Shown here: positions 1 to 64,000 of the stretch, piece after piece
How the letters are laid out: every line of letters begins with the position of its first letter
How positions within the stretch are numbered: position 1 is the first letter of the stretch
From: Bacilli bacterium
GTDB taxonomy: Bacteria > Bacillota_I > Bacilli_A > RFN20 > CAG-826
NCBI GenBank assembly: GCA_024408235.1
Contig: JAKSVF010000003.1
Span: 1-64,000, forward strand
Direction: 5' to 3'
Length of the DNA: 64,000 nucleotides
Translations under genes and position numbers: made by a program
Notes under the pieces: generated by a model
Told to the model about the DNA's origin: nothing
The model's database searches: none
What the model saw: the letters and a program-made list of their open reading frames with translations, nothing else

Positions 1-63
1 AACGCCCTCTTTTAATTGAGACAAAGATTTTTTTAATTCTATAAATTCATTTTCTCTATACAT
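1..63 (-). CDS. Partial AlbA_2/Schlafen-type ATP-binding domain protein (N-terminus only)
   Basis: Only the first 21 codons lie in the window; the gene runs off the left edge. An ATG at 63 follows an AGGAGA-type ribosome site at about 71-77 (read on the minus strand). The start reads MYRENEFIELKKSLSQLKEG, which matches the opening of AlbA_2 (divergent AAA-4, Schlafen-like) proteins, where ENEFIExKxSxxxLKE is typical. Those proteins are often regulators or defence-linked. The assignment rests on this short stretch only. The upstream region carries two sets of short direct repeats. Confidence 0.6.
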   Translation of the reverse strand, partial: MYRENEFIELKKSLSQLKEGV

Positions 64-77
64 AAACAGGTCTCCTT

Positions 78-110
78 TTATCATATTTATCTTATCATAT
101 ATCTTATCAT
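78..110. repeat. Three TTATCAT direct repeats in the promoter region of the left-edge gene
   Basis: TTATCAT occurs at 78-84, 92-98 and 104-110, spaced 14 and 12 bp, directly upstream of the minus-strand gene starting at 63. The nearest copy abuts its ribosome site. A related inverted TGATAAG lies near 124. The position suggests operator half-sites, but no regulator is known. Confidence 0.5.
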
Positions 111-147
111 TTGTAAATTAGTTTGATAAGATTAAAAAACCTTAAAT

Positions 148-193
148 ATGTGGTTAATATTTCAACTGATGTGGTTAATAAATGTGGTTGATA
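148..193. repeat. Three ATGTGGTTRATA direct repeats (iteron-like)
   Basis: ATGTGGTTAATA occurs at 148-159 and 169-180, and ATGTGGTTGATA at 182-193. The first two are 21 bp apart, about two helical turns. Read on the other strand the core TTAACCACA is one base from the DnaA-box consensus TTATNCACA. The repeats may bind a regulator of the left-edge gene or DnaA. Confidence 0.5.
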
Positions 194-596
194 AAGCTTT
201 ATAAAGTATGCAAAATTTCAAATCCCACCATTTGTTTTATTTTGTTGTCGAGACCCAAGTTAGAAGTATAACTTTGATATATTTTAAATATTAAAGATAA
301 TCACTAAAGCATGTAAGTTAATGCAAAAAACAGTTCAAAAATGCCGTTTTAATCCCTAAAAATAACAAAGTACTGATAACAGTGTATCAATACTTTAGTT
401 TTCATATGGTTGACGTAAATGGATTTGAACACTTTAACGGATTTTATACTTTTGCAGTAAAAATGCATAACCACCTTAAGCACTTTTTCTTGCTAATTTT
501 TGATGTCAAAAAGATAAAATATCCAAGTTTTTCCGGCAAATGTGCTAAAAAGTAAAGAAAAAAGAGGGTATTTTATATCCTCTTATTGGTTCGTTT
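194..596. other. AT-rich intergenic stretch with no convincing gene
   Basis: No protein gene with a ribosome site is visible. A 49-codon frame at 406-555 lacks a ribosome site. The segment 408-434, read on the minus strand, contains a T-arm-like GTTCAAATCC and ends in ACCA, so it may be a decayed tRNA 3' end. Nothing else is recognisable. Confidence 0.4.
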
Positions 597-670
597 TGGC
601 AGGGGATACAAGAATCGAACTCGTGTCAGTGGTTTTGGAGACCATTGTACTACCATTGTACTAATCCCCT
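597..670 (-). tRNA. tRNA-Trp (CCA)
   Basis: The minus strand folds into a full cloverleaf. The acceptor stem is AGGGGAT/ATCCCCT, the anticodon loop is CTCCAAA with anticodon CCA, the T arm is standard with loop TTCGATT, and CCA is encoded (597-599). The discriminator is G, as expected for tRNA-Trp. It lies downstream of the Trk operon in the same orientation. Confidence 0.95.
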
Positions 671-716
671 GTGCTTCAAAATATTACCCTAATTGCACTG
701 CTATAGCAAGTTGTTT

Positions 717-2765
717 TTAAACCCTTCTTTTAGGCGGGAGATATGCGTTTATATAAGAAGCCATTTGAATGCACTTATTCTTCTGTGCTTCGTTTTCGCT
801 TGATTCAGAAAGAAGCATGAGTTCGTTTCTCTTTTTCTCCATAACGTCATATAGATCACGAGTCTTGAGCTTTCCATGCGTTCCTTTTGACTCGATAACG
901 GCTTTTGTTAATTCTCCATACGCTTCAATTATGATGTCAATCGCTTCTGCTTTAACAAGATTCTCATGACTGACTGCGGCGGTTCTATCTCTCTTCAAGG
1001 TGTGGATGAGTCCACGGTGTCTTCCGTCTGCGGCAAATCTCATCAATGGGTCATAGAAGAGGCCTTTTGCGGCGTAAATGCAGATGAAGATCTCTAGACG
1101 GGCAAACATCATGGCAACGATGCAATCGATAAGCATGATGTTATATGGAAGCAGTGACTCTCCTGCAGCTTTTAAGCAATCTCTATAGTCTAGGAATGAG
1201 TGAATAACCGTTCCATTAACCTCAAAATCAAAGACGGTCAAGCCAAGGGTCGATAAAGCGGATGAGTAATTGTATATTGAGCTTCTGAAATCGGTATATG
1301 GAAGCATGGCGATTATGGATGATCCGATGATGAGGGTGACAATATATAGAAGGATATAGTTATACGCTTCAGTCTTGTCTGAATCTTCGACATCGACGAT
1401 TTCTCCGTGTCTAGCCATTTGATGGGTTGAGACAGTTCTATCGTTTTTGGATTTACTTCTCCAAGACCAGGCAAAGTCTTTAATGGCAATGCCAAATCTC
1501 CACTGCTTCACACCGCCTGCTGTTGAGCCTGTAGCGCCGCCTATAGACATAGCGAATATCGACAAGATAATCGCGAAGTCGCCTAAAGCTGCAAGCGAGC
1601 CTGTAGCAGGAGCAAGAGGTCCAGCGTTTGAATAGCCGGTTGTTGATAAAGCACAGACACTGTAGAAGAAGTTATATCTGAATGACTCTAGTATTGTCAT
1701 ATGATCGCTTCCGGCATAGGTGAGATAATCTCCATATAATCCGATGTTCTGGTTGATGTACATCCAAGTGCCCGCAGTTGCCATAAATGCGATTATTAAG
1801 ATGAAAATCACCGAGAATCTAAGCTCAAAATCCCTAAATGTCTGTAAAAAGCGTCTCTTTGCCCCACCCTTCTCTTTGGTTTTTGAGAAGATTGTGAAGA
1901 ACAAGAAATGAATGACGAATGAGGTTGAGCCAAGATACATCAATATCTCGAAGATGATTTCCATGGCTATTTGTCTTCCAAGACTTAAAGCCCCAGGTCC
2001 CACCTGCCAATATAAAAGCCCTTCGCCTCTAGTCGAGAATCCGCCTGTTGCAAGGCATGATATCGAGTGACAAAGCGCTTCAAACGGATCCAGTCCGACA
2101 ATCACAAGTCCAATCGTTCCTAAAGCGATATAGACGATATAGATAAGGAAGATCCATCTCGCGGTTTTAGCGATGTTAGGCAAAAGATGATCGTTATGAC
2201 CTTCAGCGGAGAACATCTTGGCGTTGTTCTTGTCGTTGATTAATGACGTGAAGATCAAGACGAGTCCAACTCCACCGACGAACTGCATCACTGCGCGGTG
2301 GAATAAGAAAACATGGGAAAACTCAAATCCCTGGCCTAAATAGCATTCCGTTGGGAAAACGGTCAAACCAGTTGTTGAATATCCTGACATAGCCTCAAAA
2401 AAGGATTCAGTGTATGACATGTTCATCTCACCATAAAGGGTAGAGACGTAGAACGGGAAGGCTCCTACTGCAACAGCGGAAAGCCACAAGAGAATGAGCA
2501 TTACAGATTCTTGGTTCTTATGAAGTTTTCCAGATTTTCTTCCAGCAAGGAAAATTAGATATAAAACCAAGCCGATTAGCAACGCTCCAACGCTAGGAAT
2601 AACGAAGTCCTTCCAGCATCCAGCTTCGCCTGGATAGAAGGCGAGGATAGCCAAAGGAAAAGAAGTTATGATGGCTTCCGCCACCATAAAGAGGCCAAGA
2701 TATCCCAATATCATTGGGAGACCGTTGACATATATCGTTTCTTTTCTCCTTTTGAATATCGACAT
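717..2765 (-). CDS. TrkH-type potassium uptake channel, paralogue 1
   Basis: Integral membrane potassium-translocating subunit of a Trk/Ktr system (682 residues). The four pore-loop signatures of the family are visible: SGYSTTGLTVF near residue 127, CLATGGFSTRG near 240, LSTTGYSNAGP near 375 and LSTLGLTVFDFE near 513. They sit between hydrophobic segments that fill the first 570 residues. After the last membrane segment is a hydrophilic tail of about 110 residues that ordinary TrkH proteins of 450-500 residues lack. It is last in an operon after a second TrkH gene and two RCK genes. It starts 8 bp after the neighbour's stop without a clear ribosome site, so it may depend on coupled translation. 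Confidence 0.9.
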   Translation of the reverse strand: MSIFKRRKETIYVNGLPMILGYLGLFMVAEAIITSFPLAILAFYPGEAGCWKDFVIPSVGALLIGLVLYLIFLAGRKSGKLHKNQESVMLILLWLSAVAVGAFPFYVSTLYGEMNMSYTESFFEAMSGYSTTGLTVFPTECYLGQGFEFSHVFLFHRAVMQFVGGVGLVLIFTSLINDKNNAKMFSAEGHNDHLLPNIAKTARWIFLIYIVYIALGTIGLVIVGLDPFEALCHSISCLATGGFSTRGEGLLYWQVGPGALSLGRQIAMEIIFEILMYLGSTSFVIHFLFFTIFSKTKEKGGAKRRFLQTFRDFELRFSVIFILIIAFMATAGTWMYINQNIGLYGDYLTYAGSDHMTILESFRYNFFYSVCALSTTGYSNAGPLAPATGSLAALGDFAIILSIFAMSIGGATGSTAGGVKQWRFGIAIKDFAWSWRSKSKNDRTVSTHQMARHGEIVDVEDSDKTEAYNYILLYIVTLIIGSSIIAMLPYTDFRSSIYNYSSALSTLGLTVFDFEVNGTVIHSFLDYRDCLKAAGESLLPYNIMLIDCIVAMMFARLEIFICIYAAKGLFYDPLMRFAADGRHRGLIHTLKRDRTAAVSHENLVKAEAIDIIIEAYGELTKAVIESKGTHGKLKTRDLYDVMEKKRNELMLLSESSENEAQKNKCIQMASYINAYLPPKRRV

Positions 2766-2773
2766 ATTGACTT

Positions 2774-4867
2774 TTAGATCTTTTTTCTAAGTTTTCTAGG
2801 AAGGAGCCAGTTAAGTTCGGCGGCCATTCCTAGATATCTTTCCTTTTCCCTCGCGTCATTTGAAATTGAAGATAACGATAGGTAATAATCACGTCTTGAG
2901 ACCAAGATTCTTCTAACGTCTGCGTTATTGAGCGTTGCGTGGTTTCCGTTCACCCTAACATTGGTCTCATAAAGGTTTTCGTATTCATCAATAACAGCGC
3001 TGATGGCTTCAGCTTTATCCATCTTGTTTGTTCTGATGGCAATCGATTTCTGTTCCTTAAGGAAATAGATGAGGCCTTTATATTTTCCAGTGACAATAAC
3101 GTTCCTGATTGGGTCATAGAAGAACGACTTGAATGCGAAGTAGCAAGCAAGAATTTCGAGACGTCCGAGAATCATGCCAACATCTATAATCGCTAGCATC
3201 AAATAATAACCGGTGGCATCGCCAGTTGTTGCAAGCAAAGCTTCTTTATACCCAGTAAACGAATAGACGGTTGTTGTTCCTACTTCAAAATCAAATAAGC
3301 CTAAGCCTGTGCCAGACAGGGCGGAGGCAAAGTTATAGACCGAGCTTCCGAAAGTTGTATATGGAAGAGCAAGGAGCGCGAGAGAGCCGACGAATAAAAC
3401 GCCAAGATACAAGAACGAATAGTTATAAGCGTCAGATTTGTCCGCATCGGAAATCTGTATTGTTTCTCCGTGATGTGTAATTGGGCTTGCCGATACTGTG
3501 CCATGGGTTACGAATCTAGATTTGACTGACCAATAGAACTCTTTAATAGCAACACCAAATCTATATTGCTTGATACCGCCACCTGTTGATCCGACTGCAC
3601 CACCGACGATCATGAGGAATACGGATGAGAGAACACTGACCTGTCCTAAAGCGGCAAGGCTTCCTGTGTTTGGACTTAAAGGGCCGCAGTTTGAATATCC
3701 GGTTGTAGTTAAGCAGGAGATGACGTTGAATAAGTTGTATCTGAGTGACTCACCGATGCTCAATGAGCCGTGAACATTCAAGTATTCAGTCATCAACTGA
3801 GGAGTTTCAAAAGCGTAAACGAAGGTGTATGCGCTTGTGATGAAAGTCACTAAAATGATGACAATCGCAGTGAATTTTATCTCAAAATCCTTGAATAACG
3901 CGACAAATCTCTCCCCAACCACTCCTTTTTTGTGTGGTTTTGCGAATAATGTGAAGATTAAGAAATGAATGACAAAGCTCGTTGCTCCTAAAAGCATCAA
4001 AATTTCAAAAACGGCTTCCATTGCAATTTGACGGCCAAACGAGAGAGGCTGTGTGATGATGTTTCCAATGACATCCGTCTGACCCATTTGCCAATACTGA
4101 AGACCATTTGCACGAGTTGAAAAGCCACCTGTAGCAAGGCATGAGATTGAATGGCATAGAGCTTCAAATGGGTCCATGCCGATTATCCAAAGCGCACCAG
4201 CGCCGAGAAGAATATAAACGGTGTAAATCAAGAAGATCCATCTAGCGGTCTTGCCCATGTTTGGGAGAAGGTGGTCGTTATGGCCTTCTGCAAAGAATAA
4301 TTTGAGATTGTATTTGTCACTGACGATTGATGTGACGACAAGGACGAGTCCAACGCCTCCAATGAACTGCATAAGAGCACGATGGAACAGGAATACATGG
4401 GCAAATTGATACTGAGCACTAGGGATATCCGTTAAGAATCCGTCATATACGGTTAAACCAGTTGCCGAGTATCCGGACATCGATTCAAAGAACGACTCCC
4501 AGAAGTCCATTGAAAGTCTTCCTGATTGTCCTGATTTTCCAACAAGCGAATCGATAAAGAACGGCATTGCGCCCAAAATGATCGCAGAAATCCACAAAAG
4601 GAATAAAAGGAGGGAGTCATCTCTCTTACCGAATTTTCCTTTTTTGCATCCAGCAATCAACGTGAAGAACATCAATAAACCGATAGCGATACCGCCTGCT
4701 GCAGGGATTACAAAGTCCATCCAGCAGCCCCACTCTGCAGGATAGAAAGCTAAAATGGTCAAAGGTAAAAGAGTAAGGAATCCCTCAACTGCAATAAAGA
4801 GTCCAAGGTATCCAAACAAAAGACGGAATCCGTTTGCTGTTTTCTTTTCCTTTTTGAAGATGGCCAT
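2774..4867 (-). CDS. TrkH-type potassium uptake channel, paralogue 2
   Basis: Second TrkH paralogue (697 residues) of the operon. Pore loops are SGYSATGLTVY, CLATGGFSTRA, CLTTTGYSNCGP and SGTGLGLFDFE. The fourth loop differs from paralogue 1 (SGTGLG against STLGLT), so the two channels may differ in selectivity or affinity. It has the same long soluble C-terminal tail. Its start codon overlaps the stop of the upstream RCK gene by one base (4867), a strong sign of coupled translation. Two TrkH copies beside two RCK subunits suggest either two channels sharing gating subunits or a heterodimeric channel. The family is clear; the arrangement is inference. Confidence 0.9.
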   Translation of the reverse strand: MAIFKKEKKTANGFRLLFGYLGLFIAVEGFLTLLPLTILAFYPAEWGCWMDFVIPAAGGIAIGLLMFFTLIAGCKKGKFGKRDDSLLLFLLWISAIILGAMPFFIDSLVGKSGQSGRLSMDFWESFFESMSGYSATGLTVYDGFLTDIPSAQYQFAHVFLFHRALMQFIGGVGLVLVVTSIVSDKYNLKLFFAEGHNDHLLPNMGKTARWIFLIYTVYILLGAGALWIIGMDPFEALCHSISCLATGGFSTRANGLQYWQMGQTDVIGNIITQPLSFGRQIAMEAVFEILMLLGATSFVIHFLIFTLFAKPHKKGVVGERFVALFKDFEIKFTAIVIILVTFITSAYTFVYAFETPQLMTEYLNVHGSLSIGESLRYNLFNVISCLTTTGYSNCGPLSPNTGSLAALGQVSVLSSVFLMIVGGAVGSTGGGIKQYRFGVAIKEFYWSVKSRFVTHGTVSASPITHHGETIQISDADKSDAYNYSFLYLGVLFVGSLALLALPYTTFGSSVYNFASALSGTGLGLFDFEVGTTTVYSFTGYKEALLATTGDATGYYLMLAIIDVGMILGRLEILACYFAFKSFFYDPIRNVIVTGKYKGLIYFLKEQKSIAIRTNKMDKAEAISAVIDEYENLYETNVRVNGNHATLNNADVRRILVSRRDYYLSLSSISNDAREKERYLGMAAELNWLLPRKLRKKI

Positions 4868-5559
4868 TATTTCTCTCTTGTCATGAACTTTCTAAGTTCG
4901 TCAACGTCTTTTCTGTGACAGACACAGTAGACTGAGTCGTTTGCGTGTAAAACGGTTAAACCTTTAGCCATTTCAATGGTTACAGGCTCACCGCTGCCGG
5001 CGTTTGGTCTGAAACGTTTTACGCAGGCAATAGTTGCGATTGGAGGACATTTGATCTCCATGATTGTTTTTTCGCAGATCTCATAGTTTGAATAGACCTG
5101 GAATTCGAAAGCCTGAACTTCATCTTCGATTGTGATGACTTTAAGGTTTCCGTTGATATCTGATTCGTTTCTGATGTTCTCAACTAACTGGAGTGTTGAA
5201 CAGATGACTGAATCGATACCAAGTGATTTATAAACCTCAACGTTTGATGGGTTTGTAACTAAGCAGATGGTTCTAGAAACATAGAATGAGTTAGCAGCCA
5301 TGCAGCATGCAGCATAGTTGTCTGTGTCTTTTGTGGATAAAGCGATGAAAATATCAGCGTTTGTGATGTTTGCTTTTTCAAGAACATGGAAGTTCCAAGG
5401 ATTACCGACGATGACGTCATGTCTTTTGGTCTTTGAGAATTCATTAGCGAATTCTTTGTTGCTGTTGATGACGATTAATTTGTTTCCGTCACGGTTGAAA
5501 GCGTCGAAGATGTATGAAGCTTCATTAGTACCGTTTGCGATTACGATTGTTCTAGCCAT
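4867..5559 (-). CDS. TrkA/KtrA-type RCK subunit with degenerate nucleotide-binding motif
   Basis: Cytosolic gating subunit of the Trk system (230 residues). It contains an RCK_N (KTN) Rossmann domain at about 1-130 and an RCK_C domain at about 135-225, the usual length for KtrA. The glycine motif GxGxxG that binds NAD(H) or ATP is not intact: the first strand is followed by IANGTNEASYIF. The RCK_C domain is present and is where c-di-AMP binds in Firmicute KtrA/CpaA proteins. Start and stop overlap its neighbours by one base each, so the four genes form one tight operon. It probably works with the RCK_N-only protein upstream. Confidence 0.85.
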   Translation of the reverse strand: MARTIVIANGTNEASYIFDAFNRDGNKLIVINSNKEFANEFSKTKRHDVIVGNPWNFHVLEKANITNADIFIALSTKDTDNYAACCMAANSFYVSRTICLVTNPSNVEVYKSLGIDSVICSTLQLVENIRNESDINGNLKVITIEDEVQAFEFQVYSNYEICEKTIMEIKCPPIATIACVKRFRPNAGSGEPVTIEMAKGLTVLHANDSVYCVCHRKDVDELRKFMTREK

Positions 5560-5981
5560 TAGTCTTCTCCTCCTACTAATTCGTTGTATTTTTCAACCGA
5601 TAAGTTGAATGGGTAAATTGTCTGGACTGAGTTATAGCCGAAAAGCAATGGAGCCATATCGCTGTTATCAAGACGCACATAGATATGTTTGATGCGGTAT
5701 CTAACTTCTGATAACTGAGCTAAGAAAAGATTTAGGCAGTCATCGCCTGTTGCAATGATGACTCTATCGACTTCTTTGATATGACATTTATTTTCTAAAG
5801 TATCAACGTCAGAAGCGTCACCGATGATTTTCTCTCCAGAGAACTGATCGGAATCGTTAAGACGCTCAAAAGCGCCACTAAATTGGTCTACAACGTAAAC
5901 GTTGTATTTTTCTTCTGCGTAACGGTTAGCAAGGGCAGATCCAAGCTTTCCGCATCCAATAATGAGTACTCTATTTGCCAT
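5559..5981 (-). CDS. RCK_N-only TrkA-like subunit
   Basis: Short RCK protein (140 residues) with a complete Rossmann nucleotide site: VLIIGCGKLGSALA near residue 5 and an acidic residue ending the second strand (VVDQ). It stops after one RCK_N domain, with no RCK_C domain, while the next gene has RCK_C but a degenerate nucleotide site. Together they look like complementary halves, comparable in layout to the mycobacterial CeoB/CeoC tandem. First gene of the Trk operon, with an AGGAGG-like site just upstream of the ATG at 5981. No frameshift is visible between it and the next gene. Confidence 0.85.
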   Translation of the reverse strand: MANRVLIIGCGKLGSALANRYAEEKYNVYVVDQFSGAFERLNDSDQFSGEKIIGDASDVDTLENKCHIKEVDRVIIATGDDCLNLFLAQLSEVRYRIKHIYVRLDNSDMAPLLFGYNSVQTIYPFNLSVEKYNELVGGED

Positions 5982-6017
5982 GTTTTACCTCCTTGGATAC
6001 TGCGAAAGTATACTCCC

Positions 6018-6623
6018 CTATATTAGGGGAATCAAATCTTCTTCGTATTGTAGCTCGTCAATGATCTCTACATCAGGGTACTTAGATGTAATCTCTAAGT
6101 ACACTTTTTTGGTGTCTTTTTTCTTCAGGTTTTTCCAACCTGATGACGCATATTGTTCAAAGCACCAAGTGACGAATTGCTTGGTTGCTTCTGTCATGTA
6201 GTAATGCCTTTTCCTAGCGTTGAAATAGTCTAGCGGCATATTAGGTTTGAAGTTCTTTCTGGAATATGTCATTGAGGCAGCGATAACATCACAAACATAT
6301 TCTACTGAATATTTGTAAGGCATGGTCTTTGCGAGAACATGGCCTCTAAAGAAATCGGCCCAATATTCCCAATGGTGTTTGTTGCGACCACAATGATGAA
6401 GGCAAACGGTAGAAGCCATATTCTCGTTTTTTCTTTGTTCAAACACAGGAGACGACGTTCCAACGTAATACTTGGCCGAATTGTGGAATTCAGTGTGAGA
6501 ATACTTGCTCAAATCATGCCCTAATGCGTGCCAAAAGATGCCCATGTGGAATCCGTTGCGGATAACTTGGTGTCTATGTTTGGTAATGGTTACAAAATGT
6601 TTGAATGGATGATAACTGCTCAT
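6018..6623 (-). CDS. DUF5662 family protein
   Basis: A 201-residue soluble protein. It shows the conserved His/Asp pattern of the DUF5662 family: HALGHDLSKYSHTEF near residue 32 and a paired HH motif followed by KHHWEYW near 77-86. The regular His and Asp pairs resemble a metal-binding HD-like helical fold, but no activity is established. Its start overlaps the end of the Sir2 gene by 4 bp (ATGA type), so it is cotranscribed with the deacetylase. Confidence 0.7.
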   Translation of the reverse strand: MSSYHPFKHFVTITKHRHQVIRNGFHMGIFWHALGHDLSKYSHTEFHNSAKYYVGTSSPVFEQRKNENMASTVCLHHCGRNKHHWEYWADFFRGHVLAKTMPYKYSVEYVCDVIAASMTYSRKNFKPNMPLDYFNARKRHYYMTEATKQFVTWCFEQYASSGWKNLKKKDTKKVYLEITSKYPDVEIIDELQYEEDLIPLI

Positions 6624-7348
6624 AAGAGAATCTCCTTAAGTACTCTACCAATATCATCATGGATGACATAGTCAAATTTTCTATCTAGAGGTGTTTCTTC
6701 AAGATTGATTAGGATTGAGGTACTGCCTTCAAAATACGATATCAAGCCTGCTGCAGGGTAAACGTTTAGCGATGTCCCTCCAACTATCAGAACATCCGCG
6801 AGCTGCATATCGATAATCGCATGAGTCAAGACGGTCTCGTTTAGCGGCTCTTCATAAAGAACAACGTCCGGTTTAAGAAGACCACCACATTTAGGACACC
6901 TTGGTATTCCATGAGGATTGATATCCTTTAGTTTTGATAAATGCATACAGTCCTCGCAGTAGTATCTTCTGACTGAACCATGTAGTTCATAAACCTTTTT
7001 AGAACCAGCATCTTGATGCAATCCATCGATGTTTTGCGTAAGAATGGCGAGGTTTTTGCCGCGTTTTTCGCTTTCTGCCAAAGCGATATGTGCATCATTT
7101 GGCCTGGCTTCTACATTCACCATTGAGTCCCAATAAAACTCGTAAAATGTATCCGTATGGTCGTAGAAATAGGAATGGGAAAGCATTCTTTCATAAGAGA
7201 TTCCATATTTCGATCGAATGTTATATAGGCCCTGTGGAGAACGAAAATCAGGTATGCCAGAAGCGGTCGAAACACCTGCCCCTCCAAGGAAAACAATGCG
7301 TTCGGCCTTTTTTATTATGGCCTTAATTTCATCGATGTTTGAATCCAT
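6620..7348 (-). CDS. NAD-dependent protein deacylase, Sir2 family
   Basis: Sirtuin that removes acyl groups from lysines using NAD. The 242-residue form from the ATG at 7348 matches the usual bacterial length. Motifs in order are GGAGVSTASGIPDFRS near residue 20, TQNIDGLHQDAG near 100, the catalytic HG in YELHGSVRR, four zinc cysteines in two pairs (CEDC and CPKC), and VGGTSLNVYPAAG. A longer frame to 7480 would cross a terminator hairpin and has no homology, so the inner ATG is preferred although its ribosome site is weak. It overlaps the downstream DUF5662 gene. Confidence 0.9.
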   Translation of the reverse strand: MDSNIDEIKAIIKKAERIVFLGGAGVSTASGIPDFRSPQGLYNIRSKYGISYERMLSHSYFYDHTDTFYEFYWDSMVNVEARPNDAHIALAESEKRGKNLAILTQNIDGLHQDAGSKKVYELHGSVRRYYCEDCMHLSKLKDINPHGIPRCPKCGGLLKPDVVLYEEPLNETVLTHAIIDMQLADVLIVGGTSLNVYPAAGLISYFEGSTSILINLEETPLDRKFDYVIHDDIGRVLKEILL

Positions 7349-7359
7349 ATAAGTATCAT

Positions 7360-7388
7360 ATAAAAAGCGTTGGGTTTTGCCAACGCTT
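7360..7388 (-). terminator. Rho-independent terminator after the mechanosensitive channel gene
   Basis: A perfect 9-bp stem, AAGCGTTGG (7365-7373) with CCAACGCTT (7380-7388), is followed on the minus strand by TTTTAT. It separates the channel gene from the Sir2 gene. Confidence 0.8.
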
Positions 7389-7397
7389 AATCTTAGA

Positions 7398-8645
7398 TTA
7401 ATTATCGTGATGTGTGACTTTGTAGCCTTTAGAAGACGAATCGGTAGAAGAAACGATTCCATCCTGCTGCAACTGACCAATCACCTTTGCTGCGGATGTG
7501 AATGAGAGGGCGAATTCCTTTTGGAGTTTACTGACATTGCAATATTCCCAAGACATAACCTTCTCGATTATTCTTCCGTATTCATCTTCCGGCTGAGTTT
7601 TCTTGATTGGCTTTTCTTCTTCGATCTCAGCAACACCAGTGATTTCAGGAAGCGGTTCCTTCTGGCTATCATGGAAAACCACCTGCTTGAATGGGATGTT
7701 GATGTTGTGTTTATCGAACATGATTTTGATTGCGCGATTAAGATCTCTTCCAACTTGGAATCTGTTCTCCTCTTTGCATTTAGCAATGAATTTAAGTTCA
7801 ACTCCAGATTCACCAAGTTCAGAGACTCCGAGGTAAATAACATCGCCAATGCAGTTAGGAATTGTTGAGTTTAAGTCCTTGATTTCTGATTTTATAACGG
7901 CCTCGACCACTCTGATATCAGCGCTGTATTCAATCTGAACTGCAGAAACTGCAACTGAGAGATTGTTCGTCATATTGATGAGGGTGCGGATGTCTGAGTT
8001 ATTAATAACCTTTACGTTGCCACCGGTATCTACGAGCTGGGTAGTTCTAATACCGATTTCTGTAACCGTTCCTCGGAAATCATCGATGACGATGATGTCA
8101 CCTACGTCAAAGAGTTTTTCAAACACGATGAAGATACCTGCGATAACATCTTCGATAAGTGGCTGAACTCCAAGACCAACGATGATGGAGATGATACCAG
8201 CTGATGCAAGAAGCGTGACTCCATCAACTCCTAAAGCACCGAGTACAGCGAATATGACAATTACTGCAGCGAGGTATTTAACGAACGATGAGAGTAAGCT
8301 CATCAACGCTTTTCTTTTAACATAAGGGGTTGATACGTAAATGACGAATCTAATTGTGTTAGAAAGAGTCATTAATACGATAAGAATGGAAGCCACTCTC
8401 AAGATGATTGCGGCATCAGGCACCCCTTCGATGGACGCCAAATCCCAGAACTTAAAAAAGTTCATGGACTGATAAATCCACTTCACGCTTGCAGGGAATA
8501 TCAATCCTCCTAAAAGCATGACGGTTGTGAATACTAAGCCGAAAATAAGAGTGATGATGAATACAGGGCTGAGTTTGTTCTTCTCGGCTTTGATTCTCTT
8601 CTTAGCTTCGATTGTGTCTTTCTTGATGTCTTCGTTGATCTTCAT
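7398..8645 (-). CDS. MscS-type mechanosensitive channel with C-terminal FtsK-gamma-like winged helix
   Basis: Small-conductance mechanosensitive channel (415 residues). Hydrophobic segments lie near 28-52, 78-103, 112-135 and 140-172. The MscS pore and beta domain follow, with LGVQPLIEDVIAGIFIVFEK, VGDIIVIDDFRGTVTEI and VKVINNSD at about 165-225, and a soluble alpha/beta part to about 310. After a charged linker (PLPEITGVAEIEEEKPIKK) the last 63 residues match FtsK gamma domains: EDEYGRIIEKV, VSKLQKEFALSF, SAAKVIGQLQQDGIV, then a short wing. Ordinary MscS proteins end before this. In FtsK this domain reads KOPS DNA sites, so here it could bind DNA or be a structural module. Both domains are read directly; the fusion's function is unknown. 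Confidence 0.85.
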   Translation of the reverse strand: MKINEDIKKDTIEAKKRIKAEKNKLSPVFIITLIFGLVFTTVMLLGGLIFPASVKWIYQSMNFFKFWDLASIEGVPDAAIILRVASILIVLMTLSNTIRFVIYVSTPYVKRKALMSLLSSFVKYLAAVIVIFAVLGALGVDGVTLLASAGIISIIVGLGVQPLIEDVIAGIFIVFEKLFDVGDIIVIDDFRGTVTEIGIRTTQLVDTGGNVKVINNSDIRTLINMTNNLSVAVSAVQIEYSADIRVVEAVIKSEIKDLNSTIPNCIGDVIYLGVSELGESGVELKFIAKCKEENRFQVGRDLNRAIKIMFDKHNINIPFKQVVFHDSQKEPLPEITGVAEIEEEKPIKKTQPEDEYGRIIEKVMSWEYCNVSKLQKEFALSFTSAAKVIGQLQQDGIVSSTDSSSKGYKVTHHDN

Positions 8646-8669
8646 GTTTTTCCTCCTCTAGTTGATAGT

Positions 8670-9446
8670 TTACATATTTATTGGGGATGTTCCAATTAAT
8701 GGCACTTTGATTGTTTCTCCGTCGTAGCGAGTCGTAATTCCAAATGTGATGACTGAATAATTGATAGATGCGACGGCAGGAACTTCAATTTCGAAATCTT
8801 CGAGAACTTCAGCCTCGCATAGAGGAGTGCCGTTATCATAGAAATAAACAGGTAGTGTTTGATAGAAAAGAATTGTTTCGAAATTGGTATACCCATCAAA
8901 GTTTGATGTTCCAGTTGACAGCACGTATTTAGTCCCAGAGATTTCGCAAGACGCGGTAAGTTCACCCCTATCGGCATCAATATCGGTCTCATCCTCAATG
9001 ACGTTTTGGTTCGCTTCAGTTATGCCAAGCTTATATGTCCCCGAGAACAGTGGCAAAGTATCGATATAATAGTTTCCTTCTTTCTCATAAACCACAGATG
9101 AGTAATCAAAATCTCCGTGAATTAAGGATATATCCTGTATTTCCTCAATGTTTTCAGGGAGATTAATGAGAATCTGACCATTGTCATCTTTCTTGGAATT
9201 CGAGATAAGGACAACGCTTATTGCGCCAACACTTGTAACGCCAATTGCTAAGGCGGCGACAATAGTTTTCATATTGTTGCTCTTCCTTCTTGCTCTCGAT
9301 TTAGTTGCATGATCTCTATTCAATGTCGAAAGAACGTACTTGGCATCTTGATATTCATCGCCAAGTCCGGGAGTAGGATCGCTCTTGATTTCCTCGTAGG
9401 AGTATCCAAATTCTTTTTCAGTTTCGCTCTTTGAATCGTATGGCAT
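8670..9446 (-). CDS. Single-pass membrane protein of unknown function
   Basis: A 258-residue protein not recognised as a known family. The N-terminal 55 residues are hydrophilic and probably cytosolic, followed by a basic stretch (KSRARRKSNN) and one hydrophobic helix at about 59-82 (TIVAALAIGVTSVGAISVVL). The remaining 175 residues are acidic, rich in beta-forming sequence and presumably extracellular. It lies 24 bp upstream of the MscS-like gene in the same orientation, so cotranscription is likely. No catalytic motif is visible. Confidence 0.6.
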   Translation of the reverse strand: MPYDSKSETEKEFGYSYEEIKSDPTPGLGDEYQDAKYVLSTLNRDHATKSRARRKSNNMKTIVAALAIGVTSVGAISVVLISNSKKDDNGQILINLPENIEEIQDISLIHGDFDYSSVVYEKEGNYYIDTLPLFSGTYKLGITEANQNVIEDETDIDADRGELTASCEISGTKYVLSTGTSNFDGYTNFETILFYQTLPVYFYDNGTPLCEAEVLEDFEIEVPAVASINYSVITFGITTRYDGETIKVPLIGTSPINM

Positions 9447-9560
9447 TTGTTGTACTGCAAGACATAGTCTTATGCAGTCAATAATGATAGCAAAATATTA
9501 AATCTTTTGTAGCATTAAGAACTCTAGAGAATGTAGATGAATAATTTTGCTAAAAAGTTT

Positions 9561-9590
9561 CTTTGATACTTTTGAGTTTTCTCTATACAC
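9561..9590 (+). promoter_or_regulatory. Probable sigma-A promoter of the lipoprotein gene
   Basis: TTGATA near 9562 is followed after 15-17 bp by TATACA/TACACT, about 35 bp before the AAGGAG ribosome site. The boxes are reasonable but the exact spacing is ambiguous. Confidence 0.4.
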
Positions 9591-9621
9591 TATACACGCA
9601 CTTCAAAAGAAGGAGAGACTT

Positions 9622-10386
9622 ATGAAGAAATCATCAATATTGTTAATGCTTGCTCCACTCATGCTCGTTGCATGTGGCGGCGGAGATACGAAACCAGAAC
9701 CAACAACTTCAGACGATACAAGCGTTGCTCCAACAGGATACAAATACACTGCTACCATCAAGAATTCATTAGGCAACGCGATCGAAGGAATGAAAGCTCA
9801 GTGGTGCGATATGGATACAGGCATCTGCTTGACACCTGTTGCATGCGATGAAAACGGATACGCAGAAATCTATACTGAGAATCAGGCAAATTACTATGTT
9901 CATGCGATGAGTTTCAACAAAAAAGAACTCACATACAATCCATATGGACACGTCGCAACACCTGCAAATCCAGATGTTGAAATTACAATGACAGAAGTCT
10001 ATTTAGACGAGACTGATAACGCTGATTGTTCAGAATCAAATCCACTTCAGATGGTTGATGGCGCTTATAGAGCATCCCTTAAGCAGGATGAAAAATTCTA
10101 TTGCGTCTATAACACCTCAACAAAGTCCACATTATCATTCGAATCATGGCAGGGAGACACAAACGTTGAACTCAAGGTCGAATGTACAAGAGCCTATGAA
10201 GACGGACAGCCTATGGCAGATTTCAAAGCAAACGGAGTCACAGACGAAAACGGAAACTTCAAATACGAGTTTGAAACATCTGGAAAAGAGCAGTCCTTCT
10301 CTTTCACCATTACACTCGTCAAGAATCCATATAACGCAACAGGAAGTGCTTACGCATTCCCATTTGCGATGGTCAAGAAAGCTTAA
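9622..10386 (+). CDS. Lipoprotein with prealbumin-like repeat domain, function unknown
   Basis: A 254-residue surface lipoprotein. The ATG at 9622 is chosen because AAGGAG lies 7 bp upstream and the protein then begins with a classic lipoprotein signal, MKKSSILLMLAPLMLVAC, with lipobox LVAC. The longer frame from 9547 would bury this signal. A Thr/Ser/Pro-rich linker follows, then beta-rich domains. The first (YKYTATIKNSLGNAIEGMKAQW) resembles carboxypeptidase-regulatory or prealbumin-like folds found in surface proteins. Single-gene unit ending at a strong terminator. Ligand unknown. Confidence 0.7.
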   Translation: MKKSSILLMLAPLMLVACGGGDTKPEPTTSDDTSVAPTGYKYTATIKNSLGNAIEGMKAQWCDMDTGICLTPVACDENGYAEIYTENQANYYVHAMSFNKKELTYNPYGHVATPANPDVEITMTEVYLDETDNADCSESNPLQMVDGAYRASLKQDEKFYCVYNTSTKSTLSFESWQGDTNVELKVECTRAYEDGQPMADFKANGVTDENGNFKYEFETSGKEQSFSFTITLVKNPYNATGSAYAFPFAMVKKA

Positions 10387-10400
10387 GGAAAACAATTAAG

Positions 10401-10424
10401 AGCCTTCTTAGAAGGCTTTTTTAT
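10401..10424 (+). terminator. Rho-independent terminator
   Basis: AGCCTTC (10401-10407), loop TTA, GAAGGCT (10411-10417), then TTTTT. It directly follows the lipoprotein stop codon. Confidence 0.9.
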
Positions 10425-10469
10425 TGCAGTTTGTCAAAATTCCATTAACACTAATATAGAGGTATCGCC

Positions 10470-11660
10470 ATGGAATATAGATTAGATAAATACGGAAACA
10501 AAGTGTCGCAGCTTGGATATGGGTGCATGAGATTCACCAAGCATGCGGGTGTTATTGATTTTGAGAAAGCGGAAAAAGAAATCATGTTCGCTTATGAACA
10601 TGGAGTTAACTATTACGATACGGCTTATCTATATCCCGGAAGTGAGGAATGTTTGGGAAGGATTCTTGCCAAGAACGGGATTAGAGAAAAAGTTTACATT
10701 GCGACTAAGTTGCCACAATATGCGATCAGAAAAGACACGGCTATAGAAAAGACGTTCCAAGAAGAATTGAAGAGACTTCAAACCACATATGTTGACTATT
10801 ACCTAATGCATATGATGACGGATTATGCTGAGTGGGAGAACCTTCTATCCTTAGGAATTCTAGATTTCATCAAGAGACATAAAGAAGATGGTTCAATTAG
10901 ACAGATCGGATTCTCTTATCATGGAGAGACTGAAATGTTCTTAAAAATCTTAAATGCATACGATTGGGATTTTGCACAAATCCAATACAACTATTTAGAT
11001 GAGCACTCTCAGGCTGGAAGACGCGGATTGGAAGAGGCCAGAAACAAAGGAGTTCCAATCGTTATCATGGAACCTTTAAGAGGAGGTAAGTTAGTCAACC
11101 TTCCTAAAGGTGCAAAGGATGTAATGGCCAAGAGCGGACATGATTACTCTCCAGCGGAGTGGGGTCTCAGATGGCTTTGGAACCAAGAGGGCATCTTATG
11201 TGTTCTCTCAGGCATGAATTCACTTGAGATGGTTGAGGAGAACATTCGCGTTGCTTCCTCTGCCCAAATCGGCGATTTCAAAGAAGAAGAATTCGAAGTT
11301 ATCGCTAAAGCAAAGAAAATCATCAAAGAAAAAGAAAAGGTCGGATGCACAGGGTGTAGATACTGTATGCCTTGTCCAAAAGGTGTCGATATCCCATCGA
11401 ACTTCTACTACTACAATCTCCTGTATATAGATAAAAAGATGCAGGCGAGATTCGAGTTTGCACAGAACATGGGATTAAGGCTGCAGCCTGGATTCGCATC
11501 TCAATGCATCGAATGCGGCGCTTGTGAGAAACATTGTCCACAGCATCTCCCAATTAGAAAGCTTTTAAAGGAAGCCGATAAACATTTGAGGCCATTCCCT
11601 TATAACGTCGGCATCAAGATTGCTAGGAAAATCCTCGTAAAAGACGCAAAAAAGAAATAA
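10470..11660 (+). CDS. Aldo/keto reductase with C-terminal ferredoxin domain
   Basis: Predicted NAD(P)H-dependent oxidoreductase (396 residues). The TIM-barrel aldo/keto reductase domain spans about 1-280, with GYGCMRF near residue 17, catalytic YDTAYLYPGS near 50 and DYYLMHMM near 110. A 4Fe-4S domain follows, with CTGCRYCMPCPKGVDIP near 293 and CIECGACEKHCPQ near 342. This architecture is common in anaerobic Firmicutes; its physiological substrate is usually unknown. It stands alone between terminators. Confidence 0.9.
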   Translation: MEYRLDKYGNKVSQLGYGCMRFTKHAGVIDFEKAEKEIMFAYEHGVNYYDTAYLYPGSEECLGRILAKNGIREKVYIATKLPQYAIRKDTAIEKTFQEELKRLQTTYVDYYLMHMMTDYAEWENLLSLGILDFIKRHKEDGSIRQIGFSYHGETEMFLKILNAYDWDFAQIQYNYLDEHSQAGRRGLEEARNKGVPIVIMEPLRGGKLVNLPKGAKDVMAKSGHDYSPAEWGLRWLWNQEGILCVLSGMNSLEMVEENIRVASSAQIGDFKEEEFEVIAKAKKIIKEKEKVGCTGCRYCMPCPKGVDIPSNFYYYNLLYIDKKMQARFEFAQNMGLRLQPGFASQCIECGACEKHCPQHLPIRKLLKEADKHLRPFPYNVGIKIARKILVKDAKKK

Positions 11661-11690
11661 AACTCGGAAAAAACCGAGTTTTTTTATTTT
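11661..11690. terminator. Bidirectional terminator between convergent genes
   Basis: AACTCGG (11661-11667), loop AAAAAA, CCGAGTT (11674-11680). A T run follows on the plus strand and TTATTTCTTT on the minus strand, so it can serve both the reductase gene and the converging redox operon. Confidence 0.9.
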
Positions 11691-13291
11691 GCGATTCCTA
11701 ACTTTGTCGCGTAATCCTCTAAGATGCTGATGCTAATCGCATGGTTTTCAATTCCAACGATTGAGCCTTCGCCATCAAGAACGATTGTTAATGGATAGCC
11801 GGTTGGATTGTATTTCTTCGAATACTCACAATCGTAATCCATCGCAAAGTCCATATTCATCGAATTCCAATCGACACCTCCGTTAGGCTCAGAGATGTAA
11901 TCGTAGCATTCTTGTCTTGTGTCGCCAGCATCGATGATGATGAGATCAAGATCGGTGCTGTATTTGTTGTAGAACTCTCTGAACTCAGGCATCTCTGCTT
12001 TACAAGGCTGGCATTCGGTGTACCAGAAGTTGAGAATGGTTGGTGTGCCATAATGCTCTGAAATAGTCCAAGTTGTTGGCTCATCAATCATAGCGCCATT
12101 AGATTTGATCAAGTCGAATGATGCATCAGGAGCGTGCATTCCAACCTCAAACCCTTCTTCATCCTTTAAGATGAAATTGTAATAAACTAGAGCGGAAGCG
12201 AGTGCGACCGTCATCGCCACTCCAATTCCAATTGCCCAACCTTTCTTGAGTTTGGTTCTAGGTTTCGGGTTCTTTGCGACCATTTCAGGTCTAATTCTAT
12301 CGTGTTTGATTGGCTCAATGGATATCTCAGGTTCTGAGGTAACTGGCTCTTGCTTTGTGACCATCTCTCCGAGATTAATCTTCTTTTCTGGAAGCGGTGT
12401 CTCGATTGCGTTTGGAGCAAGGAAGAATCTATCGCCCTTCCACTTAATCGCGTTAACAGGGCAAACAGGGAGACATTCACCACAAGATATGCATTCATGG
12501 TCACCAACGTGCTTGATATCCATTTTGCATTTATCTAAACAAAGACCGCAGTTTGTGCAGGTTTCAGGGTCATATTCAATGCCAAATAAGGCTATTTTAT
12601 TGAAGAAACCGTAAATTGCGCCAAGTGGGCAGAAGAATCTGCAGAAGAATCTATAGAAGAACATTGAGCAAACAATGAACACCATCAAAACCGAGAATTT
12701 CCATGTGAATAATGGACCCATATCGGCCATGTTTGCAGGATCAAACATTAGGACTAAAGATCCTTCGAATGTTCCGACAGGACAAATGTATTTGCAGAAC
12801 GCAGGTATCTGAGCCCCGATGAATGAATACATGATCGGGATGGTGATTACAAAGACGGCGAGGATTACATATTTTAAATAGGAAGCCACTCTAGTCCACT
12901 TAGACTTTTTGACTTTTGGAGTCTTAGCCTTGTAGGCGAATTCTTGAAGCAGTCCAACTGGGCAAAGCCAACCACAGATAGCTCTTCCACAGATGAGGCC
13001 GAATAGCATAATACAGCCAAGTACATAGTAAGGAGTTCTGGTATTGGCCGACTCTAGCGAATTCTGAAGAGCGCCTAATGGGCATGTTCCGATAGCACCT
13101 GGACATGAGTAGCAGTTAAACCCTGGCAAGCATACATATTTGGTTTTGCCGGTGTATATGCTGGCGTTGATGAAACCTTTGATGTTTGCGTTGTAAAGAA
13201 GAGCTACATAGAGCTGGACGATTCTACGTCTAGTTGGGGTGTGGTCTTTTAGCCATCCCCAGATGTTTTTAAAGAATTGTTTGATCTTCAT
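11684..13291 (-). CDS. NapH-like membrane ferredoxin fused to a TlpA-type thioredoxin domain
   Basis: Predicted membrane electron carrier (535 residues). The N-terminal membrane part has several helices and cysteine motifs CYSCPGAIGTCPLG, CGWLCPVG, CKYICPVG and CRFFCPLG, as in NapH/NosR/YccM proteins. Two ferredoxin motifs follow near 250-285, CTNCGLCLDKC and CISCGECLPVC. A linker and another membrane helix (near 350) lead to an extracytoplasmic TlpA/AhpC-like domain with CQPC and cis-proline motif GYPLTIVLD. Electrons could pass from cytosolic ferredoxin to an external thiol. The ATG at 13291 has AGGA 10 bp upstream; a TTG three codons earlier is less likely. It overlaps the stop region of the upstream gene. 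Confidence 0.85.
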   Translation of the reverse strand: MKIKQFFKNIWGWLKDHTPTRRRIVQLYVALLYNANIKGFINASIYTGKTKYVCLPGFNCYSCPGAIGTCPLGALQNSLESANTRTPYYVLGCIMLFGLICGRAICGWLCPVGLLQEFAYKAKTPKVKKSKWTRVASYLKYVILAVFVITIPIMYSFIGAQIPAFCKYICPVGTFEGSLVLMFDPANMADMGPLFTWKFSVLMVFIVCSMFFYRFFCRFFCPLGAIYGFFNKIALFGIEYDPETCTNCGLCLDKCKMDIKHVGDHECISCGECLPVCPVNAIKWKGDRFFLAPNAIETPLPEKKINLGEMVTKQEPVTSEPEISIEPIKHDRIRPEMVAKNPKPRTKLKKGWAIGIGVAMTVALASALVYYNFILKDEEGFEVGMHAPDASFDLIKSNGAMIDEPTTWTISEHYGTPTILNFWYTECQPCKAEMPEFREFYNKYSTDLDLIIIDAGDTRQECYDYISEPNGGVDWNSMNMDFAMDYDCEYSKKYNPTGYPLTIVLDGEGSIVGIENHAISISILEDYATKLGIAK

Positions 13292-13292
13292 A

Positions 13293-14120
13293 CTATCCAA
13301 TTCCTATGCACTCTTTGCAGATATTGATGGCTTTCTTTAGAGCTTCTGCTGCTCCACCGTTGAAGATGCCCAAAATGATAAATGACACAGCAGCGACTAA
13401 AACAATTCCCCTTATTAGCCAGACAATTTTCTTGTCTAAAGTCTTTCTAGGGAGAGGTCTTTGGTTTATTTTAGCGGCTTTTAGCACGCATTTTAGGGAT
13501 TCAAATTCCCTTTTTGCCCAGATTTCATTTAAAGCGACGACTATGCAAGATGTCGCAAATGATATGACGATAAATGGCACGATGTGCTCCATGCACTTAG
13601 CTATTTCATTTATTAACTCTTCGACGTTTGAACCGACGAAATTGTTTTTGTTCAAGAGATACATGAAGACAAAAACAGCACAGACGATTGATATCGCTAA
13701 GGAGACTATAAAACCAATGAGCCTGTTTCTTCTTTGCTTTTCGATTATGGCGTATTCAACTTCCATTCCGGCCACCGCTTCTTTTGGAAGTTTGGCTTCA
13801 AGTTCTCTGATGTTATCAGCCCTAGCACCTTGGTATCTGAACCTCTTCTCATGCGGATAAATGATGGATAAGACTCCAACAGCTATAAGCATAAGTCCCC
13901 AAACAATAACGATTGCCATGATTGGAGCGAAGGCTTTCCAGATTGTTTCAGGAGTGTATGGGTGCGCTAGCTCATCTTTGTATGTAGCGTAAAGCCACTG
14001 GACTCTAGTTATGAAAAGTATGCCAACCACTACTGTTAGGAGGCCAAAAACCGCTTCAAGGATGAAACACACTTTCTGGGCTCTGGTTAGCATTCTGAAT
14101 TTTTCAAAAAATACCTTCAT
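13293..14120 (-). CDS. Multi-pass membrane protein ending in a CD1871A-like CXXC module
   Basis: A 275-residue membrane protein with about five hydrophobic helices (near 17-40, 65-90, 133-157, 185-205 and 235-258). The last 45 residues, a helix followed by GGAAEALKKAINICKECIGIG, resemble the small CD1871A-family CXXC proteins of clostridia, which are normally about 50 residues. Here the module is fused to a larger membrane domain I do not recognise. Its stop overlaps the ATG region of the NapH-like/TlpA gene, so the two are translated together. The CKEC pair probably exchanges disulfides with the partner. The start is the first ATG. Confidence 0.65.
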   Translation of the reverse strand: MKVFFEKFRMLTRAQKVCFILEAVFGLLTVVVGILFITRVQWLYATYKDELAHPYTPETIWKAFAPIMAIVIVWGLMLIAVGVLSIIYPHEKRFRYQGARADNIRELEAKLPKEAVAGMEVEYAIIEKQRRNRLIGFIVSLAISIVCAVFVFMYLLNKNNFVGSNVEELINEIAKCMEHIVPFIVISFATSCIVVALNEIWAKREFESLKCVLKAAKINQRPLPRKTLDKKIVWLIRGIVLVAAVSFIILGIFNGGAAEALKKAINICKECIGIG

Positions 14121-14181
14121 GCCTCGGATTATACATTGAAAGCCAAATAATTTATATAAATAAACTATTTCAATGCGTTTT

Positions 14182-14212
14182 TTGGTTAGTTTTGAAAATG
14201 TTTAGTTATAAT
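14182..14212 (+). promoter_or_regulatory. Probable promoter of the oligoendopeptidase gene
   Basis: A consensus TATAAT lies at 14207-14212, with TTGGTT 19 bp upstream. A small hairpin, ATCCGT-AAA-ACGGAT, lies in the leader near 14226-14240, just before the AAGGAG ribosome site. Confidence 0.5.
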
Positions 14213-14257
14213 ACGCATGTAATGATATCCGTAAAACGGATGAAATAAGGAGACCAC

Positions 14258-16033
14258 ATGAACACATCTTGGGACTTATCAAGAATCTGCGCTTCTCAGG
14301 AAGAATTTGAGAAGGGCTTAGCCTGGTGCAAGGAAGTTGCAATTCCAGGAGTCGCCTCATTCAAAGGCAAACTCGGAACCGACGAGGGTTTAATCGGTTA
14401 TTTCGAACTCAACAAAGAAATTGAAAAGAGACTCATGAAGGTTGCTGAATTCGCAAGCATGAGAAGCGACCTCGACAAGAGAGATACCAAGAATGCACAA
14501 GACTTGGCTAGAGTCCATTTAGCATTCAACGATTTAGGCGCTGCAGACTCATATGCGCAGCCTGAGATTCTCGCTTTAGGCAAAGACTATATCGATGCTT
14601 TCTTTGCAAAGCACCCTGAATATAAAGACTTCGATTACCAGATGGATAAACTCTTCAACTCACAGAAGTTTGTCCTCGACGGAGAAAAAGAAGGATTGCT
14701 TGCTAACTACAGCGCTTTATCAAACGCGGGATCACAACTTTACTCCATGTTGTCCGTCGCAGACGCTATGCCAAAGACAATCACGTTGTCAGATGGCAGA
14801 GAGTTAACAGTCACGCAGGCTAACTGGACGCACGAAGTCGAAGGCGCAAAGACCGAAGAAGATAGAAAAGCGATCTTTGAAGCTTTATACAGCTACTATG
14901 ACGAAAGAAAGAATACCTATGGAGAAATCTATTCTCAGGTTTTAAATGCTGAGATGGCAGAGCTCAAATCAAGAGGGTTCTCTTCAATTCTTGAGGAGCA
15001 TCTCTTCAACAATAAGATCCCTACCAGCGTATTCACAAACCTCGTTGAAGTCGCTTCAAGCAACACTGCCGCTTTAAAGAAGTACTACGAGATTAAGAGA
15101 AAATATCTCGGATTAGAAAAATTCCGCTCATACGATAGATTCATCCAGCTCGCTAAGAGTGAAACAAAATACACATATGAAGATGCTCTAAAGCTCTTCT
15201 ATGACTCACTTGAGGGACTCTATACGGAAGACTATAAGGCAAAGGCAAGAGAAGTAACTGCAGAAGGCTATGTCGATGTCTATCCTGCACCAGGAAAAAG
15301 ATCAGGTGCATACTCATCAGGCGGATCAGATGTCCATCCTTACATCCTCTTAAACTACAATGGCGGTTTAGATGATGTATTCACTCTCGCTCATGAGTCA
15401 GGACACTCAGTCCACACATTGTATTCAATGGAAGGCCAGCCAATTTTGAAGCAGAACTACACCATTTTCGTCGCAGAAATCGCTTCAACATTCAATGAAC
15501 ACAACTTACTTGATTATTTAATGAAGAAAGAAGACATGTCTAAAAATGACAAAATCTTCCTCTTACAGAAGGCAATCGATGAAATCTGCGCAACATTCTA
15601 CCGTCAGACATTGTTCGGACACTACGAGTGGGAAGCAGCAAAGAAGGCTGAAGCAGGCGAGCCAATCAACCACGAAGTATTATCAAACATCATGGTTGAC
15701 CTCTATCAACAGTACTACGGAATCGATATCAGAGAAGAAAAGTTCAAACAGTTCGTATGGGCGTATATCCCACACCTCTTCTACACTCCATTCTATGTCT
15801 ATCAGTACGCGACTTCATTCACAGCATCAATGTTGATCTATGAAAACGTCAAGGCTGGAAAACCTGGCGCATTCGAGAATTACATCAACATGCTCAAGAT
15901 GGGCGGAAGCGACTATCCAATCGATGAGGTCAAGTCAGCAGGCGTTGACTTAACGACAAAAGAACCATTCCTCGCGGTTACAAGAAGAATGGAATACCTC
16001 GTTGATGAGTTGGAGAAGCTCTTAGCTGAGTAA
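14258..16033 (+). CDS. pepF: Oligoendopeptidase F (M3 family zinc peptidase)
   Basis: Cytosolic zinc metallopeptidase that cleaves short peptides (591 residues, the normal length). The catalytic motif HESGH appears in LAHESGHSVHTLYSM near residue 376, with the downstream Glu zinc ligand in FVAEIASTFNEH. The start follows AAGGAG at the usual distance. Single-gene unit with its own promoter and terminator. The family is certain; substrate preference cannot be read. Confidence 0.95.
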   Translation: MNTSWDLSRICASQEEFEKGLAWCKEVAIPGVASFKGKLGTDEGLIGYFELNKEIEKRLMKVAEFASMRSDLDKRDTKNAQDLARVHLAFNDLGAADSYAQPEILALGKDYIDAFFAKHPEYKDFDYQMDKLFNSQKFVLDGEKEGLLANYSALSNAGSQLYSMLSVADAMPKTITLSDGRELTVTQANWTHEVEGAKTEEDRKAIFEALYSYYDERKNTYGEIYSQVLNAEMAELKSRGFSSILEEHLFNNKIPTSVFTNLVEVASSNTAALKKYYEIKRKYLGLEKFRSYDRFIQLAKSETKYTYEDALKLFYDSLEGLYTEDYKAKAREVTAEGYVDVYPAPGKRSGAYSSGGSDVHPYILLNYNGGLDDVFTLAHESGHSVHTLYSMEGQPILKQNYTIFVAEIASTFNEHNLLDYLMKKEDMSKNDKIFLLQKAIDEICATFYRQTLFGHYEWEAAKKAEAGEPINHEVLSNIMVDLYQQYYGIDIREEKFKQFVWAYIPHLFYTPFYVYQYATSFTASMLIYENVKAGKPGAFENYINMLKMGGSDYPIDEVKSAGVDLTTKEPFLAVTRRMEYLVDELEKLLAE

Positions 16034-16037
16034 CATA

Positions 16038-16072
16038 AAAAGTCTCTCGATAAACGGGAGACTTTTCTCTTC
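16038..16072 (+). terminator. Rho-independent terminator after the oligoendopeptidase gene
   Basis: A 12-bp stem, AAAAGTCTCTCG (16038-16049) with CGGGAGACTTTT (16055-16066), loop ATAAA, then TCTCTTCTT. The converging gene ends at 16073, so it may serve both strands. Confidence 0.8.
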
Positions 16073-17389
16073 TTATTCTTCTGCCTGTTTATACATCCAA
16101 TCGTTCCAAGGGAAGTTCTTCCATGTATTTACATGGAGTCGATGCATTTCCTGAACAAGCATAATCGCTTTAGCGCCGAAATGGTCTGAACCTTCAGGTC
16201 TATAGAACTCAAAGAGTTCGCCATTATAGAAGATTGCAAACGTCTTGAAGTCATTCTCAACGTTCATCGTGTACACTTCTTTGTAATCTTCGAATATCTC
16301 AAATGGCTCGCCTAGCTTAGTGCCTTTGTAATGGAGGCCTTCATGATCGATTCTTAATACGCCTTCACCGCAGATTTCTGTAGTGTTTGGGTCTTTTACT
16401 GTCTTATATGGTGGCAGATATCCAAGTTGAACTTTTCGTTCAAAGACATAGTTAGGGTCTTTTCTAATCTCTTTGATGATTTCCGCTCTTTCCCAATCAA
16501 CCCACTTTGATGGAGTCTCAGGGATAACGCAAGTATCATCGAAAGGAAGAAGATCATAATACTCGTTTACGTTCATGCCATTGCCACATTTGGTGCATCT
16601 GCATGAATTGCCTTCAGCCACAATCGAGAATTCCTCCCCACACTTAGGACATTTATAGAGCATGTCATCCCAGTGGGAACATGCCATTTTCTTGATCTTG
16701 TATTTGATTCTTGCGGTCTTGTTCCAAACATAGTCGTCATGGTTAAAGACTTCGTTTATCTTATCTTGAATCTCGTCTCCAGACATGGCTTTTAAATCTT
16801 CTGGGGAGAATAATTTATAGATTTTTGCATAGATTTTGCCAGGTTTATCATGGATATCCACTTTATGAGACATGAGATATGCGCCTTTTAAGTCCATGCA
16901 ATAAATCGGAATGCCATAATGTTTCAAGAACTTGCCAGTTCCCGGAACGATAGGCTGAGACATACCGAACATGGATGATGTTCCTTCTGGCGAGAAAGTT
17001 ACAACATTCCCAAGTTTGATTGCCCTGTGCATGCCGGCGATAGATACCATGTCGCTTGCGAAGTTTTTCTTTGGGATGACGTTTACAAGATGGAACAGGA
17101 ATCTGAATTTTTTTCTAAAGAACTCGTTATATCCCGCGAGCATGTTGAACTGTCTAGGATAGATGCCGAGTTGGAGGAATAAGTAGTCTCTTCTTGAGAG
17201 ATGATTCCAGATTAGGAAACATGGTCCTGGTTCTTTTCTTATATCATCGACCATCTCGATTTTAGCGTGATATGGAGCCGCAACGATATGCGCGAGCACG
17301 TTATATGCCCACCACACAATAGGGTTTGTCTTTTTTATTTTGCGACGCTCTTCTTCTTGCTGAAGCGTCAATTTAGGTTTCTTAGCCAT
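16073..17389 (-). CDS. PlsC-like acyltransferase with a zinc ribbon
   Basis: Predicted membrane-associated 1-acyl-glycerol-3-phosphate acyltransferase (438 residues). The acyltransferase domain is at about 30-215, with the HX4D catalytic motif in NHLSRRDYLF near residue 62 and the substrate motif FSPEGTSSMFG near 132. It is about twice the length of plain PlsC. The extra C-terminal half has a zinc ribbon, CPKCGEEF and CRCTKCGN, near 245-270 and a beta-rich tail. Such extended forms occur in Firmicutes. GAGGT precedes the ATG at 17389. The acyl donor and exact acceptor are unknown. Confidence 0.8.
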   Translation of the reverse strand: MAKKPKLTLQQEEERRKIKKTNPIVWWAYNVLAHIVAAPYHAKIEMVDDIRKEPGPCFLIWNHLSRRDYLFLQLGIYPRQFNMLAGYNEFFRKKFRFLFHLVNVIPKKNFASDMVSIAGMHRAIKLGNVVTFSPEGTSSMFGMSQPIVPGTGKFLKHYGIPIYCMDLKGAYLMSHKVDIHDKPGKIYAKIYKLFSPEDLKAMSGDEIQDKINEVFNHDDYVWNKTARIKYKIKKMACSHWDDMLYKCPKCGEEFSIVAEGNSCRCTKCGNGMNVNEYYDLLPFDDTCVIPETPSKWVDWERAEIIKEIRKDPNYVFERKVQLGYLPPYKTVKDPNTTEICGEGVLRIDHEGLHYKGTKLGEPFEIFEDYKEVYTMNVENDFKTFAIFYNGELFEFYRPEGSDHFGAKAIMLVQEMHRLHVNTWKNFPWNDWMYKQAEE

Positions 17390-17517
17390 AAAGGTACCTC
17401 TTCTGATGTGAATTATACTATTAAGTGGGACATTGGGAATCTCTTAAAACAGCTCGTCTAAGGAGAATCACAAGATTGTATATTACATTTACCATCTCTC
17501 TAGAAGATACCACCTAG

Positions 17518-17543
17518 GAAAAAAGAAAAGCCACCGAAGTGGC
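17518..17543 (-). terminator. Rho-independent terminator after the GH2 gene
   Basis: GCCAC (17530-17534), loop CGAA, GTGGC (17539-17543). Read on the minus strand it has a TTCG tetraloop and is followed by TTTTCTTTTTT. Confidence 0.85.
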
Positions 17544-17548
17544 ATTCT

Positions 17549-19921
17549 TTAGATTATTTCAACAGTTGTCGAGGCGTTTCCAAATGGAGATGAGCATTCA
17601 ATAGAGGCTTTCCCTTTCGCGATTGGCGCAAAGACGGCAAGGGCTTCACCGAAGTTGGTGTCAGACACATCGGTTATATAACCGCGTTTATTGTAAGCTC
17701 CACCGTGTCCAAATCCTACGAGTTCAAGATTCTCCATCTTTTCGATCTTGATGTCTCCTCTAGCGCTTGAGATAAGCATGCCGTTTTCGTCTGTGTATCT
17801 CATTCTGACGTAAACGAGTCCATCGCTACCGACTTCCACCGCTTCTGGTTCTAGCCTTAATGTTGGAATGGAACCTCCAGAATTCAATGTGACTTCCGCA
17901 AGAACATTGTTTGTCTTGTCATAGGATATAGCTTTAAGCTCACCTGGCTGATATTTGACTTTGAAGATTGTTCTAGCGTCATTATGCATCTTCTTTGTTG
18001 CGAGTTTTTTACCGTTGAGTGCAAGGGTGATATGATCACATTCGGCATAGACTTCAACTTCAGTTGTCAATCCTTCGCATCCAGGATAGTTCCACGAACG
18101 TTCCGCTCTGGAGAACTTCCAGCTAGAAGGCGAATGTCTTTTCTTGTAATGATATGGAGGGATGACTCCCATATTGATTGGATCTAATCCGAAGACGACA
18201 CGTGTGTAATCCGATTCAGATGTAAGCTTTCCTGTTATGTCGATACGGCCAGAACCGGCTGTTAACCAACCGACTTGATGAGAGAAGTCGTTATCGCAAT
18301 AGTCGCCTGTTGTCCAGGAGCCGATTCCGACTTCACCTAAATAGTCGAACCCCGCCCACACGAAGTCTCCGATCAGTCTTGGATTATTCCTTGCTATAGT
18401 CATGAATTTATAGGCGTCGGAGCAGAATGTCTCTGAACCAAGAATCATTCTATTTGGGTAATGTTTTAAGTCTCTCTTATATCTATTGATACCGTAGTTA
18501 TAACCTGCGGCATCCATATTGGCGAAAGCGTCCCTAGTCTTAACATTTGAACCATGGAGTGTTGCGCCAAATTTCATAAACCCGGCGCCTAATAATCCCG
18601 CTAAATCGTTGAAGAATTCAGATCCAACTGATTGTTTTTTCTTCTTTGAAGAGGAGTTTGCGGTCTTTTCTGCCTTTTTATCGCTATAGACACCAAATCC
18701 AAGTGAATAGAGGTAATTGAAGAAGATGTTAACTCCACAGGAGACGTATCTTGTGTCATCTAGCTCATGCAAGTATTCTGTGAATGACTTTGTTAATTCA
18801 ATTCCGCGTTTTTCGCCTGTTTCAGCCACTTCGTTTCCAGTCGAATAGAGAATGACGGATGGATGGTTGAAATCTTTATCAACAATGTTTTTCAGGCCTT
18901 CTTTCCAAGTTACGGCTGCGAATGATGCGCAGTCAAACTGGGTCTTATGGATATACCAGGCGTCAGCATACTCATCCATTACAAGAATTCCCATTTCATC
19001 ACATGCGTTTAAAATGTTTTTGGAACAAGGGTTATGAGCAGACCTTAAGGCGTTATAACCCGCTTCTTTGTGGATTCTAACTTTACGATATTCGGCAGCC
19101 TTGTGGCTTCTAGCACCGATTAAACCGTTGTCATGGTGGAAGCACGCGCCTTTCAATATGACTCTCTCACCATTGATTGTGAGACCTTCTTCTTTAGACA
19201 TATGAACGGTCCTAATGCCAAACCTCTCTTTAACGATATGGCCGTTGAAGTTGACTTCTAGTTCATAGAGCTCAGGTGTTTCTGTGCTCCAAAGTTTCGC
19301 ATTTGGAACTACAATCTCCACATTTGCATCGCCATCCGTTGAGACAGAAGCGTTTGTAACAGGTTCGTCCTTATATAGGACCCTACAGTCTATTGTTCCC
19401 GGTGTATTTGTCTTTATATTGGCGGATATTCTTCCTTCTTTATAATCCACCGTCTTTATCTTGATTCCATTGACCAATATGTGGCTCATTGGCAACAGGT
19501 GAATGCTTACATCTCTATAAATACCCGCGCCTGTATACCAACGAGAGTTTGGCTGATCATGGTTGATGGCCACTACTCTTATGATGTTTTTTCCTTCTTT
19601 TAACTGGCAGGTTATGTCAGCGTAGATATCTTCATATCCATAATCGCAATGAGAGACCAAAACATCGTTAACGAAAACATTGGACACCATCATGATGCCT
19701 TCAAATTCAATGACAACCTTTTTTCCTCTCCAGTTTTCTGGAAGGTCGAACTCTTTTACGTATTCGTAATCAAGACCTGCGAAATAGGAGTTATTTGTGC
19801 CTCCCTTGTTTTCAAGTGATCTTTCTTCATAAATCATCGCATCATGAGGAATCGCGATGCTCTTGAAGTTGTTCTCGCCAAGTCGCGAGTATTTCCAACC
19901 GTCATTGAATAAAATGCTCAT
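17549..19921 (-). CDS. Glycoside hydrolase family 2 (beta-galactosidase/beta-glucuronidase type)
   Basis: Retaining glycosidase (790 residues) with no signal peptide, so probably cytosolic. The GH2 sugar-binding jelly roll is at about 1-150 (RWYTGAGIYRDV), an Ig-like domain at 155-245, and the TIM barrel at 250-550, with LKGACFHHDNGLIGA, the acid/base Glu in YSTGNEVAETG and the nucleophile in ILGSETF. Two beta domains follow. An insertion in the barrel, near 410-430, is rich in Lys and Ser. It lies downstream of a GPH sugar transporter in the same orientation, so it probably cleaves the imported glycoside. Sequence alone does not separate galactosidase from glucuronidase. Confidence 0.9.
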   Translation of the reverse strand: MSILFNDGWKYSRLGENNFKSIAIPHDAMIYEERSLENKGGTNNSYFAGLDYEYVKEFDLPENWRGKKVVIEFEGIMMVSNVFVNDVLVSHCDYGYEDIYADITCQLKEGKNIIRVVAINHDQPNSRWYTGAGIYRDVSIHLLPMSHILVNGIKIKTVDYKEGRISANIKTNTPGTIDCRVLYKDEPVTNASVSTDGDANVEIVVPNAKLWSTETPELYELEVNFNGHIVKERFGIRTVHMSKEEGLTINGERVILKGACFHHDNGLIGARSHKAAEYRKVRIHKEAGYNALRSAHNPCSKNILNACDEMGILVMDEYADAWYIHKTQFDCASFAAVTWKEGLKNIVDKDFNHPSVILYSTGNEVAETGEKRGIELTKSFTEYLHELDDTRYVSCGVNIFFNYLYSLGFGVYSDKKAEKTANSSSKKKKQSVGSEFFNDLAGLLGAGFMKFGATLHGSNVKTRDAFANMDAAGYNYGINRYKRDLKHYPNRMILGSETFCSDAYKFMTIARNNPRLIGDFVWAGFDYLGEVGIGSWTTGDYCDNDFSHQVGWLTAGSGRIDITGKLTSESDYTRVVFGLDPINMGVIPPYHYKKRHSPSSWKFSRAERSWNYPGCEGLTTEVEVYAECDHITLALNGKKLATKKMHNDARTIFKVKYQPGELKAISYDKTNNVLAEVTLNSGGSIPTLRLEPEAVEVGSDGLVYVRMRYTDENGMLISSARGDIKIEKMENLELVGFGHGGAYNKRGYITDVSDTNFGEALAVFAPIAKGKASIECSSPFGNASTTVEII

Positions 19922-20004
19922 AATATGTCCTCTTAGTCTTTTTTATTCTACCAAATTATTCGATTACACAAACGACAGTTTATGACTTAAAGAAATCAAT
20001 TTGT

Positions 20005-20037
20005 GAAAATGAAAAGGGCAACCTCTCGATTGCCCTT
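20005..20037 (-). terminator. Rho-independent terminator after the GPH transporter gene
   Basis: AAGGGCAA (20014-20021) pairs with TTGCCCTT (20030-20037). TTCATTTTC follows on the minus strand and AGTTTTTT on the plus strand. It partly uncouples the transporter from the GH2 gene. Confidence 0.8.
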
Positions 20038-20052
20038 AGTTTTTTAACCTAA

Positions 20053-22062
20053 TTAAGCTACGTATTCAGGTAAGCCTGCAGCAACACGTGCTTTGTTGAG
20101 ATCGACTCTTGCGTTCTCAAGTGCTTCTGCTTCCTTAGCTGCTCTAGCTTCTTTGACTTCTGCTGGGATTGCAGCTTCTTTTGCCGCTTTCTTTGCATCT
20201 GCATCAGCCTTCTTAGCTGCTGCCTTTGCATCATTCTCTGCCTTCTTAGCTAAGAACTTCTCGTTCTCTGCGTCGAAGTCTAATCCCTTCTTTTCGCAGT
20301 CTTTCTTTAACTGATCAACACGAGCCTCTTCAACGAGTCTTGCGTTCTCAGCTGCTTCCTGTTCTGCTCTGACAGCTGGTTCAACCCATTCACCGCCTGC
20401 AGCAAGGACTTTAGCCTTCTGGTCAGCGACGATTGCGAGGTTATCAACTTTGGAGAACTTCTCGACGTTCATGAAGATGAACATTGCTGCGATTGCGAGG
20501 TAGCAGACACCTTCAACACCGAATGCGAGGGTTGTGTTGAGCATTCTGCCGACTGCTGGCATAGCGTTGTTAAGACCAACGATGATACCGTTACAGACGC
20601 CTGACATAGCGACCATGATTGAGCCATAAACAGCCATTGTGAATCCGTCTGTACGGATGCCGTGGACTGCTTCCTGGTGGTCAAGGACGTTAGCCATTAA
20701 CGCGATTGAGATATACATAGCAGGAGCTGTTCCTAATGCTTTGACGCAGAAGGATGCGACTGCAATACCAGTTGTTGCAGCGATGCCTGTATTAGCAAAG
20801 ACTGGGATGTAGCAGACAGCTGCTGCAAGGAATGCGATGACGCCGCCGAGAGCAATTGTCTTAGATTTTGTGAGTTTTGCAGCGATAGGCCAGACGATAG
20901 CCATACCTAATGCTGTTGGGATAGCACCAACTGTGTTGATGACTGATGAAACTGAGTTTCCGCCTGTCATTGACTGTGAGTAGAATGACATTGCGTTGTT
21001 CTTCATCTGACCACCGAACTGGTAGAGGAAGAAGAAGATAATGATGAACCACCAATATTTGTCTTTGATACAAACCTTGATCTGGTCAGCCATAGAAACC
21101 TTTTTGACTTCTTTGACTTCTTCGCCTGAAGCAGCAACTGCTTCTGCGTTCTTGACTGCTTCTTCTGTGATTCTCTCACGTGTGAAGAAGTATTCGAGTA
21201 AACAGCCGATGATAAGTGCCGCGACCATGACGATCAAGAGGATTGTCCACCTGGAGTTAGCCTCAGCACGTGTGATTTCAGTTGTGTAATCAACGCCTGG
21301 GATAAGGCTCTTAACGAGGTTGAAGTCGTTTGTTTTTGTGACGCCTTCGCCTAATTCAGCCGCATGAGCAGCGACATAAACATCTGAGAATTTGTATACT
21401 GGTAATAAACCAAGTAAGTCGACTAAGATGCCACCGAACATTCCTGAGACACCAGCTGCAGCAAGCTGAGCTGCCATGATTGCTGTGCCTAAGAGTCCAC
21501 GAGCTCCACCATCACGTGTGGAAAGGTTGACTAATGCGGAGTGTGATGTGTAGTAGAGTGGCCATGCGATTGCATAATAGAGGTTATAACCAACAGCGAT
21601 TAAGATTGATGCAAGAAGCATTCCATCTGTTGGCAATGAGTGACCTGGCAGCATGGACTCGATGATTGTCTGCTCGCCAGCTGCTGCTGGGAGTGGGACG
21701 AGGAATAAGACCAATAATGCAACAGCAACTACCGGCATTCCAATCAAGATCAATGGTCTTGCTTTACCTGCAAGTGAAGGTTTTCTTTCCATCAAACGTC
21801 CGACAAAGAGGTTACCGATAACGATAACGATTGCGGAGATGATAGGAAGGAGTGTCTCGAAGAGTGGAGCCCAGGTTCCCAATCCAAGAACCTTGTCCCA
21901 ATACTGAACGAGCCAAATGTTTACGACGCCATTTGCGAGAAGAGCAAGGATAGGTCCAAGCAAATAACCTAATGCAGCCTCAGGAAATAGCGATACGGTT
22001 GCGCTTTTTATTTTGGTCCTCATTAAAGGGGTCTCAAAAAAGCTTTTTCTTTTTTCAGCCAT
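20053..22062 (-). CDS. GPH-family sugar:cation symporter with long coiled-coil tail
   Basis: Glycoside-pentoside-hexuronide symporter of the MFS superfamily (669 residues). The ATG at 22062 is preferred because AGGAGG lies just upstream; a frame starting at 22134 has no ribosome site. About twelve membrane helices fill the first 540 residues, a little longer than the usual 450-480. The last 110 residues are not membrane-spanning. They are rich in Ala, Lys and Glu with AAKKADADAKKAAKEA-type runs and should form a coiled coil. This tail is unusual for the family. Its GH2 neighbour suggests import of a beta-glycoside. Confidence 0.85.
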   Translation of the reverse strand: MAEKRKSFFETPLMRTKIKSATVSLFPEAALGYLLGPILALLANGVVNIWLVQYWDKVLGLGTWAPLFETLLPIISAIVIVIGNLFVGRLMERKPSLAGKARPLILIGMPVVAVALLVLFLVPLPAAAGEQTIIESMLPGHSLPTDGMLLASILIAVGYNLYYAIAWPLYYTSHSALVNLSTRDGGARGLLGTAIMAAQLAAAGVSGMFGGILVDLLGLLPVYKFSDVYVAAHAAELGEGVTKTNDFNLVKSLIPGVDYTTEITRAEANSRWTILLIVMVAALIIGCLLEYFFTRERITEEAVKNAEAVAASGEEVKEVKKVSMADQIKVCIKDKYWWFIIIFFFLYQFGGQMKNNAMSFYSQSMTGGNSVSSVINTVGAIPTALGMAIVWPIAAKLTKSKTIALGGVIAFLAAAVCYIPVFANTGIAATTGIAVASFCVKALGTAPAMYISIALMANVLDHQEAVHGIRTDGFTMAVYGSIMVAMSGVCNGIIVGLNNAMPAVGRMLNTTLAFGVEGVCYLAIAAMFIFMNVEKFSKVDNLAIVADQKAKVLAAGGEWVEPAVRAEQEAAENARLVEEARVDQLKKDCEKKGLDFDAENEKFLAKKAENDAKAAAKKADADAKKAAKEAAIPAEVKEARAAKEAEALENARVDLNKARVAAGLPEYVA

Positions 22063-22090
22063 AACAGCCTCCTTAATTTTTTGATAGTTA

Positions 22091-22115
22091 ATTATAAACA
22101 CAATTGTAAACAAAA
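22091..22115 (-). promoter_or_regulatory. Promoter and possible operator of the GPH transporter gene
   Basis: Read on the minus strand, TATAAT (22091-22096) is preceded by TGTGTT. The perfect palindrome ACAATTGT (22100-22107) sits just upstream within GTTTACAATTGTGTTTA, a form seen in LacI-family operators. No regulator gene is adjacent. Confidence 0.4.
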
Positions 22116-22235
22116 GAGAGTGGGCAATTCTCAATATGAGCGGTTTTTAGCAAAAGATGTAATTTTTTACGCATGAATTGCGCACAATAATCACTTTTTG
22201 TTCGTTTCTATTCAGGAAACACAGGTCTGTAGAGT

Positions 22236-22279
22236 TAACAAAAAAGCCCTTATTGGAAGGATACTTCCTCTAGGGGCTT
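22236..22279 (-). terminator. Terminator overlapping the 3' end of the MATE gene
   Basis: AAGCCCTTA (from 22244) pairs with the minus-strand complement TAGGGGCTT (to 22279), with an inner GGAAG-GATA-CTTCC stem. The minus strand continues with TTTTTTGTT. The stop codon lies within the hairpin. Confidence 0.75.
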
Positions 22280-23683
22280 AAGAGTTTTTCTTTGGAGCAC
22301 GGTGAGCAATGGTATATAGACGAGATTGACTAATATCCAACTGATTGGGAATGCTGCATAGAGCCAAATGATCGTGTGGAAATATGGCATTTTGAAGAGG
22401 GTGAGCAAGAACAATATACGGGTTCCGGTGCAACCAACAAGGGTGAGTATCGCAGGTGGCGTGGATTGTTTCATTCCCCTTAAATAGTTACCGTTGATGT
22501 CCATCCAACCATCTAACCAGTATGTGAATAGCAAGAGGAACATTCTTTCTCTTCCTGCCGCAAGAGCGTTAGCGGCAACGATACCTTCTCCATCTTCTAT
22601 AAATATTGATAATAGTTGGTTAGGAATGATCGTGCAGACGATGACGCAGAGAACCCACGCGATCATCATCCAGCTGACGGCATACCAATAGCATTTCTTT
22701 ATGTTCTTGGCGTTCATGGCGCCTAAGTTCTGTCCGGTAAATGAGATGATCCCCACTGCCCAAGCATCAAGGAGATGGAATATATAACCTTCCACTTGAG
22801 CGGATGCGGCCGCCCCTGCAACGATTTCGTCCTGAGAGATTGTTACCCCATCAATAACCGTGTTGCTGATGGAATATAAACTTGATTGGATGATGACGTT
22901 TGGAATTGAGAAAGCAAGACCCTGTATTCCTGCAGGAATTCCAATTCTAAATATCTCTTTTGCGGCAACCTTATCAATTGCGATGTTTCTGAAATTGAGG
23001 TTAACGAAAACGGTTTTGGAGAATATGAACCAAAGTATTGTTAATGTGGCGGATACGCCTTCGGATATAACGGTCGCTAAGGCGACCCCGAGAACGTCCA
23101 TATGCAGGAAATACACAAAGACAAAATCAAAAACAACATTGATGATTCCGGATATGATGAGCATGTATAAAGGCCTCTTTGAGTCACCTAACGCTCTGAG
23201 GATTTGGGTTCCGAAGTTATAAATCATGAGGAGAGGAACTCCGATGAAATAAACCTTCAGGTAGAGTGCAGCATTTTCAATCATGCTCGCTGGAGTATCC
23301 ATCCATTCGAGGAATGTTCTAGCCATGAAGAAGCCAAAGATGCCGACCACCACTCCACCGATCATTGCGATTAACATGGCGGTGTTCAATATTCTTTGAG
23401 CTCTATCTTTGTTTCCAGATCCCTTGGCGGTTGATATACAGACATTAGCTCCGGTAGCTAACGATACAAGAACGATGATAATCAGATTGATTAGCGCAGT
23501 GTTTGTTCCTATCGCGGCCATCGATGTAGAGCCGCCACCAAATTTTGAAACGGTCCATAAGTCGATAGTTGTATATAGCAACTGGAAAACCGATGTCAGC
23601 ATTAAAGGAATAACAAAGACAGGCATCTTCCAGAAGAGGTTGCCTTTTGTTAAATCTAGTTCGCTATTCTTAAATACCTTCAT
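22250..23683 (-). CDS. MATE family efflux transporter
   Basis: Integral membrane exporter (477 residues) with about twelve hydrophobic helices in two similar halves. It has the family look of QLLYTTIDLWTVSKFGG in helix 1 and LVSLATGANVCIS in the second helix region. NorM/DinF-type proteins extrude cationic drugs or metabolites using sodium or proton gradients; no substrate can be read here. The ATG is the first in frame and the gene ends inside its own terminator. It is probably a single-gene unit or cotranscribed with the GNAT-MGMT gene 30 bp upstream. Confidence 0.9.
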   Translation of the reverse strand: MKVFKNSELDLTKGNLFWKMPVFVIPLMLTSVFQLLYTTIDLWTVSKFGGGSTSMAAIGTNTALINLIIIVLVSLATGANVCISTAKGSGNKDRAQRILNTAMLIAMIGGVVVGIFGFFMARTFLEWMDTPASMIENAALYLKVYFIGVPLLMIYNFGTQILRALGDSKRPLYMLIISGIINVVFDFVFVYFLHMDVLGVALATVISEGVSATLTILWFIFSKTVFVNLNFRNIAIDKVAAKEIFRIGIPAGIQGLAFSIPNVIIQSSLYSISNTVIDGVTISQDEIVAGAAASAQVEGYIFHLLDAWAVGIISFTGQNLGAMNAKNIKKCYWYAVSWMMIAWVLCVIVCTIIPNQLLSIFIEDGEGIVAANALAAGRERMFLLLFTYWLDGWMDINGNYLRGMKQSTPPAILTLVGCTGTRILFLLTLFKMPYFHTIIWLYAAFPISWILVNLVYIPLLTVLQRKTLKPLEEVSFQ

Positions 23684-23712
23684 AAGCGGGCATTAATTGT
23701 AGACCGCAAAAA

Positions 23713-24567
23713 TTAATAAGCAACATAAAGGTACTTTTTGATGTCGACTTTGCCGTCAACTACGACAATTCCATCCTTTTCAAGCCTTTTCCTTTGTTCT
23801 TCCATTCCACCTGGAAGCCCAAAGTTCTTTGCGAGGCATCCTTGAGAATTAACGACTTTATAGCAAGGGTATTTATCAGGTTCAGGGTTGTTGTGGAGTA
23901 TATTTCCCACCACTCTTGCGAGTTTCTTGTCGCCTAACCAAGTGGCGATATCACCATAGGTGGCAACTTTGCCACACGGAATCGTTAAAAGATATCGATA
24001 AACCCTTTCGTTTAATGGAACGCGTTTATTCCATAGAACCCTTCCTGTAGACTCTTCCTTGGTTCCCATTCTTGTTTCGTATATGAATGATTTGTAATCG
24101 ACAAACCCAAGCTTATGTTGGACGCGAGCGGATTGTGAATTGAAGTTAAAACTGCAGCAAGTTAAGCAGTCGGCACCAAAAACATCGAATAGATATTTTA
24201 TCAAAGCCTCGGCAGCTTCTGGCATGAGGCCCATGCCCCAATATGCCTTGCTCAGCACAAAACCTAGTTCTTTCACATTCAAATCATCAAGCTCAGGGTA
24301 ATGCTCTTTGTTTGTGGATTCGACCCCTATTGAGCCAATTACCTTGTCGCCATCGACAATTGCAAAAACATTTTTCTCTTCAATAAACAAATTCAATATG
24401 TTCTGGGACTCATCCATGGAGGTATGACATGGCCAGCCAGCCATTTCACCCACTCCCGGCACACTTGCATATTCAAAGAAGTCCGACAAATCGGAGTGTT
24501 TAAATGGCCTCAAGAGAAGCCTTTTGGTCCTTATTTCTATATTTGAATTATCAAATGTCTTATCCAT
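23713..24567 (-). CDS. GNAT acetyltransferase fused to an MGMT/ATL-like domain
   Basis: A 284-residue two-domain protein. The first part (about 5-165) is a RimJ/RimL-type GNAT domain beginning IEIRTKRLLLRPF, with the acetyl-CoA region KAYWGMGLMPEAAEALIKYLF. The second (about 175-284) matches the C-terminal DNA-binding domain of O6-alkylguanine-DNA alkyltransferases: RVYRYLLTIPCGKVATYGDIA, then YPCYKVVNSQG, then LPGGMEEQRKRLEKDGI. The usual active motif is PCHRV; Cys is kept but His is replaced by Tyr. It may therefore be a weak alkyltransferase or an ATL-like lesion-binding protein. ATG 24567 is preferred; ATG 24606 adds 13 residues, and neither has a clear ribosome site. Confidence 0.8.
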   Translation of the reverse strand: MDKTFDNSNIEIRTKRLLLRPFKHSDLSDFFEYASVPGVGEMAGWPCHTSMDESQNILNLFIEEKNVFAIVDGDKVIGSIGVESTNKEHYPELDDLNVKELGFVLSKAYWGMGLMPEAAEALIKYLFDVFGADCLTCCSFNFNSQSARVQHKLGFVDYKSFIYETRMGTKEESTGRVLWNKRVPLNERVYRYLLTIPCGKVATYGDIATWLGDKKLARVVGNILHNNPEPDKYPCYKVVNSQGCLAKNFGLPGGMEEQRKRLEKDGIVVVDGKVDIKKYLYVAY

Positions 24568-24631
24568 ATGTTTCTTATACTCTAAATAACATTTTATATC
24601 ACCCATTGATGTACGGAAATGGGTTCATGGG

Positions 24632-24662
24632 TAAAGAAAAACCGGACCATATGATCCGGTTT
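24632..24662 (-). terminator. Terminator of the tRNA-Asn/tRNA-Glu unit
   Basis: AAACCGGA (24639-24646) pairs with TCCGGTTT (24655-24662), followed on the minus strand by TTCTTT. Confidence 0.85.
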
Positions 24663-24673
24663 AATTCGTCTGT

Positions 24674-24748
24674 TGGTGACCCGTACGGGACTCGAACCCA
24701 TGAACCCACCGTGAAAGGGTGGTGTCTTAACCGCTTGACGAACGGGCC
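24674..24748 (-). tRNA. tRNA-Glu (TTC)
   Basis: Full cloverleaf on the minus strand: acceptor GGCCCGT/ACGGGTC, anticodon loop CTTTCAC with anticodon TTC, T loop TTCGAGT and encoded CCA. It is cotranscribed with tRNA-Asn, 4 bp away. Confidence 0.95.
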
Positions 24749-24752
24749 ATCC

Positions 24753-24827
24753 TGGCGCTAACTAGAGGGCTCGAACCTCCAACCGATCGGTTAACAGCCG
24801 ATTGCTCTGCCATTGAGCTAAGTTAGC
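24753..24827 (-). tRNA. tRNA-Asn (GTT)
   Basis: Full cloverleaf on the minus strand: acceptor GCTAACT/AGTTAGC, anticodon loop CTGTTAA with anticodon GTT, T loop TTCGAGC and encoded CCA (24753-24755). It is first of the two-tRNA unit. Confidence 0.95.
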
Positions 24828-24918
24828 ACTAGACTTCACGCTTCTTTAAAAGCGCTCAAATATATTAAGCAAATAGAATGAGATTTGCAACAAGAAATAA
24901 ACCAAGATTTCATCTTTA

Positions 24919-24946
24919 ATAATAAAAGCGGCCCATATTGACCGCT
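24919..24946 (-). terminator. Terminator after the acyl carrier protein gene
   Basis: AGCGG (24927-24931) pairs with CCGCT (24942-24946), followed on the minus strand by TTTATTATT. The stem is short. Confidence 0.65.
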
Positions 24947-24963
24947 CTTATTGGTGTAAGTTT

Positions 24964-25197
24964 TTATTTTGAAGCGATTTTGGAATCGATCTTGCCAAGT
25001 AAGTCACCAACCGTTTTGAACTCGGCGAGTTCTTCAGTAGCGAACTGGATTCCATATTTATCTTCTAAATCAAGACACATTTCAACGACATCAAGGCTGT
25101 CCAAACCTAAATCTTTTAGTGCCCTGTCATCTGATACTGTGTCTGTGCCGATCTTGTCGGCTAAGAATTTTCTGATTTCTTCAACTTGTGTACTCAT
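24964..25197 (-). CDS. acpP: Acyl carrier protein
   Basis: A 77-residue acidic helical carrier for acyl chains in fatty-acid synthesis. The phosphopantetheine site is LGLDSLDVVEM near residue 33, with Ser of DSL as the attachment residue. Length and helices are typical of AcpP. It sits just downstream of the Tad operon but has its own terminator; no other fatty-acid synthesis gene is adjacent, which is unusual because acpP often lies beside plsX or fabF. Confidence 0.93.
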   Translation of the reverse strand: MSTQVEEIRKFLADKIGTDTVSDDRALKDLGLDSLDVVEMCLDLEDKYGIQFATEELAEFKTVGDLLGKIDSKIASK

Positions 25198-25269
25198 AAT
25201 GTGTTACCTCGATGTGATTATAGTGCAATTTATAACTTTGTAAAACGAGTTTCAAGTTGTAATTTGTAG

Positions 25270-25413
25270 TTAGCCTAGTGACGATGAAATCGTAATTTGA
25301 CTTGCAACATCCTGAGCGGACTGTTGGAAAGCCGGGATTAAAACAGCGGCGATGATACCGAAAACAGCGATAACCAAGACCATTGTTAGTAAAGTTCCTT
25401 TGAGTTCTGACAT
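25270..25413 (-). CDS. Small Flp-like pilin of the Tad locus
   Basis: A 47-residue gene. It begins MSELKGTLLTMVLVIAVFG, has one long hydrophobic helix (about 8-30) and a short polar tail ending QITISSSLG. AAAGGAGGTTAT places a near-perfect ribosome site 5 bp before the ATG, which strongly supports expression. Size, single helix and position directly after the TadE-like, TadC and TadB genes fit a Flp pilin. The expected Gly processing site and Glu are not canonical: a Gly at position 6 and no Glu+5. It could instead be a pilin-like membrane peptide. Confidence 0.65.
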   Translation of the reverse strand: MSELKGTLLTMVLVIAVFGIIAAVLIPAFQQSAQDVASQITISSSLG

Positions 25414-25425
25414 ATAACCTCCTTT

Positions 25426-25764
25426 CTAATCTAAATATCCAATGACGGTCGAGCGGGTAACAGAAACCGTCACGGTAGATTGCGACATCACAAGTGGATC
25501 GTATTCTCTAGATAAGGTGAAGACAAAGACATCACCCGGTCTAGTTGCATAGCTATTTTCAACACCGATAACGGCTTTATTCTTCTCTATCAAAGATAGA
25601 GCCTCTTGTGTCAACGTGCCCTCTAAAGAGATGACTTTAGCTATTGTTAAAGCGGCCGCATCCAAGGATGAATGAATCGCTTGTATTGAATATAAGTCAC
25701 CTGAATAGGCGATTACTTCGATGATGAAAAATAGGGTTAAGATAAAACCTAGTTTAGAGCCCAT
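25426..25764 (-). CDS. TadE-like minor pilin protein
   Basis: A 112-residue protein with one N-terminal hydrophobic helix (about 5-25, GFILTLFFIIEVIAYSGDLY) and a soluble C-terminal part. This is the layout of TadE/TadF pseudopilins, though the usual TadE motif is not distinct. It overlaps the end of the TadC gene by about 11 bp and is followed 12 bp later by the Flp-like gene. Its role is probably in pilus assembly or initiation. Confidence comes mostly from position and topology. Confidence 0.55.
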   Translation of the reverse strand: MGSKLGFILTLFFIIEVIAYSGDLYSIQAIHSSLDAAALTIAKVISLEGTLTQEALSLIEKNKAVIGVENSYATRPGDVFVFTLSREYDPLVMSQSTVTVSVTRSTVIGYLD

Positions 25765-26395
25765 TTACAATACCTCCCATAATGTTGATTATTCCAACTG
25801 TTATCATGATCATCGTTAACGTGCTTCCTATTAAGGGGAAGTACGAACTAGTGGCGAGTCTCTTTTCCAGTCTTTTGACTTCTTGTTTTCTCTCTGTCTG
25901 GAGGAGTGAGGAGAACAAGAAATTAAATTGATTGATATATGATGAGTCTCCGCCCTCTATGGACATCCTATAAATGGACACGAGGACTTGTTTGCACTCC
26001 AGAGTGCCAAGTTCTTCCCCGAACGAGATATACGGTTTAACGCTTTTGTCTTTATCTATCTCAGAAAGAAGGTTGGTTAGTTTTTCTGCCATGGCTGGGG
26101 TTGCATACTGAATCACCTCTTCTATCGCGTTATATACCGGATGACCATTTTTGATATAGATGGCAAAATAAGAGAAAATCCTTATGAATTCCTGCGATAA
26201 TGCATCCTTTTCGTCTTGAATTTTCTTTTTGGGGCTCGTTATGAATAAATAATTCACAACAGCGAGTATCAGGAAAAGCGAAATAGGTAGAAGTAAAGAC
26301 TGCTGAAAAATGTAGCTTAGTATTATTAAGGCAATCCCCACTACATCACCAACGATTAGCACTATCAATTGCGTTTTATTTAGATTTTTTAACAT
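25754..26395 (-). CDS. TadC-like platform protein
   Basis: Inner-membrane platform of the Tad apparatus (213 residues). Two hydrophobic helices lie near 10-50 and one near 185-210, with a cytosolic T2SF-like domain between (FSYFAIYIKNGHPVYNAIEE, LVSIYRMSIEGGDSSYINQF). ATG 26395 is chosen because GGAGG lies 7 bp upstream. The reading frame also has an ATG at 26413, with no ribosome site. It overlaps the TadB gene by about 20 bp. Confidence 0.75.
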   Translation of the reverse strand: MLKNLNKTQLIVLIVGDVVGIALIILSYIFQQSLLLPISLFLILAVVNYLFITSPKKKIQDEKDALSQEFIRIFSYFAIYIKNGHPVYNAIEEVIQYATPAMAEKLTNLLSEIDKDKSVKPYISFGEELGTLECKQVLVSIYRMSIEGGDSSYINQFNFLFSSLLQTERKQEVKRLEKRLATSSYFPLIGSTLTMIMITVGIINIMGGIVNGL

Positions 26396-27095
26396 GCATT
26401 TTCCTCCATTCAAATTTGAGTTTTTCTCCAGTCATATTCATTGTGAAAAATATCGAAGAGCCGATGACTAGAATGAAATAAAGCAATGTCAGGATTATGT
26501 ATAAAACAGAGTTAGATAGTTCTTGATAGAACATCGATAACCCAAATCTTATGGACACTAGAATCAAAGCGCTTAGTCCCCATAAGGACAAAAACTGGAT
26601 TAGATTGTTCATTTTGACTTTGTCTTTTTGATTCTCCACTTTCTCAACTTCAGCCACTTCGGTTAATAATGGAGACGATAGATCGAGGATATCTCCTCCT
26701 TGTTCTTCATATATTCTGTATATGGATAAAAACATCTTGTAGTAATCCTGCTGGAAATAATTGGCGAGATACTCAAGTTTTTCTTTAGCTTCATATTGGG
26801 CGATGGAATCCGTAATGTCTTTTTCTTCTCCCGTCACCCCTTCTAGGGCGCTGAAGTAGGCGGCTTCTCCGGAATTTAGGCTCGATAGGGAGACGATAAA
26901 GGAATACACGAACTGATAGCATTCATGTCTTCTTCTTGTTTTAACCATATACTCGATAACCATTGGGCGGATTAGAAGAAGCAAAATTGCTTCGAACATG
27001 GCAAATACGACCACCCCAATGATCACATTATTCAACAAGAGATAACCCAGCACTCCATATATGAGCGAGACAACGGTAAATATAGCAATTATCAT
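26376..27095 (-). CDS. TadB-like platform protein
   Basis: T2SF-domain inner-membrane platform protein (239 residues). Helices lie near 1-50, 170-195 and 200-222, with a soluble middle domain carrying SIYRIYEEQGGDILDLSSPL, similar to the other platform protein. A strong AGGAGG precedes the ATG, which overlaps the stop of the ATPase gene as ATGA. With TadC it probably forms the membrane ring driven by the TadA ATPase. Confidence 0.75.
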   Translation of the reverse strand: MIIAIFTVVSLIYGVLGYLLLNNVIIGVVVFAMFEAILLLLIRPMVIEYMVKTRRRHECYQFVYSFIVSLSSLNSGEAAYFSALEGVTGEEKDITDSIAQYEAKEKLEYLANYFQQDYYKMFLSIYRIYEEQGGDILDLSSPLLTEVAEVEKVENQKDKVKMNNLIQFLSLWGLSALILVSIRFGLSMFYQELSNSVLYIILTLLYFILVIGSSIFFTMNMTGEKLKFEWRKMHVKKSK

Positions 27096-28045
27096 TTTTC
27101 CCTCCTGAAGATGACTTTCATTTTGCCGTCATCTTCTAAGCGCCCAATTGAATCGACGAACCTTCTTATATGTCCATCTTCTTCCTGGGTCCTTTTTAAA
27201 AATATGTAGTTTTTGATGTGCTTAGCGACATCATCTTTTAGTTCTTCCGGTGACGATCTTTTGTCTGCTTGCATGCATAACTTAACAATCCTGTTTGGCA
27301 TTGTTTTCACATCTAACGCATGAATTGAAGAGATAAGGCTGTGGCCTGATGTTGCAGACACTAAAGCATCGTACATCTCTCCGCCTCTTCCTTCTGCAAC
27401 AACTATATAATCCGGGTTATTTCTTAAAGCGTTGCGGATAAGGCTTGGAAATGTGGAGAATTCATTCCTTTCATTGCTGATCCAGACGGTTAGATCGAGG
27501 TGGGGTATGCGCATGATATCCAGTTCTTCTATGTTGTCTATAACAATCACTCTTGTGTTAGACTCCATCTTTGTTAACAGCCATTTCTCGAGTTCTGTTT
27601 TGCCGGTTGAGGTTTCCCCTCCTATCACGATAGAGCCCCTGTTATTTAGGATTTCCAATATCAAATCTCTGCTGTTTCCAGGGAAAAAGCCTGGATCTTT
27701 ATCGATTTTTGATTCAAACGACTCTATTCTTAAGTCAAACGTGAACACTTTCTCGTTTGAGCTTCTTGCAATAGATTTATATGTTGCATTGAGTCGATAA
27801 CGGCCAAACGAAACATCTAATATCGGATTTGTGTATGAGAACTGTCTCTCGGAAAGATTCGCTATTTGTCTTAAGAAATCCCCTACTTTATCGCTGCTGA
27901 TCTCGATATCGGATTTAAGCCTTCCCTTTTCGCTTGTCATATAGAAAAACGATGATCCGTTGAAAGATATATCTGTCACTTCGTTTTCTTCTATTAGAGG
28001 TTTCAAAAAAGATTCCTCCACAAATTTAGATACATCCCTATCCAT
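27092..28045 (-). CDS. TadA/CpaF-type secretion ATPase
   Basis: Cytosolic motor ATPase of the Tad system (317 residues; CpaF proteins with their N-terminal extension are about 450). Walker A is GGETSTGKTE near residue 142, an aspartate box region VIVIDNIEELDI follows near 168, Walker B/Glu region is NPDYIVVAEGRGGEMYDAL near 210 and the His box is SGHSLISSIHA near 232. This order identifies the VirB11/PilT family. It lies in an operon with overlapping TadB and upstream TadE-like genes. The N-terminal domain is short. Confidence 0.9.
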   Translation of the reverse strand: MDRDVSKFVEESFLKPLIEENEVTDISFNGSSFFYMTSEKGRLKSDIEISSDKVGDFLRQIANLSERQFSYTNPILDVSFGRYRLNATYKSIARSSNEKVFTFDLRIESFESKIDKDPGFFPGNSRDLILEILNNRGSIVIGGETSTGKTELEKWLLTKMESNTRVIVIDNIEELDIMRIPHLDLTVWISNERNEFSTFPSLIRNALRNNPDYIVVAEGRGGEMYDALVSATSGHSLISSIHALDVKTMPNRIVKLCMQADKRSSPEELKDDVAKHIKNYIFLKRTQEEDGHIRRFVDSIGRLEDDGKMKVIFRREK

Positions 28046-28430
28046 ATATGGAATCCCCTCCTTTTATGTAAAATGAAGAAAAATTGGAATAGTTATAAGA
28101 CGATAGAAAACTGCCGTTTAGAGCGAATGTAACATAGGTGGCTCTATATTCACCTTCTTCGTAATACCCATCTATTGAATCGCATTCGAAGTTGTAACTA
28201 AGCATAGGTTTGTATCTATCTAAATTAATGATTAGATATTCATTCACCAGGTCGTTGAACTTTTCGAAATCGAAAAATGGCATATATGAGTCTGTTGCGT
28301 TAATGCATTGAGAAACGAAGGTCTCGTCAACCCCTTGAAAAGATCTCTCTAAAGCCCCATAGCTTGTTGAAAAGGAAAACATCGTCACGCTCAAAATGAA
28401 GAGCATCGTTGCTAGAAAAACGTTTGCCAT
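28038..28430 (-). CDS. TadE/F-like pilin-related protein
   Basis: A 130-residue protein with an N-terminal helix (about 4-26, VFLATMLFILSVTMFSFSTS) and a Tyr-rich soluble domain containing NFECDSIDGYYEEGEYR. The ATG at 28430 overlaps the upstream stop as TAATG and has GGGAGA before it, so it is preferred over a frame start at 28466. Gene order and topology suggest a pseudopilin of the Tad system. Its family is not recognised from sequence. Confidence 0.55.
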   Translation of the reverse strand: MANVFLATMLFILSVTMFSFSTSYGALERSFQGVDETFVSQCINATDSYMPFFDFEKFNDLVNEYLIINLDRYKPMLSYNFECDSIDGYYEEGEYRATYVTFALNGSFLSSYNYSNFSSFYIKGGDSIYG

Positions 28431-29506
28431 TAATCTCTCCCAACACAATATGTAGACGAGATGCATGAACCGATATAATTCTCTGTCTTCGTGACATCAA
28501 ATCTATAAACCCATTTGTCCAGTTGGTTTGGGCCCGTATCTATGACATTCAATTCAAATTGGAACACTTTTGCATCGCCCGCTTCTACGGGTGGCAGATA
28601 AATGTCTCTCGTCAGCATGTCACGCGGATTCTTGTGGATCAGTTCTTTCATGGTTCTCCCGTCCATCGTGACTGCGTAATCGCTTCTCAGTCTCAGCCTA
28701 TAAAGTTCCGAGTTATCGCATTCCTCAAACTCAACAGGAATTTCCCTCCATGACGTATATCCATCGGTTTTGAGGGGAAAAATATCAAAATCATCGAGAT
28801 AACTAGTTACTCTTATGTACGCATCTCGATATACGGGGGCCACTAGTTCCTTCTTGTAATTGAGTATTCCAAGCTGAATATTTTCCAGAGGAATCCTGTT
28901 CTTTTCAGGGTTAATGAACTCATCCTCAAAACCGACATGTTTAATCGTGTAAGGTGACTGATAAACCTTGCCTCCAACGATCGATGCGCCGGTATAACCG
29001 GTTGATGTTCTATATAGATCACCTTTTGCAGTTAGATCCCAAGTTATTGGACTCTGAACATCAAGTCTGAAGAACGTTTGGAAATTCGTGCTAGAAGACA
29101 TGTCGGTGTTATATTCCTTATTGTAAATATAAAACATGTTTCCTTTCGGCATAATCATCTTCCTTGGGATTGTGAACGTCAGCGTTTTGCATGTTCTAGC
29201 TGTCATGATTACCTTATTCCATGTGATGTCTCTTATCACATATGACCTTGGATACGATGAATCGTTATGAAACTCATCCGTCGAGTTCACCAAGGTGTTA
29301 TCAAACACGACAAAGAACTGGTGAGTTCCTTTCATTTTGGCGGTGTAAGTCACGCTTAAGGTAAAGTCTTTATCGTTATTTGGAATGCATCCAATCTCTT
29401 GGTCATTCAACGCAACAGTTTGAATAACTCCGGTCGTTGGAAGCGGATTTGAGGCAAAGCATCCGAGGAATAATGTCCCCACAAATTGTTTAAGTAAAAA
29501 TCTCAT
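28430..29506 (-). CDS. Lipoprotein heading the Tad operon
   Basis: A 358-residue predicted lipoprotein. From ATG 29506 (GGGAGA upstream) the signal is MRFLLKQFVGTLFLGC, with lipobox LFLGC. The rest is beta-rich with no recognised family or catalytic motif. Upstream in-frame codons to 29695 overlap the divergent guanylate kinase gene and are rejected. Its stop overlaps the start of the TadE/F-like gene, so it belongs to the Tad transcript. A lipoprotein at the head suggests a wall-side pilus component or anchor. Tad loci of monoderms are not normally described with such a gene, so it may be new. Confidence 0.65.
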   Translation of the reverse strand: MRFLLKQFVGTLFLGCFASNPLPTTGVIQTVALNDQEIGCIPNNDKDFTLSVTYTAKMKGTHQFFVVFDNTLVNSTDEFHNDSSYPRSYVIRDITWNKVIMTARTCKTLTFTIPRKMIMPKGNMFYIYNKEYNTDMSSSTNFQTFFRLDVQSPITWDLTAKGDLYRTSTGYTGASIVGGKVYQSPYTIKHVGFEDEFINPEKNRIPLENIQLGILNYKKELVAPVYRDAYIRVTSYLDDFDIFPLKTDGYTSWREIPVEFEECDNSELYRLRLRSDYAVTMDGRTMKELIHKNPRDMLTRDIYLPPVEAGDAKVFQFELNVIDTGPNQLDKWVYRFDVTKTENYIGSCISSTYCVGRD

Positions 29507-29550
29507 AAAAAATCTCCCTACACTAATAAGTAGTCGACTTTTTCGATTTT

Positions 29551-29580
29551 TTTCCCAAAAAGTTATTAATTTCCCAAAAA
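29551..29580. repeat. Two TTTCCCAAAAA direct repeats in the divergent promoter region
   Basis: TTTCCCAAAAA occurs at 29551-29561 and 29570-29580, 19 bp apart, between the Tad operon and the guanylate kinase gene. The second copy lies just before the -10 box of the kinase gene. It is a candidate operator; the exact 11-bp repeat is seen directly. Confidence 0.55.
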
Positions 29581-29585
29581 ATTTA

Positions 29586-29591
29586 TATAAT
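29586..29591 (+). promoter_or_regulatory. TATAAT box 6 bp before the guanylate kinase ATG
   Basis: A perfect TATAAT at 29586-29591 is only 6 bp from the ATG at 29598. Transcription would start at or near the ATG, giving a leaderless mRNA. No ribosome site is present. A plausible but weak -35 is TTATTA, 17 bp upstream. Confidence 0.55.
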
Positions 29592-29597
29592 GTTGCC

Positions 29598-30140
29598 ATG
29601 ATTATCTTAGTTGGAGCGTCAGCCTCCGGAAAAACTGAAGTCGCAAAGCTCTTGAGAAGTAAGCACGGCATAGTTAAAGCGATTACCACCACCACTAGAA
29701 CAATTAGACCTAGTGAGACGGATGGAGTAGATTATTTTTTCTTATCGAAAGATGAGTTTATCGCCCTAAAAGAGAAAGATAATTTCGTCGAGACAACTTT
29801 ATATAACGGAAATTATTACGGCTGCTCAAAATCTCAGGTCGCGGACGACAAGGTTGTCATCGTTGACCCTAATGGTCTCAAATCATTCTTGGCTTTAAAC
29901 AATCCTGGAGTTGTCACTTTCTACTTAACCGCAAAGGAAGAAACGCGTGCAGCACGCATGAAGACTAGAGGCGACACGGATGAGAATATCGCCTTAAGAA
30001 TAAGCGGGGACAAAGTGGAGTTTGCTAAAGAGAAAATCGCCGCTACAGACTTTGTCATCGCAACGGATGACTTATCGCTCGATGAAGTAACGGAAATCGT
30101 CTATAAAGACTATATCGACGAATTAAAGAAAAGACGCTAA
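29598..30140 (+). CDS. gmk: Guanylate kinase
   Basis: Converts GMP to GDP with ATP (180 residues, shorter than the usual 200-210). The P loop is GASASGKTE near residue 5, the GMP-binding region TTTTRTIRPSETDGVDYFF near 32 and the tyrosine pair YNGNYYG near 68. A lid and adenine-binding region follow with ARMKTRGDTDENIALR near 130. The start is the ATG 6 bp after a TATAAT, with no ribosome site. It could instead be a paralogue with a special role, because its size is reduced and some residues differ from the standard. Confidence 0.85.
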   Translation: MIILVGASASGKTEVAKLLRSKHGIVKAITTTTRTIRPSETDGVDYFFLSKDEFIALKEKDNFVETTLYNGNYYGCSKSQVADDKVVIVDPNGLKSFLALNNPGVVTFYLTAKEETRAARMKTRGDTDENIALRISGDKVEFAKEKIAATDFVIATDDLSLDEVTEIVYKDYIDELKKRR

Positions 30141-30145
30141 GAGAT

Positions 30146-30170
30146 GAGCCGGTAGGCTCTTTTCTTTTGC
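30146..30170 (+). terminator. Terminator after the guanylate kinase gene
   Basis: GAGCC-GGTA-GGCTC (30146-30159), then TTTTCTTTT. An outer stem AAGACGC/GCGTCTT extends it. Confidence 0.8.
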
Positions 30171-30176
30171 GTCTTA

Positions 30177-31475
30177 TCAATCGTTGTCTTTGCGTCTTCT
30201 CGCGTAATAATGGACGGAGCACTCTTCAACGGTAAACTCCGTTGCCTTTGTTACAATCAACTCTATAGTTCCATATTTTATCTTATCGCCTACGCGTGCG
30301 AACTTTTCGAGTCTATCATTTATCCAACCGGATAATGTTGAGTAATCTTCGTTGAGTTCTTCATCATCCATGTGGAATCTGTTGAAGAAATCGGTGATGT
30401 TCATCATGCCTTTGACGATATAGATATTTCTCTTTGAAGTCTTTTTAACAGCGTCATCAACAATTTCAGATTCATCCCACATCTCACCTACCAGCTCTTC
30501 AAGGATGTCTTCAAGTGTGATGATGCCTTCTGTTCCACCAAACTCATCTCTAACTACAGCGATGTGGTTATGTGAGTCTTTCATCATGGCCATGACGAAT
30601 GAAATGGTCATTGTTCTAGGAACAGAGATGAGAGGAAGGAGGATGGATTTGACATCAACGGTCTTATTTTTAACAAGCTTTCTTAATAAGGTCTTAACAG
30701 GTATATAGCCGACAATATGATCAAGATTCTCTTTGTAGACAGGAATTCTAGAGTGCTTGAAAACGTCTTCGGTCTTGAGGAAGTCCTGGAATGATGTCTC
30801 GATGTCGTAAGCGAAGACTTTAACGCGAGGCGTCATGATCTCATAACATGATGTTTCTTTGAAATCTATTGATTTGGAGAGAAGCTCACTTTGATCGTGA
30901 TCGATAATTCCCTCACGTTCAATCTCGTCGACCATCGCTTGAAGTTCATCATCTGACGCAACCGACTCTTCATCTTCATCCGCGCTTTCAATAAGCGGAG
31001 AAGTGATTAACTGAGCGAATTTGTTTGTCGGATACACAAATGGTATGAACAATTTCCTAATCACCATTACGAATGGAGAGAAGAACTTTGCAAAGGCATA
31101 TGAATGGGATTTTGCTATCTCTTTCGGGAATATTTCGCCAAATATTAGCACCACTATCAACAAGATGGCCGCACCGATTAACTCAGCAGTATCTGAGTCG
31201 ATTGATGTATTGCCGCTCACTTTAAGGATTGAAACCGCTAGGAAAGTAACGATAGAAGAGGCGAGGATATTAACGAAGTCGTTTCCAAACAAGATGGATG
31301 CGATTGTCGTCTCGTAATCTTCAACGTACCTAAGCGCACGATTAGCGCTCCTGCTAGTCTTAGCGTGTCTTTTAAGCTTGAGGACGTTTACTGAAGAGTA
31401 TGCCATATCCATCGCGGAGAACATTGCGGAGAAGATAACGCAGATGGCGATGATTAATGAATAGATGATTATCAT
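30177..31475 (-). CDS. CNNM/CorC-type membrane protein with CBS domains, paralogue 1
   Basis: Membrane protein of the HlyC/CorC (CNNM/DUF21) family (432 residues), often linked to magnesium or cobalt efflux. The DUF21 region with four hydrophobic segments spans about 1-145, with FSAMDMAYSSVNVLK near residue 18 and NDFVNILASSIVT near 65. Paired CBS domains lie near 205-335 (EIMTPRVKVFAYD, AVVRDEFGGTEGIITLEDIL), followed by a CorC_HlyC domain. Start overlaps the end of a second paralogue, so the two form an operon. Ion specificity cannot be read. Confidence 0.9.
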   Translation of the reverse strand: MIIIYSLIIAICVIFSAMFSAMDMAYSSVNVLKLKRHAKTSRSANRALRYVEDYETTIASILFGNDFVNILASSIVTFLAVSILKVSGNTSIDSDTAELIGAAILLIVVLIFGEIFPKEIAKSHSYAFAKFFSPFVMVIRKLFIPFVYPTNKFAQLITSPLIESADEDEESVASDDELQAMVDEIEREGIIDHDQSELLSKSIDFKETSCYEIMTPRVKVFAYDIETSFQDFLKTEDVFKHSRIPVYKENLDHIVGYIPVKTLLRKLVKNKTVDVKSILLPLISVPRTMTISFVMAMMKDSHNHIAVVRDEFGGTEGIITLEDILEELVGEMWDESEIVDDAVKKTSKRNIYIVKGMMNITDFFNRFHMDDEELNEDYSTLSGWINDRLEKFARVGDKIKYGTIELIVTKATEFTVEECSVHYYARRRKDND

Positions 31476-32497
31476 TTGCCATCCTCCCCGAGAACATTTC
31501 TCTCGCTGATAGGACCAACAAGTTCTTCAAGAACGTCTTCCATTGTGACCATGCCGATAAGTTCCTTGTCTTTCATGACATAGGCGATTTGAGTGTGATG
31601 GTCTTTAAAGCCGTCGACCAAATCATCCATCTTAATGGATGGAGATACGATATATGGTTTCTGGATATAGTCTCTAAGTTTGATATTAGGGTTCTTTAAA
31701 TAGGCGGCAAGGAAGTTTTTGACGATGATCGTGCCGATGATTCTTCTTTTTTCTCCGTAATAAACCGGTATACGGGAATATTTTGTCGAGCAGATAATCT
31801 CTGCAAGTTTCGAATTTGTGAGGCCCTGGATGTCAATTTCGAACATCTTATTAGGTCTAGTTAGGACTTCTTTGACTGATGTGTCGGTAAAATCAAACGA
31901 AGCCTGGATTAAGTCGGACTCATTCTCTTCTAATAAACCCTCTTTTTCGTTAAGATCGATGATTGAGTTGAAATCGGACTCAGTGAATTCCTCTTCACCT
32001 TTTGAACCAGTGATTTTCTTCGTAAGAGCAATTATCCCCCTGAACACGATTGAAATCGGGTAGAAAAGAATGATGAAGAAAGATAATGGGTAACAGAGAA
32101 TAGAAGCCATTCTGTTAGGGATTCTCTTGGAAACTTGCTTAGGAATCGTCTCTGAGAAGATATAGACGATAATGGTCATGACGATTGAGGCTACGAGGGA
32201 GGTTAACCAATCGAGGTTTTCTCCAAGGCCCATCCATAAGGTAAACAATGCGGTTGAGATGGTTGATAAAAGAACAGCAGCAACGTTTGTGCCAATGAGT
32301 ATCGATACGAGTGACTGCTCATAGTGTTTCCTAACCCACAAAACAAGTTTTGCGGTCTTGGAACCATCGTCTGCTTTAGTTTCAAAACGGTATTTATTAA
32401 GACAAGAAAAAGCAGTCTCAGAGGCTGCGAAGAAACTAGATATAAATACTAGAAGTATGATTATCCCAATATATATGGGCCAACTATCAGGGTTCAA
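31472..32497 (-). CDS. CNNM/CorC-type membrane protein with CBS domains, paralogue 2
   Basis: Second CNNM/CorC family protein (341 residues from the chosen start). A TTG at 32497 follows AAGGAG by 9 bp and gives an N-terminus NPDSWPIYIGIIILLVF typical of the family. In-frame ATGs at 32545 and 32587 lack ribosome sites, and 32587 lies inside a terminator hairpin. The DUF21 region (SSFFAASETAFSCLN) is followed by CBS motifs (EVLTRPNKMFEID, MVTMEDVLEELVG). It ends soon after CBS2 and lacks the CorC_HlyC tail found in paralogue 1. The two genes overlap by 4 bp and could form a heterodimer. Confidence 0.8.
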   Translation of the reverse strand: MNPDSWPIYIGIIILLVFISSFFAASETAFSCLNKYRFETKADDGSKTAKLVLWVRKHYEQSLVSILIGTNVAAVLLSTISTALFTLWMGLGENLDWLTSLVASIVMTIIVYIFSETIPKQVSKRIPNRMASILCYPLSFFIILFYPISIVFRGIIALTKKITGSKGEEEFTESDFNSIIDLNEKEGLLEENESDLIQASFDFTDTSVKEVLTRPNKMFEIDIQGLTNSKLAEIICSTKYSRIPVYYGEKRRIIGTIIVKNFLAAYLKNPNIKLRDYIQKPYIVSPSIKMDDLVDGFKDHHTQIAYVMKDKELIGMVTMEDVLEELVGPISERNVLGEDGK

Positions 32498-32551
32498 GAA
32501 TGTATCTCCTTGTCGGATAACCGACTTAGATATATTAGCAAACATTTGCCA

Positions 32552-32585
32552 ATAATAAAAGCACCCCTCCTTAAAGGAAGGGTGC
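32552..32585 (-). terminator. Terminator after the repeat membrane protein gene
   Basis: GCACCC-TCCT (from 32561) pairs with AGGA-GGGTGC (to 32585) with one mismatch, and the minus strand continues TTTTATTATT. Confidence 0.8.
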
Positions 32586-32598
32586 AATTAATTCGAGA

Positions 32599-34866
32599 TT
32601 ACTCCTCGTCAGCGTCGTCTTCGTCACCACCCTGAGGCTTATAGTCTTTAAGCTCTTCAGCGTAGTTAGCTGTAACGATGTCGCCCTGGACGAGCGGCTC
32701 GTTGTCGCCCTGCTTAGCGGTGCATGCCATGTCGATGAGCTGTTTTGCTCTCTTCATTGAGAGTCCGCTCTTGACCTTGAAGCATGTTGGAATGTCTTTG
32801 TAGATATTCTTTGCGCTTGCATCGATGACAGGGATTGGCGAATCAGCGAAATCGCTTGGTTTGAGAGCTAAGTATAACTTAAGTCCCTTTCCTGCGACTG
32901 TGATCTTGCAGTATGTGACACAGCTTAATCTGAATGTGTCGCCTGAATTTGAGAGTCTGCTCTTTAATCCGTAGGATAAGAGGTAGGCCTTCAATTCGTT
33001 ATAGTTGTCTAAGAGAGACTGATCGCAATCTGCAAAACGGTCTGCGAATGTCTTTCTTTCATAAACTACTGGTGCAGGTGCTGGCTCTGCAACTGGTTCT
33101 TCAACAACTGGCTCTGGTTCAACAACAACTGTTTCTTCAACTGGAGCTGGCTCTGCAACTGGTGCAGGTGCTGGCTCTGGAGCTGGGGCTGGTGTTAATG
33201 AAGCGATTTCTTCACGGATAATTGCACGGATATCGTCGCTTGAGAGAGCTGGCTCTGCAACTGGTTCTTCAGCTGCCATTTCTTCACGGATGATAGCGCG
33301 GATGTCATCACCTGAGAGTGTTGGCTCTGGTGCAGGTGCTTCTGCAGCTTTCTTATCCATTTCTTCAGAAACGATTGTTCTGATTTCTTCCGCTGTTAAG
33401 ACTGAGTCTGCAATTGCTTTGATTGCTTCGTTCTGTCTTTCTTCGACAGCTTTCTGAGCTTCTTCTTTCTCAGCGTCCTTAGCTGACTGAGCTGCTAAGG
33501 CATCAGTGATGACTGAACGGATGTCATCAAGTGAGATAGCTGGAGCAGGTGCTGGCTCTGGTGCTGGTTCCTCAACTACTGGCTCTGGCTCTGGTGCTGG
33601 AGCTGGTGCTAAAGCAGCGATTTCCTCGCGGATGATAGCGCGGAGATCATCACCTGTTAATGTGTCGTCTTCGACTGTTTCAACGACTGGTTCTTCTTCA
33701 ACTGCTGGAGTTGAGCCTGCATAGTAAGCGTCAAGTTCCTGGCGGATGAGGTCACGAGCTTCGTCATCTGTTAAAGGACGGTCGTTCTCTGGGTGATCAT
33801 GATCATCAAGAGCTTCTGCGATGATTTCGCGGAGTTCTTTTGCTGTTAATGGTCTGTTATCTTCCTCAACTACTGGAGCTGGAGCAGGTGCTGGCTCTGG
33901 TGCTGGAGCTGGAGCTGGTTCTTCTTTCTTTGGCTCTGGCTGTGGGTATGGGTAGTAAGGTGGGAATGGTGGGTATGGGTATGGAACATACTGAACAGGA
34001 GCAGGTGCTGGCTGTGGAGCAGGTGCTGATGCATAGAAGTTCTGAACGATCTGTGGACCGTGTGATTCTGTATTGAGCTCGATCTGATTTGCTTTTGCGA
34101 GTTCTTCATACTGAGCTGCCTTGAGAGCTGCCTCATCGACTGGCTTCTCTTCTGGCTTAGTTTCTTCTGTAGCTGCTGGAGCTGGTTCATCTTCTTTGAC
34201 TGTGCCGAGCTTAGCGTTCTTTGCAGATTTAGCTTCTTTAGCTTTCTTGACTCTCTTCTTGCCGTTCTTAACAGCGTCAGCGAGTGACTGGAATTCGTAG
34301 ACGATTGCCATGATTAATGCAACGACTGCGAGAACAAATGGGAGAGCTGTATAAGCGAGCTGTCCGACGACAATTGCCTTACGGACGAAATTGCCTGAGA
34401 AATCTAATCCGCCTTTAACGATAGATGCGATTGTGGCGCCAGGAACAATAGCGCCAGCTGTGACTGCTGATAAAAGAATCATGTAGCCTGCAGCTGCTGT
34501 GATTAAGTAAAGGATTGTGCAGACTGTGCCTGATCCACGTCTCTTGGCGATGAATCCGATGAACTGGATTAACCAAACGAGAACCAAGAAGATCAATCCG
34601 CCGAATAAAATCCAAGGCATTCCGAATTTGGAGAATGTGATGGCTGAAGCTGAAGATCCGGTGAAACCTAAAGCTGCGAATAAGTTCATGAAGGTTGCTG
34701 GAGCATTCTTCACGATTGAAATGAGTGCGTTAGGCGTAACGTCTCCCATCTTGATCATGGATAAGTTCTTTCCTGCAACCTGGAATGGTGTGAGGAAGAG
34801 GACTAATGCCGCTAATCCGACGAGAACGAGAGCAACTACCGCGTTAACAATAGACTTTTTTCTCAT
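32599..34866 (-). CDS. Membrane protein with seven 14-residue helical repeats and a conserved C-terminal domain
   Basis: A 755-residue protein. From ATG 34866 (AAAGAGG upstream) four hydrophobic helices fill about the first 205 residues, then a basic Lys/Ala stretch and a Pro/Ala/Tyr-rich segment. A long Pro/Ala/Glu-rich region follows with seven copies of a motif like LSxDDIRAIIREEI: LTAKELREIIAEAL, LTDDEARDLIRQEL, LTGDDLRAIIREEI, ISLDDIRSVITDAL, LTAEEIRTIVSEEM, LSGDDIRAIIREEM and LSSDDIRAIIREEI. The last 130 residues (LLSYGLKSRLSNSGDTFR, LKLYLALKPSDF) match a domain common in Firmicutes proteins of unknown function. It may tether or space a ligand-binding domain from the membrane. Confidence 0.75.
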   Translation of the reverse strand: MRKKSIVNAVVALVLVGLAALVLFLTPFQVAGKNLSMIKMGDVTPNALISIVKNAPATFMNLFAALGFTGSSASAITFSKFGMPWILFGGLIFLVLVWLIQFIGFIAKRRGSGTVCTILYLITAAAGYMILLSAVTAGAIVPGATIASIVKGGLDFSGNFVRKAIVVGQLAYTALPFVLAVVALIMAIVYEFQSLADAVKNGKKRVKKAKEAKSAKNAKLGTVKEDEPAPAATEETKPEEKPVDEAALKAAQYEELAKANQIELNTESHGPQIVQNFYASAPAPQPAPAPVQYVPYPYPPFPPYYPYPQPEPKKEEPAPAPAPEPAPAPAPVVEEDNRPLTAKELREIIAEALDDHDHPENDRPLTDDEARDLIRQELDAYYAGSTPAVEEEPVVETVEDDTLTGDDLRAIIREEIAALAPAPAPEPEPVVEEPAPEPAPAPAISLDDIRSVITDALAAQSAKDAEKEEAQKAVEERQNEAIKAIADSVLTAEEIRTIVSEEMDKKAAEAPAPEPTLSGDDIRAIIREEMAAEEPVAEPALSSDDIRAIIREEIASLTPAPAPEPAPAPVAEPAPVEETVVVEPEPVVEEPVAEPAPAPVVYERKTFADRFADCDQSLLDNYNELKAYLLSYGLKSRLSNSGDTFRLSCVTYCKITVAGKGLKLYLALKPSDFADSPIPVIDASAKNIYKDIPTCFKVKSGLSMKRAKQLIDMACTAKQGDNEPLVQGDIVTANYAEELKDYKPQGGDEDDADEE
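33190..33870 (-). repeat. Coding repeats: seven helical units with AP-rich linkers
   Basis: In the same gene, units of about 14 residues with the pattern Lxx(D/E)(D/E)hRxhhxxEh repeat seven times, separated by PAPAPEPxPVVEEP-like linkers of varying length. The DNA between units is also repetitive, with many copies of GCTGGTGCAGG-like sequence. Slippage or recombination could change the number of units between strains. Confidence 0.7.
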
Positions 34867-34946
34867 AAAATTACCTCTTTCTTGCCTTATATCATACACA
34901 CGCTCGCAAGAAAAAGAAAAGCAGTATTTATCAGTGATTTGCACAT

Positions 34947-35795
34947 TTATTGTTTGAAAAAGGCTCGAATTGCCAGTTTTTCAGTTTCAATAACTGCATT
35001 CCCGGATTTAAATTGTTCTCCGTCAATGCACCACGTAGTGTCTTCGCCTTTGACTTCTATTTCTATTCTATCTGAGGCTAATTTATATACATTTTTCTTG
35101 GTAACATACGACCATAGGCCATTAAAAGCCTTCCCTTTAGAGGCAAACAGTTCCATAAGACCATCATCCATTGAATTGTTCTTATCGACTTTAAAACCAC
35201 CTACATACGGGCCATTCAAAATCATCACAAAACCCGTCTCAGAAAAATCTTCAAAAATTTTGTAAGAAATCACGCGTTTTTTGAAAACTTGTCTGATCGC
35301 TTCGAAATAATAAGATAATTTCCCTAGACTCTTTTTATGGTTTTTTGTTTTATATGAGATATCTGAAAAAGCGCCAACTGCGGTCATATAAGAGAAGTAT
35401 TTAGACTCATTATCAATGGTTATTTTCCCTAAATCGCATGGTTTTATGTTTTGGCGTTTTATCACTTTTATGCCTGATTTGATGTTTTTAGTAACGCCAA
35501 AAGACCTACCCGCGTCACCCATAGTTCCGTTGTTTATGTAGCCGATTATTGGCCTTTCTTCATTTTGCATCACTGCGTTTATCGCGTTGTTAAAAGTGCC
35601 ATCCCCGCCAACGACTATGAGAACCTGGTATTTTTCATGGGCATTCTTTTCTATCTCAAAAGCCTCTTTTTGACTCTCCGGACAAACGATGTCGATTGTT
35701 TCGAAAACGGAGTCCAGCTCTTTATGAACATAGGAAAGGTAGCGGCTGAAATCTCTTCTGCCGCTGGCTTTTGAATAAAGGAGTAAGGCTTTCAT
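34947..35795 (-). CDS. Diacylglycerol kinase family lipid kinase
   Basis: A 282-residue kinase of the DagK/LCB5/YegS family that phosphorylates lipids such as diacylglycerol, recycling them into phosphatidate. The nucleotide-binding motif is VVGGDGTFNNAINAV near residue 60, and NNGTMGDAGRSFGV near 87 and NGPYVGGFKVD near 195 are conserved. Length is typical (about 290). It lies 24 bp downstream of pyrG with no terminator and may be cotranscribed. Confidence 0.85.
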   Translation of the reverse strand: MKALLLYSKASGRRDFSRYLSYVHKELDSVFETIDIVCPESQKEAFEIEKNAHEKYQVLIVVGGDGTFNNAINAVMQNEERPIIGYINNGTMGDAGRSFGVTKNIKSGIKVIKRQNIKPCDLGKITIDNESKYFSYMTAVGAFSDISYKTKNHKKSLGKLSYYFEAIRQVFKKRVISYKIFEDFSETGFVMILNGPYVGGFKVDKNNSMDDGLMELFASKGKAFNGLWSYVTKKNVYKLASDRIEIEVKGEDTTWCIDGEQFKSGNAVIETEKLAIRAFFKQ

Positions 35796-35819
35796 CGCTA
35801 TAAGTATAGCACCACCTTA

Positions 35820-37424
35820 TTATTTTTTGTTTTCGATGCTTGCTTTGATGAAACCCGCAAACATTGGGTTTGGCTTTAGTGGCCTTGAAGTGAATTCTGG
35901 ATGGAACTGCGCCGCAAGGAAGAATGGGTGCTCTGGTAATTCAATCATTTCGCAGAGATTTTTCTGTGGATTAATGCCGGCAAAGACCATTCCTGCATCT
36001 TCAAATTGTTTTTTGAAGGCGTTGTTGAATTCGTATCTATGGCGATGGCGTTCCTGGATATCGTGTGATTTGTAACACTTATACGCAAGAGAATCAGCGT
36101 TTTCAATGTGACAATCATAAAGACCTAGACGAAGTGTTCCGCCCATATCGATTCCGGAGTATTGGTCTTTAAGTAAATCGATGACCGGATAATTTGTGTG
36201 AGGATCGAATTCCGTTGTGTTAGCCCCACTTAATCCGAGAACATTTTCGGCATATTCGATTAAAGCGAGCTGCATGCCTAAACAAATGCCAAGGAATGGA
36301 ACTTTATTTTCTCTAGCGTACTTTATGGCAAGTTTCTTACCTTCGGTTCCTCTTTCGCCGAATCCTCCAGGAACGAGGATACCATCATAATCTTTTAGTA
36401 TTTCATCAATGTTTTCTTTTGTGAGGTCCATGGACTTGACCCAACCAATCTTGACGTTACGTTGCTCATGCCATGCAGCGTGTTTTAAAGCACTGCTGAC
36501 GGATAAGTATGCGTCGTGCAATTCAACGTATTTGCCAACAAGAGCAATCTTTACTTCATCTTTCGAGTTCACAATCTTATCAACATATGCATTCCAATCG
36601 CTGATGTTTGCTGGAGGAACATCGAGTCTTAATTGGTTGCAAACGAAATCGTCTAAACCCTGTTCATGGAGAGTTTGCGGAAGTTTGTAAAGAACATTGA
36701 GGTCCACTGCTTCAAATACTCCACGGGCAGGAATGTTGCAGAATAAGGAGATTTTTTCTTTTGCAGACTGTGATACTGGCACTTCAGACCTTAAGATGAC
36801 AGCATCAGGTTGAATACCGATTGATAAGAGTTCTTTGACCGAATGCTGGGTAGGCTTTGTTTTGATTTCACCTGCCGCATGAAGGTATGGGACAAGGGTG
36901 TTGTGCATGAACATGACGTTCTCATAGCCGAATTCGGTTCTAGTTTGTCTCATGGATTCAAGGTATGGGAGAGATTCAATGTCTCCGACCGTGCCACCTA
37001 TTTCAACGATTACGACATCAGCGCCAGAAACTCTAGCGGCTTCTTTGAATCTATAACGAATTTCGTTTGTGACATGAGGGATGATCTGGACACATCCGCC
37101 GAGATAATCTCCTCTTCTTTCTTTGTCGATAACGGTTTTGAAAACCTTTCCTGAGGTGATCGAGGATTCCTTTCTTAGGTTAATATCAACCCATCTTTCG
37201 TAATGACCGAAGTCTAAATCAGTCTCGCCTCCATCGTCGGTTACATAAACTTCGCCGTGCTGATATGGCGACATTGTTCCAGGGTCAACATTTAGATATG
37301 GATCACATTTGATCATGAAGACTTTTAGCCCTCTTGATTTCAAAAGCAAGCCTAAAGAAGAGGCGAAGATGCCTTTCCCTAATGAGCTAACGACACCGCC
37401 TGTAACGAATATGAATTTGGACAT
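35820..37424 (-). CDS. pyrG: CTP synthase
   Basis: Converts UTP to CTP using glutamine (534 residues, the standard length). The synthetase half begins [17 protein letters not shown] with the P-loop-like motif, and [20 protein letters not shown] follows near residue 45. The glutamine amidotransferase half has GGFGERG, the nucleophile Cys in [11 protein letters not shown] near 375 and His/Glu in [10 protein letters not shown] near 510. Its own promoter lies about 45 bp upstream. Confidence 0.97.
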
Positions 37425-37469
37425 ACTGAACCTCCTTTCAGGATAGTCCCTAATAAAAAACTGTTCTCA

Positions 37470-37497
37470 ATTCTAATTGGTGACGTTTTAAGGTCAA
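37470..37497 (-). promoter_or_regulatory. Promoter of the CTP synthase gene
   Basis: On the minus strand TTGACC (37492-37497) is followed 16 bp later by TAGAAT (37470-37475). The leader is about 40 nt and ends in AAGGAGG. The predicted start does not show the GGGC of the B. subtilis pyrG slippage attenuator, so that control is not apparent. Confidence 0.6.
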
Positions 37498-37533
37498 CAT
37501 TTTTTTATCGAAAACAGTAATTATTTTTTCTGG

Positions 37534-38214
37534 TTAGCTCTCTTGGGCAATTTTGAATCCGAGTGACGCACATTTTTCTTTGAGTGTCTCCGATTCGAAG
37601 TGCATTAAGATGAACTTGGAGCGGAGCGAGTCAGGGACGAGTCTAGCAAGGTCGTCGATTCCAATGTGCATTGGAGAAGACTTTGATGATACCTCGTGAT
37701 AGATTCTATTGATGATTCCGCCTTTTAAGAGGTCTAAGGCGTCAAGAGATAGAACGGATGTATCACCTGAATAGAAGAATCCGTCTTCTTTTCCTTTAAT
37801 GACGTATCCATAAGAGTTCGCGATATGGTATTGAGGGATGACTTCTATATGTAATCCATTGAGATTGAAAGCGTCGTCCTCAATCCAATTCACTTCCCCT
37901 TTGTAGTTGAGCATCTTTATAAAGGCTTCAAGAGGTTCTCTATTTGGATATATGACTGTGACATCGCTTATTTTGGTGAAAACGCGGATGTAGGTTAATA
38001 AAGGCTCTAATGAACCAATATGGTCCGCGTGCATGTGAGTGATGAAGATATTTACCGAAGTGACATCGTTCAAAAGACCCTTATCTATGATTTTTGAAGC
38101 GATTTTCTCACCCATATCAATGAAATAGATTGTCGTTCCTTCCTTCCAATAGCAGGAGTTGCAATCATCTTTATACGAGAAGGCTGAGCCCACTCCCAAG
38201 AATTTAACATCCAT
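37534..38214 (-). CDS. MBL-fold metallohydrolase (RNase Z-like group)
   Basis: A 226-residue metallo-beta-lactamase-fold hydrolase. The metal motif THMHADHIGS lies near residue 59, with downstream acid and histidine ligands at YSGDTSVLS near 148 and near ILMHFESET close to the C-terminus. The closest look is the RNase Z/phosphodiesterase branch (DVKFLGVGSAFSYKDDCNS). The short C-terminal part argues against a classical RNase Z. Substrate unknown. No promoter is evident. Confidence 0.75.
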   Translation of the reverse strand: MDVKFLGVGSAFSYKDDCNSCYWKEGTTIYFIDMGEKIASKIIDKGLLNDVTSVNIFITHMHADHIGSLEPLLTYIRVFTKISDVTVIYPNREPLEAFIKMLNYKGEVNWIEDDAFNLNGLHIEVIPQYHIANSYGYVIKGKEDGFFYSGDTSVLSLDALDLLKGGIINRIYHEVSSKSSPMHIGIDDLARLVPDSLRSKFILMHFESETLKEKCASLGFKIAQES

Positions 38215-38249
38215 ACATTTTCCTCCAAGTAACTATTAGGATATGGCAA

Positions 38250-38276
38250 AAGAAAAATGGCCTCAAGTGAGACCAT
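38250..38276 (-). terminator. Terminator after the aquaporin gene
   Basis: ATGGCCTC (38257-38264) pairs with GAGACCAT (38269-38276) with one G-T pair, loop AAGT, and the minus strand continues TTTTTCTTTTG. Confidence 0.75.
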
Positions 38277-38292
38277 ATATTCCTTTTGAATA

Positions 38293-39039
38293 TTACTGAG
38301 CGATGTCTGCTGCTTTTTCTTCTTTTGCCTTTGTGAGGAATTTGTAGATGAGAGCAGCGATAGCGCCACCTGCGAGAGGAGCAAGAATCCAAATCCAAAC
38401 CTGTGATAAGGAAGTTGCGTCTCCAGCAATTGCCTGAAGAACAGCTGGAGCGAGTGATCTTGCTGGGTTAACTGATGTGCCTGTGAATCCTAATCCGATT
38501 AAGTGGACAAGAGTTAAAGCTCCGCCGATGACGAGGCCAGCCTGTTTGCCTTCGTGGAATTTTGAATCTGTGACGCCGAGGATAGCGAGGACGAAGACGC
38601 AGGTGAGAACGAGTTCAACGACGAATGCGCCGATGTAGGACCATGCATTTGGAACGAAACCGAGTCCATCTTGAACGAGAAGAGCGGTTTGGATTTCGTT
38701 TCCACCGAGGGAAGCAAATCCGCCTTTGTTGATGAGGCATAAGCCTAAGAGTGCGGAACCGACGAATGCGCCGACGACCTGTGAGCCGACATAAGCGAGG
38801 AATTCCTTGAGTGTCATCTTACCGCTAATAAACATTGCGATGGAGACGGCTGGATTGATGTGGCAGCCTGAGATGTTGCCAATGCTATAAGCCATAGCGA
38901 CGATGACGAGACCGAATGCGACCGATGTTGCAATCCACCAGGAATCAGAACCACCAGCCACTACTGCTACGCCGCATGCGGCAAAGCATAATACTGCAGT
39001 GCCGATAACCTCGGCAATGCACTTCTTGATTAAGTTCAT
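38293..39039 (-). CDS. Aquaporin family channel (MIP)
   Basis: Six-helix membrane channel (248 residues) for water or small solutes. Both NPA boxes are intact: SGCHINPAVSIAMF near residue 61 and TGTSVNPARSLAPA near 188. Tight residues around the second box resemble AqpZ-like water channels more than GlpF, but permeability needs measurement. Single-gene unit with its own terminator. Confidence 0.92.
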   Translation of the reverse strand: MNLIKKCIAEVIGTAVLCFAACGVAVVAGGSDSWWIATSVAFGLVIVAMAYSIGNISGCHINPAVSIAMFISGKMTLKEFLAYVGSQVVGAFVGSALLGLCLINKGGFASLGGNEIQTALLVQDGLGFVPNAWSYIGAFVVELVLTCVFVLAILGVTDSKFHEGKQAGLVIGGALTLVHLIGLGFTGTSVNPARSLAPAVLQAIAGDATSLSQVWIWILAPLAGGAIAALIYKFLTKAKEEKAADIAQ

Positions 39040-39091
39040 ACTGAACCTCCTATAGTTATTTTTATTTTAGGAGTCGAAAAGCGGTTTGTTA

Positions 39092-39120
39092 ACAAAAAAA
39101 CAAGCTTTTTACACTTGTTT
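39092..39120 (-). terminator. Terminator after the thioredoxin-like lipoprotein gene
   Basis: AAACAAG (39098-39104) pairs with CTTGTTT (39114-39120), followed on the minus strand by TTTTGTT. It overlaps the last codons. Confidence 0.75.
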
Positions 39121-39972
39121 TTGAAATGAGTTTTTCTTATAGAATACGGGTTCGTAGTCTTCGCCCTTAAATGAATCGATAAGGTTTGAGAATTCATCCG
39201 AGTCAAGAATTTGACCGTTCATGTGGAAACACACGAAACCAAACCTATCGATAATGACCGTTGTCGGATAGCTGAAGGCGCCGTAAGTCTCTGTCATGTT
39301 ATCAGGATCATATCCAACATCATAGTTGTACTGTTGCTCTCTTTTGGCATCGGCTAAATATGTTTCATCATGGTCCGTCTTATCATATCTATCAATTGCG
39401 ACCATATAAGCACCGTTGTCTTTATGAGGAGCATAGCCTTCAATCAAAACCGGAGTTTCGATTTTGCATGGAGGGCAATCGGCATAGAAGAAATTTAAAA
39501 TAAGGCAATCGTTCTTGGAGAGTTTATCTTTAAGAGAAATCCAGTTGGTGGTGAGGGTCGTGTTGCCATATCGATCTGTTTCATAACCAACGGTTTGAAA
39601 AATATAATCCACGCCGATGCTGCCGATATCTAAGGACACTCCCTTTCTATATTCTTCTTTGGTGATGAGCGATGATTTAAGGACGATTTCGTAATCATAC
39701 ATTCCGTCGAGTTTCAAAGGCTCTTCCATTGTGTAGCCAAGTGGAAGTTCTTTTGCTTTGACCGTGCCACTCACTGACCCGTTTTTGATAACGGCCACAC
39801 CGTTAGAATTTGTCACCGCTTCTTTTCCGTTCAGCGTTAAAACAACATTTTCAACGGGTAGATTATGCTGATTGATAACGGTGACAGTAATAGATCTATC
39901 ACCATGACAACCAGCAAGTGAGGTTAACATCAAGACGATTGGGAATAATGCAATTCTAGTTGAGTTTTTCAT
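39109..39972 (-). CDS. Thioredoxin-like (TlpA type) lipoprotein with N-terminal Ig-like domain
   Basis: Surface lipoprotein (287 residues). The signal MKNSTRIALFPIVLMLTSLAGC has lipobox LAGC. An Ig/carboxypeptidase-regulatory-like domain follows (ITVTVINQHNLPVENVVLTL, about 30-95), then a TlpA-type thioredoxin domain with FFYADCPPCKIETPVL near residue 165 and cis-Pro FSYPTTVIIDRFG near 235. The CPPC pair suggests extracytoplasmic disulfide reduction, possibly with electrons from the NapH-like/TlpA module elsewhere in the window. The physiological partner is unknown. Confidence 0.8.
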   Translation of the reverse strand: MKNSTRIALFPIVLMLTSLAGCHGDRSITVTVINQHNLPVENVVLTLNGKEAVTNSNGVAVIKNGSVSGTVKAKELPLGYTMEEPLKLDGMYDYEIVLKSSLITKEEYRKGVSLDIGSIGVDYIFQTVGYETDRYGNTTLTTNWISLKDKLSKNDCLILNFFYADCPPCKIETPVLIEGYAPHKDNGAYMVAIDRYDKTDHDETYLADAKREQQYNYDVGYDPDNMTETYGAFSYPTTVIIDRFGFVCFHMNGQILDSDEFSNLIDSFKGEDYEPVFYKKNSFQKQV

Positions 39973-40119
39973 AATGATTAGAATTTTGCCATCACTTAGT
40001 ACTTCTTACAGATGACCATAATATCAGCGTATAAGTTTTTTCACTATAACAATGTGCTAATCCCTGCAATTTGCGCTCATAAAGAAGAACAAAAACGTAC
40101 TATTGTTCATCTTGAAGGC

Positions 40120-40145
40120 ATTAGAAAAGAGGCGGTTGCCTCTTT
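40120..40145 (-). terminator. Terminator after the purine nucleoside phosphorylase gene
   Basis: AAAGAGGC (40126-40133), loop GGTT, GCCTCTTT (40138-40145). The minus-strand T tail (TCTAATG) is short. Confidence 0.65.
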
Positions 40146-40156
40146 ATCTTCTTTGT

Positions 40157-40882
40157 TTATTTTGAAGCGTAGTAGTCTCTAGCAACGTCACATGCTACAT
40201 TGATCATGTCAACAAGCGATGTCTGTCTTTCCTCGGATGTTAAGATTCCAGGAGCGACAAATGAGTCAGAGATTGTGCAGACTGCAAGCGCCTTTTTGCC
40301 AAGGCCAGCAGCGATGCAGTAGAGGGCATATGCTTCCATCTCAACAGCGATTACCCCCATCTGAGCCCACTTCTTCCAACCGTCTGTGTCTGGGTTGTAG
40401 AAACAGTTTGCAGATAAGACGTTTCCAACTTTAGAAACGATGTTGTTTTTCTTGGCTGAGTTTGCTGCGCTGACGAGTAAATCGAAGTCAGCGATTGCAG
40501 AATATGAGCAGGTAGGGAATAAGTAATTTGTTAATGGGTTGCTGTCGTGGCATGCCGCCTGAGCGATGACAACTGACTTGAGTGGGCATTCTGCTGAATA
40601 TGATCCTGCAGTTCCAACACGAATGATGACCTCTACTCCGTACTCAGCGAATAGTTCCTGAGCATAGATGCTGATTGAAGGGACTCCCATTCCTGAAGGC
40701 ATGACTGAGATTGGGGTGCCGTCTTCAAGTTCTCCTGTATATGCGGTCATTCCTCTAACGTCATTTACCTTTTTTGCGTTTTTGAAGAATGTGTTTGCAA
40801 TCCATTCAGCTCTTCTAGGATCGCCTGGCATTAAGACGACTTTTGCGAATGAGCCTGCTGGAGCTCCGATGTGAATAGACAT
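40157..40882 (-). CDS. deoD: Purine nucleoside phosphorylase (DeoD type)
   Basis: Phosphorolyses purine nucleosides to base and pentose-1-phosphate (241 residues, the usual hexameric DeoD length). Motifs are IGAPAGSFAKVVLMPGDPRR at the N-terminus, RVGTAGSY near residue 88, VAVEMEAYALY-like VIAVEMEAYALYC near 175 and CTISDSF near 205. Single-gene unit with its own terminator. Confidence 0.95.
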   Translation of the reverse strand: MSIHIGAPAGSFAKVVLMPGDPRRAEWIANTFFKNAKKVNDVRGMTAYTGELEDGTPISVMPSGMGVPSISIYAQELFAEYGVEVIIRVGTAGSYSAECPLKSVVIAQAACHDSNPLTNYLFPTCSYSAIADFDLLVSAANSAKKNNIVSKVGNVLSANCFYNPDTDGWKKWAQMGVIAVEMEAYALYCIAAGLGKKALAVCTISDSFVAPGILTSEERQTSLVDMINVACDVARDYYASK

Positions 40883-40950
40883 ATGTAATACCTCTTGTTT
40901 CTGCTACTAGTATATCAAAGTAAGCCCATAACGATAAACGAGGTTTTCGC

Positions 40951-40990
40951 AAAAGAAAAGCCCTTTTGTCACTTTATATGACATCAGGGC
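40951..40990 (-). terminator. Terminator after the YerC-type regulator gene
   Basis: GCCCTTTTGTCA (from 40960) pairs with TGACATCAGGGC (to 40990) with internal mismatches, followed on the minus strand by TTTTCTTTTG. Confidence 0.75.
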
Positions 40991-40998
40991 CATTTTTA

Positions 40999-41271
40999 CT
41001 ATTTCTTCTTTAGTACTTTGCGGTATCCTTTGCCGTTCTTAACGCATTTGGAAACTCGGGCAAGCGTTGCAGATGATACCGTTGTTTCCGATGTGACCTC
41101 TATATAGGTCTTTCCTTCCATGAATAGTTTAGCACAGCGAACTCTTTCGCTAAGCGCGTTGAGTTCTGAGGTGGTCAGGAGATCATCTAGAAAGTCCTTG
41201 GCAGTTTCTTTGTTCTTCACATTTACTATCGCCTCGTATAATACATCGGCTGCTGCAATCTCTTTCGCCAT
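40999..41271 (-). CDS. YerC/YecD family TrpR-related regulator
   Basis: A 90-residue helix-turn-helix protein of the TrpR-related YerC/YecD family. It shows FLDDLLTTSELNALSERVR near residue 30 and the HTH part YIEVTSETTVSSATLARVSK near 58. The ATG at 41271 has AGAGGT 7 bp upstream; the longer GTG form would put the ribosome site in its own first codons. Target genes are not known for this family. It is a single-gene unit. Confidence 0.85.
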   Translation of the reverse strand: MAKEIAAADVLYEAIVNVKNKETAKDFLDDLLTTSELNALSERVRCAKLFMEGKTYIEVTSETTVSSATLARVSKCVKNGKGYRKVLKKK

Positions 41272-41354
41272 GATTTGCACCTCTTCTATATTGATTACTA
41301 TTGTAAATCCAAAGCATTACAGACTGTCAATAGTTTATCGAAATAAAGCGAAAG

Positions 41355-41957
41355 TTAATTATATGAATGAGCAAAAGGATCAAAATCGTAAACCGCAGCA
41401 TAATACAAAGCACATGGAGAGCAGTTAGCGCCAGGAGGGCACTTCGGACAATTGCGCTCGGTAGCCTCGATATCAACGGTTACCCAAACAAGGTCATCTT
41501 CATTTTTAACGTCGAAAACCGACTCTTCATATTCTAATTTTTTGTTTAAGATCAGCGATTTGCTGTATAGGAGCGAAGATTGGTTTTTAAGTTCTCCCAC
41601 TTCCATCTGAATAGCATGAGTTCTCTTAAATTCATAAGACTTAAGAGTGCCATCAAGAAATATTGATGCCGGATATGTTTCCCTAATTCCAAGTGTGCCA
41701 CTAAATTTGATGGTTAATGCGTCACCAGCGACTAAATTGTCGGGTATTACAACCTCTTCGAAACCCTCGCACAGAATACCACCGCCTATCAGAAGTTGAC
41801 CTTTTTGTCCAACTTCGCAGCCTTCTATATTTACACCGTCAAAAACAACGCCGAAAGTGTATGAGCTATCGGAAAAAGCGAACATAGGGTATGTCTTACA
41901 AGAAACGAGAGTCAATACACTGGCGGCTAAAGGCAAAATACAAATCTTAGTTCTCAT
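41355..41957 (-). CDS. Lipoprotein with a Cys-rich C-terminus
   Basis: A 200-residue lipoprotein of unknown family. The signal MRTKICILPLAASVLTLVSC has lipobox LVSC. The body is beta-rich. Near residue 170 is CPKCPPGANCSPC, two CxxC-type pairs that could bind metal or form disulfides. It is separated from the ABC permease by about 46 bp and could belong to that transcript or stand alone. Confidence 0.6.
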   Translation of the reverse strand: MRTKICILPLAASVLTLVSCKTYPMFAFSDSSYTFGVVFDGVNIEGCEVGQKGQLLIGGGILCEGFEEVVIPDNLVAGDALTIKFSGTLGIRETYPASIFLDGTLKSYEFKRTHAIQMEVGELKNQSSLLYSKSLILNKKLEYEESVFDVKNEDDLVWVTVDIEATERNCPKCPPGANCSPCALYYAAVYDFDPFAHSYN

Positions 41958-42003
41958 ATGGGTGCCTCCACTGAATTAGACATACTAATAAGCAATTCTG
42001 TTA

Positions 42004-42783
42004 CTAATTATTTTTACCAACCGTAAATCTCTTTTCAAGGATATATAAAATAAGAGACAAAAGAGAGACGATAACAATTGTTATAAGAGAGTAAGCAAAT
42101 ATCGGGACCATGTTGGTAGGATCGCTCTTTTGGCAGGCAGCTATAATGCTTCCTAAGCCCTTTGATGTTGTTCCAGAAATGACTTCAGACATTATTTCGA
42201 TTTTAAAAGAAAGCGAGAACGAGGAGACAATACCAACTAGAACATATGGGGTGATATTCGGGATATACACTTTGACTATTCTAGTTATTAATGGGGCTCC
42301 ATCAATCCTTGCAGCGTCTTTTAATTCCTTGCCAATGTTTTCAAATCCCCTCAAAACCGCCTCATATTGAATAGGCAGCGAGATTATCCCTACCATTACA
42401 ATCGGGGAGTTTTTCGCGCCGACTAGAACAAGGAACAAGAACACTATCGATGCGGTTGGAATTGATTTAAGAACAGACATTAACGGACTTATTACATGTT
42501 TTATGTTTGGTATATTCCCGCCTAATGTTCCGAGGACAAAAGCCAACACAAAAGAAATGCTAAACCCAATGATGGTTCTAAGCACAGATTCCCATATACA
42601 CGCGTATGTATATGATTTCTTTAATAGTAAAAGAGTTTCTTCGAACGTCTTTAATGGACTAGGAAAAATCATGTCGCTGTTTTTTATTATGGATGAGATG
42701 ACAACCCATCCGATGAGAAGCAACACTATTCCAAGGGTAGTATAGAGAGATTTCTTAAGCGAAGATTTCATCGCTAACCTCAC
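42004..42783 (-). CDS. ABC transporter permease (SsuC/TauC-like)
   Basis: Membrane permease (259 residues) of the nitrate/sulfonate/taurine-type ABC family. About six helices are visible, with the coupling-loop EAA-like sequence ENIGKELKDAARIDGAPLIT near residue 150. It overlaps the binding-protein gene (42755) and is translated with it. No ATP-binding subunit is encoded next to it in this window, so an ATPase must come from elsewhere or the system is partial. Substrate unknown. Confidence 0.85.
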   Translation of the reverse strand: MRLAMKSSLKKSLYTTLGIVLLLIGWVVISSIIKNSDMIFPSPLKTFEETLLLLKKSYTYACIWESVLRTIIGFSISFVLAFVLGTLGGNIPNIKHVISPLMSVLKSIPTASIVFLFLVLVGAKNSPIVMVGIISLPIQYEAVLRGFENIGKELKDAARIDGAPLITRIVKVYIPNITPYVLVGIVSSFSLSFKIEIMSEVISGTTSKGLGSIIAACQKSDPTNMVPIFAYSLITIVIVSLLSLILYILEKRFTVGKNN

Positions 42784-43714
42784 TTAGGCCGAAGATGCTA
42801 ATGAAGTTATTGATATTCTCTTTGTTGTCTTTAGCTTTCTTATAGCCTAATCCTAAGCCGTTATTGCTCGCGAGAACGCCTTTCATTGCTGCTGGAGCAA
42901 TTCCGTATTTTGTCTTCACGGCATTTTCATCTAAGTCGCCCAACTTCTCTATTACCAAATTAGGGTTGGAGACGACCGCATCAATATCGTCCTTTAATGA
43001 AGATAAATAGGAGTCGTATGAGTATTTATCAGTGTTTTTTACGAAGACTGAAGCCTGAACAAGCTCTTTATTAGAGGATTTTTCCTTATATTCGTCCTGG
43101 ATGTTCTTATAGATGGAAGATTTGCCATAGGTTGCTGCGTTTTTGTTGTTTAAAGTGGCAAATAAGACCGGCTGAGCAACAAATACATAATCAACGTCAT
43201 TTCCTGTGGCGACGTTCTTTCCGGAGGCGAGGCAGCCCGCTGCATCGCTTACAGCGTTAACGTATTCGATAGCGGAGTCGAATTGTGTTCCATAAATATA
43301 ATGGAAAAGCAAGTCAGGCGTTTGATTCTGACCGAAGAGTACGATCTTATCATCTGAATCCATTACACCATCATCATCGTTGCCGGTTGCGGCTATGAAG
43401 AAGTTTCCGAAAGTAATAGTCGCTGCCATTTTGTATGGAGCACCGTTGTTAATTGCTCTAATGCCTGAGACAGTGTCTATAACGACCATGTCATATGGAG
43501 ACGCTTCGTTTAAGAATGAAACAATATTCGAAGGAACGCTATTGGTCTCAAACCTATCATCTTCAGCGTGATTGTAGAAGGCAACGGCTGGAGCGCCGGT
43601 AGGACAAATGACTTTTACGTCCTCTTTCTCTTCTAATGATGTTGTTTTTGATGGAGTCTGGCATGACGCAAGTCCTGCAATCAGTCCTAATAATGCTAAT
43701 GTTCTTTTCTTCAT
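42755..43714 (-). CDS. ABC transporter substrate-binding lipoprotein (SsuA/NMT1-like)
   Basis: Solute-binding lipoprotein (319 residues). The signal MKKRTLALLGLIAGLASC has lipobox LASC. The mature part has the two-lobe look of SsuA/NMT1-type proteins: VKVICPTGAPAVAFY near the start and PYDMVVIDTVSGIRAINNGAP near 75. ATG 43714 follows TGAGGT; a frame start at 43771 lacks a ribosome site and would cross the operator. It is divergent from a Crp/Fnr-type regulator with a shared palindrome between them, so the regulator probably controls it. Substrate unknown. Confidence 0.8.
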   Translation of the reverse strand: MKKRTLALLGLIAGLASCQTPSKTTSLEEKEDVKVICPTGAPAVAFYNHAEDDRFETNSVPSNIVSFLNEASPYDMVVIDTVSGIRAINNGAPYKMAATITFGNFFIAATGNDDDGVMDSDDKIVLFGQNQTPDLLFHYIYGTQFDSAIEYVNAVSDAAGCLASGKNVATGNDVDYVFVAQPVLFATLNNKNAATYGKSSIYKNIQDEYKEKSSNKELVQASVFVKNTDKYSYDSYLSSLKDDIDAVVSNPNLVIEKLGDLDENAVKTKYGIAPAAMKGVLASNNGLGLGYKKAKDNKENINNFISIFGLSEVSDEIFA

Positions 43715-43761
43715 GGTAATAACCTCACTGTTGTATTTAATAACAAAAATGAAATAATAAC

Positions 43762-43777
43762 TGTGATTCAAATCACG
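43762..43777. promoter_or_regulatory. Palindromic Crp/Fnr-type operator
   Basis: TGTGATTCAAATCACG contains the perfect inverted repeat GTGATT-CA-AATCAC (43763-43776). It matches CRP-type TGTGA-N6-TCACA at nine of ten positions and Fnr-type TGAT-N4-ATCA. It ends 2 bp before the ATG of the adjacent Crp/Fnr-family gene, so autoregulation and control of the divergent ABC genes are likely. Confidence 0.7.
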
Positions 43778-43779
43778 TT

Positions 43780-44355
43780 ATGAACAAGATTATTAATATT
43801 TTGCAAAAATATAAATATCCCGCAGCACACTATGGCAAATCCGCCTATATCCATTACGAAGGCGAGACATGTTCTCTTGTTGAGATAGTATTAAAAGGTC
43901 ACATCCGCATTTTATCGATAGACTCCAATGGAAATGAGATTGTTTACAAGGATTTAGGTCCTGGAGATGTATATGGAAATAACCTCATTTTCTCTTCGAG
44001 TCATCTGTATAGAGGAAATGTCACTGCGCAAGAAGATTCCATTGTTGTCGCGATGGAAAAAGAAGAATACCTATCTCTCCTTTCGAAGGACAGGGATTTC
44101 TTGGAGGCAATGCTCACATATCAATCAGAGGACAGTAAGAGACTGAATCAAACGCTAAAACTCCTCACCGCTTCAACAAGCGAAGAAAAACTGCTTTATC
44201 TTCTAAAAACTAGCGGAAATGAAATAAAGGTTAAATCGGTGACGGATTTAGCAAAGAGATTAAATATGACTAGAGAAGCGACTTCTCGTTTGATTCATAG
44301 GCTTGTGAGAGAAAAAAAGATCAGTTTTGCGAATAAAATCATCAAGAGAACGTGA
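43780..44355 (+). CDS. Crp/Fnr family transcriptional regulator
   Basis: A 191-residue regulator with an N-terminal cyclic-nucleotide-type sensor domain (about 15-115; GETCSLVEIVLKGHIRI, LGPGDVYGNNLIFSS) and a C-terminal winged helix (about 140-190) whose recognition helix reads MTREATSRLIHRL. E, S and R follow the Fnr ETxSR pattern. There is only one Cys in the sensor domain, so no Fnr-type iron-sulfur cluster. It could sense a small molecule. It is divergent from the ABC operon, and the perfect palindrome immediately upstream is a strong operator candidate. The start has no ribosome site; a later start cannot be excluded. Confidence 0.85.
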   Translation: MNKIINILQKYKYPAAHYGKSAYIHYEGETCSLVEIVLKGHIRILSIDSNGNEIVYKDLGPGDVYGNNLIFSSSHLYRGNVTAQEDSIVVAMEKEEYLSLLSKDRDFLEAMLTYQSEDSKRLNQTLKLLTASTSEEKLLYLLKTSGNEIKVKSVTDLAKRLNMTREATSRLIHRLVREKKISFANKIIKRT

Positions 44356-44390
44356 AAAAAGCCCACAAAATAGTGGGCTTTCGTTTTTTT
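44354..44390. terminator. Bidirectional terminator between the Crp/Fnr gene and the hydrogenase operon
   Basis: AAAGCCCAC (44358-44366), loop AAAATA, GTGGGCTTT (44373-44381). T7 follows on the plus strand and TTTCACG on the minus strand. Confidence 0.9.
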
Positions 44391-44397
44391 GTTTAGC

Positions 44398-46170
44398 TTA
44401 TTTGAGCTTGTGTCCTCTATCGTTATATGATGTGTGGAGAAGTTCATGAGCCTTGTGTGATCCTGGCTTCTTAAGGTATTCCTTGTATAAAGCCTGAACC
44501 TGTGTGTTCTCGTGAGAACGTCTGACTGTCTGTCTCTCGTCTTCGCTATAGAGTGCAGCAGCACGCTTTGCTCTATATGTGTCTTCGATGTCGATGTCTT
44601 CATTTGGAAGCATGCAGCTTCTGACATATGGCTGACCGCCACCGTTGATACATCCGCCTGGGCATCCCATGATTTCGATGAATGCATATGGGGACTTGCC
44701 GGCTCTAATGTCATCAAGGATAGGCTTTGCGGCCTTCATTGAGGAGACAACTGCGACTTTGACGTCCATATCCTTAATCTTGAATGAAGCTTCTTTAACG
44801 CCTTCAAGACCACGGACTGGTTCGCACTTTAAGAGTGAATCAGCATTCTCGCCTGTCAACCAGAAGTATGCTGTTCTTAAAGCGGCTTCCATAACGCCAC
44901 CGGTTGCACCGAAGATGACGCCTGCGCCTGTGTATTCGCCCATGATATCCTGGTCGAATTCGCTATTTGGAAGTCTGTTGAATTCGATACCTGCACGTCT
45001 GATATATGTAGCAAGTTCTCTAGTTGTTAAGACTGCATCAACGTCTGGTAAGTTGTTGACGCCACGGCATTCTGGTCTTTCTTTTTCAAACTTCTTTGCT
45101 GTACATGGCATGATTGAGACGACGAAGATGTCTTCTGGCTTGATGCCATTCTTTTCGGCAAAGTATGACTTAATGACTGCGCCTTCCATTTCGTGTGGGG
45201 ATTTGCAGGTTGATAAGTGTCCTAAGATGTCGCCATAGTACTGTTCAGCATAGTTGACCCAGCCAGGTGAGCATGATGTGATCATAGGGAGTTTTCCGCC
45301 GTTATTGATTCTCTCTAATAACTCGTTAGCCTCTTCCATGATTGTTAAGTCTGCAGCGAAGTTTGTATCGTAGACACGAGCAAATCCTAAACGCTTTAAG
45401 GCTGTGACCATCTTTCCGGTTACTGGAGTACCGATTGGCATACCGAATTCTTCGCCGAGAGCAGCTCTGACTGCTGGAGCGGTCTGGACAACGACGAACT
45501 TACCGGCTTTGAATGCGCTATCGACTTTGTCGATTTCGCCTTTTTCCATGAGAGCGCCTGTTGGACAGACTGTGACGCACTGTCCGCACTGGAGACATGC
45601 GACGTTGTTAAATGACTTGTTGTATGCAGGACCGACGATTGTCTTGAAGCCTCTGTTCTCGAAGCCTAAGATTCCGATGCCCTGAACTGACTTACACTGC
45701 TCGATGCAGCGTCCGCATAAAACGCACTTTGAGGTATCTCTAATAAGAGATGGGGATAAGTCATCATATGTTGTTGGTGTCTTTTCGCCCTTGAACATAC
45801 CTTCTCTAGCTCCAACAAGCTGTGCAACTCTTAAAAGTTCGCAGTTCTGGTTCTTACGGCAAGACTGGCAGTCCTGGTTGTGGTTTGAGAGCAAGAGTTC
45901 AACTGAAACTCTTCTTGCCTCTGTTGCTTTCTGAGAGTTGATGGAAATTTCCATTCCATCGTTAACTGGATAAACGCATGAGGCAACTAAGCCTCTAGCG
46001 CCTTTAACTTCTACTAAGCAGACACGGCATGATGCCTTTGAGCATTTGCCATGGTTGAAGCTGCATAATGATGGGATGTTGTATCCACACTGCTTTGCGG
46101 CCTCTAAGACTGTGAGAGAGGAGTCGACTTTGTATTCGATTCCGTCAATTTTGATGTTAACTAATGCCAT
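44398..46170 (-). CDS. hydA: NADH/ferredoxin-dependent [FeFe] hydrogenase catalytic subunit
   Basis: Catalytic subunit of the electron-bifurcating or NAD-linked [FeFe] hydrogenase (590 residues). The N-terminal 2Fe-2S domain has CSFNHGKCSKASCRVCLVEV near residue 35. The His-ligand cluster and two ferredoxin clusters follow (CVLCGRCIEQC, CLQCGQCVTVCP). H-cluster motifs are TSCSPGW near 300, MPCTAKKFE near 355 and EIMGCPGGCINGGGQP near 490. The start ATG 46170 has AAGGAGG upstream. Last gene of hydCBA. The first L1 Cys is followed by Ser rather than Cys, as in many group A3 enzymes. Confidence 0.95.
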   Translation of the reverse strand: MALVNIKIDGIEYKVDSSLTVLEAAKQCGYNIPSLCSFNHGKCSKASCRVCLVEVKGARGLVASCVYPVNDGMEISINSQKATEARRVSVELLLSNHNQDCQSCRKNQNCELLRVAQLVGAREGMFKGEKTPTTYDDLSPSLIRDTSKCVLCGRCIEQCKSVQGIGILGFENRGFKTIVGPAYNKSFNNVACLQCGQCVTVCPTGALMEKGEIDKVDSAFKAGKFVVVQTAPAVRAALGEEFGMPIGTPVTGKMVTALKRLGFARVYDTNFAADLTIMEEANELLERINNGGKLPMITSCSPGWVNYAEQYYGDILGHLSTCKSPHEMEGAVIKSYFAEKNGIKPEDIFVVSIMPCTAKKFEKERPECRGVNNLPDVDAVLTTRELATYIRRAGIEFNRLPNSEFDQDIMGEYTGAGVIFGATGGVMEAALRTAYFWLTGENADSLLKCEPVRGLEGVKEASFKIKDMDVKVAVVSSMKAAKPILDDIRAGKSPYAFIEIMGCPGGCINGGGQPYVRSCMLPNEDIDIEDTYRAKRAAALYSEDERQTVRRSHENTQVQALYKEYLKKPGSHKAHELLHTSYNDRGHKLK

Positions 46171-46187
46171 TGTCGTTTCCTCCTTCG

Positions 46188-48059
46188 TTATTTCTTCTTG
46201 ATTGCGTGGAATGGGCAAGCTGATAAGCAAGTTCCACATCTTACGCAAACGCTTGAATTGATCTTGTATGGCTCTTTGCCTGGAACACCTGTAATACAGT
46301 TGACTGGGCAGTTTCTAGCGCACTTTGAGCACTTCTTGCACATTGTTTCATCAACATAGTACTGAATGAGGTTCTTACAAACGTGTGCTGGGCAGGTCTT
46401 GTCGACGATGTGAGCGACATATTCATCTCTGAATCTATTCATGGTTGATGTGATTGGGTTAGCAGCTGTCTGACCAAGAGCACATAATGAGCCGTTCTTT
46501 GTGACGTCTGCTAATTCTTCTAATCTATCTAAGTCTGATAATTCGCCTTCGCCGTTTGTGATCTTCGTTAAGATCTCGAGGATTCTCTTTGTACCGATAC
46601 GGCATGGTGTGCACTTACCACATGATTCATCGCAAATGAATTCCATGTAGAATTTAGCGACGTCGACCATACAGTTATCTTCGTCCATGACGATTGCGCC
46701 ACCTGAGCCCATCATTGAGCCAAGAGCAACTAAGTTGTCAAAGTCGATTGGTGTGTCTAAATGTTCTTCTGTTAAACATCCACCTGAAGGGCCTCCGGTC
46801 TGAAGTGCTTTGAACTTCTTGCCGTTTGGGATTCCTCCTGCGATGTCATAGATTAATTCTCTGACTGTTGTACCCATTGGAATTTCAACAAGTCCAACGT
46901 TATTGACCTTGCCGCCTAAAGCGAAGACCTTTGTTCCTTTGGATTTCTCAGTTCCGTATTTTGTGAATTCCTTAACGCCTTCTCTGATGATGTAAGGGAC
47001 ACATGCGAGAGTTTCAACGTTGTTGACGATTGTTGGTTTGCCCCATAATCCCTTAACAGCTGGGAATGGTGGTCTTGGACGTGGCATACCGCGCTGTCCT
47101 TCGATTGAGTTAAGAAGAGCTGTCTCTTCACCGCAAACGAATGCGCCTGCGCCTAATCTTAAATGGACATCGAACGAGAAGTCTGTTCCTAAAATGTTAT
47201 CGCCTAATAAGCCAAGTTCCTTAGCCTGTTTGATTGCGATGTTTAATCTATTGACAGCGATTGGGTATTCAGCACGGACATAGAAGTAACCCTGTTTAGC
47301 TCCGATAGCGTAACCTGCAATCATCATACCTTCGATGACTGATAATGGGTTACCTTCGAGGATTGAACGGTCCATGAATGCGCCTGGGTCACCTTCGTCA
47401 CCGTTACAAACTACGTATTTCTCATCGCTTTCCTGATTATATGCGAACTGCCACTTTCTTCCTGTTGGGAATCCGCCGCCGCCTCTTCCTCTTAATCCTG
47501 ATTCAAGGATTTCGTTGATGACTTCCTGGCGGTCCATGTGAAGAGCTCTGTTGAGAGCCTGGAATGCTCCATAGCCGATTGCTTCTTCAATGTTTTCTGG
47601 ATCGATGACTGAGCAGCCATATAATGCGATTCTCTTCTGTTTCTTATAGAAGTTAATATCGTCCATCTTTGTGATCTTCTGATGTGTCTGAGGATCAACA
47701 TAGAGTAAGTTGTCAACAATACCATGGTTGATGAAGTCTTCTTCGACGATTGTCTCGACATCTGAGACTTTGACTTTACGATATAAAGTATCTTCTGGAT
47801 AGACCTTGACGAATGGTCCCTGTGAGCAGAAGCCAAAGCATCCGACCATGTTGACAGAGATGAGTCCGTCTAAGTTTCTGTCTTTTAAGACTTTTTCAAA
47901 TCTTTCTTTGATTGCGACGGAATCAGATGATAAGCATCCTGTGCCACCGCAGATGACGATTGCGCGTTTTCCGTTTGTTGAGAAGAACTTTGCATCGAGT
48001 CTCTTCTTGAAGGTTGCATTAGCAACCATGAGCATTTCTGGATTAGTTACCTTTTTCAT
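46188..48059 (-). CDS. hydB: HydB subunit (NuoF-like FMN/NADH subunit)
   Basis: NADH-oxidising subunit of the hydrogenase (623 residues). A thioredoxin-like 2Fe-2S domain is at about 30-120 (CGGTGCLSSDS, CFGFCSQGP). The NuoF core follows, with NADH motif GLRGRGGGGFPTGRKW near 195, FMN-binding YVVCNGDEGDPGAF near 230 and the cluster site ESCGKCTPCRIG near 460. Two ferredoxin motifs are at the C-terminus (CKKCSKCARNC, CVRCGTCLSAC). The ATG at 48059 has GGAGG upstream and overlaps the hydC stop by 17 bp. Confidence 0.95.
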   Translation of the reverse strand: MKKVTNPEMLMVANATFKKRLDAKFFSTNGKRAIVICGGTGCLSSDSVAIKERFEKVLKDRNLDGLISVNMVGCFGFCSQGPFVKVYPEDTLYRKVKVSDVETIVEEDFINHGIVDNLLYVDPQTHQKITKMDDINFYKKQKRIALYGCSVIDPENIEEAIGYGAFQALNRALHMDRQEVINEILESGLRGRGGGGFPTGRKWQFAYNQESDEKYVVCNGDEGDPGAFMDRSILEGNPLSVIEGMMIAGYAIGAKQGYFYVRAEYPIAVNRLNIAIKQAKELGLLGDNILGTDFSFDVHLRLGAGAFVCGEETALLNSIEGQRGMPRPRPPFPAVKGLWGKPTIVNNVETLACVPYIIREGVKEFTKYGTEKSKGTKVFALGGKVNNVGLVEIPMGTTVRELIYDIAGGIPNGKKFKALQTGGPSGGCLTEEHLDTPIDFDNLVALGSMMGSGGAIVMDEDNCMVDVAKFYMEFICDESCGKCTPCRIGTKRILEILTKITNGEGELSDLDRLEELADVTKNGSLCALGQTAANPITSTMNRFRDEYVAHIVDKTCPAHVCKNLIQYYVDETMCKKCSKCARNCPVNCITGVPGKEPYKINSSVCVRCGTCLSACPFHAIKKK

Positions 48060-48543
48060 TCTTTGCAGCCTCCATTCTTTCACAATCATCGATAATCTTT
48101 TCAACGTCTTCGACTCTGACCTGCGGGTAAACCTTGTCGTTTACTCTGACAGCTGGAGCAAGAGCGCATGCACCGATGCATCTTAATGCGTCAATTGTGA
48201 ACATTCCATCAGGTGTAGTTTCGCCTGGTTTAATTCCGAGTAGTGTCTGGAATTTGTCGATGACCTGCTGTGAGTTCTTAACATAGCAAGCGGTTCCTAA
48301 ACAAACACCGATGATGTATTTTCCTTTTGGTTTGAGAGAGAAGAAGCTATAGAAAGTAACGACGCCGTAGATTTCAGCTACGCTCAATCCTGTTTCTTCT
48401 GAGATTAATTCCTGTGCTTCCATTGGAATATATCCAAATTTTGTCTGGACAGCAGAGAGGATCATCATTAAAGGGGTTGGCTCATTCTTGTACTGGTCAA
48501 CAATCTCTTTAATTTCTTTGATAGCATGTTCTTGTAATGCCAT
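48043..48543 (-). CDS. hydC: HydC subunit (NuoE-like)
   Basis: Thioredoxin-like 2Fe-2S subunit of the hydrogenase (166 residues). The four cluster Cys are in CLGTACYVKNS near residue 82 and CIGACALAP near 122. A helical NuoE N-terminus precedes them (LMMILSAVQTKFGYIP). It is first in the hydCBA operon and overlaps hydB. A plausible promoter lies in the upstream region before the divergent MarR gene, but no clear -35 is visible. Confidence 0.93.
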   Translation of the reverse strand: MALQEHAIKEIKEIVDQYKNEPTPLMMILSAVQTKFGYIPMEAQELISEETGLSVAEIYGVVTFYSFFSLKPKGKYIIGVCLGTACYVKNSQQVIDKFQTLLGIKPGETTPDGMFTIDALRCIGACALAPAVRVNDKVYPQVRVEDVEKIIDDCERMEAAKNEKGN

Positions 48544-48700
48544 AAATTGTCTCCTTTATTACACTGACACATATTCTATACATATTGTTCGACACGTGCG
48601 TAGCATAAAAACGCTTACACGCGCGAAAGTCTAGAAAAAATTACTGAATAGTCTATTTCCCCCACTACTTCAGCAGGCAGGATGCATGAAATGATAACTT

Positions 48701-48750
48701 GTTGACATATCAACTAGTTTAACGGATAATCCAGATGTTGATTCGTCAAC
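48701..48750. promoter_or_regulatory. Double GTTGA-N4-TCAAC operator on the MarR-DegV promoter
   Basis: Two 14-bp palindromes, GTTGACATATCAAC (48701-48714) and GTTGATTCGTCAAC (48737-48750), are centred 36 bp apart. Promoter boxes TTGACA (48702-48707) and GATAAT (48725-48730), spacer 17, sit in and between them. Site 1 covers the -35 and site 2 the expected start (about 48737), the classic layout for autorepression. Confidence 0.85.
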
Positions 48751-48771
48751 AAGTATATTACGGAGCATGTT

Positions 48772-49227
48772 ATGGAGAATAGATTTGCGGAGTTCACTCT
48801 CTTAGTTTCAAACGTCACAAGAGCAATAAACAAAATAAAGAATGTTGAGATGGCAAAATTCGGATTAAAAGGAACCCAAGTAAACTGCCTCTTCTACATC
48901 TACACAAGCGATGTAAGCTTATCCGCCAAGGACATATGTGTCATGTGTGAGGAAGATAAAGCGGCCGTTTCGAGATCGCTTAAAGAACTGGAGCAATCAG
49001 GATATCTAGTAAGTTCAAAGGAAGAAGGAAAGAAAAAATATAACTCTGTTCTTTCTCTCACAGAAAAAGGGAAGGAAATAGGTTCAACAATCATAACTAA
49101 GATTGAAGAAATACTTAACTATGAGGATGGATATCTATCAAACGAAGAGTTGAAGTCATTCTATTCAACATTCGGCAAAATATACAAACACCTTAAAGAA
49201 GTAAGCGAGAAATGCGAGGATAAATAA
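48772..49227 (+). CDS. MarR family transcriptional regulator
   Basis: A 151-residue winged-helix regulator. The HTH region is LSAKDICVMCEEDKAAVSRS near residue 50 and the wing is KEEGKKKYNSVLSLTEKG near 83. GGAG lies 6 bp before the ATG. Its promoter carries two palindromic sites, so it very likely represses itself. It is translationally coupled to a DegV/FakB-like fatty-acid-binding gene (TAATG overlap), so it may sense fatty acids or acyl groups. This link is inferred from position. FabT, a MarR member, regulates fatty-acid synthesis in streptococci. Confidence 0.9.
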   Translation: MENRFAEFTLLVSNVTRAINKIKNVEMAKFGLKGTQVNCLFYIYTSDVSLSAKDICVMCEEDKAAVSRSLKELEQSGYLVSSKEEGKKKYNSVLSLTEKGKEIGSTIITKIEEILNYEDGYLSNEELKSFYSTFGKIYKHLKEVSEKCEDK

Positions 49228-50069
49228 TGATTAAAGTATTAGTGGATTCTGCAAGCGACATCAGTCTTGCTGAGGCAAAAGAACTTGGAATTGAGATGAT
49301 TCCGATGGAAATATTCATCGATGGAGAAACTTATAAAGACGGTGTAGATCTCACTAGTGAAGAATTTTTCAAGAAGCTTGTCGAATGTTCAGATTTCCCA
49401 AGAACGAGCCAAATTAATGAGTACCGTTGGGAGGAGAAATTCAAAGAACTAACCAAAAACGGAGATGAGGTTATCGCAATAACCATCTCATCAAAACTAT
49501 CCGGATGTTACAGTCAGGCGGTTTTGGCAAGCGAGAGCTTTCCGGGAGTTAGGGTAATTGATTCTTTGAACGCTTGCATCGGAGAAAGAATACTCATTGA
49601 GTATGCGATTAGACTTGTCAATGACGGAATGATTCTTGATGACATTGCAACAATGTTGAATGACAAGAAATCTAAAATTAAGCTTTTGGCGTTGTTAGAC
49701 ACATTAGAATACTTGAAAAAAGGCGGAAGAATTTCCACCGCTGTTGCAATCGCTGGAACAATATTTAACATCAAGCCAGTAATATCGCTCTATGATGGGA
49801 CCATCAAGGTGGAGGGAAAAGCGAGAGGCTCAAGAAAGGCCAATAACCTTCTAACAACAATGATCAAGGAATCAAACGGAATAGACTTTTCGATGCCATT
49901 TACAACAGGTTATTCCGGATTTGAAACTACATTGTTAGATAAATACATCGAAGACAGCAAAGAACTCTGGATTAATGGAACAGAGTCTCTATCAAGACAC
50001 CTGATAGGCAGCACGATTGGTACTCATATTGGACCTGGCGGAGTCGCCGTTGCATTCTTTGAAAAATAA
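49227..50069 (+). CDS. DegV (FakB-like) fatty-acid-binding protein
   Basis: A 280-residue protein of the DegV/FakB family that binds one fatty acid and presents it to the FakA kinase. Motifs are IKVLVDSASDIS at the N-terminus, the ligand loop FPRTSQINEY near residue 57, SSKLSGCYSQA near 90, FNIKPVISLYDG near 182 and the end GTHIGPGGVAV. It is cotranscribed with the MarR regulator. No FakA is present in the window. The assignment to binding of exogenous fatty acids is from the family. Confidence 0.9.
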   Translation: MIKVLVDSASDISLAEAKELGIEMIPMEIFIDGETYKDGVDLTSEEFFKKLVECSDFPRTSQINEYRWEEKFKELTKNGDEVIAITISSKLSGCYSQAVLASESFPGVRVIDSLNACIGERILIEYAIRLVNDGMILDDIATMLNDKKSKIKLLALLDTLEYLKKGGRISTAVAIAGTIFNIKPVISLYDGTIKVEGKARGSRKANNLLTTMIKESNGIDFSMPFTTGYSGFETTLLDKYIEDSKELWINGTESLSRHLIGSTIGTHIGPGGVAVAFFEK

Positions 50070-50079
50070 AAATTTTGAA

Positions 50080-50131
50080 GAAAAAAGGTAAAAAATAAGA
50101 AAAAGGCCTCTATTTATAAGTAGGAGGACTT
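50080..50131 (+). terminator. Possible weak terminator or leader hairpin
   Basis: CCTCTA (near 50107) pairs imperfectly with TAGGAGG (near 50122), then ACTTTTTT. The same bases include AGGAGG, the ribosome site of the next gene at 50136, so the hairpin could instead hide that site. Confidence 0.35.
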
Positions 50132-50135
50132 TTTT

Positions 50136-50944
50136 ATGTCTAGAAATAATGGAAAAGAGTTGGAGAAGGTGTTCGTGTTAAACACGAATGGAAAGAGGAT
50201 AAAGGACGTGCCGGTTGGTTTAAGAGAAAACCTTGAGCACATGTTCAAGTTTTTAAAAGAAGATGACGTTATTCATTCGGAACTGATCCAAGGCATGATG
50301 AAACCGGATTTCTTCATAGAGATAAACGGGGTGAGGAAAAACATATCTCTTAAAACCGGTGTATCCACAGAACTTGGAGACACGGACTTGAAGACGTTCA
50401 TCACTTTTTTAAGAGATAACGGGATAAGTGAGGACACCCTAAAAACAATCGTGTATCTTCACTTCTCCGATGGCACTCTAAATGATACAGGCAGGACAAG
50501 GTATGATTTTGAGACGTTTAGAAAACTGATGGATCAAAGAATTATCCGCGCAAATATTGAGTTAAATAGAAGCAAAGAATTGATTAAAAAGCTTGTCTAT
50601 TTAACCGTTTATAAGGGTTTTTATGAGGGAAACATCGAGGCGAATTACATATATTTTGGCACGCATAACCACGGCTATTGCTGCAACTATAGACAAATGT
50701 GCAGGATGATAGATGGTAAAAAATATGCATACATCCATAATTTGCATATTGGGCCAGTTCAATTCAGACCGTTGGCGAGATACACAAGAAGAGCGATCTG
50801 CCTGAGGAAAAGAGATGGAAAGTTCGTTTCTTCTGGAGCGGGCTAGAAAGCGAAATTGAGAAAATCGGCCGCAATTTCAAATACCAACATGACGGATACA
50901 TTACTGTAGAGGAGCGAAAACAAGTTGAAAACAAAAATGCTTAA
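50136..50944 (+). pseudogene. Frameshifted gene for a putative nuclease-like protein
   Basis: The frame at 50136-50846 (236 residues) stops early. A clearly continuing frame follows from about 50822 with VRFFWSGLESEIEKIGRNF and ends at 50944; loss of one A in the AAA run at 50819-50821 explains the shift, and the intact protein would be about 269 residues. The gene has a strong ribosome site. The N-terminal part has PDFFIEINGVRKNISLKTG near residue 57, reminiscent of a PD-(D/E)xK core with the acid replaced by Ser, so a restriction-type nuclease fold is possible but unproven. The family is not recognised. Assembly error is a real alternative. Confidence 0.55.
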
Positions 50945-50962
50945 TGGTTTAATATTGCTCGC

Positions 50963-51037
50963 GGCCCTGTCGTCAAGCGGTTAAGACACCGCCCTCTCAA
51001 GGCGGGTTCCCGGGTTCGAATCCCGGCAGGGTCACCA
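50963..51037 (+). tRNA. tRNA-Glu (CTC)
   Basis: Plus-strand cloverleaf: acceptor GGCCCTG/CAGGGTC, anticodon loop CTCTCAA with anticodon CTC, T loop TTCGAAT and encoded CCA. It is the second tRNA-Glu isoacceptor of the window and lies at the edge of an AT-rich accessory stretch. Confidence 0.95.
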
Positions 51038-51507
51038 CACTGTAAGATACTCGCTACCAAATTACTGAAAATTCAGTGCTGGGGCGGGTTTTTTCGTGCA
51101 AAATAAAGAAAAAAATCGTAAGCGTAAATAATTTGCAGTTATTAAAAACTCGAACTGGCGAATGGTTCGAGTTATTTAATATTCCAACTTTAACCTTTCC
51201 TACATAGCTATTCTGCCAAATACACGTTGTATTAAAACACTAAAAACCCTGCCAAAGAACTAAATGTGATATTTTGATGGTATCGGTATTTCTTTTTTAT
51301 CCTTAATGGGTAAAACATTATGACAATAAAATTTTGAGGCGTATTTTTTCCATGCAAAAAACTCATAAAAAATGCCTTTTAATATTTCGCACTGCGTAAC
51401 CAACAAAGCAATTACGAATTTGCTAATGGTTAGGCATTTTTTCTAATTAGAATTTTTGTGGTTTAATACCACTAAAATTTATAGAATTAAATAAAGAGGT
51501 ATTTGAT
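51038..51507. other. AT-rich intergenic region with hairpins between tRNA-Glu and the AT-rich gene
   Basis: No gene is visible. GGGGCGGGTTTTTT near 51078 may end the tRNA transcript. A 9-bp stem, AACTCGAAC (51147-51155) with GTTCGAGTT (51165-51173), then ATTTAATA, is a terminator-like hairpin. TTGTGG and TATAGA-like boxes near 51457-51487 may be the promoter of the next gene, with a small GTGGT-TTAAT-ACCAC stem inside. Base composition is clearly lower in G+C than the flanks. Confidence 0.4.
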
Positions 51508-52542
51508 ATGTTTGATGATGCAAAACTTGAGAAATTAGAAAATCTATATGATATGTATGATTTAGCTACAAGTAAAAGTGAAAAAAGGCGTGTTCTAAAT
51601 GAAATTCTTGAAATAAAACCAACTGATATTGACTCTATGCATCGTTTAGTGGATTTGCTTCCAGAAAAGCAACAACTTGACGCACTTTTAAAATTAAAAG
51701 AAGATGCTTGGCAAATTATCAAAGATAATTTTAATGATATCGATGACCTATATTATAACCACGACACTAGACCATATATGTTTATTTTGATGGACTTATT
51801 AGAAAGATATGAAAGAAATCAAAAAATCGAAGAGGCTTATCAAATAATTAAGGAAATGATGGAATTAAATCAGGGTGATAACTTAGGAGAAAGATTCCAT
51901 CTAGTGGCTTATTATATTGGGCAAAATAAAATTAATGAATTAAGAGACTTTGTTAATAATTGCCCAGAGAATTCTAGTGTAGCCTTAAGGTTTGCTATTT
52001 TATATTTAGATAATCTTGCTAAAAAAGATAAAGGATTCAAATCACTATATGATGAATTTCCTTATTTATATGCCTTAATAGGCAAGGAATTATATTTTAA
52101 AAAATATCAATTTAAAAAAATAAAAGGTTTTATTAATTATTATCGTCCGCATGGATTTTTTGACTGTTTTCTTTTCTATGAGATGCTTATCACATATTGT
52201 AATACTCTAACAATGTCTTTATTGCAGCATAAATGCGCCTACTATAAAGATATGCCAATAATATCAATTACCGAATCTTTACCAAGGAATACAAAATCAT
52301 ATCTATTCGCTCTTGTTTGTACATACGATCAATCGTATAAAACTTTTTTGAAGAAATTAAAAGATTCTAATATAGAAGAAAAAGAGTTTTTAAACGATTA
52401 TGAAAAATTAGAAAAAATGCAAATTCTAGAAAAAAGAGAAGATAAGATCAGTTTTAGCGAAGCATCTTATGCATTATTAATTTATTATGTTAAAAAAGAA
52501 CAACAGACTATAGATTATATAAAAGAAGTGATTGGTGTTTAA
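51508..52542 (+). CDS. AT-rich TPR-like (ST7-related) helical protein
   Basis: A 344-residue, all-helical protein with repeat-like helices. The segment YYNHDTRPYMFILMDLLERY, then ELNQGDNLGERFHL and CPENSSVALRFAILYL, follows the pattern of TPR/ST7-like proteins. No enzyme motif is present. Codons end mostly in A or T, unlike the neighbours, which suggests recent transfer. It lies between tRNA-Glu and GltX with an AGAGGT ribosome site and its own terminator. Function unknown; TPR-like proteins often act in protein complexes or as immunity/regulatory partners. Confidence 0.65.
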   Translation: MFDDAKLEKLENLYDMYDLATSKSEKRRVLNEILEIKPTDIDSMHRLVDLLPEKQQLDALLKLKEDAWQIIKDNFNDIDDLYYNHDTRPYMFILMDLLERYERNQKIEEAYQIIKEMMELNQGDNLGERFHLVAYYIGQNKINELRDFVNNCPENSSVALRFAILYLDNLAKKDKGFKSLYDEFPYLYALIGKELYFKKYQFKKIKGFINYYRPHGFFDCFLFYEMLITYCNTLTMSLLQHKCAYYKDMPIISITESLPRNTKSYLFALVCTYDQSYKTFLKKLKDSNIEEKEFLNDYEKLEKMQILEKREDKISFSEASYALLIYYVKKEQQTIDYIKEVIGV

Positions 52543-52599
52543 TATGAATGAGAAAAATAAACAAAAATAATCGATTTAAGTCGGAATAAGACTAAAATG

Positions 52600-52640
52600 T
52601 ACCCCTAATCCTGGACGAAAACTGGGAAGGGGTATTTTTC
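52600..52640 (+). terminator. Terminator after the AT-rich gene
   Basis: TACCCCT (52600-52606) pairs with AGGGGTA (52628-52634), then TTTTTCG. Confidence 0.8.
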
Positions 52641-52661
52641 GTGAAGTACTTTTTATTAGGA

Positions 52662-52690
52662 AAAAAGAAAACCGATTCTTTAAGAACCGG
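52662..52690 (-). terminator. Terminator after gltX
   Basis: AACCG-TTCTT pairs with AAGAA-CGGT with one mismatch, and the minus strand continues TTTTCTTTTTTC. Confidence 0.7.
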
Positions 52691-52702
52691 TAATTCTAAT
52701 AA

Positions 52703-54358
52703 CTATTTAACGGCGGTCAAAAGTCTCTCAACCACTCTATCTTTTCCTAAAATATCAATAACCTCGTGAAGGTTTGGAGAATTCTTGGAACAGGTAAGGG
52801 CGATACGGATTAATTCCGCTGCGTCTGCGACATTTCCTTTATATGCCTCAGGATTTGCCTTATATTCTTTGTTATTTGTCGCAAAGCCGTTCTTTTGGGC
52901 CAATTCTTTGACGCTGTTGAACCATGTTGGCTCGTCAACGCCATAAAGCATCTCTTCCGCTGCTTTCTTTAAGAAATCATTGATGAATTCTTTATCGAAT
53001 TTTTCGTTAAATGGAAGTCCTGCCTTCTCGATCTCGACATAGTCTTCATCGAAGAAGAATCTGGTGATTGGCTCGATGTCGCTATATTTAGCAAAGTCCT
53101 TACGTGGGTTTGGCTTGTCCTTATCGATGTTAATGATTCTAGCTAAATATTCAGGATTCTTTTCAATCTTTGAATATAGTTTCTCATCATATTCTTTTGC
53201 CCACGCTGTCGCGGCTGGAAGGATCGTATCAGCGTGTTCTTTACCTAAAACTTCTCTGCAGAAATATGCAAGTTTATCGATATCGAATAATGCACCATCT
53301 AGTGACATCTTGTTCCATGTGAACTGGAAGTGTGAGATATCGTAATCTTTGCTCTGCATTGTCCAATCTTCAAAGTTCGAGTTTGCAATGTTCATTAAGT
53401 AAACAAGCAATCCCCTTGCTGGATATCCGCTTTCAATGAAGAAGGAGACAGCTGCTTCTGGGTCCTTTCTCTTTGAGAGTTTTCTCTTGTTTCCATTATC
53501 AAGCTTCATGATAACTGGGAGATGGGCATACTTAGTTGGTTTCCAACCAAGGGCTCTGAAGAGATCGAGATGGATTGGGGTGGATGGAATCCACTCCTCA
53601 CCACGTGAGACGACTGTTGTTCTCATGAAGTGATCATCGACCACGTGTGCAAAGTGATATGTTGGAAGCCCATCGCCTTTTAATATGACAACGTCGACGT
53701 CGTTTTCCTGTATTTCGATTTTTCCACGAATTGCATCGGTGAATGCGACTTTTCTATTGTGGTCGCCGTTTGACTTGTAGCGAACGACGTATGGCATGCC
53801 CGCTTTAATTCTTTCGATCTGCTCATCTGGAGTAAGGTTTCTATCTCTAGCGAATTCGCCATAGTAACCAGGAAGAATCTTGTTGGCTTCCTGATATGCT
53901 CTGATCTTCTCTAAATCCTCTGGTGTGCAGAAATCAGCATATGCTTTGCCTTCCTGAACGAGGTGTTTGATAACTGTTCTATAAATATCTCTTCTCTTAG
54001 ATTGCTGATATGGTCCATAAGCACCTTTATCGCCCTCAGGGAAGTAACCTTCGTCTGCAACAATACCAAAGTTTGCAAGTTGGACAATAAGATCGTCTGC
54101 TGAGCCAGCGATTGTTCTCTTGGTGTCAGTATCCTCTAATCTAAACATGTATACGCCACCAGACTGCTTAGCGTATTTGTATCCTACGAGCGCGGTAAAT
54201 AAAGAACCCGTGTGCAAAAAGCCTGTAGGTGATGGCGCGAATCTTGTGACCTGAGCGCCTTCAGGTAAATTTCTTGCTGGATATTCGTTTTCTAAGTCTT
54301 CAACTGTCTTAGTTATGTCCGGGAACATGAGTTCCGCTAAATCGTTATAATCTGCCAT
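52703..54358 (-). CDS. gltX: Glutamyl-tRNA synthetase
   Basis: Class I aminoacyl-tRNA synthetase that charges tRNA-Glu (551 residues, slightly long). The HIGH-type motif appears as PSPTGFLHTGSL near residue 43, a glutamate-recognition region RLEDTDTKRT follows near 75, and the KMSKS-type motif is KRKLSKRKDPE near 297. A C-terminal anticodon-binding domain follows. Single-gene unit. Two tRNA-Glu genes are also in the window. In many Firmicutes the same enzyme also charges tRNA-Gln; that cannot be told here. Confidence 0.96.
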   Translation of the reverse strand: MADYNDLAELMFPDITKTVEDLENEYPARNLPEGAQVTRFAPSPTGFLHTGSLFTALVGYKYAKQSGGVYMFRLEDTDTKRTIAGSADDLIVQLANFGIVADEGYFPEGDKGAYGPYQQSKRRDIYRTVIKHLVQEGKAYADFCTPEDLEKIRAYQEANKILPGYYGEFARDRNLTPDEQIERIKAGMPYVVRYKSNGDHNRKVAFTDAIRGKIEIQENDVDVVILKGDGLPTYHFAHVVDDHFMRTTVVSRGEEWIPSTPIHLDLFRALGWKPTKYAHLPVIMKLDNGNKRKLSKRKDPEAAVSFFIESGYPARGLLVYLMNIANSNFEDWTMQSKDYDISHFQFTWNKMSLDGALFDIDKLAYFCREVLGKEHADTILPAATAWAKEYDEKLYSKIEKNPEYLARIINIDKDKPNPRKDFAKYSDIEPITRFFFDEDYVEIEKAGLPFNEKFDKEFINDFLKKAAEEMLYGVDEPTWFNSVKELAQKNGFATNNKEYKANPEAYKGNVADAAELIRIALTCSKNSPNLHEVIDILGKDRVVERLLTAVK

Positions 54359-54475
54359 AAATTTATACCCTCCATTTTGGAGCCTTAAAGATTATATTCA
54401 AAAAAAGTCTACTTTTCCACTTGCCATTATTAAAACACCTAATTATAATTAACCACGCTTTCATAAAGAGTGATT

Positions 54476-54549
54476 GCAGGTGTAGTTCAATGGTAGAACG
54501 CGACCTTGCCAAGGTCGACACGCGGGTCCGATTCCCGTCACTTGCTCCA
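54476..54549 (+). tRNA. tRNA-Gly (GCC)
   Basis: Plus-strand cloverleaf: acceptor GCAGGTG/CACTTGC, anticodon loop TTGCCAA with anticodon GCC and encoded CCA. Its 3' end and terminator are repeated at 62019-62053, so this tRNA gene is the probable attachment site of an integrated element. Confidence 0.93.
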
Positions 54550-54568
54550 GTTGAAAGCTAACCCTCGA
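54534..54568 (+). repeat. Left copy of the 35-bp direct repeat (attL-like)
   Basis: Starts CCCGTCACTTGCTCC and ends CCCTCGA. It covers the last 16 bases of the tRNA gene with CCA and part of the terminator stem. Confidence 0.85.
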
Positions 54569-54586
54569 TAGAATCGGGGGTTTTTC
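54562..54586 (+). terminator. Terminator of tRNA-Gly
   Basis: CCCTCGAT (54562-54569), loop AGA, ATCGGGGG (54573-54580), then TTTTTC. Confidence 0.9.
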
Positions 54587-54589
54587 ATT

Positions 54590-55060
54590 ATCATGTGTAA
54601 AAACTGGGTGTAAAATGTCCAAAAATAGAGGTATTTGTATAAAAAGGCGGAGTTTATGATGCTCGGCGCATCCAACACACAGAAGAACTAGAGCATGTCG
54701 AAAACTCAGCGTATGAAGTTCTAGCCATCTATATATCGGGGAGCCTAGATAACTTATTCAGTTCAAGAGCAATCCAAAGGCGATAGCAATATTTTCTATG
54801 CAATCACTGAATGAACCGGAGAGACTTGTCCTAGATACCAAACAGGGATAAAAACGGTTGTAAATGAATATAGGTGGCACGGGGAGATAACCTGGGGATC
54901 GTGGACCTGCAAAATCAAATAATCTCCCGACACGCGTCACCCGCTCCTTTGACGTCAAACAATATAAAACACACAACAAGACATGGAATACACATTCCTT
55001 TTGACGAAAATGCGATTTTTATACATTGTCTAAATTAATAATATTATTCATAATATTACT
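54590..55060. other. Decayed region after tRNA-Gly with no intact gene
   Basis: The stretch has no supported gene. It contains a degenerate copy of the tRNA-Gly 3' end at 54935-54947 (CGTCACCCGCTCC, 11 of 13 matching), followed after one missing base by TTGA as in the repeat. It may be the remains of an earlier integration. Confidence 0.4.
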
Positions 55061-55230
55061 ATGAAATGTAATATTTGTGGGTATTCCAAATACAAAAAAA
55101 GAGAGTTCATGGGTCAGTACGCGTCAGCACGCTCATTGAACACGATTCAGGTTGAAGGAAGCGACATCTATGCGGATGTATCGACGGACGTTGTCGCTTA
55201 TGTCTGCTGCAAGTGCGGGCACGTTGAACT
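55061..55230 (+). pseudogene. Truncated zinc-ribbon protein gene
   Basis: The frame begins MKCNICGYSKYKK and continues to VAYVCCKCGHVELSF, two CxxC pairs typical of short zinc-ribbon proteins. After about 55230 the frame reads the antisense of the neighbouring lipoprotein gene, so the natural C-terminus is missing. The junction lies between 55228 and 55240. No ribosome site is visible. A true gene of this type would be about 70-100 residues. Confidence 0.5.
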
Positions 55231-56045
55231 ATCTTTTAAGTCGCACTTGTTTCCAATTGGCTGTCCGAAGAATCTAGCGCCGCCATCTTCGCCGATGACT
55301 AATTTTTTCTTTGATTCTTCTGAAACTTCGTTTGCCTTGAATCCGAGGTATGTCTGTTCGCATCCTTCATGAGCACATGTATATAAACGAACTTTTGCTT
55401 TTCCAGGTTCTGGTTCTGTTTCATCACCAATTAACTGAATGTCGTGGCCAAGAGCTGGAGAAGTGATTGCTTCTTCCTTACTACATGTTTCGCACTTGTG
55501 TGTACCTTCAGCTTCGTCTGTACATGTTGCGTTCTTTGTCCAGTGGTCTTCGCCCCATGTGTGTCCTGTTTCTGGAACATCGACTGTCTTCTTGTCGTGG
55601 CAACGTGTGCACTCCTGAATTTCTGTTCCAGGGTTTTCACAATCTGGAAGAACAGCGCCATCCTGATCATTTGACTTAATATAGTCGTGATCTAAAGGAT
55701 CGAGTGGTGTTTTCTTTTCATCACCACAAACAGAGCACTTTTCAATCTTTTCGCCAGCTTCTGTACATGTTGGTAGTTTTCCACCTTCCTGCTCAACATA
55801 CTTGTGGCCTGCTGCAGAAACTGATTGGGTCTGCTTATCTCCGCATTCACAGGTTCTTTCCTTTGAACCTTTTTCTGTACAGGTTGGCTCTTTTGTGACT
55901 TTCCATTCACCGTAAGAATGTCTGTGAGTAGCCTGAGATGATTCAGGTCCATCAACTGGTTCAGATGACACAGCTGGTTTTGATCCACATGCAGCTAAGA
56001 AGAGACTGGCAGCGCTGAGACCAAGAATAATGTAGTTTTCTTCAT
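55198..56045 (-). pseudogene. Broken lipoprotein gene with five Cys-rich repeats
   Basis: Both ends are damaged. At the 5' end ATG 56045 reads MKKTTLFL and meets a stop, but adding one A in the run at 56036-56039 gives MKKNYIILGLSAASLFLAAC, a perfect lipoprotein signal joined to the intact frame. The body has five repeats of about 40 residues, each with one or two Cys pairs, such as PTCTEAGEKIEKCSVCG and NATCTDEAEGTHKCETC, a repeat type found in surface proteins of gut Firmicutes. The last residues, after GNKCDLKDS, are antisense of the zinc-ribbon gene, so the expected following domain is lost. The first defect could be an assembly error; the truncation less so. Confidence 0.6.
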
Positions 56046-56676
56046 ATTCTTTCTAGTAATACTTCGTATTACATCTTTCCTAGGGGATTGAAATGAATTT
56101 GCTGCACCCCTAACACAGCAAAACAAAGGTTACGTAAACACTTTGGCTCAATTTGTAATCTTTATGGCTTCATATTAGTGCTATTGACAAAAGGGGTCAT
56201 TTTCTTTTTATCTTTTTTAAAAGGTTGACTATATTTTTCCAAAAGATTGTCTATAAAGATAATCAAAATACAAATCAAAGATAAATTTACAGATACGATT
56301 ATTTTATAAAGTTTTTAAGGTTTGCAGATTATCATTGTTCATTTTGTTTTTATGCCTTTCATTACATTCAAGGCTTTCTTTGTATTCTTTCTATACATCA
56401 ATTAATGATTAATCATTATTTATATTATTTGCTTGATTTATAGAAAATCTAATCAATTTGTAACTTTCTTACATTATGTTTTGTTTATGATTGTCATATT
56501 ATTTTTATGTGTCGATATAACAAATTATCGAGGTCAATGAAGTGCTAGTTTTCTTCTTTTGAGTTGTTAATGACGTTATGTCCTGTTTAATTCAGCAAAA
56601 GGCAATTAAAAAAGTGAGCCTATTATGCTGTCTCCAACTTTTCGGCTCACTTATAAATTAATGATATAAAATGTGT
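56046..56676. other. AT-rich intergenic stretch inside the island
   Basis: About 600 bp, strongly AT-rich, with no supported gene. It ends with a terminator for the minus-strand lipoprotein gene. I see no tRNA or known RNA. Confidence 0.4.
56605..56652 (-). terminator. Terminator after the large lipoprotein gene
   Basis: AAGTGAGCC (56612-56620) pairs with GGCTCACTT (56644-56652), with a long loop, followed on the minus strand by TTTTTTAATTG. Confidence 0.75.
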
Positions 56677-58422
56677 TTACATTTCATCCCAAGGGTTAAC
56701 CCAACCGTCTGGTGTCGCTAAGTTAACAACCTTCAATGTAACAGCGTGTTCGTACATTACACCGGTCATAACGCCTGTGTACATACCAGGCGTGATAGAT
56801 ACTGTGAAGTGAACATCATCGCCTTCGCTACCATATTCATATTCATCATCCATCAAATGATATGTGTACCCATCAATTTCCTGAATTTGGTTCATGAAGT
56901 TCATGAATAACTCCATTTCTTCCATCTCGTTGCTGCACTGCTGTGCGATTGTAAATCCTGCACCGAACTGTTCCATTTTCCATGTACCGACATCAATGAA
57001 GCCATCATTTCTTCCGGTGCCTTCATAGAATGGGATTAATTCAGAATGGTTATCTGTAATGTCGTTAACAACGAAATCGAGTTGAGGAACCATTTGTCTT
57101 TCTCCCCACTCAAGGATGTTTGTTGCAGGTGCATATTCTACAAACTGATCCAAATCAACAGGGATTGTGGTGCTTCCAACATTTGAGACGCTTGTCACAA
57201 CTTTATAACGGGCATCTGATGTATATGTGTAATTCAATCCTGAATCAGTTAACGTTACGCTAAACGACCCTTTATCAACCTGTAAGCCTCCAACAAATAA
57301 AGACTCTGTGCCTAAATAATAATTTACTGGAGCCGAGAATTCATAATCAGGAAGGCTATAAGATCCATCTTTATTGACGTTAAATACATAGCCGGAAATC
57401 TTCCAACAATTACCAACTAAATCAGTATAAGTTACTTTTGTATTTGGTTGGCTGGTTGCTGTAGGAACCCCTTCTTTTAACTTGTAGTAGTTAACTCCAT
57501 TTTCATCTTGGAAGTATCCTCTGTTAACCAAATTCATATCTGAATACTCAGGATTAACATTCGCATATTCAAAATAGATGTGTGATGGATTAACTCTTAC
57601 GATCGCATCTGTAACTTTTGTTTCTCCTTCATAAATTGTTGTTGTCGCCGTGTAATTTAAGTTTCTTAATGAGGCAAATTTGGCTTCTAATAAATCCTGT
57701 CCTGCCTGTTGTGCAACTGCTGTTGGAACAGGAGAGACATTGACTGATTTTGGTTCAATGAAAGTTCCTGAATATTTGAAGTACGTTTCAAAACCAAACT
57801 GGGAGTTTCTGTCATCAACAAATTCTGCATAGAAACTATATGGTTTATTTTTGCCAGTAAAATCAATTGTAAACGTTTTTAATTTTGTTGCACTGTTACC
57901 AAGGGTTAAAACATAGGAAAGGCTCTCAAAATCGAAATCACTTTCTTCTTTTAGAACCAAGGTGTTATCCTCGACATCGAAATTGTCTGGATTAACGAAT
58001 GGATTGGTGAAAACGTCCTGGAACTTTGTTGTTTCATCGCCAGTCCAAGATGTTGCAACAACTTCATTTTTGAATGGGTCCAACTGATAAATGACAGGTA
58101 AACCTTTATCGTCCTTATCAATTCTTAGTTCGTAGTGGTAATCTTCCGTTTCTATATCTTGAGCAATCTGGATGAAATCTGGACACAAATATGTTGTATA
58201 AGTAGATGAGCCCATCGACATATCTTCGACCTTTGTTTCGCCTGATACGGGGTCTTGCATCGATATTTTTTGACCCATTGTATACTCACCTGTAATCGCT
58301 AAAGTATCCCCGATATTACCCAACACCTTTTCTTGAATTGTTCTATTATCTTTTGCACAACCTACAACAGCGGTGGCGAGAAGCATAGGCAAGGATAATA
58401 GAATAAGTTTGTTACGTTTCAT
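56677..58422 (-). CDS. Large lipoprotein of unknown function
   Basis: A 581-residue lipoprotein whose signal is MKRNKLILLSLPMLLATAVVGC with lipobox VVGC. The rest is beta-rich, acidic and without recognised motifs; two halves of similar length suggest a duplicated fold but I cannot align them by eye. It is inside the tRNA-Gly island beside a membrane protein and a GH3 gene, so a role at the cell surface in glycan binding is possible. Function is not assigned. Confidence 0.6.
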   Translation of the reverse strand: MKRNKLILLSLPMLLATAVVGCAKDNRTIQEKVLGNIGDTLAITGEYTMGQKISMQDPVSGETKVEDMSMGSSTYTTYLCPDFIQIAQDIETEDYHYELRIDKDDKGLPVIYQLDPFKNEVVATSWTGDETTKFQDVFTNPFVNPDNFDVEDNTLVLKEESDFDFESLSYVLTLGNSATKLKTFTIDFTGKNKPYSFYAEFVDDRNSQFGFETYFKYSGTFIEPKSVNVSPVPTAVAQQAGQDLLEAKFASLRNLNYTATTTIYEGETKVTDAIVRVNPSHIYFEYANVNPEYSDMNLVNRGYFQDENGVNYYKLKEGVPTATSQPNTKVTYTDLVGNCWKISGYVFNVNKDGSYSLPDYEFSAPVNYYLGTESLFVGGLQVDKGSFSVTLTDSGLNYTYTSDARYKVVTSVSNVGSTTIPVDLDQFVEYAPATNILEWGERQMVPQLDFVVNDITDNHSELIPFYEGTGRNDGFIDVGTWKMEQFGAGFTIAQQCSNEMEEMELFMNFMNQIQEIDGYTYHLMDDEYEYGSEGDDVHFTVSITPGMYTGVMTGVMYEHAVTLKVVNLATPDGWVNPWDEM

Positions 58423-58494
58423 ATAATCTCCTCTCTGTAACTATTTTGAAGTATTATTAACAAGGCAGGAAAATTTTCAATTATTAATTACGAA

Positions 58495-58539
58495 TAATAC
58501 AAAATAGATGCCACCAATTTTTTAAGGGGGCATCTATTT
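58495..58539 (-). terminator. Strong terminator after the island membrane protein gene
   Basis: AAATAGATGCC (58502-58512) pairs with GGCATCTATTT (58529-58539), 11 perfect pairs, followed on the minus strand by TGTATT. Confidence 0.8.
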
Positions 58540-58549
58540 TGCGATTTAC

Positions 58550-59305
58550 TTAGTTTAATGAAGGCTTGGCGATTGCTGTTTCACATAAGAACGTCACATT
58601 CTTAACATCAGGCATAACGTAGAGATATGTATTCTTGTTGCCGAATGAATTATATTCACTCGTAGTGATTGTTAATGTGTTGCTACCAGTTACTAAATTG
58701 GTGTTCTTAAGAATAACAGAGGTAAATCCTTCACGATCGTTAGATAACTCAAGATCTTTTGTCTGAACATTTAATTTGTTGATTTGAATCTTGATGAAAT
58801 CAGTGATGTTTGGGAGGCTATAATACACGCCTTTATCGTCCATCCAGTTTGTCATCATCGAAATCTCAATATCAGACATACCGTGCTTTTCAGTATTAAC
58901 GGTAAATGAGATAGCTCCACCTGCACGGTTTAATCCCGATATAGCCTCTCCCATGTTCGTGTCATCAAGATACTCATATGTTGCGGCCTTGCTTTCGTTA
59001 AGTGGAGCAACAACAGCGTCTCTTGCGTTTAAGATAACGGAATTCTTATAAGCCGATTTAGATGATTGAACAGTATCGTTATTTCCGTTATATGTGACGT
59101 AATCATTATCGATTATCACTTCTTCAGGAAGCGCAGCATAGCTGCCTTTAATCTCCGCTGCATTTTCATCATACTGTTTCTCATATGCTTTATAGGCGTT
59201 GTAATCATTTAAGAACACTCCACCGCCTATTGCTAAAGCAGTAACTGCAATTAACGGAACAGCGATAAAGGATGAGTATTTTTTCATGAATAATTTGAAA
59301 TCCAT
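58550..59305 (-). CDS. Membrane-anchored protein following the GH3 gene
   Basis: A 251-residue protein with a short N-terminal cytosolic stretch and one membrane helix (FIAVPLIAVTALAIGGGVFL, about 13-32), then an extracytoplasmic domain rich in beta segments (GGAISFTVNTEKHGMSDIEI). It resembles the carbohydrate-binding-like proteins seen next to glycosidases, but no family is certain. ATG 59305 overlaps the GH3 stop closely (stop at 59307) and has AGAGGG upstream, so the two are coupled. Confidence 0.55.
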   Translation of the reverse strand: MDFKLFMKKYSSFIAVPLIAVTALAIGGGVFLNDYNAYKAYEKQYDENAAEIKGSYAALPEEVIIDNDYVTYNGNNDTVQSSKSAYKNSVILNARDAVVAPLNESKAATYEYLDDTNMGEAISGLNRAGGAISFTVNTEKHGMSDIEISMMTNWMDDKGVYYSLPNITDFIKIQINKLNVQTKDLELSNDREGFTSVILKNTNLVTGSNTLTITTSEYNSFGNKNTYLYVMPDVKNVTFLCETAIAKPSLN

Positions 59306-59306
59306 T

Positions 59307-62012
59307 TTATTCAACCCTCTTTCCGAAGAAGCAGTTTTTGATAGAGAACCAAATTCCAATTAAGAGAACTCCGCCGACGACTGAATCGATTGCTACCAAT
59401 CCCGGTTTCCACCACTGCCATGAGAGCTTTGTCTCATAGACGATAACTGCATCTGCTGGATCAGCGGATTCGTTATACGTAGCATTCTTATATAATGCGT
59501 GCGAGTATGAGTATGCAATCTGTTTGATAGCTTCTCTTGCTCTCCAAAGAAGTCTTGGAGATGATGATTGGTTAAGCGCTCTTCCAGCTGTCTGATAGCC
59601 ACCGAGATTGATGTTACCGCCAGCTCTCAAGTTAGCGCCGCCATCCATGTTTGTCTTGTTCTCTGTCATATCTGTGATGATCTGACCTTTGAAGCCCCAC
59701 TCACTTCTTAAGACACCTTGGATGAGAGCTTCGTTACCACCAGCCCAAATAGCGCCGGTTCTATTGAACGACGTCATCAATCCTGTTGAATCACCAAATT
59801 TGATAGCTTCTTCGAATGTTCTTAGATAGATTTCACGGAACGCCTGTTCAGTGCACCATGTATATAATCCCATTCTGTTGAAATCCTGATCGTTTAAAGC
59901 AAAATGCTTTACGAATGAAGTCTTTCCATAGACGCCTAAGCCTCTAATGATGTTTCCAACGACTCTACCTGATAAATATGGGTCTTCTGACTGATATCCT
60001 GAGTTACGTCCACCGAATGGAGATCTGTGAATATTACATGCTGGAGAATAAAGAGCATCTTTTCCTGCAGGACCCATGTCGTTTCCTTCAGATTTACCAA
60101 ACATATAGGCAAGTGTCTGGTTCCAAGTCTGGGCTAAAACTGTTGATCCTGGATAACCAACGCAGCTTGTATTTGGAGCCATATGTCCGTTACCAACTTG
60201 TGAAGCACCTTCAGCGTGTTGGAATGCACCATCTTCATTTGTTCTTAGACCGATTGCTTCAATACCAGGGCACTTATACTGTGTGTCCATCGTCAAAATC
60301 TTCTGGGCCTGCGCAAATGGAACCTGATCAAGAACATCTTCCCATCTCTCATCATCGTAATTAGCAGCTAACTCATAGCCTAATTCGGTTAAAGCGCCAC
60401 CTTCCATAAGTTTTAAGTCACCACTAGCGTCCCATGTTGGCTTATCGGTTCTTACCGCTTCGCCAAAGTAATCAACCATTGCATCATCCCATGCATCAAG
60501 TGTTGAACCGGATGACATGCTGTAGCAGCTATTTGATGCCACTCTGCCGTTAGCTCTTTTTAAGAGCTTATCGTTCCAAGGTTTGTCATCTTCGACTTTT
60601 GTAAGGAGCTCAGGGAAATTATCACGGTGAATATATTCAATATCCTGATCGACTGATGATCCATCGATTGGACACTCTTCATATGCGGTGTCGCCGGTGA
60701 ATCTATTCTCAACTGTGTTGCCTGTCTTTTCGTCCTCTGTGATAAGGAGATCGGAATCAAGGTGATATGTGATTGTGTTCTTATCCATATCTTTTTTGTT
60801 ATGAGCGTCGGTTTGGAGTCTTAACTCATAATCACCCATCTCCATCTCATAACCTTCGAATCCGTTGCCGTTTGCATCGTAGCAGTCATATGACTTGAAT
60901 TCTTTGGTCTCGACATCAATTGTGAGGTTTGTTGTCTGATCAGGCTGTAATTCAGGAGTCTTTGCATAAGCAACGAGCTTTACCTCAGACTTCTCAATAC
61001 CACCTTTGTAATATGGGGCATTTAAATAGACCTGAACTGTATCTTTACCAGCTACTGTACCTGTATTCTTGACCTGGACTGTAAGAGTGATCTTTTCTTT
61101 GTTATCCACAAGCGGTTCACTTTCAGGTTTGCTTGATTCGATGAATTTCCAATCGAATGTGGTGTAGGACATGCCATATCCGAATGGGAATTGGACGACG
61201 TTTTCATATCCACCATATTCGGCTGTATCCCAGAATCCTTCTGCATCAGCGGTCTCAAACCAACGATAACCAACGTAGATGCCTTCTGTGTATTCAACAT
61301 AGACAGATGTTCTGTAGAACGCATTACCTCCAGCTCCCATTGTTGTGCATGAGCTTGGTGCACCAGTGTATTTATGAGTGAATTTTGAGTTACCTCTAAA
61401 GTATGTGACATTATTTCTAAAATCGTAAGGGATTGTGTCTGTTAAATGTCCAGATGGAGAAGCATCACCCCAAAGGATTTCAGGGATCGATAAAGCACCC
61501 TGAACACCTGTTGCTCCAACGCTGATACATGCATCGATACCTTCAATATCGTCAAGATAATCAAGCATCATTGTGTTGGTTGAGTTAATAACAACGACAA
61601 CGTTCTCGAAATCTTTTGCAAGCTGTCTAATCGTGTATTCTTCTTCTGTTGAGATTTCTAAGTACGTTCTTGTGTTGTCTGTTGGCTGTCCTTCGCACTT
61701 TGTCTGATAGTGAGGGCAGTCTGAGTTTTCTCCTGCATGTCTTGACACAACGAAGAATGCAGTTGAGGAGAAATCAAGAGCTCTTTCATAGATTTCTTGA
61801 TATTCAGTGCTACTTTCAAGGCTAGGTTCTCTAACCTGATAGAAAGTGTCGAAAGGTGCCATAATGGTGTTTGAGTCACCTTCCGCCTTATGCCATTTAG
61901 TGTAATAAGCTGGAAGCTCACTATTAACTTCAATTCCGTATTTAGTAAGATCCTCATTCAAGTTGTATGAGGTTTGACCATCCATTCCAACTCTTTCGGA
62001 TCCAGACGACAT
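59307..62012 (-). CDS. GH3 beta-glucosidase-like enzyme, permuted domain order, 5' end cut by the repeat
   Basis: Open frame of 901 residues. The GH3 C-terminal (alpha/beta sandwich) domain comes first (VVVVINSTNTMMLDYLDD, GDASPSGHLTDTIPYDF), then a fibronectin-III-like domain (LTVQVKNTGTVAGKDTVQVY), then the GH3 N-terminal barrel (SPACNIHRSPFGGRNSGYQS, SFVKHFALNDQD, nucleophile Asp in GFKGQIITDMTENK near residue 800), then a membrane helix near 870-890. This permuted order is known from Butyrivibrio and Ruminococcus enzymes. The expected N-terminal anchor and first part of the domain are missing: the frame enters the 35-bp repeat and meets a stop. The ATG at 62012 has no ribosome site, so expression is doubtful. 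Confidence 0.75.
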   Translation of the reverse strand: MSSGSERVGMDGQTSYNLNEDLTKYGIEVNSELPAYYTKWHKAEGDSNTIMAPFDTFYQVREPSLESSTEYQEIYERALDFSSTAFFVVSRHAGENSDCPHYQTKCEGQPTDNTRTYLEISTEEEYTIRQLAKDFENVVVVINSTNTMMLDYLDDIEGIDACISVGATGVQGALSIPEILWGDASPSGHLTDTIPYDFRNNVTYFRGNSKFTHKYTGAPSSCTTMGAGGNAFYRTSVYVEYTEGIYVGYRWFETADAEGFWDTAEYGGYENVVQFPFGYGMSYTTFDWKFIESSKPESEPLVDNKEKITLTVQVKNTGTVAGKDTVQVYLNAPYYKGGIEKSEVKLVAYAKTPELQPDQTTNLTIDVETKEFKSYDCYDANGNGFEGYEMEMGDYELRLQTDAHNKKDMDKNTITYHLDSDLLITEDEKTGNTVENRFTGDTAYEECPIDGSSVDQDIEYIHRDNFPELLTKVEDDKPWNDKLLKRANGRVASNSCYSMSSGSTLDAWDDAMVDYFGEAVRTDKPTWDASGDLKLMEGGALTELGYELAANYDDERWEDVLDQVPFAQAQKILTMDTQYKCPGIEAIGLRTNEDGAFQHAEGASQVGNGHMAPNTSCVGYPGSTVLAQTWNQTLAYMFGKSEGNDMGPAGKDALYSPACNIHRSPFGGRNSGYQSEDPYLSGRVVGNIIRGLGVYGKTSFVKHFALNDQDFNRMGLYTWCTEQAFREIYLRTFEEAIKFGDSTGLMTSFNRTGAIWAGGNEALIQGVLRSEWGFKGQIITDMTENKTNMDGGANLRAGGNINLGGYQTAGRALNQSSSPRLLWRAREAIKQIAYSYSHALYKNATYNESADPADAVIVYETKLSWQWWKPGLVAIDSVVGGVLLIGIWFSIKNCFFGKRVE

Positions 62013-62018
62013 GTAGTA

Positions 62019-62053
62019 CCCGTCACTTGCTCCAGTTGAAAGCTAACCCTCGA
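62019..62053 (+). repeat. Right copy of the 35-bp direct repeat (attR-like)
   Basis: Identical to 54534-54568. It is followed by GAAATCGGGGG in place of TAGAATCGGGGG, so it is a diverged homologue and not an exact duplication of the whole flank. Confidence 0.85.
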
Positions 62054-62073
62054 GAAATCGGGGGTTTTATTTT
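62047..62073 (+). terminator. Terminator remnant beside the right repeat
   Basis: CCCTCGA (62047-62053), loop GAAA, TCGGGGG (62058-62064), then TTTTATTTTG. It mirrors the tRNA-Gly terminator. Confidence 0.75.
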
Positions 62074-62125
62074 GTTTATTTGCATATTTTATTTTGACCA
62101 CTAGAAAGTCGTGGTGATTGCCAAA

Positions 62126-63187
62126 CTACAAGGAGTTTGTGTCGTCTTCGTCAAGATTGTTTAATTCTTCCTCAGCCTTTTTGATTTCCTCTTCGTAGCG
62201 CTTAGCCTCTTCTTCGGTGATCTGCTGATATCTTCTAAGTTGCTCAAGATTGTTTCTTGCAAGTTCTAGAGAATAGTCTCTGATTGATGGCATAAGGCCA
62301 AATGTTAAATCCTCTATGGAGTAGAAGAAGTATGGAAGGGAGAATGAAGCGAGAATGAGCCCAAACATAACCCCCGAGAACATCGAGAAAACGGTTGCGA
62401 TTAAATAATTATCGATTGACCCAAGGCTTATATAGCCAATAGATAGCATCACGAGCGCAGATATTACAACGCCTAAAATATATCCAATTCCAAGTAGTAA
62501 ATAAGGAATCCATGCGAATTTTGCGTATTTTTTTGTGTAATTCTTTCTATCTTTTTTTATCGCGCCTTTAAAAAGCATGTTGAACGCACGTTTATCAAGT
62601 GCCAAAGGCGATCCGTGCAAGATTGCAAGCGGAGCCGATGACAAGATAAGGTGAGAGAATGACATTGTGAACGCAAATCCTTCTACCAATTGAGCAGAGA
62701 TGACCATCTTGGCGATATCTGGAAATGTTAGGATGATCGCATTTATTCCCTCGGCAACAACATCCTCTTCGCTTATAGCCAAAAACTGCTCAAGGGAGTT
62801 TGAGAAGGAAGGAAAAGACATTCCAATACCAACATAGGCAAATACGAATATGGCGGTTATTCCGAGACCTATCAAAAGAGCAAAAAAGAACGATCTAATG
62901 ACTCTATAGCAACCTCTAAAAGGGCCCATTAGATATTTACCAAATGATGATGTGATTCCTTTGTTTGTGAATCCGATTCCCGCTTCAACATCAGCACATA
63001 TAACTTGTGTCGTGAATAATGCCGGAATTAGGAGAAATGGAATTGTGATATACATCGTTTCGGTTGCGATGATGGCTAGTCCGAAAACAATGATGACTGC
63101 CATAATGAAAATGACTGTCATAGGGAGATTCTTTGCAAAATATTTCCTGAACCTCTGCCCAGGAGTGAGGAGTTCGTCTTCTTTCAT
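62126..63187 (-). CDS. Multi-pass membrane protein of unknown function
   Basis: A 353-residue protein with about seven hydrophobic segments in the first 300 residues, for example VIFIMAVIIVFGLAIIATE near 25 and LIGLGITAIFVFAYVGIGMS near 110, and a charged coiled-coil-like tail (EEAKRYEEEIKKAEEELNNL). Family not recognised. It starts 2 bp after the upstream stop (63189), so it is an operon partner of the NERD-like and CdaA genes. Confidence 0.6.
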   Translation of the reverse strand: MKEDELLTPGQRFRKYFAKNLPMTVIFIMAVIIVFGLAIIATETMYITIPFLLIPALFTTQVICADVEAGIGFTNKGITSSFGKYLMGPFRGCYRVIRSFFFALLIGLGITAIFVFAYVGIGMSFPSFSNSLEQFLAISEEDVVAEGINAIILTFPDIAKMVISAQLVEGFAFTMSFSHLILSSAPLAILHGSPLALDKRAFNMLFKGAIKKDRKNYTKKYAKFAWIPYLLLGIGYILGVVISALVMLSIGYISLGSIDNYLIATVFSMFSGVMFGLILASFSLPYFFYSIEDLTFGLMPSIRDYSLELARNNLEQLRRYQQITEEEAKRYEEEIKKAEEELNNLDEDDTNSL

Positions 63188-63188
63188 A

Positions 63189-63818
63189 CTATTTCTCCTC
63201 TCCTACAGTATTGGAATCGTGAAGGTCCCAGATAACTTGCTTTAAGGTGCTATCTGAGAACGGTTTAACGTCATCCTCTTCATATTTTTTTATGACATAC
63301 TCAAGTTTGCTAACCGGAACAAGAATTGTTTCCCCTACTCCAGAATCAAGTCTCTGAACAAAGCAATCATCGTTAATGATAACGATTCCTCTAATGAATG
63401 ATTTGCTGATGCTCGTAGACATGCAAAAAGCATTGATTATGTCGTTGTTCACTTGTATCTGGTTTCTGAAATCAGATTTCTTTCCATCCTTGGAATAGAA
63501 GACCCAGATCTTATCATCTGAGCGTGCTTCAACCACTCCATTGAAATAACATTCAGAGATGAGATAGAGGTATTTATCTCCTCCAATGATATGGTTAATT
63601 ACACCGATTGCTCTGGTCCCGGATTTCACTTTAATGTTGTTAACAAGGTAGAAATCGAAATCATTGGCAACCTTTAAAACCTTCTTATAGAACATCTCAG
63701 GAGTCCTGTGCCTCCAGAGCCAATTCTTAATCGGAGTATAAAGGAACCACGCAATAAGAAGGCCACCAACAATGATGGCCGCTACAATATAGATTGTTAA
63801 TCTTACTTCGTAGGTCAT
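63189..63818 (-). CDS. Membrane-anchored protein with possible NERD-like domain
   Basis: A 209-residue protein with one N-terminal helix (about 7-27, IYIVAAIIVGGLLIAWFLY) and a soluble domain. The segment YLYLISECYFNGVVEARSDD followed by KIWVF and QIQVNNDIINAF follows the order of NERD (nuclease-related) domains (fIE, GxI, W, Q...). The match is weak and catalytic residues are not clear. It follows the cdaA gene by about 8 bp, so a role in c-di-AMP or membrane signalling is a guess. Confidence 0.55.
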   Translation of the reverse strand: MTYEVRLTIYIVAAIIVGGLLIAWFLYTPIKNWLWRHRTPEMFYKKVLKVANDFDFYLVNNIKVKSGTRAIGVINHIIGGDKYLYLISECYFNGVVEARSDDKIWVFYSKDGKKSDFRNQIQVNNDIINAFCMSTSISKSFIRGIVIINDDCFVQRLDSGVGETILVPVSKLEYVIKKYEEDDVKPFSDSTLKQVIWDLHDSNTVGEEK

Positions 63819-63826
63819 ATTCCCCT

Positions 63827-64000
63827 TTAGTCTTTCAATTTAGCTGGAGAATCCTGGCTTAAGATGTAATCGAGCTGCGATTTGAAAAGATCCTGAGGGA
63901 CAACATCCATCATAAGATCGTGGCAAATCGAGATCTTTGAGTTCTCTTCCGAAACAATAATGGTTACAGCGTCAGAGTTCTCAGAAATGCCCATGGCAGC
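63827..64000 (-). CDS. cdaA: Partial diadenylate cyclase CdaA (C-terminus only)
   Basis: The last 57 codons of a gene that runs off the right edge. The sequence AAMGISENSDAVTIIVSEEN matches the end of the DisA_N/DAC domain of CdaA, where RHRAAxGISExSDAxxIxVSEExG is typical. CdaA is a membrane enzyme that makes c-di-AMP, a regulator of potassium and osmotic balance. In most Firmicutes cdaR follows; here the next gene is the NERD-like protein. Confidence 0.8.
   Translation of the reverse strand, partial: AAMGISENSDAVTIIVSEENSKISICHDLMMDVVPQDLFKSQLDYILSQDSPAKLKD

Follow-up and report, generated by a model that had tools for sequence, protein, structure and literature searches.

An MscS-type channel ending in an FtsK-gamma-like winged helix in two closely related uncultured Bacilli

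Channels of the MscS superfamily are known for additions at their N and C termini, including ligand-binding domains, and some members require stimuli other than tension (PMC4560390). The solved structures closest to the channel described here are 3udc and 3t9n, and a pore helix, a beta domain and cage domains are common to it and to E. coli MscS (2oau, 2vv5), YnaI, YbiO and MscK. To our knowledge, no member of the superfamily has a winged helix. The gamma domain of FtsK, SpoIIIE and SftA (PF09397; 2j5p, 2ve8, 2ve9) is, in the contexts studied, a cytoplasmic DNA-binding winged helix (PMC2680272, PMC4744071), and in E. coli FtsK the residues R1300, E1303 and E1306 have been shown to read KOPS (PMC2680272). 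Gamma has also been described on the small terminase of phages Sam46 and Sam112 (PMC8190038).

The window (the whole stretch of 64,000 nucleotides that was analysed) contains a gene in which these two families meet in a single open frame with no internal stop. The tail shares the fold and the sequence family of the FtsK, SpoIIIE and SftA gamma domains and, as in those proteins, forms the very end of the chain after a flexible segment; FtsK and SpoIIIE are membrane-anchored as well. The features of the locus are as follows.

8670..9446, minus strand: 258-aa single-TM protein, about 25 bp upstream of the fusion (ORF list; no Pfam match)
7398..8645, minus strand: MscS-FtsKgamma fusion gene, 415 aa (ORF list, Pfam, orthologue in a second species, G027)
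8415..8645, minus strand: Lys-rich N terminus and predicted extra first TM helix, residues 1-77 (AlphaFold2 helix 2-49; alignments to MscS structures in the PDB start only at about residue 66)
7668..8414, minus strand: MscS core, residues 78-326, with TM helices, pore helix, and beta and alpha-beta cage domains (Pfam, phmmer, Foldseek)
7590..7667, minus strand: charged flexible linker, residues 327-352 (pLDDT < 50 at 321-353)
7401..7589, minus strand: FtsK-gamma-like winged helix, residues 353-415 (Pfam, AlphaFold2, Foldseek, VIA)
7464..7502, minus strand: recognition helix, residues 382-394, with K387, G390 and Q393 at the KOPS-reading positions and S384 replacing the family Arg
7416..7454, minus strand: wing, residues 398-410, with the SSKG-x-KV motif retained from the family FtsK
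7365..7388, minus strand: intrinsic-terminator-like hairpin with a T run, directly 3' of the fusion (consensus match only; the region has 3 such hairpins, with 2.1 expected by chance)
720-5984, minus strand: K+ uptake genes in a tandem array downstream of the channel gene, a pair of adjacent TrkH-like genes and two TrkA-like genes (order conserved in G027)

A preliminary description had proposed an MscS channel body with an FtsK-gamma domain at its C terminus, and both assignments are borne out. The Pfam families MS_channel_2nd (PF00924; E 6.8e-14, residues 163-226) and MS_channel_3rd (PF21082; E 4.7e-5, residues 236-317) match above their curated cut-offs, in agreement with phmmer (1e-30 to PDB 3udc for the MscS part) and with the MscS structures retrieved by Foldseek. 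By its pore helix, beta domain and cage domains the protein belongs to the MscS superfamily; homology to other MscS channels suggests that it forms a homoheptamer, and it may be gated by tension. FtsK_gamma (PF09397) matches residues 356-405 with E 6.4e-7, at a whole-protein score of 29.4 bits that is slightly below the curated 30.6, while the tail alone scores 33.1 bits (E 4.6e-8), above that cut-off. In a six-frame PF09397 scan of the fusion's own genome, the tail ranked second and over the cut-off (32.7 bits), behind the true FtsK (47.8 bits; contig C17), with whose gamma domain it is 44% identical. A gamma-domain match on the channel well above chance is confirmed. Pfam found no FtsK_SpoIIIE RecA-like motor with alpha domain in the fusion, and the real FtsK is a separate ORF of 937 aa.

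The tail was modelled with AlphaFold2 from its own sequence and 11 relatives, the MscS and gamma parts being predicted separately. The model (mean pLDDT 88) has the order H-beta-H-H-beta-beta, with a helix at 3-11, a short strand, helices at 19-26 and 30-42 and a two-strand wing at 46-58 (tail numbering); the recognition helix (helix 3) and the wing, both expected if the assignment to gamma was right, are thus present. The top eleven PDB matches in Foldseek were all FtsK gamma (2j5p, 2ve8, 2ve9; probability 1.00, TM ~0.8), as were the best matches in VIA (Z 9.4 across 59 residues, rmsd 1.9). The winged helices of eS25, MntR and Hop1 score close behind, and the tail was assigned to gamma by sequence because the winged helix is a common fold with other close structural matches. 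A full-length model of moderate overall confidence (pLDDT 69) gives an MscS body, with MscS structures as best Foldseek matches (3t9n at 4.5e-14), then disorder over the linker and then the same winged helix. The modelling suggests one TM segment more at the N terminus than in E. coli MscS, and positive charges point to a cytoplasmic location of both termini. Compared with known MscS channels, the fusion would therefore add an N-terminal TM helix, and its linker and winged helix replace a short tail.

An orthologue is present in G027 ('Bacillales bacterium UBA1744', DCHU01000029), a second species of the same genus, with 80% identity over residues 1-414 and a tail scoring 36.2 bits against FtsK_gamma; the two carriers are closely related uncultured Bacilli. 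Between them the MscS core is 90% identical, the linker is of equal length and 42% identical, and in both genomes FtsK, with a gamma domain, is encoded by a gene of its own. The gene order TrkH-TrkH-TrkA-TrkA-DUF5662-Sir2-fusion-258aa is common to both species (Sir2, the second TrkH and the second TrkA being named from sequence reading and similarity), and the orthologue of the 258-aa protein that precedes the fusion in G027 is 54% identical. The fusion is real and maintained. It is probably co-transcribed with the upstream 258-aa gene, since the terminator-like hairpin follows the fusion, and the nearby TrkH and TrkA genes would fit an osmotic role of the channel. Across this taxonomic order, the gene immediately ahead of an MscS gene often encodes a fast-evolving protein with one TM segment and an outer part that seems rich in beta structure (L087:12135-13763, L088:10488-12161, L089:4594-6906 and window 8670-9446). 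The mutual similarity of these proteins is weak, and they are possible accessory subunits.

The wider distribution of the architecture, which the preliminary description had left for a broader search, proved to be narrow. Among the matches listed, the fusion was found only in its own genome (G000) and in G027, both in 224 genomes of the family with the tail as query and in 279 genomes of the order with the full protein. Samples of the class (395 genomes) and phylum (392) gave no further fusion, nor did the plasmids, phages and viral contigs searched, the 64-aa tail query being less sensitive outside the family, where distant fusions could escape. The architecture thus recurs in one second species and nowhere else in the samples searched, and is so far confined to one narrow lineage. 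Most MscS-sized or short ORFs with gamma were, when read, FtsK, often cut by contig ends; two ORFs of the phylum sample were left out of that reading (94 aa in G652 and 515 aa in G644). In the other MscS proteins of the family, the C terminus is a short K/E-rich tail of unrelated sequence (e.g. ...EFVEEQKELSKDI), and the nearest unfused MscS checked show about 46-48% identity and are located in different neighbourhoods. In the gamma-domain tree the two fusions pair (100/99), and no FtsK is singled out as the source of the tail.

Gamma-like sequences were also encountered on other proteins of the family. In G010, a 145-aa protein (L101:3161-3595, plus strand) combines a RelB antitoxin (Pfam 2.1e-13) with FtsK_gamma (34.0 bits, over the cut-off), and its gene is directly followed by one for a 215-aa protein with no Pfam match. 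A 126-aa protein in G129 (L102:2544-2921, minus strand) is gamma-like and zinc-ribbon-like, with a sub-threshold gamma match, and a 685-aa protein in G053 (L103:2869-4923, minus strand) has a weak sub-threshold gamma match and an N terminus that is PIN-like by eye. Together with the phage terminase, these occurrences on the RelB antitoxin and other family proteins indicate that gamma behaves as a mobile module. Its reuse on an unrelated protein is shared by the fusion, the Sam46/Sam112 terminase and the G010 antitoxin, although the terminase and RelB hosts are DNA-binding proteins and the host here is a membrane channel. A different extension of MscS was seen in the fusion's own genome (L042:2609-6196, minus strand) and at L047 and L048, where the channel ends a protein of ~1200 aa with a large N-terminal region, apparently of a double extracytoplasmic sensor type and unrecognised by Pfam. 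A DegV-like gene adjoins this MscS gene in all three genomes seen.

The DNA-facing surface of the tail has diverged from that of FtsK. Aligned to 2j5p with phmmer, the equivalents of R1300, E1303 and E1306 in the fusion are Lys387, Gly390 and Gln393, whereas the FtsK gamma of the same genome has K, K and Q. Of the 12 family FtsK gammas inspected, 11 have Arg where E. coli has R1297 and the other has Lys; the fusion has Ser384 at that site, and its orthologue in the sister species has Thr. The tail has kept its fold-core positions, K387 and the SSKG-x-KV motif of the wing. Over a matched 43-residue core the two species share 31 residues in the fused gamma against 42 in the FtsK gamma (Fisher p 0.0016), and within the recognition helix 9/13 against 13/13. 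The fused domain is thus less constrained than the FtsK gamma, whose genomic sites are fixed, and probably no longer reads KOPS. A relaxed or altered specificity predicts such drift of the helix between species while that of FtsK stays fixed, and the changes observed are 4/13 and 0/13, respectively. Compared with FtsK, the fusion lacks the motor domain, has changed both the KOPS residues and a near-invariant Arg, and evolves much faster than the FtsK gamma. Among the family FtsK gammas, including that of the own FtsK (L041:2326-5139, minus strand), the positions of R1300, E1303 and E1306 are mostly K, K/A/S/N/E and mostly Q, and these residue changes suggest that the chromosomal guide motif of the family probably differs from KOPS GGGNAGGG.

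Faster evolution is not accompanied by a complete loss of constraint. In the two-species comparison pN/pS was 0.38 for the tail (bootstrap 0.22-0.64; 0/2000 replicates at or above 1), about 0.49 for the linker and 0.095 for the channel core; these ratios are coarse, as they come from only two known fusion sequences whose synonymous sites are near saturation, so that synonymous change is underestimated and pN/pS overstated. The tail is under purifying selection and, with a ratio clearly below 1, it is probably functional.

A lineage-specific gene fusion would have placed a copy of the FtsK gamma winged helix on the cytoplasmic end of an MscS-type channel, and heptameric assembly would then hang seven winged helices on tethers of about 30 residues below the cage. 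The reading tentatively favoured here is that the tail is a tether or contact domain with weak, avidity-dependent binding to nucleic acid, kept as a contact to nucleoid DNA, its sequence preference relaxed or altered relative to the FtsK parent. Such contact might anchor or place the channel close to DNA, or adjust how it inactivates, with no reading of KOPS polarity; any feedback of DNA contact on gating is speculation. DNA tethering of this kind is possible. The more specific proposal that the seven winged helices bind DNA and thereby link the position or compaction of the nucleoid to turgor-driven gating, or to where the channel sits, is unlikely. The net charge of the tail, -2 in this species and +1 in its sister (FtsK gamma is +2 in both), tempers the DNA hypothesis, and the winged-helix fold also serves non-DNA roles, as in the ribosomal protein eS25, a VIA match to the tail.

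With the family Arg gone at the R1297 position and Gly at that of E1303, DNA binding may have been lost altogether. A tail that does not bind DNA could dock on a protein, such as a divisome or Xer component, and so recruit the channel to the site of division or modulate it there. FtsK gamma contacts XerD directly (PMC4744071), the XerD-gamma structure 5dcf is among the matches, and in E. coli FtsZ is a binding partner of the cytoplasmic MscS domain (PMC4440785); the loss of basic and KOPS residues from the DNA-facing helix is also in keeping with such a role. However, the surface positions of H1, H2 and the H2-H3 turn vary between the species, leaving no obvious conserved docking face, and protein docking is regarded as a credible possibility that is nonetheless somewhat unlikely.

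Alternatively, the tail could be a loosely constrained passenger that has no specific ligand, a folded knob that is either close to neutral or acts through its bulk beside the portals of the cage. Its roughly fourfold faster evolution than the core relative to synonymous change, the restriction of the fusion to two species and the short unrelated tails of the other MscS proteins of the family would all fit, and MscS inactivation responds to the cytoplasmic cage and to crowding, according to Rowe 2014 as cited in PMC4440785. Against this, the bootstrap range lies wholly below 1, and the fold, the linker length and the wing motif have been kept despite substantial synonymous divergence, making a mere passenger rather improbable.

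The preliminary description had further supposed that the tail could read KOPS sites and sense chromosome position, binding the polarised octamers of FtsK and reporting to the membrane. Homology to a KOPS-reading domain, including the identity to the own FtsK gamma, is what speaks for this, but neither supposition is supported, in view of the K/G/Q equivalents (K/K/Q in the own FtsK), the replacement of the near-invariant Arg by Ser or Thr, and a recognition helix that drifts between species in which the FtsK helix is fixed; a KOPS reader is very improbable. An assembly or annotation artefact, that is, a chimeric contig or a read-through of two genes, has a negligible chance of explaining the fusion: only MAG data underlie it, but an independent MAG of another species has the same full-length frame in the same synteny, ruling out a chimeric contig, the frame is open throughout and coding-type selection spans the junction.

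Among the publications searched, none combines 'mechanosensitive channel' and 'FtsK gamma', in line with the earlier statement that no description of the pairing was known, and an MscS channel with an FtsK-gamma winged helix apparently has not been described so far. We also know of no single protein that directly links membrane tension to the chromosome in any bacterium. If the tail, as tentatively favoured here, binds DNA, the fusion would be a natural single-protein tether from a tension-gated channel to the chromosome, and direct crosstalk between turgor sensing and the state of the nucleoid would become testable. Even if it does not bind DNA, the sequence-reading domain of FtsK has escaped its motor and been reused on a channel, an antitoxin and a phage terminase, and the sister pair of fusions shows such a domain evolving once freed from its many genomic sites.
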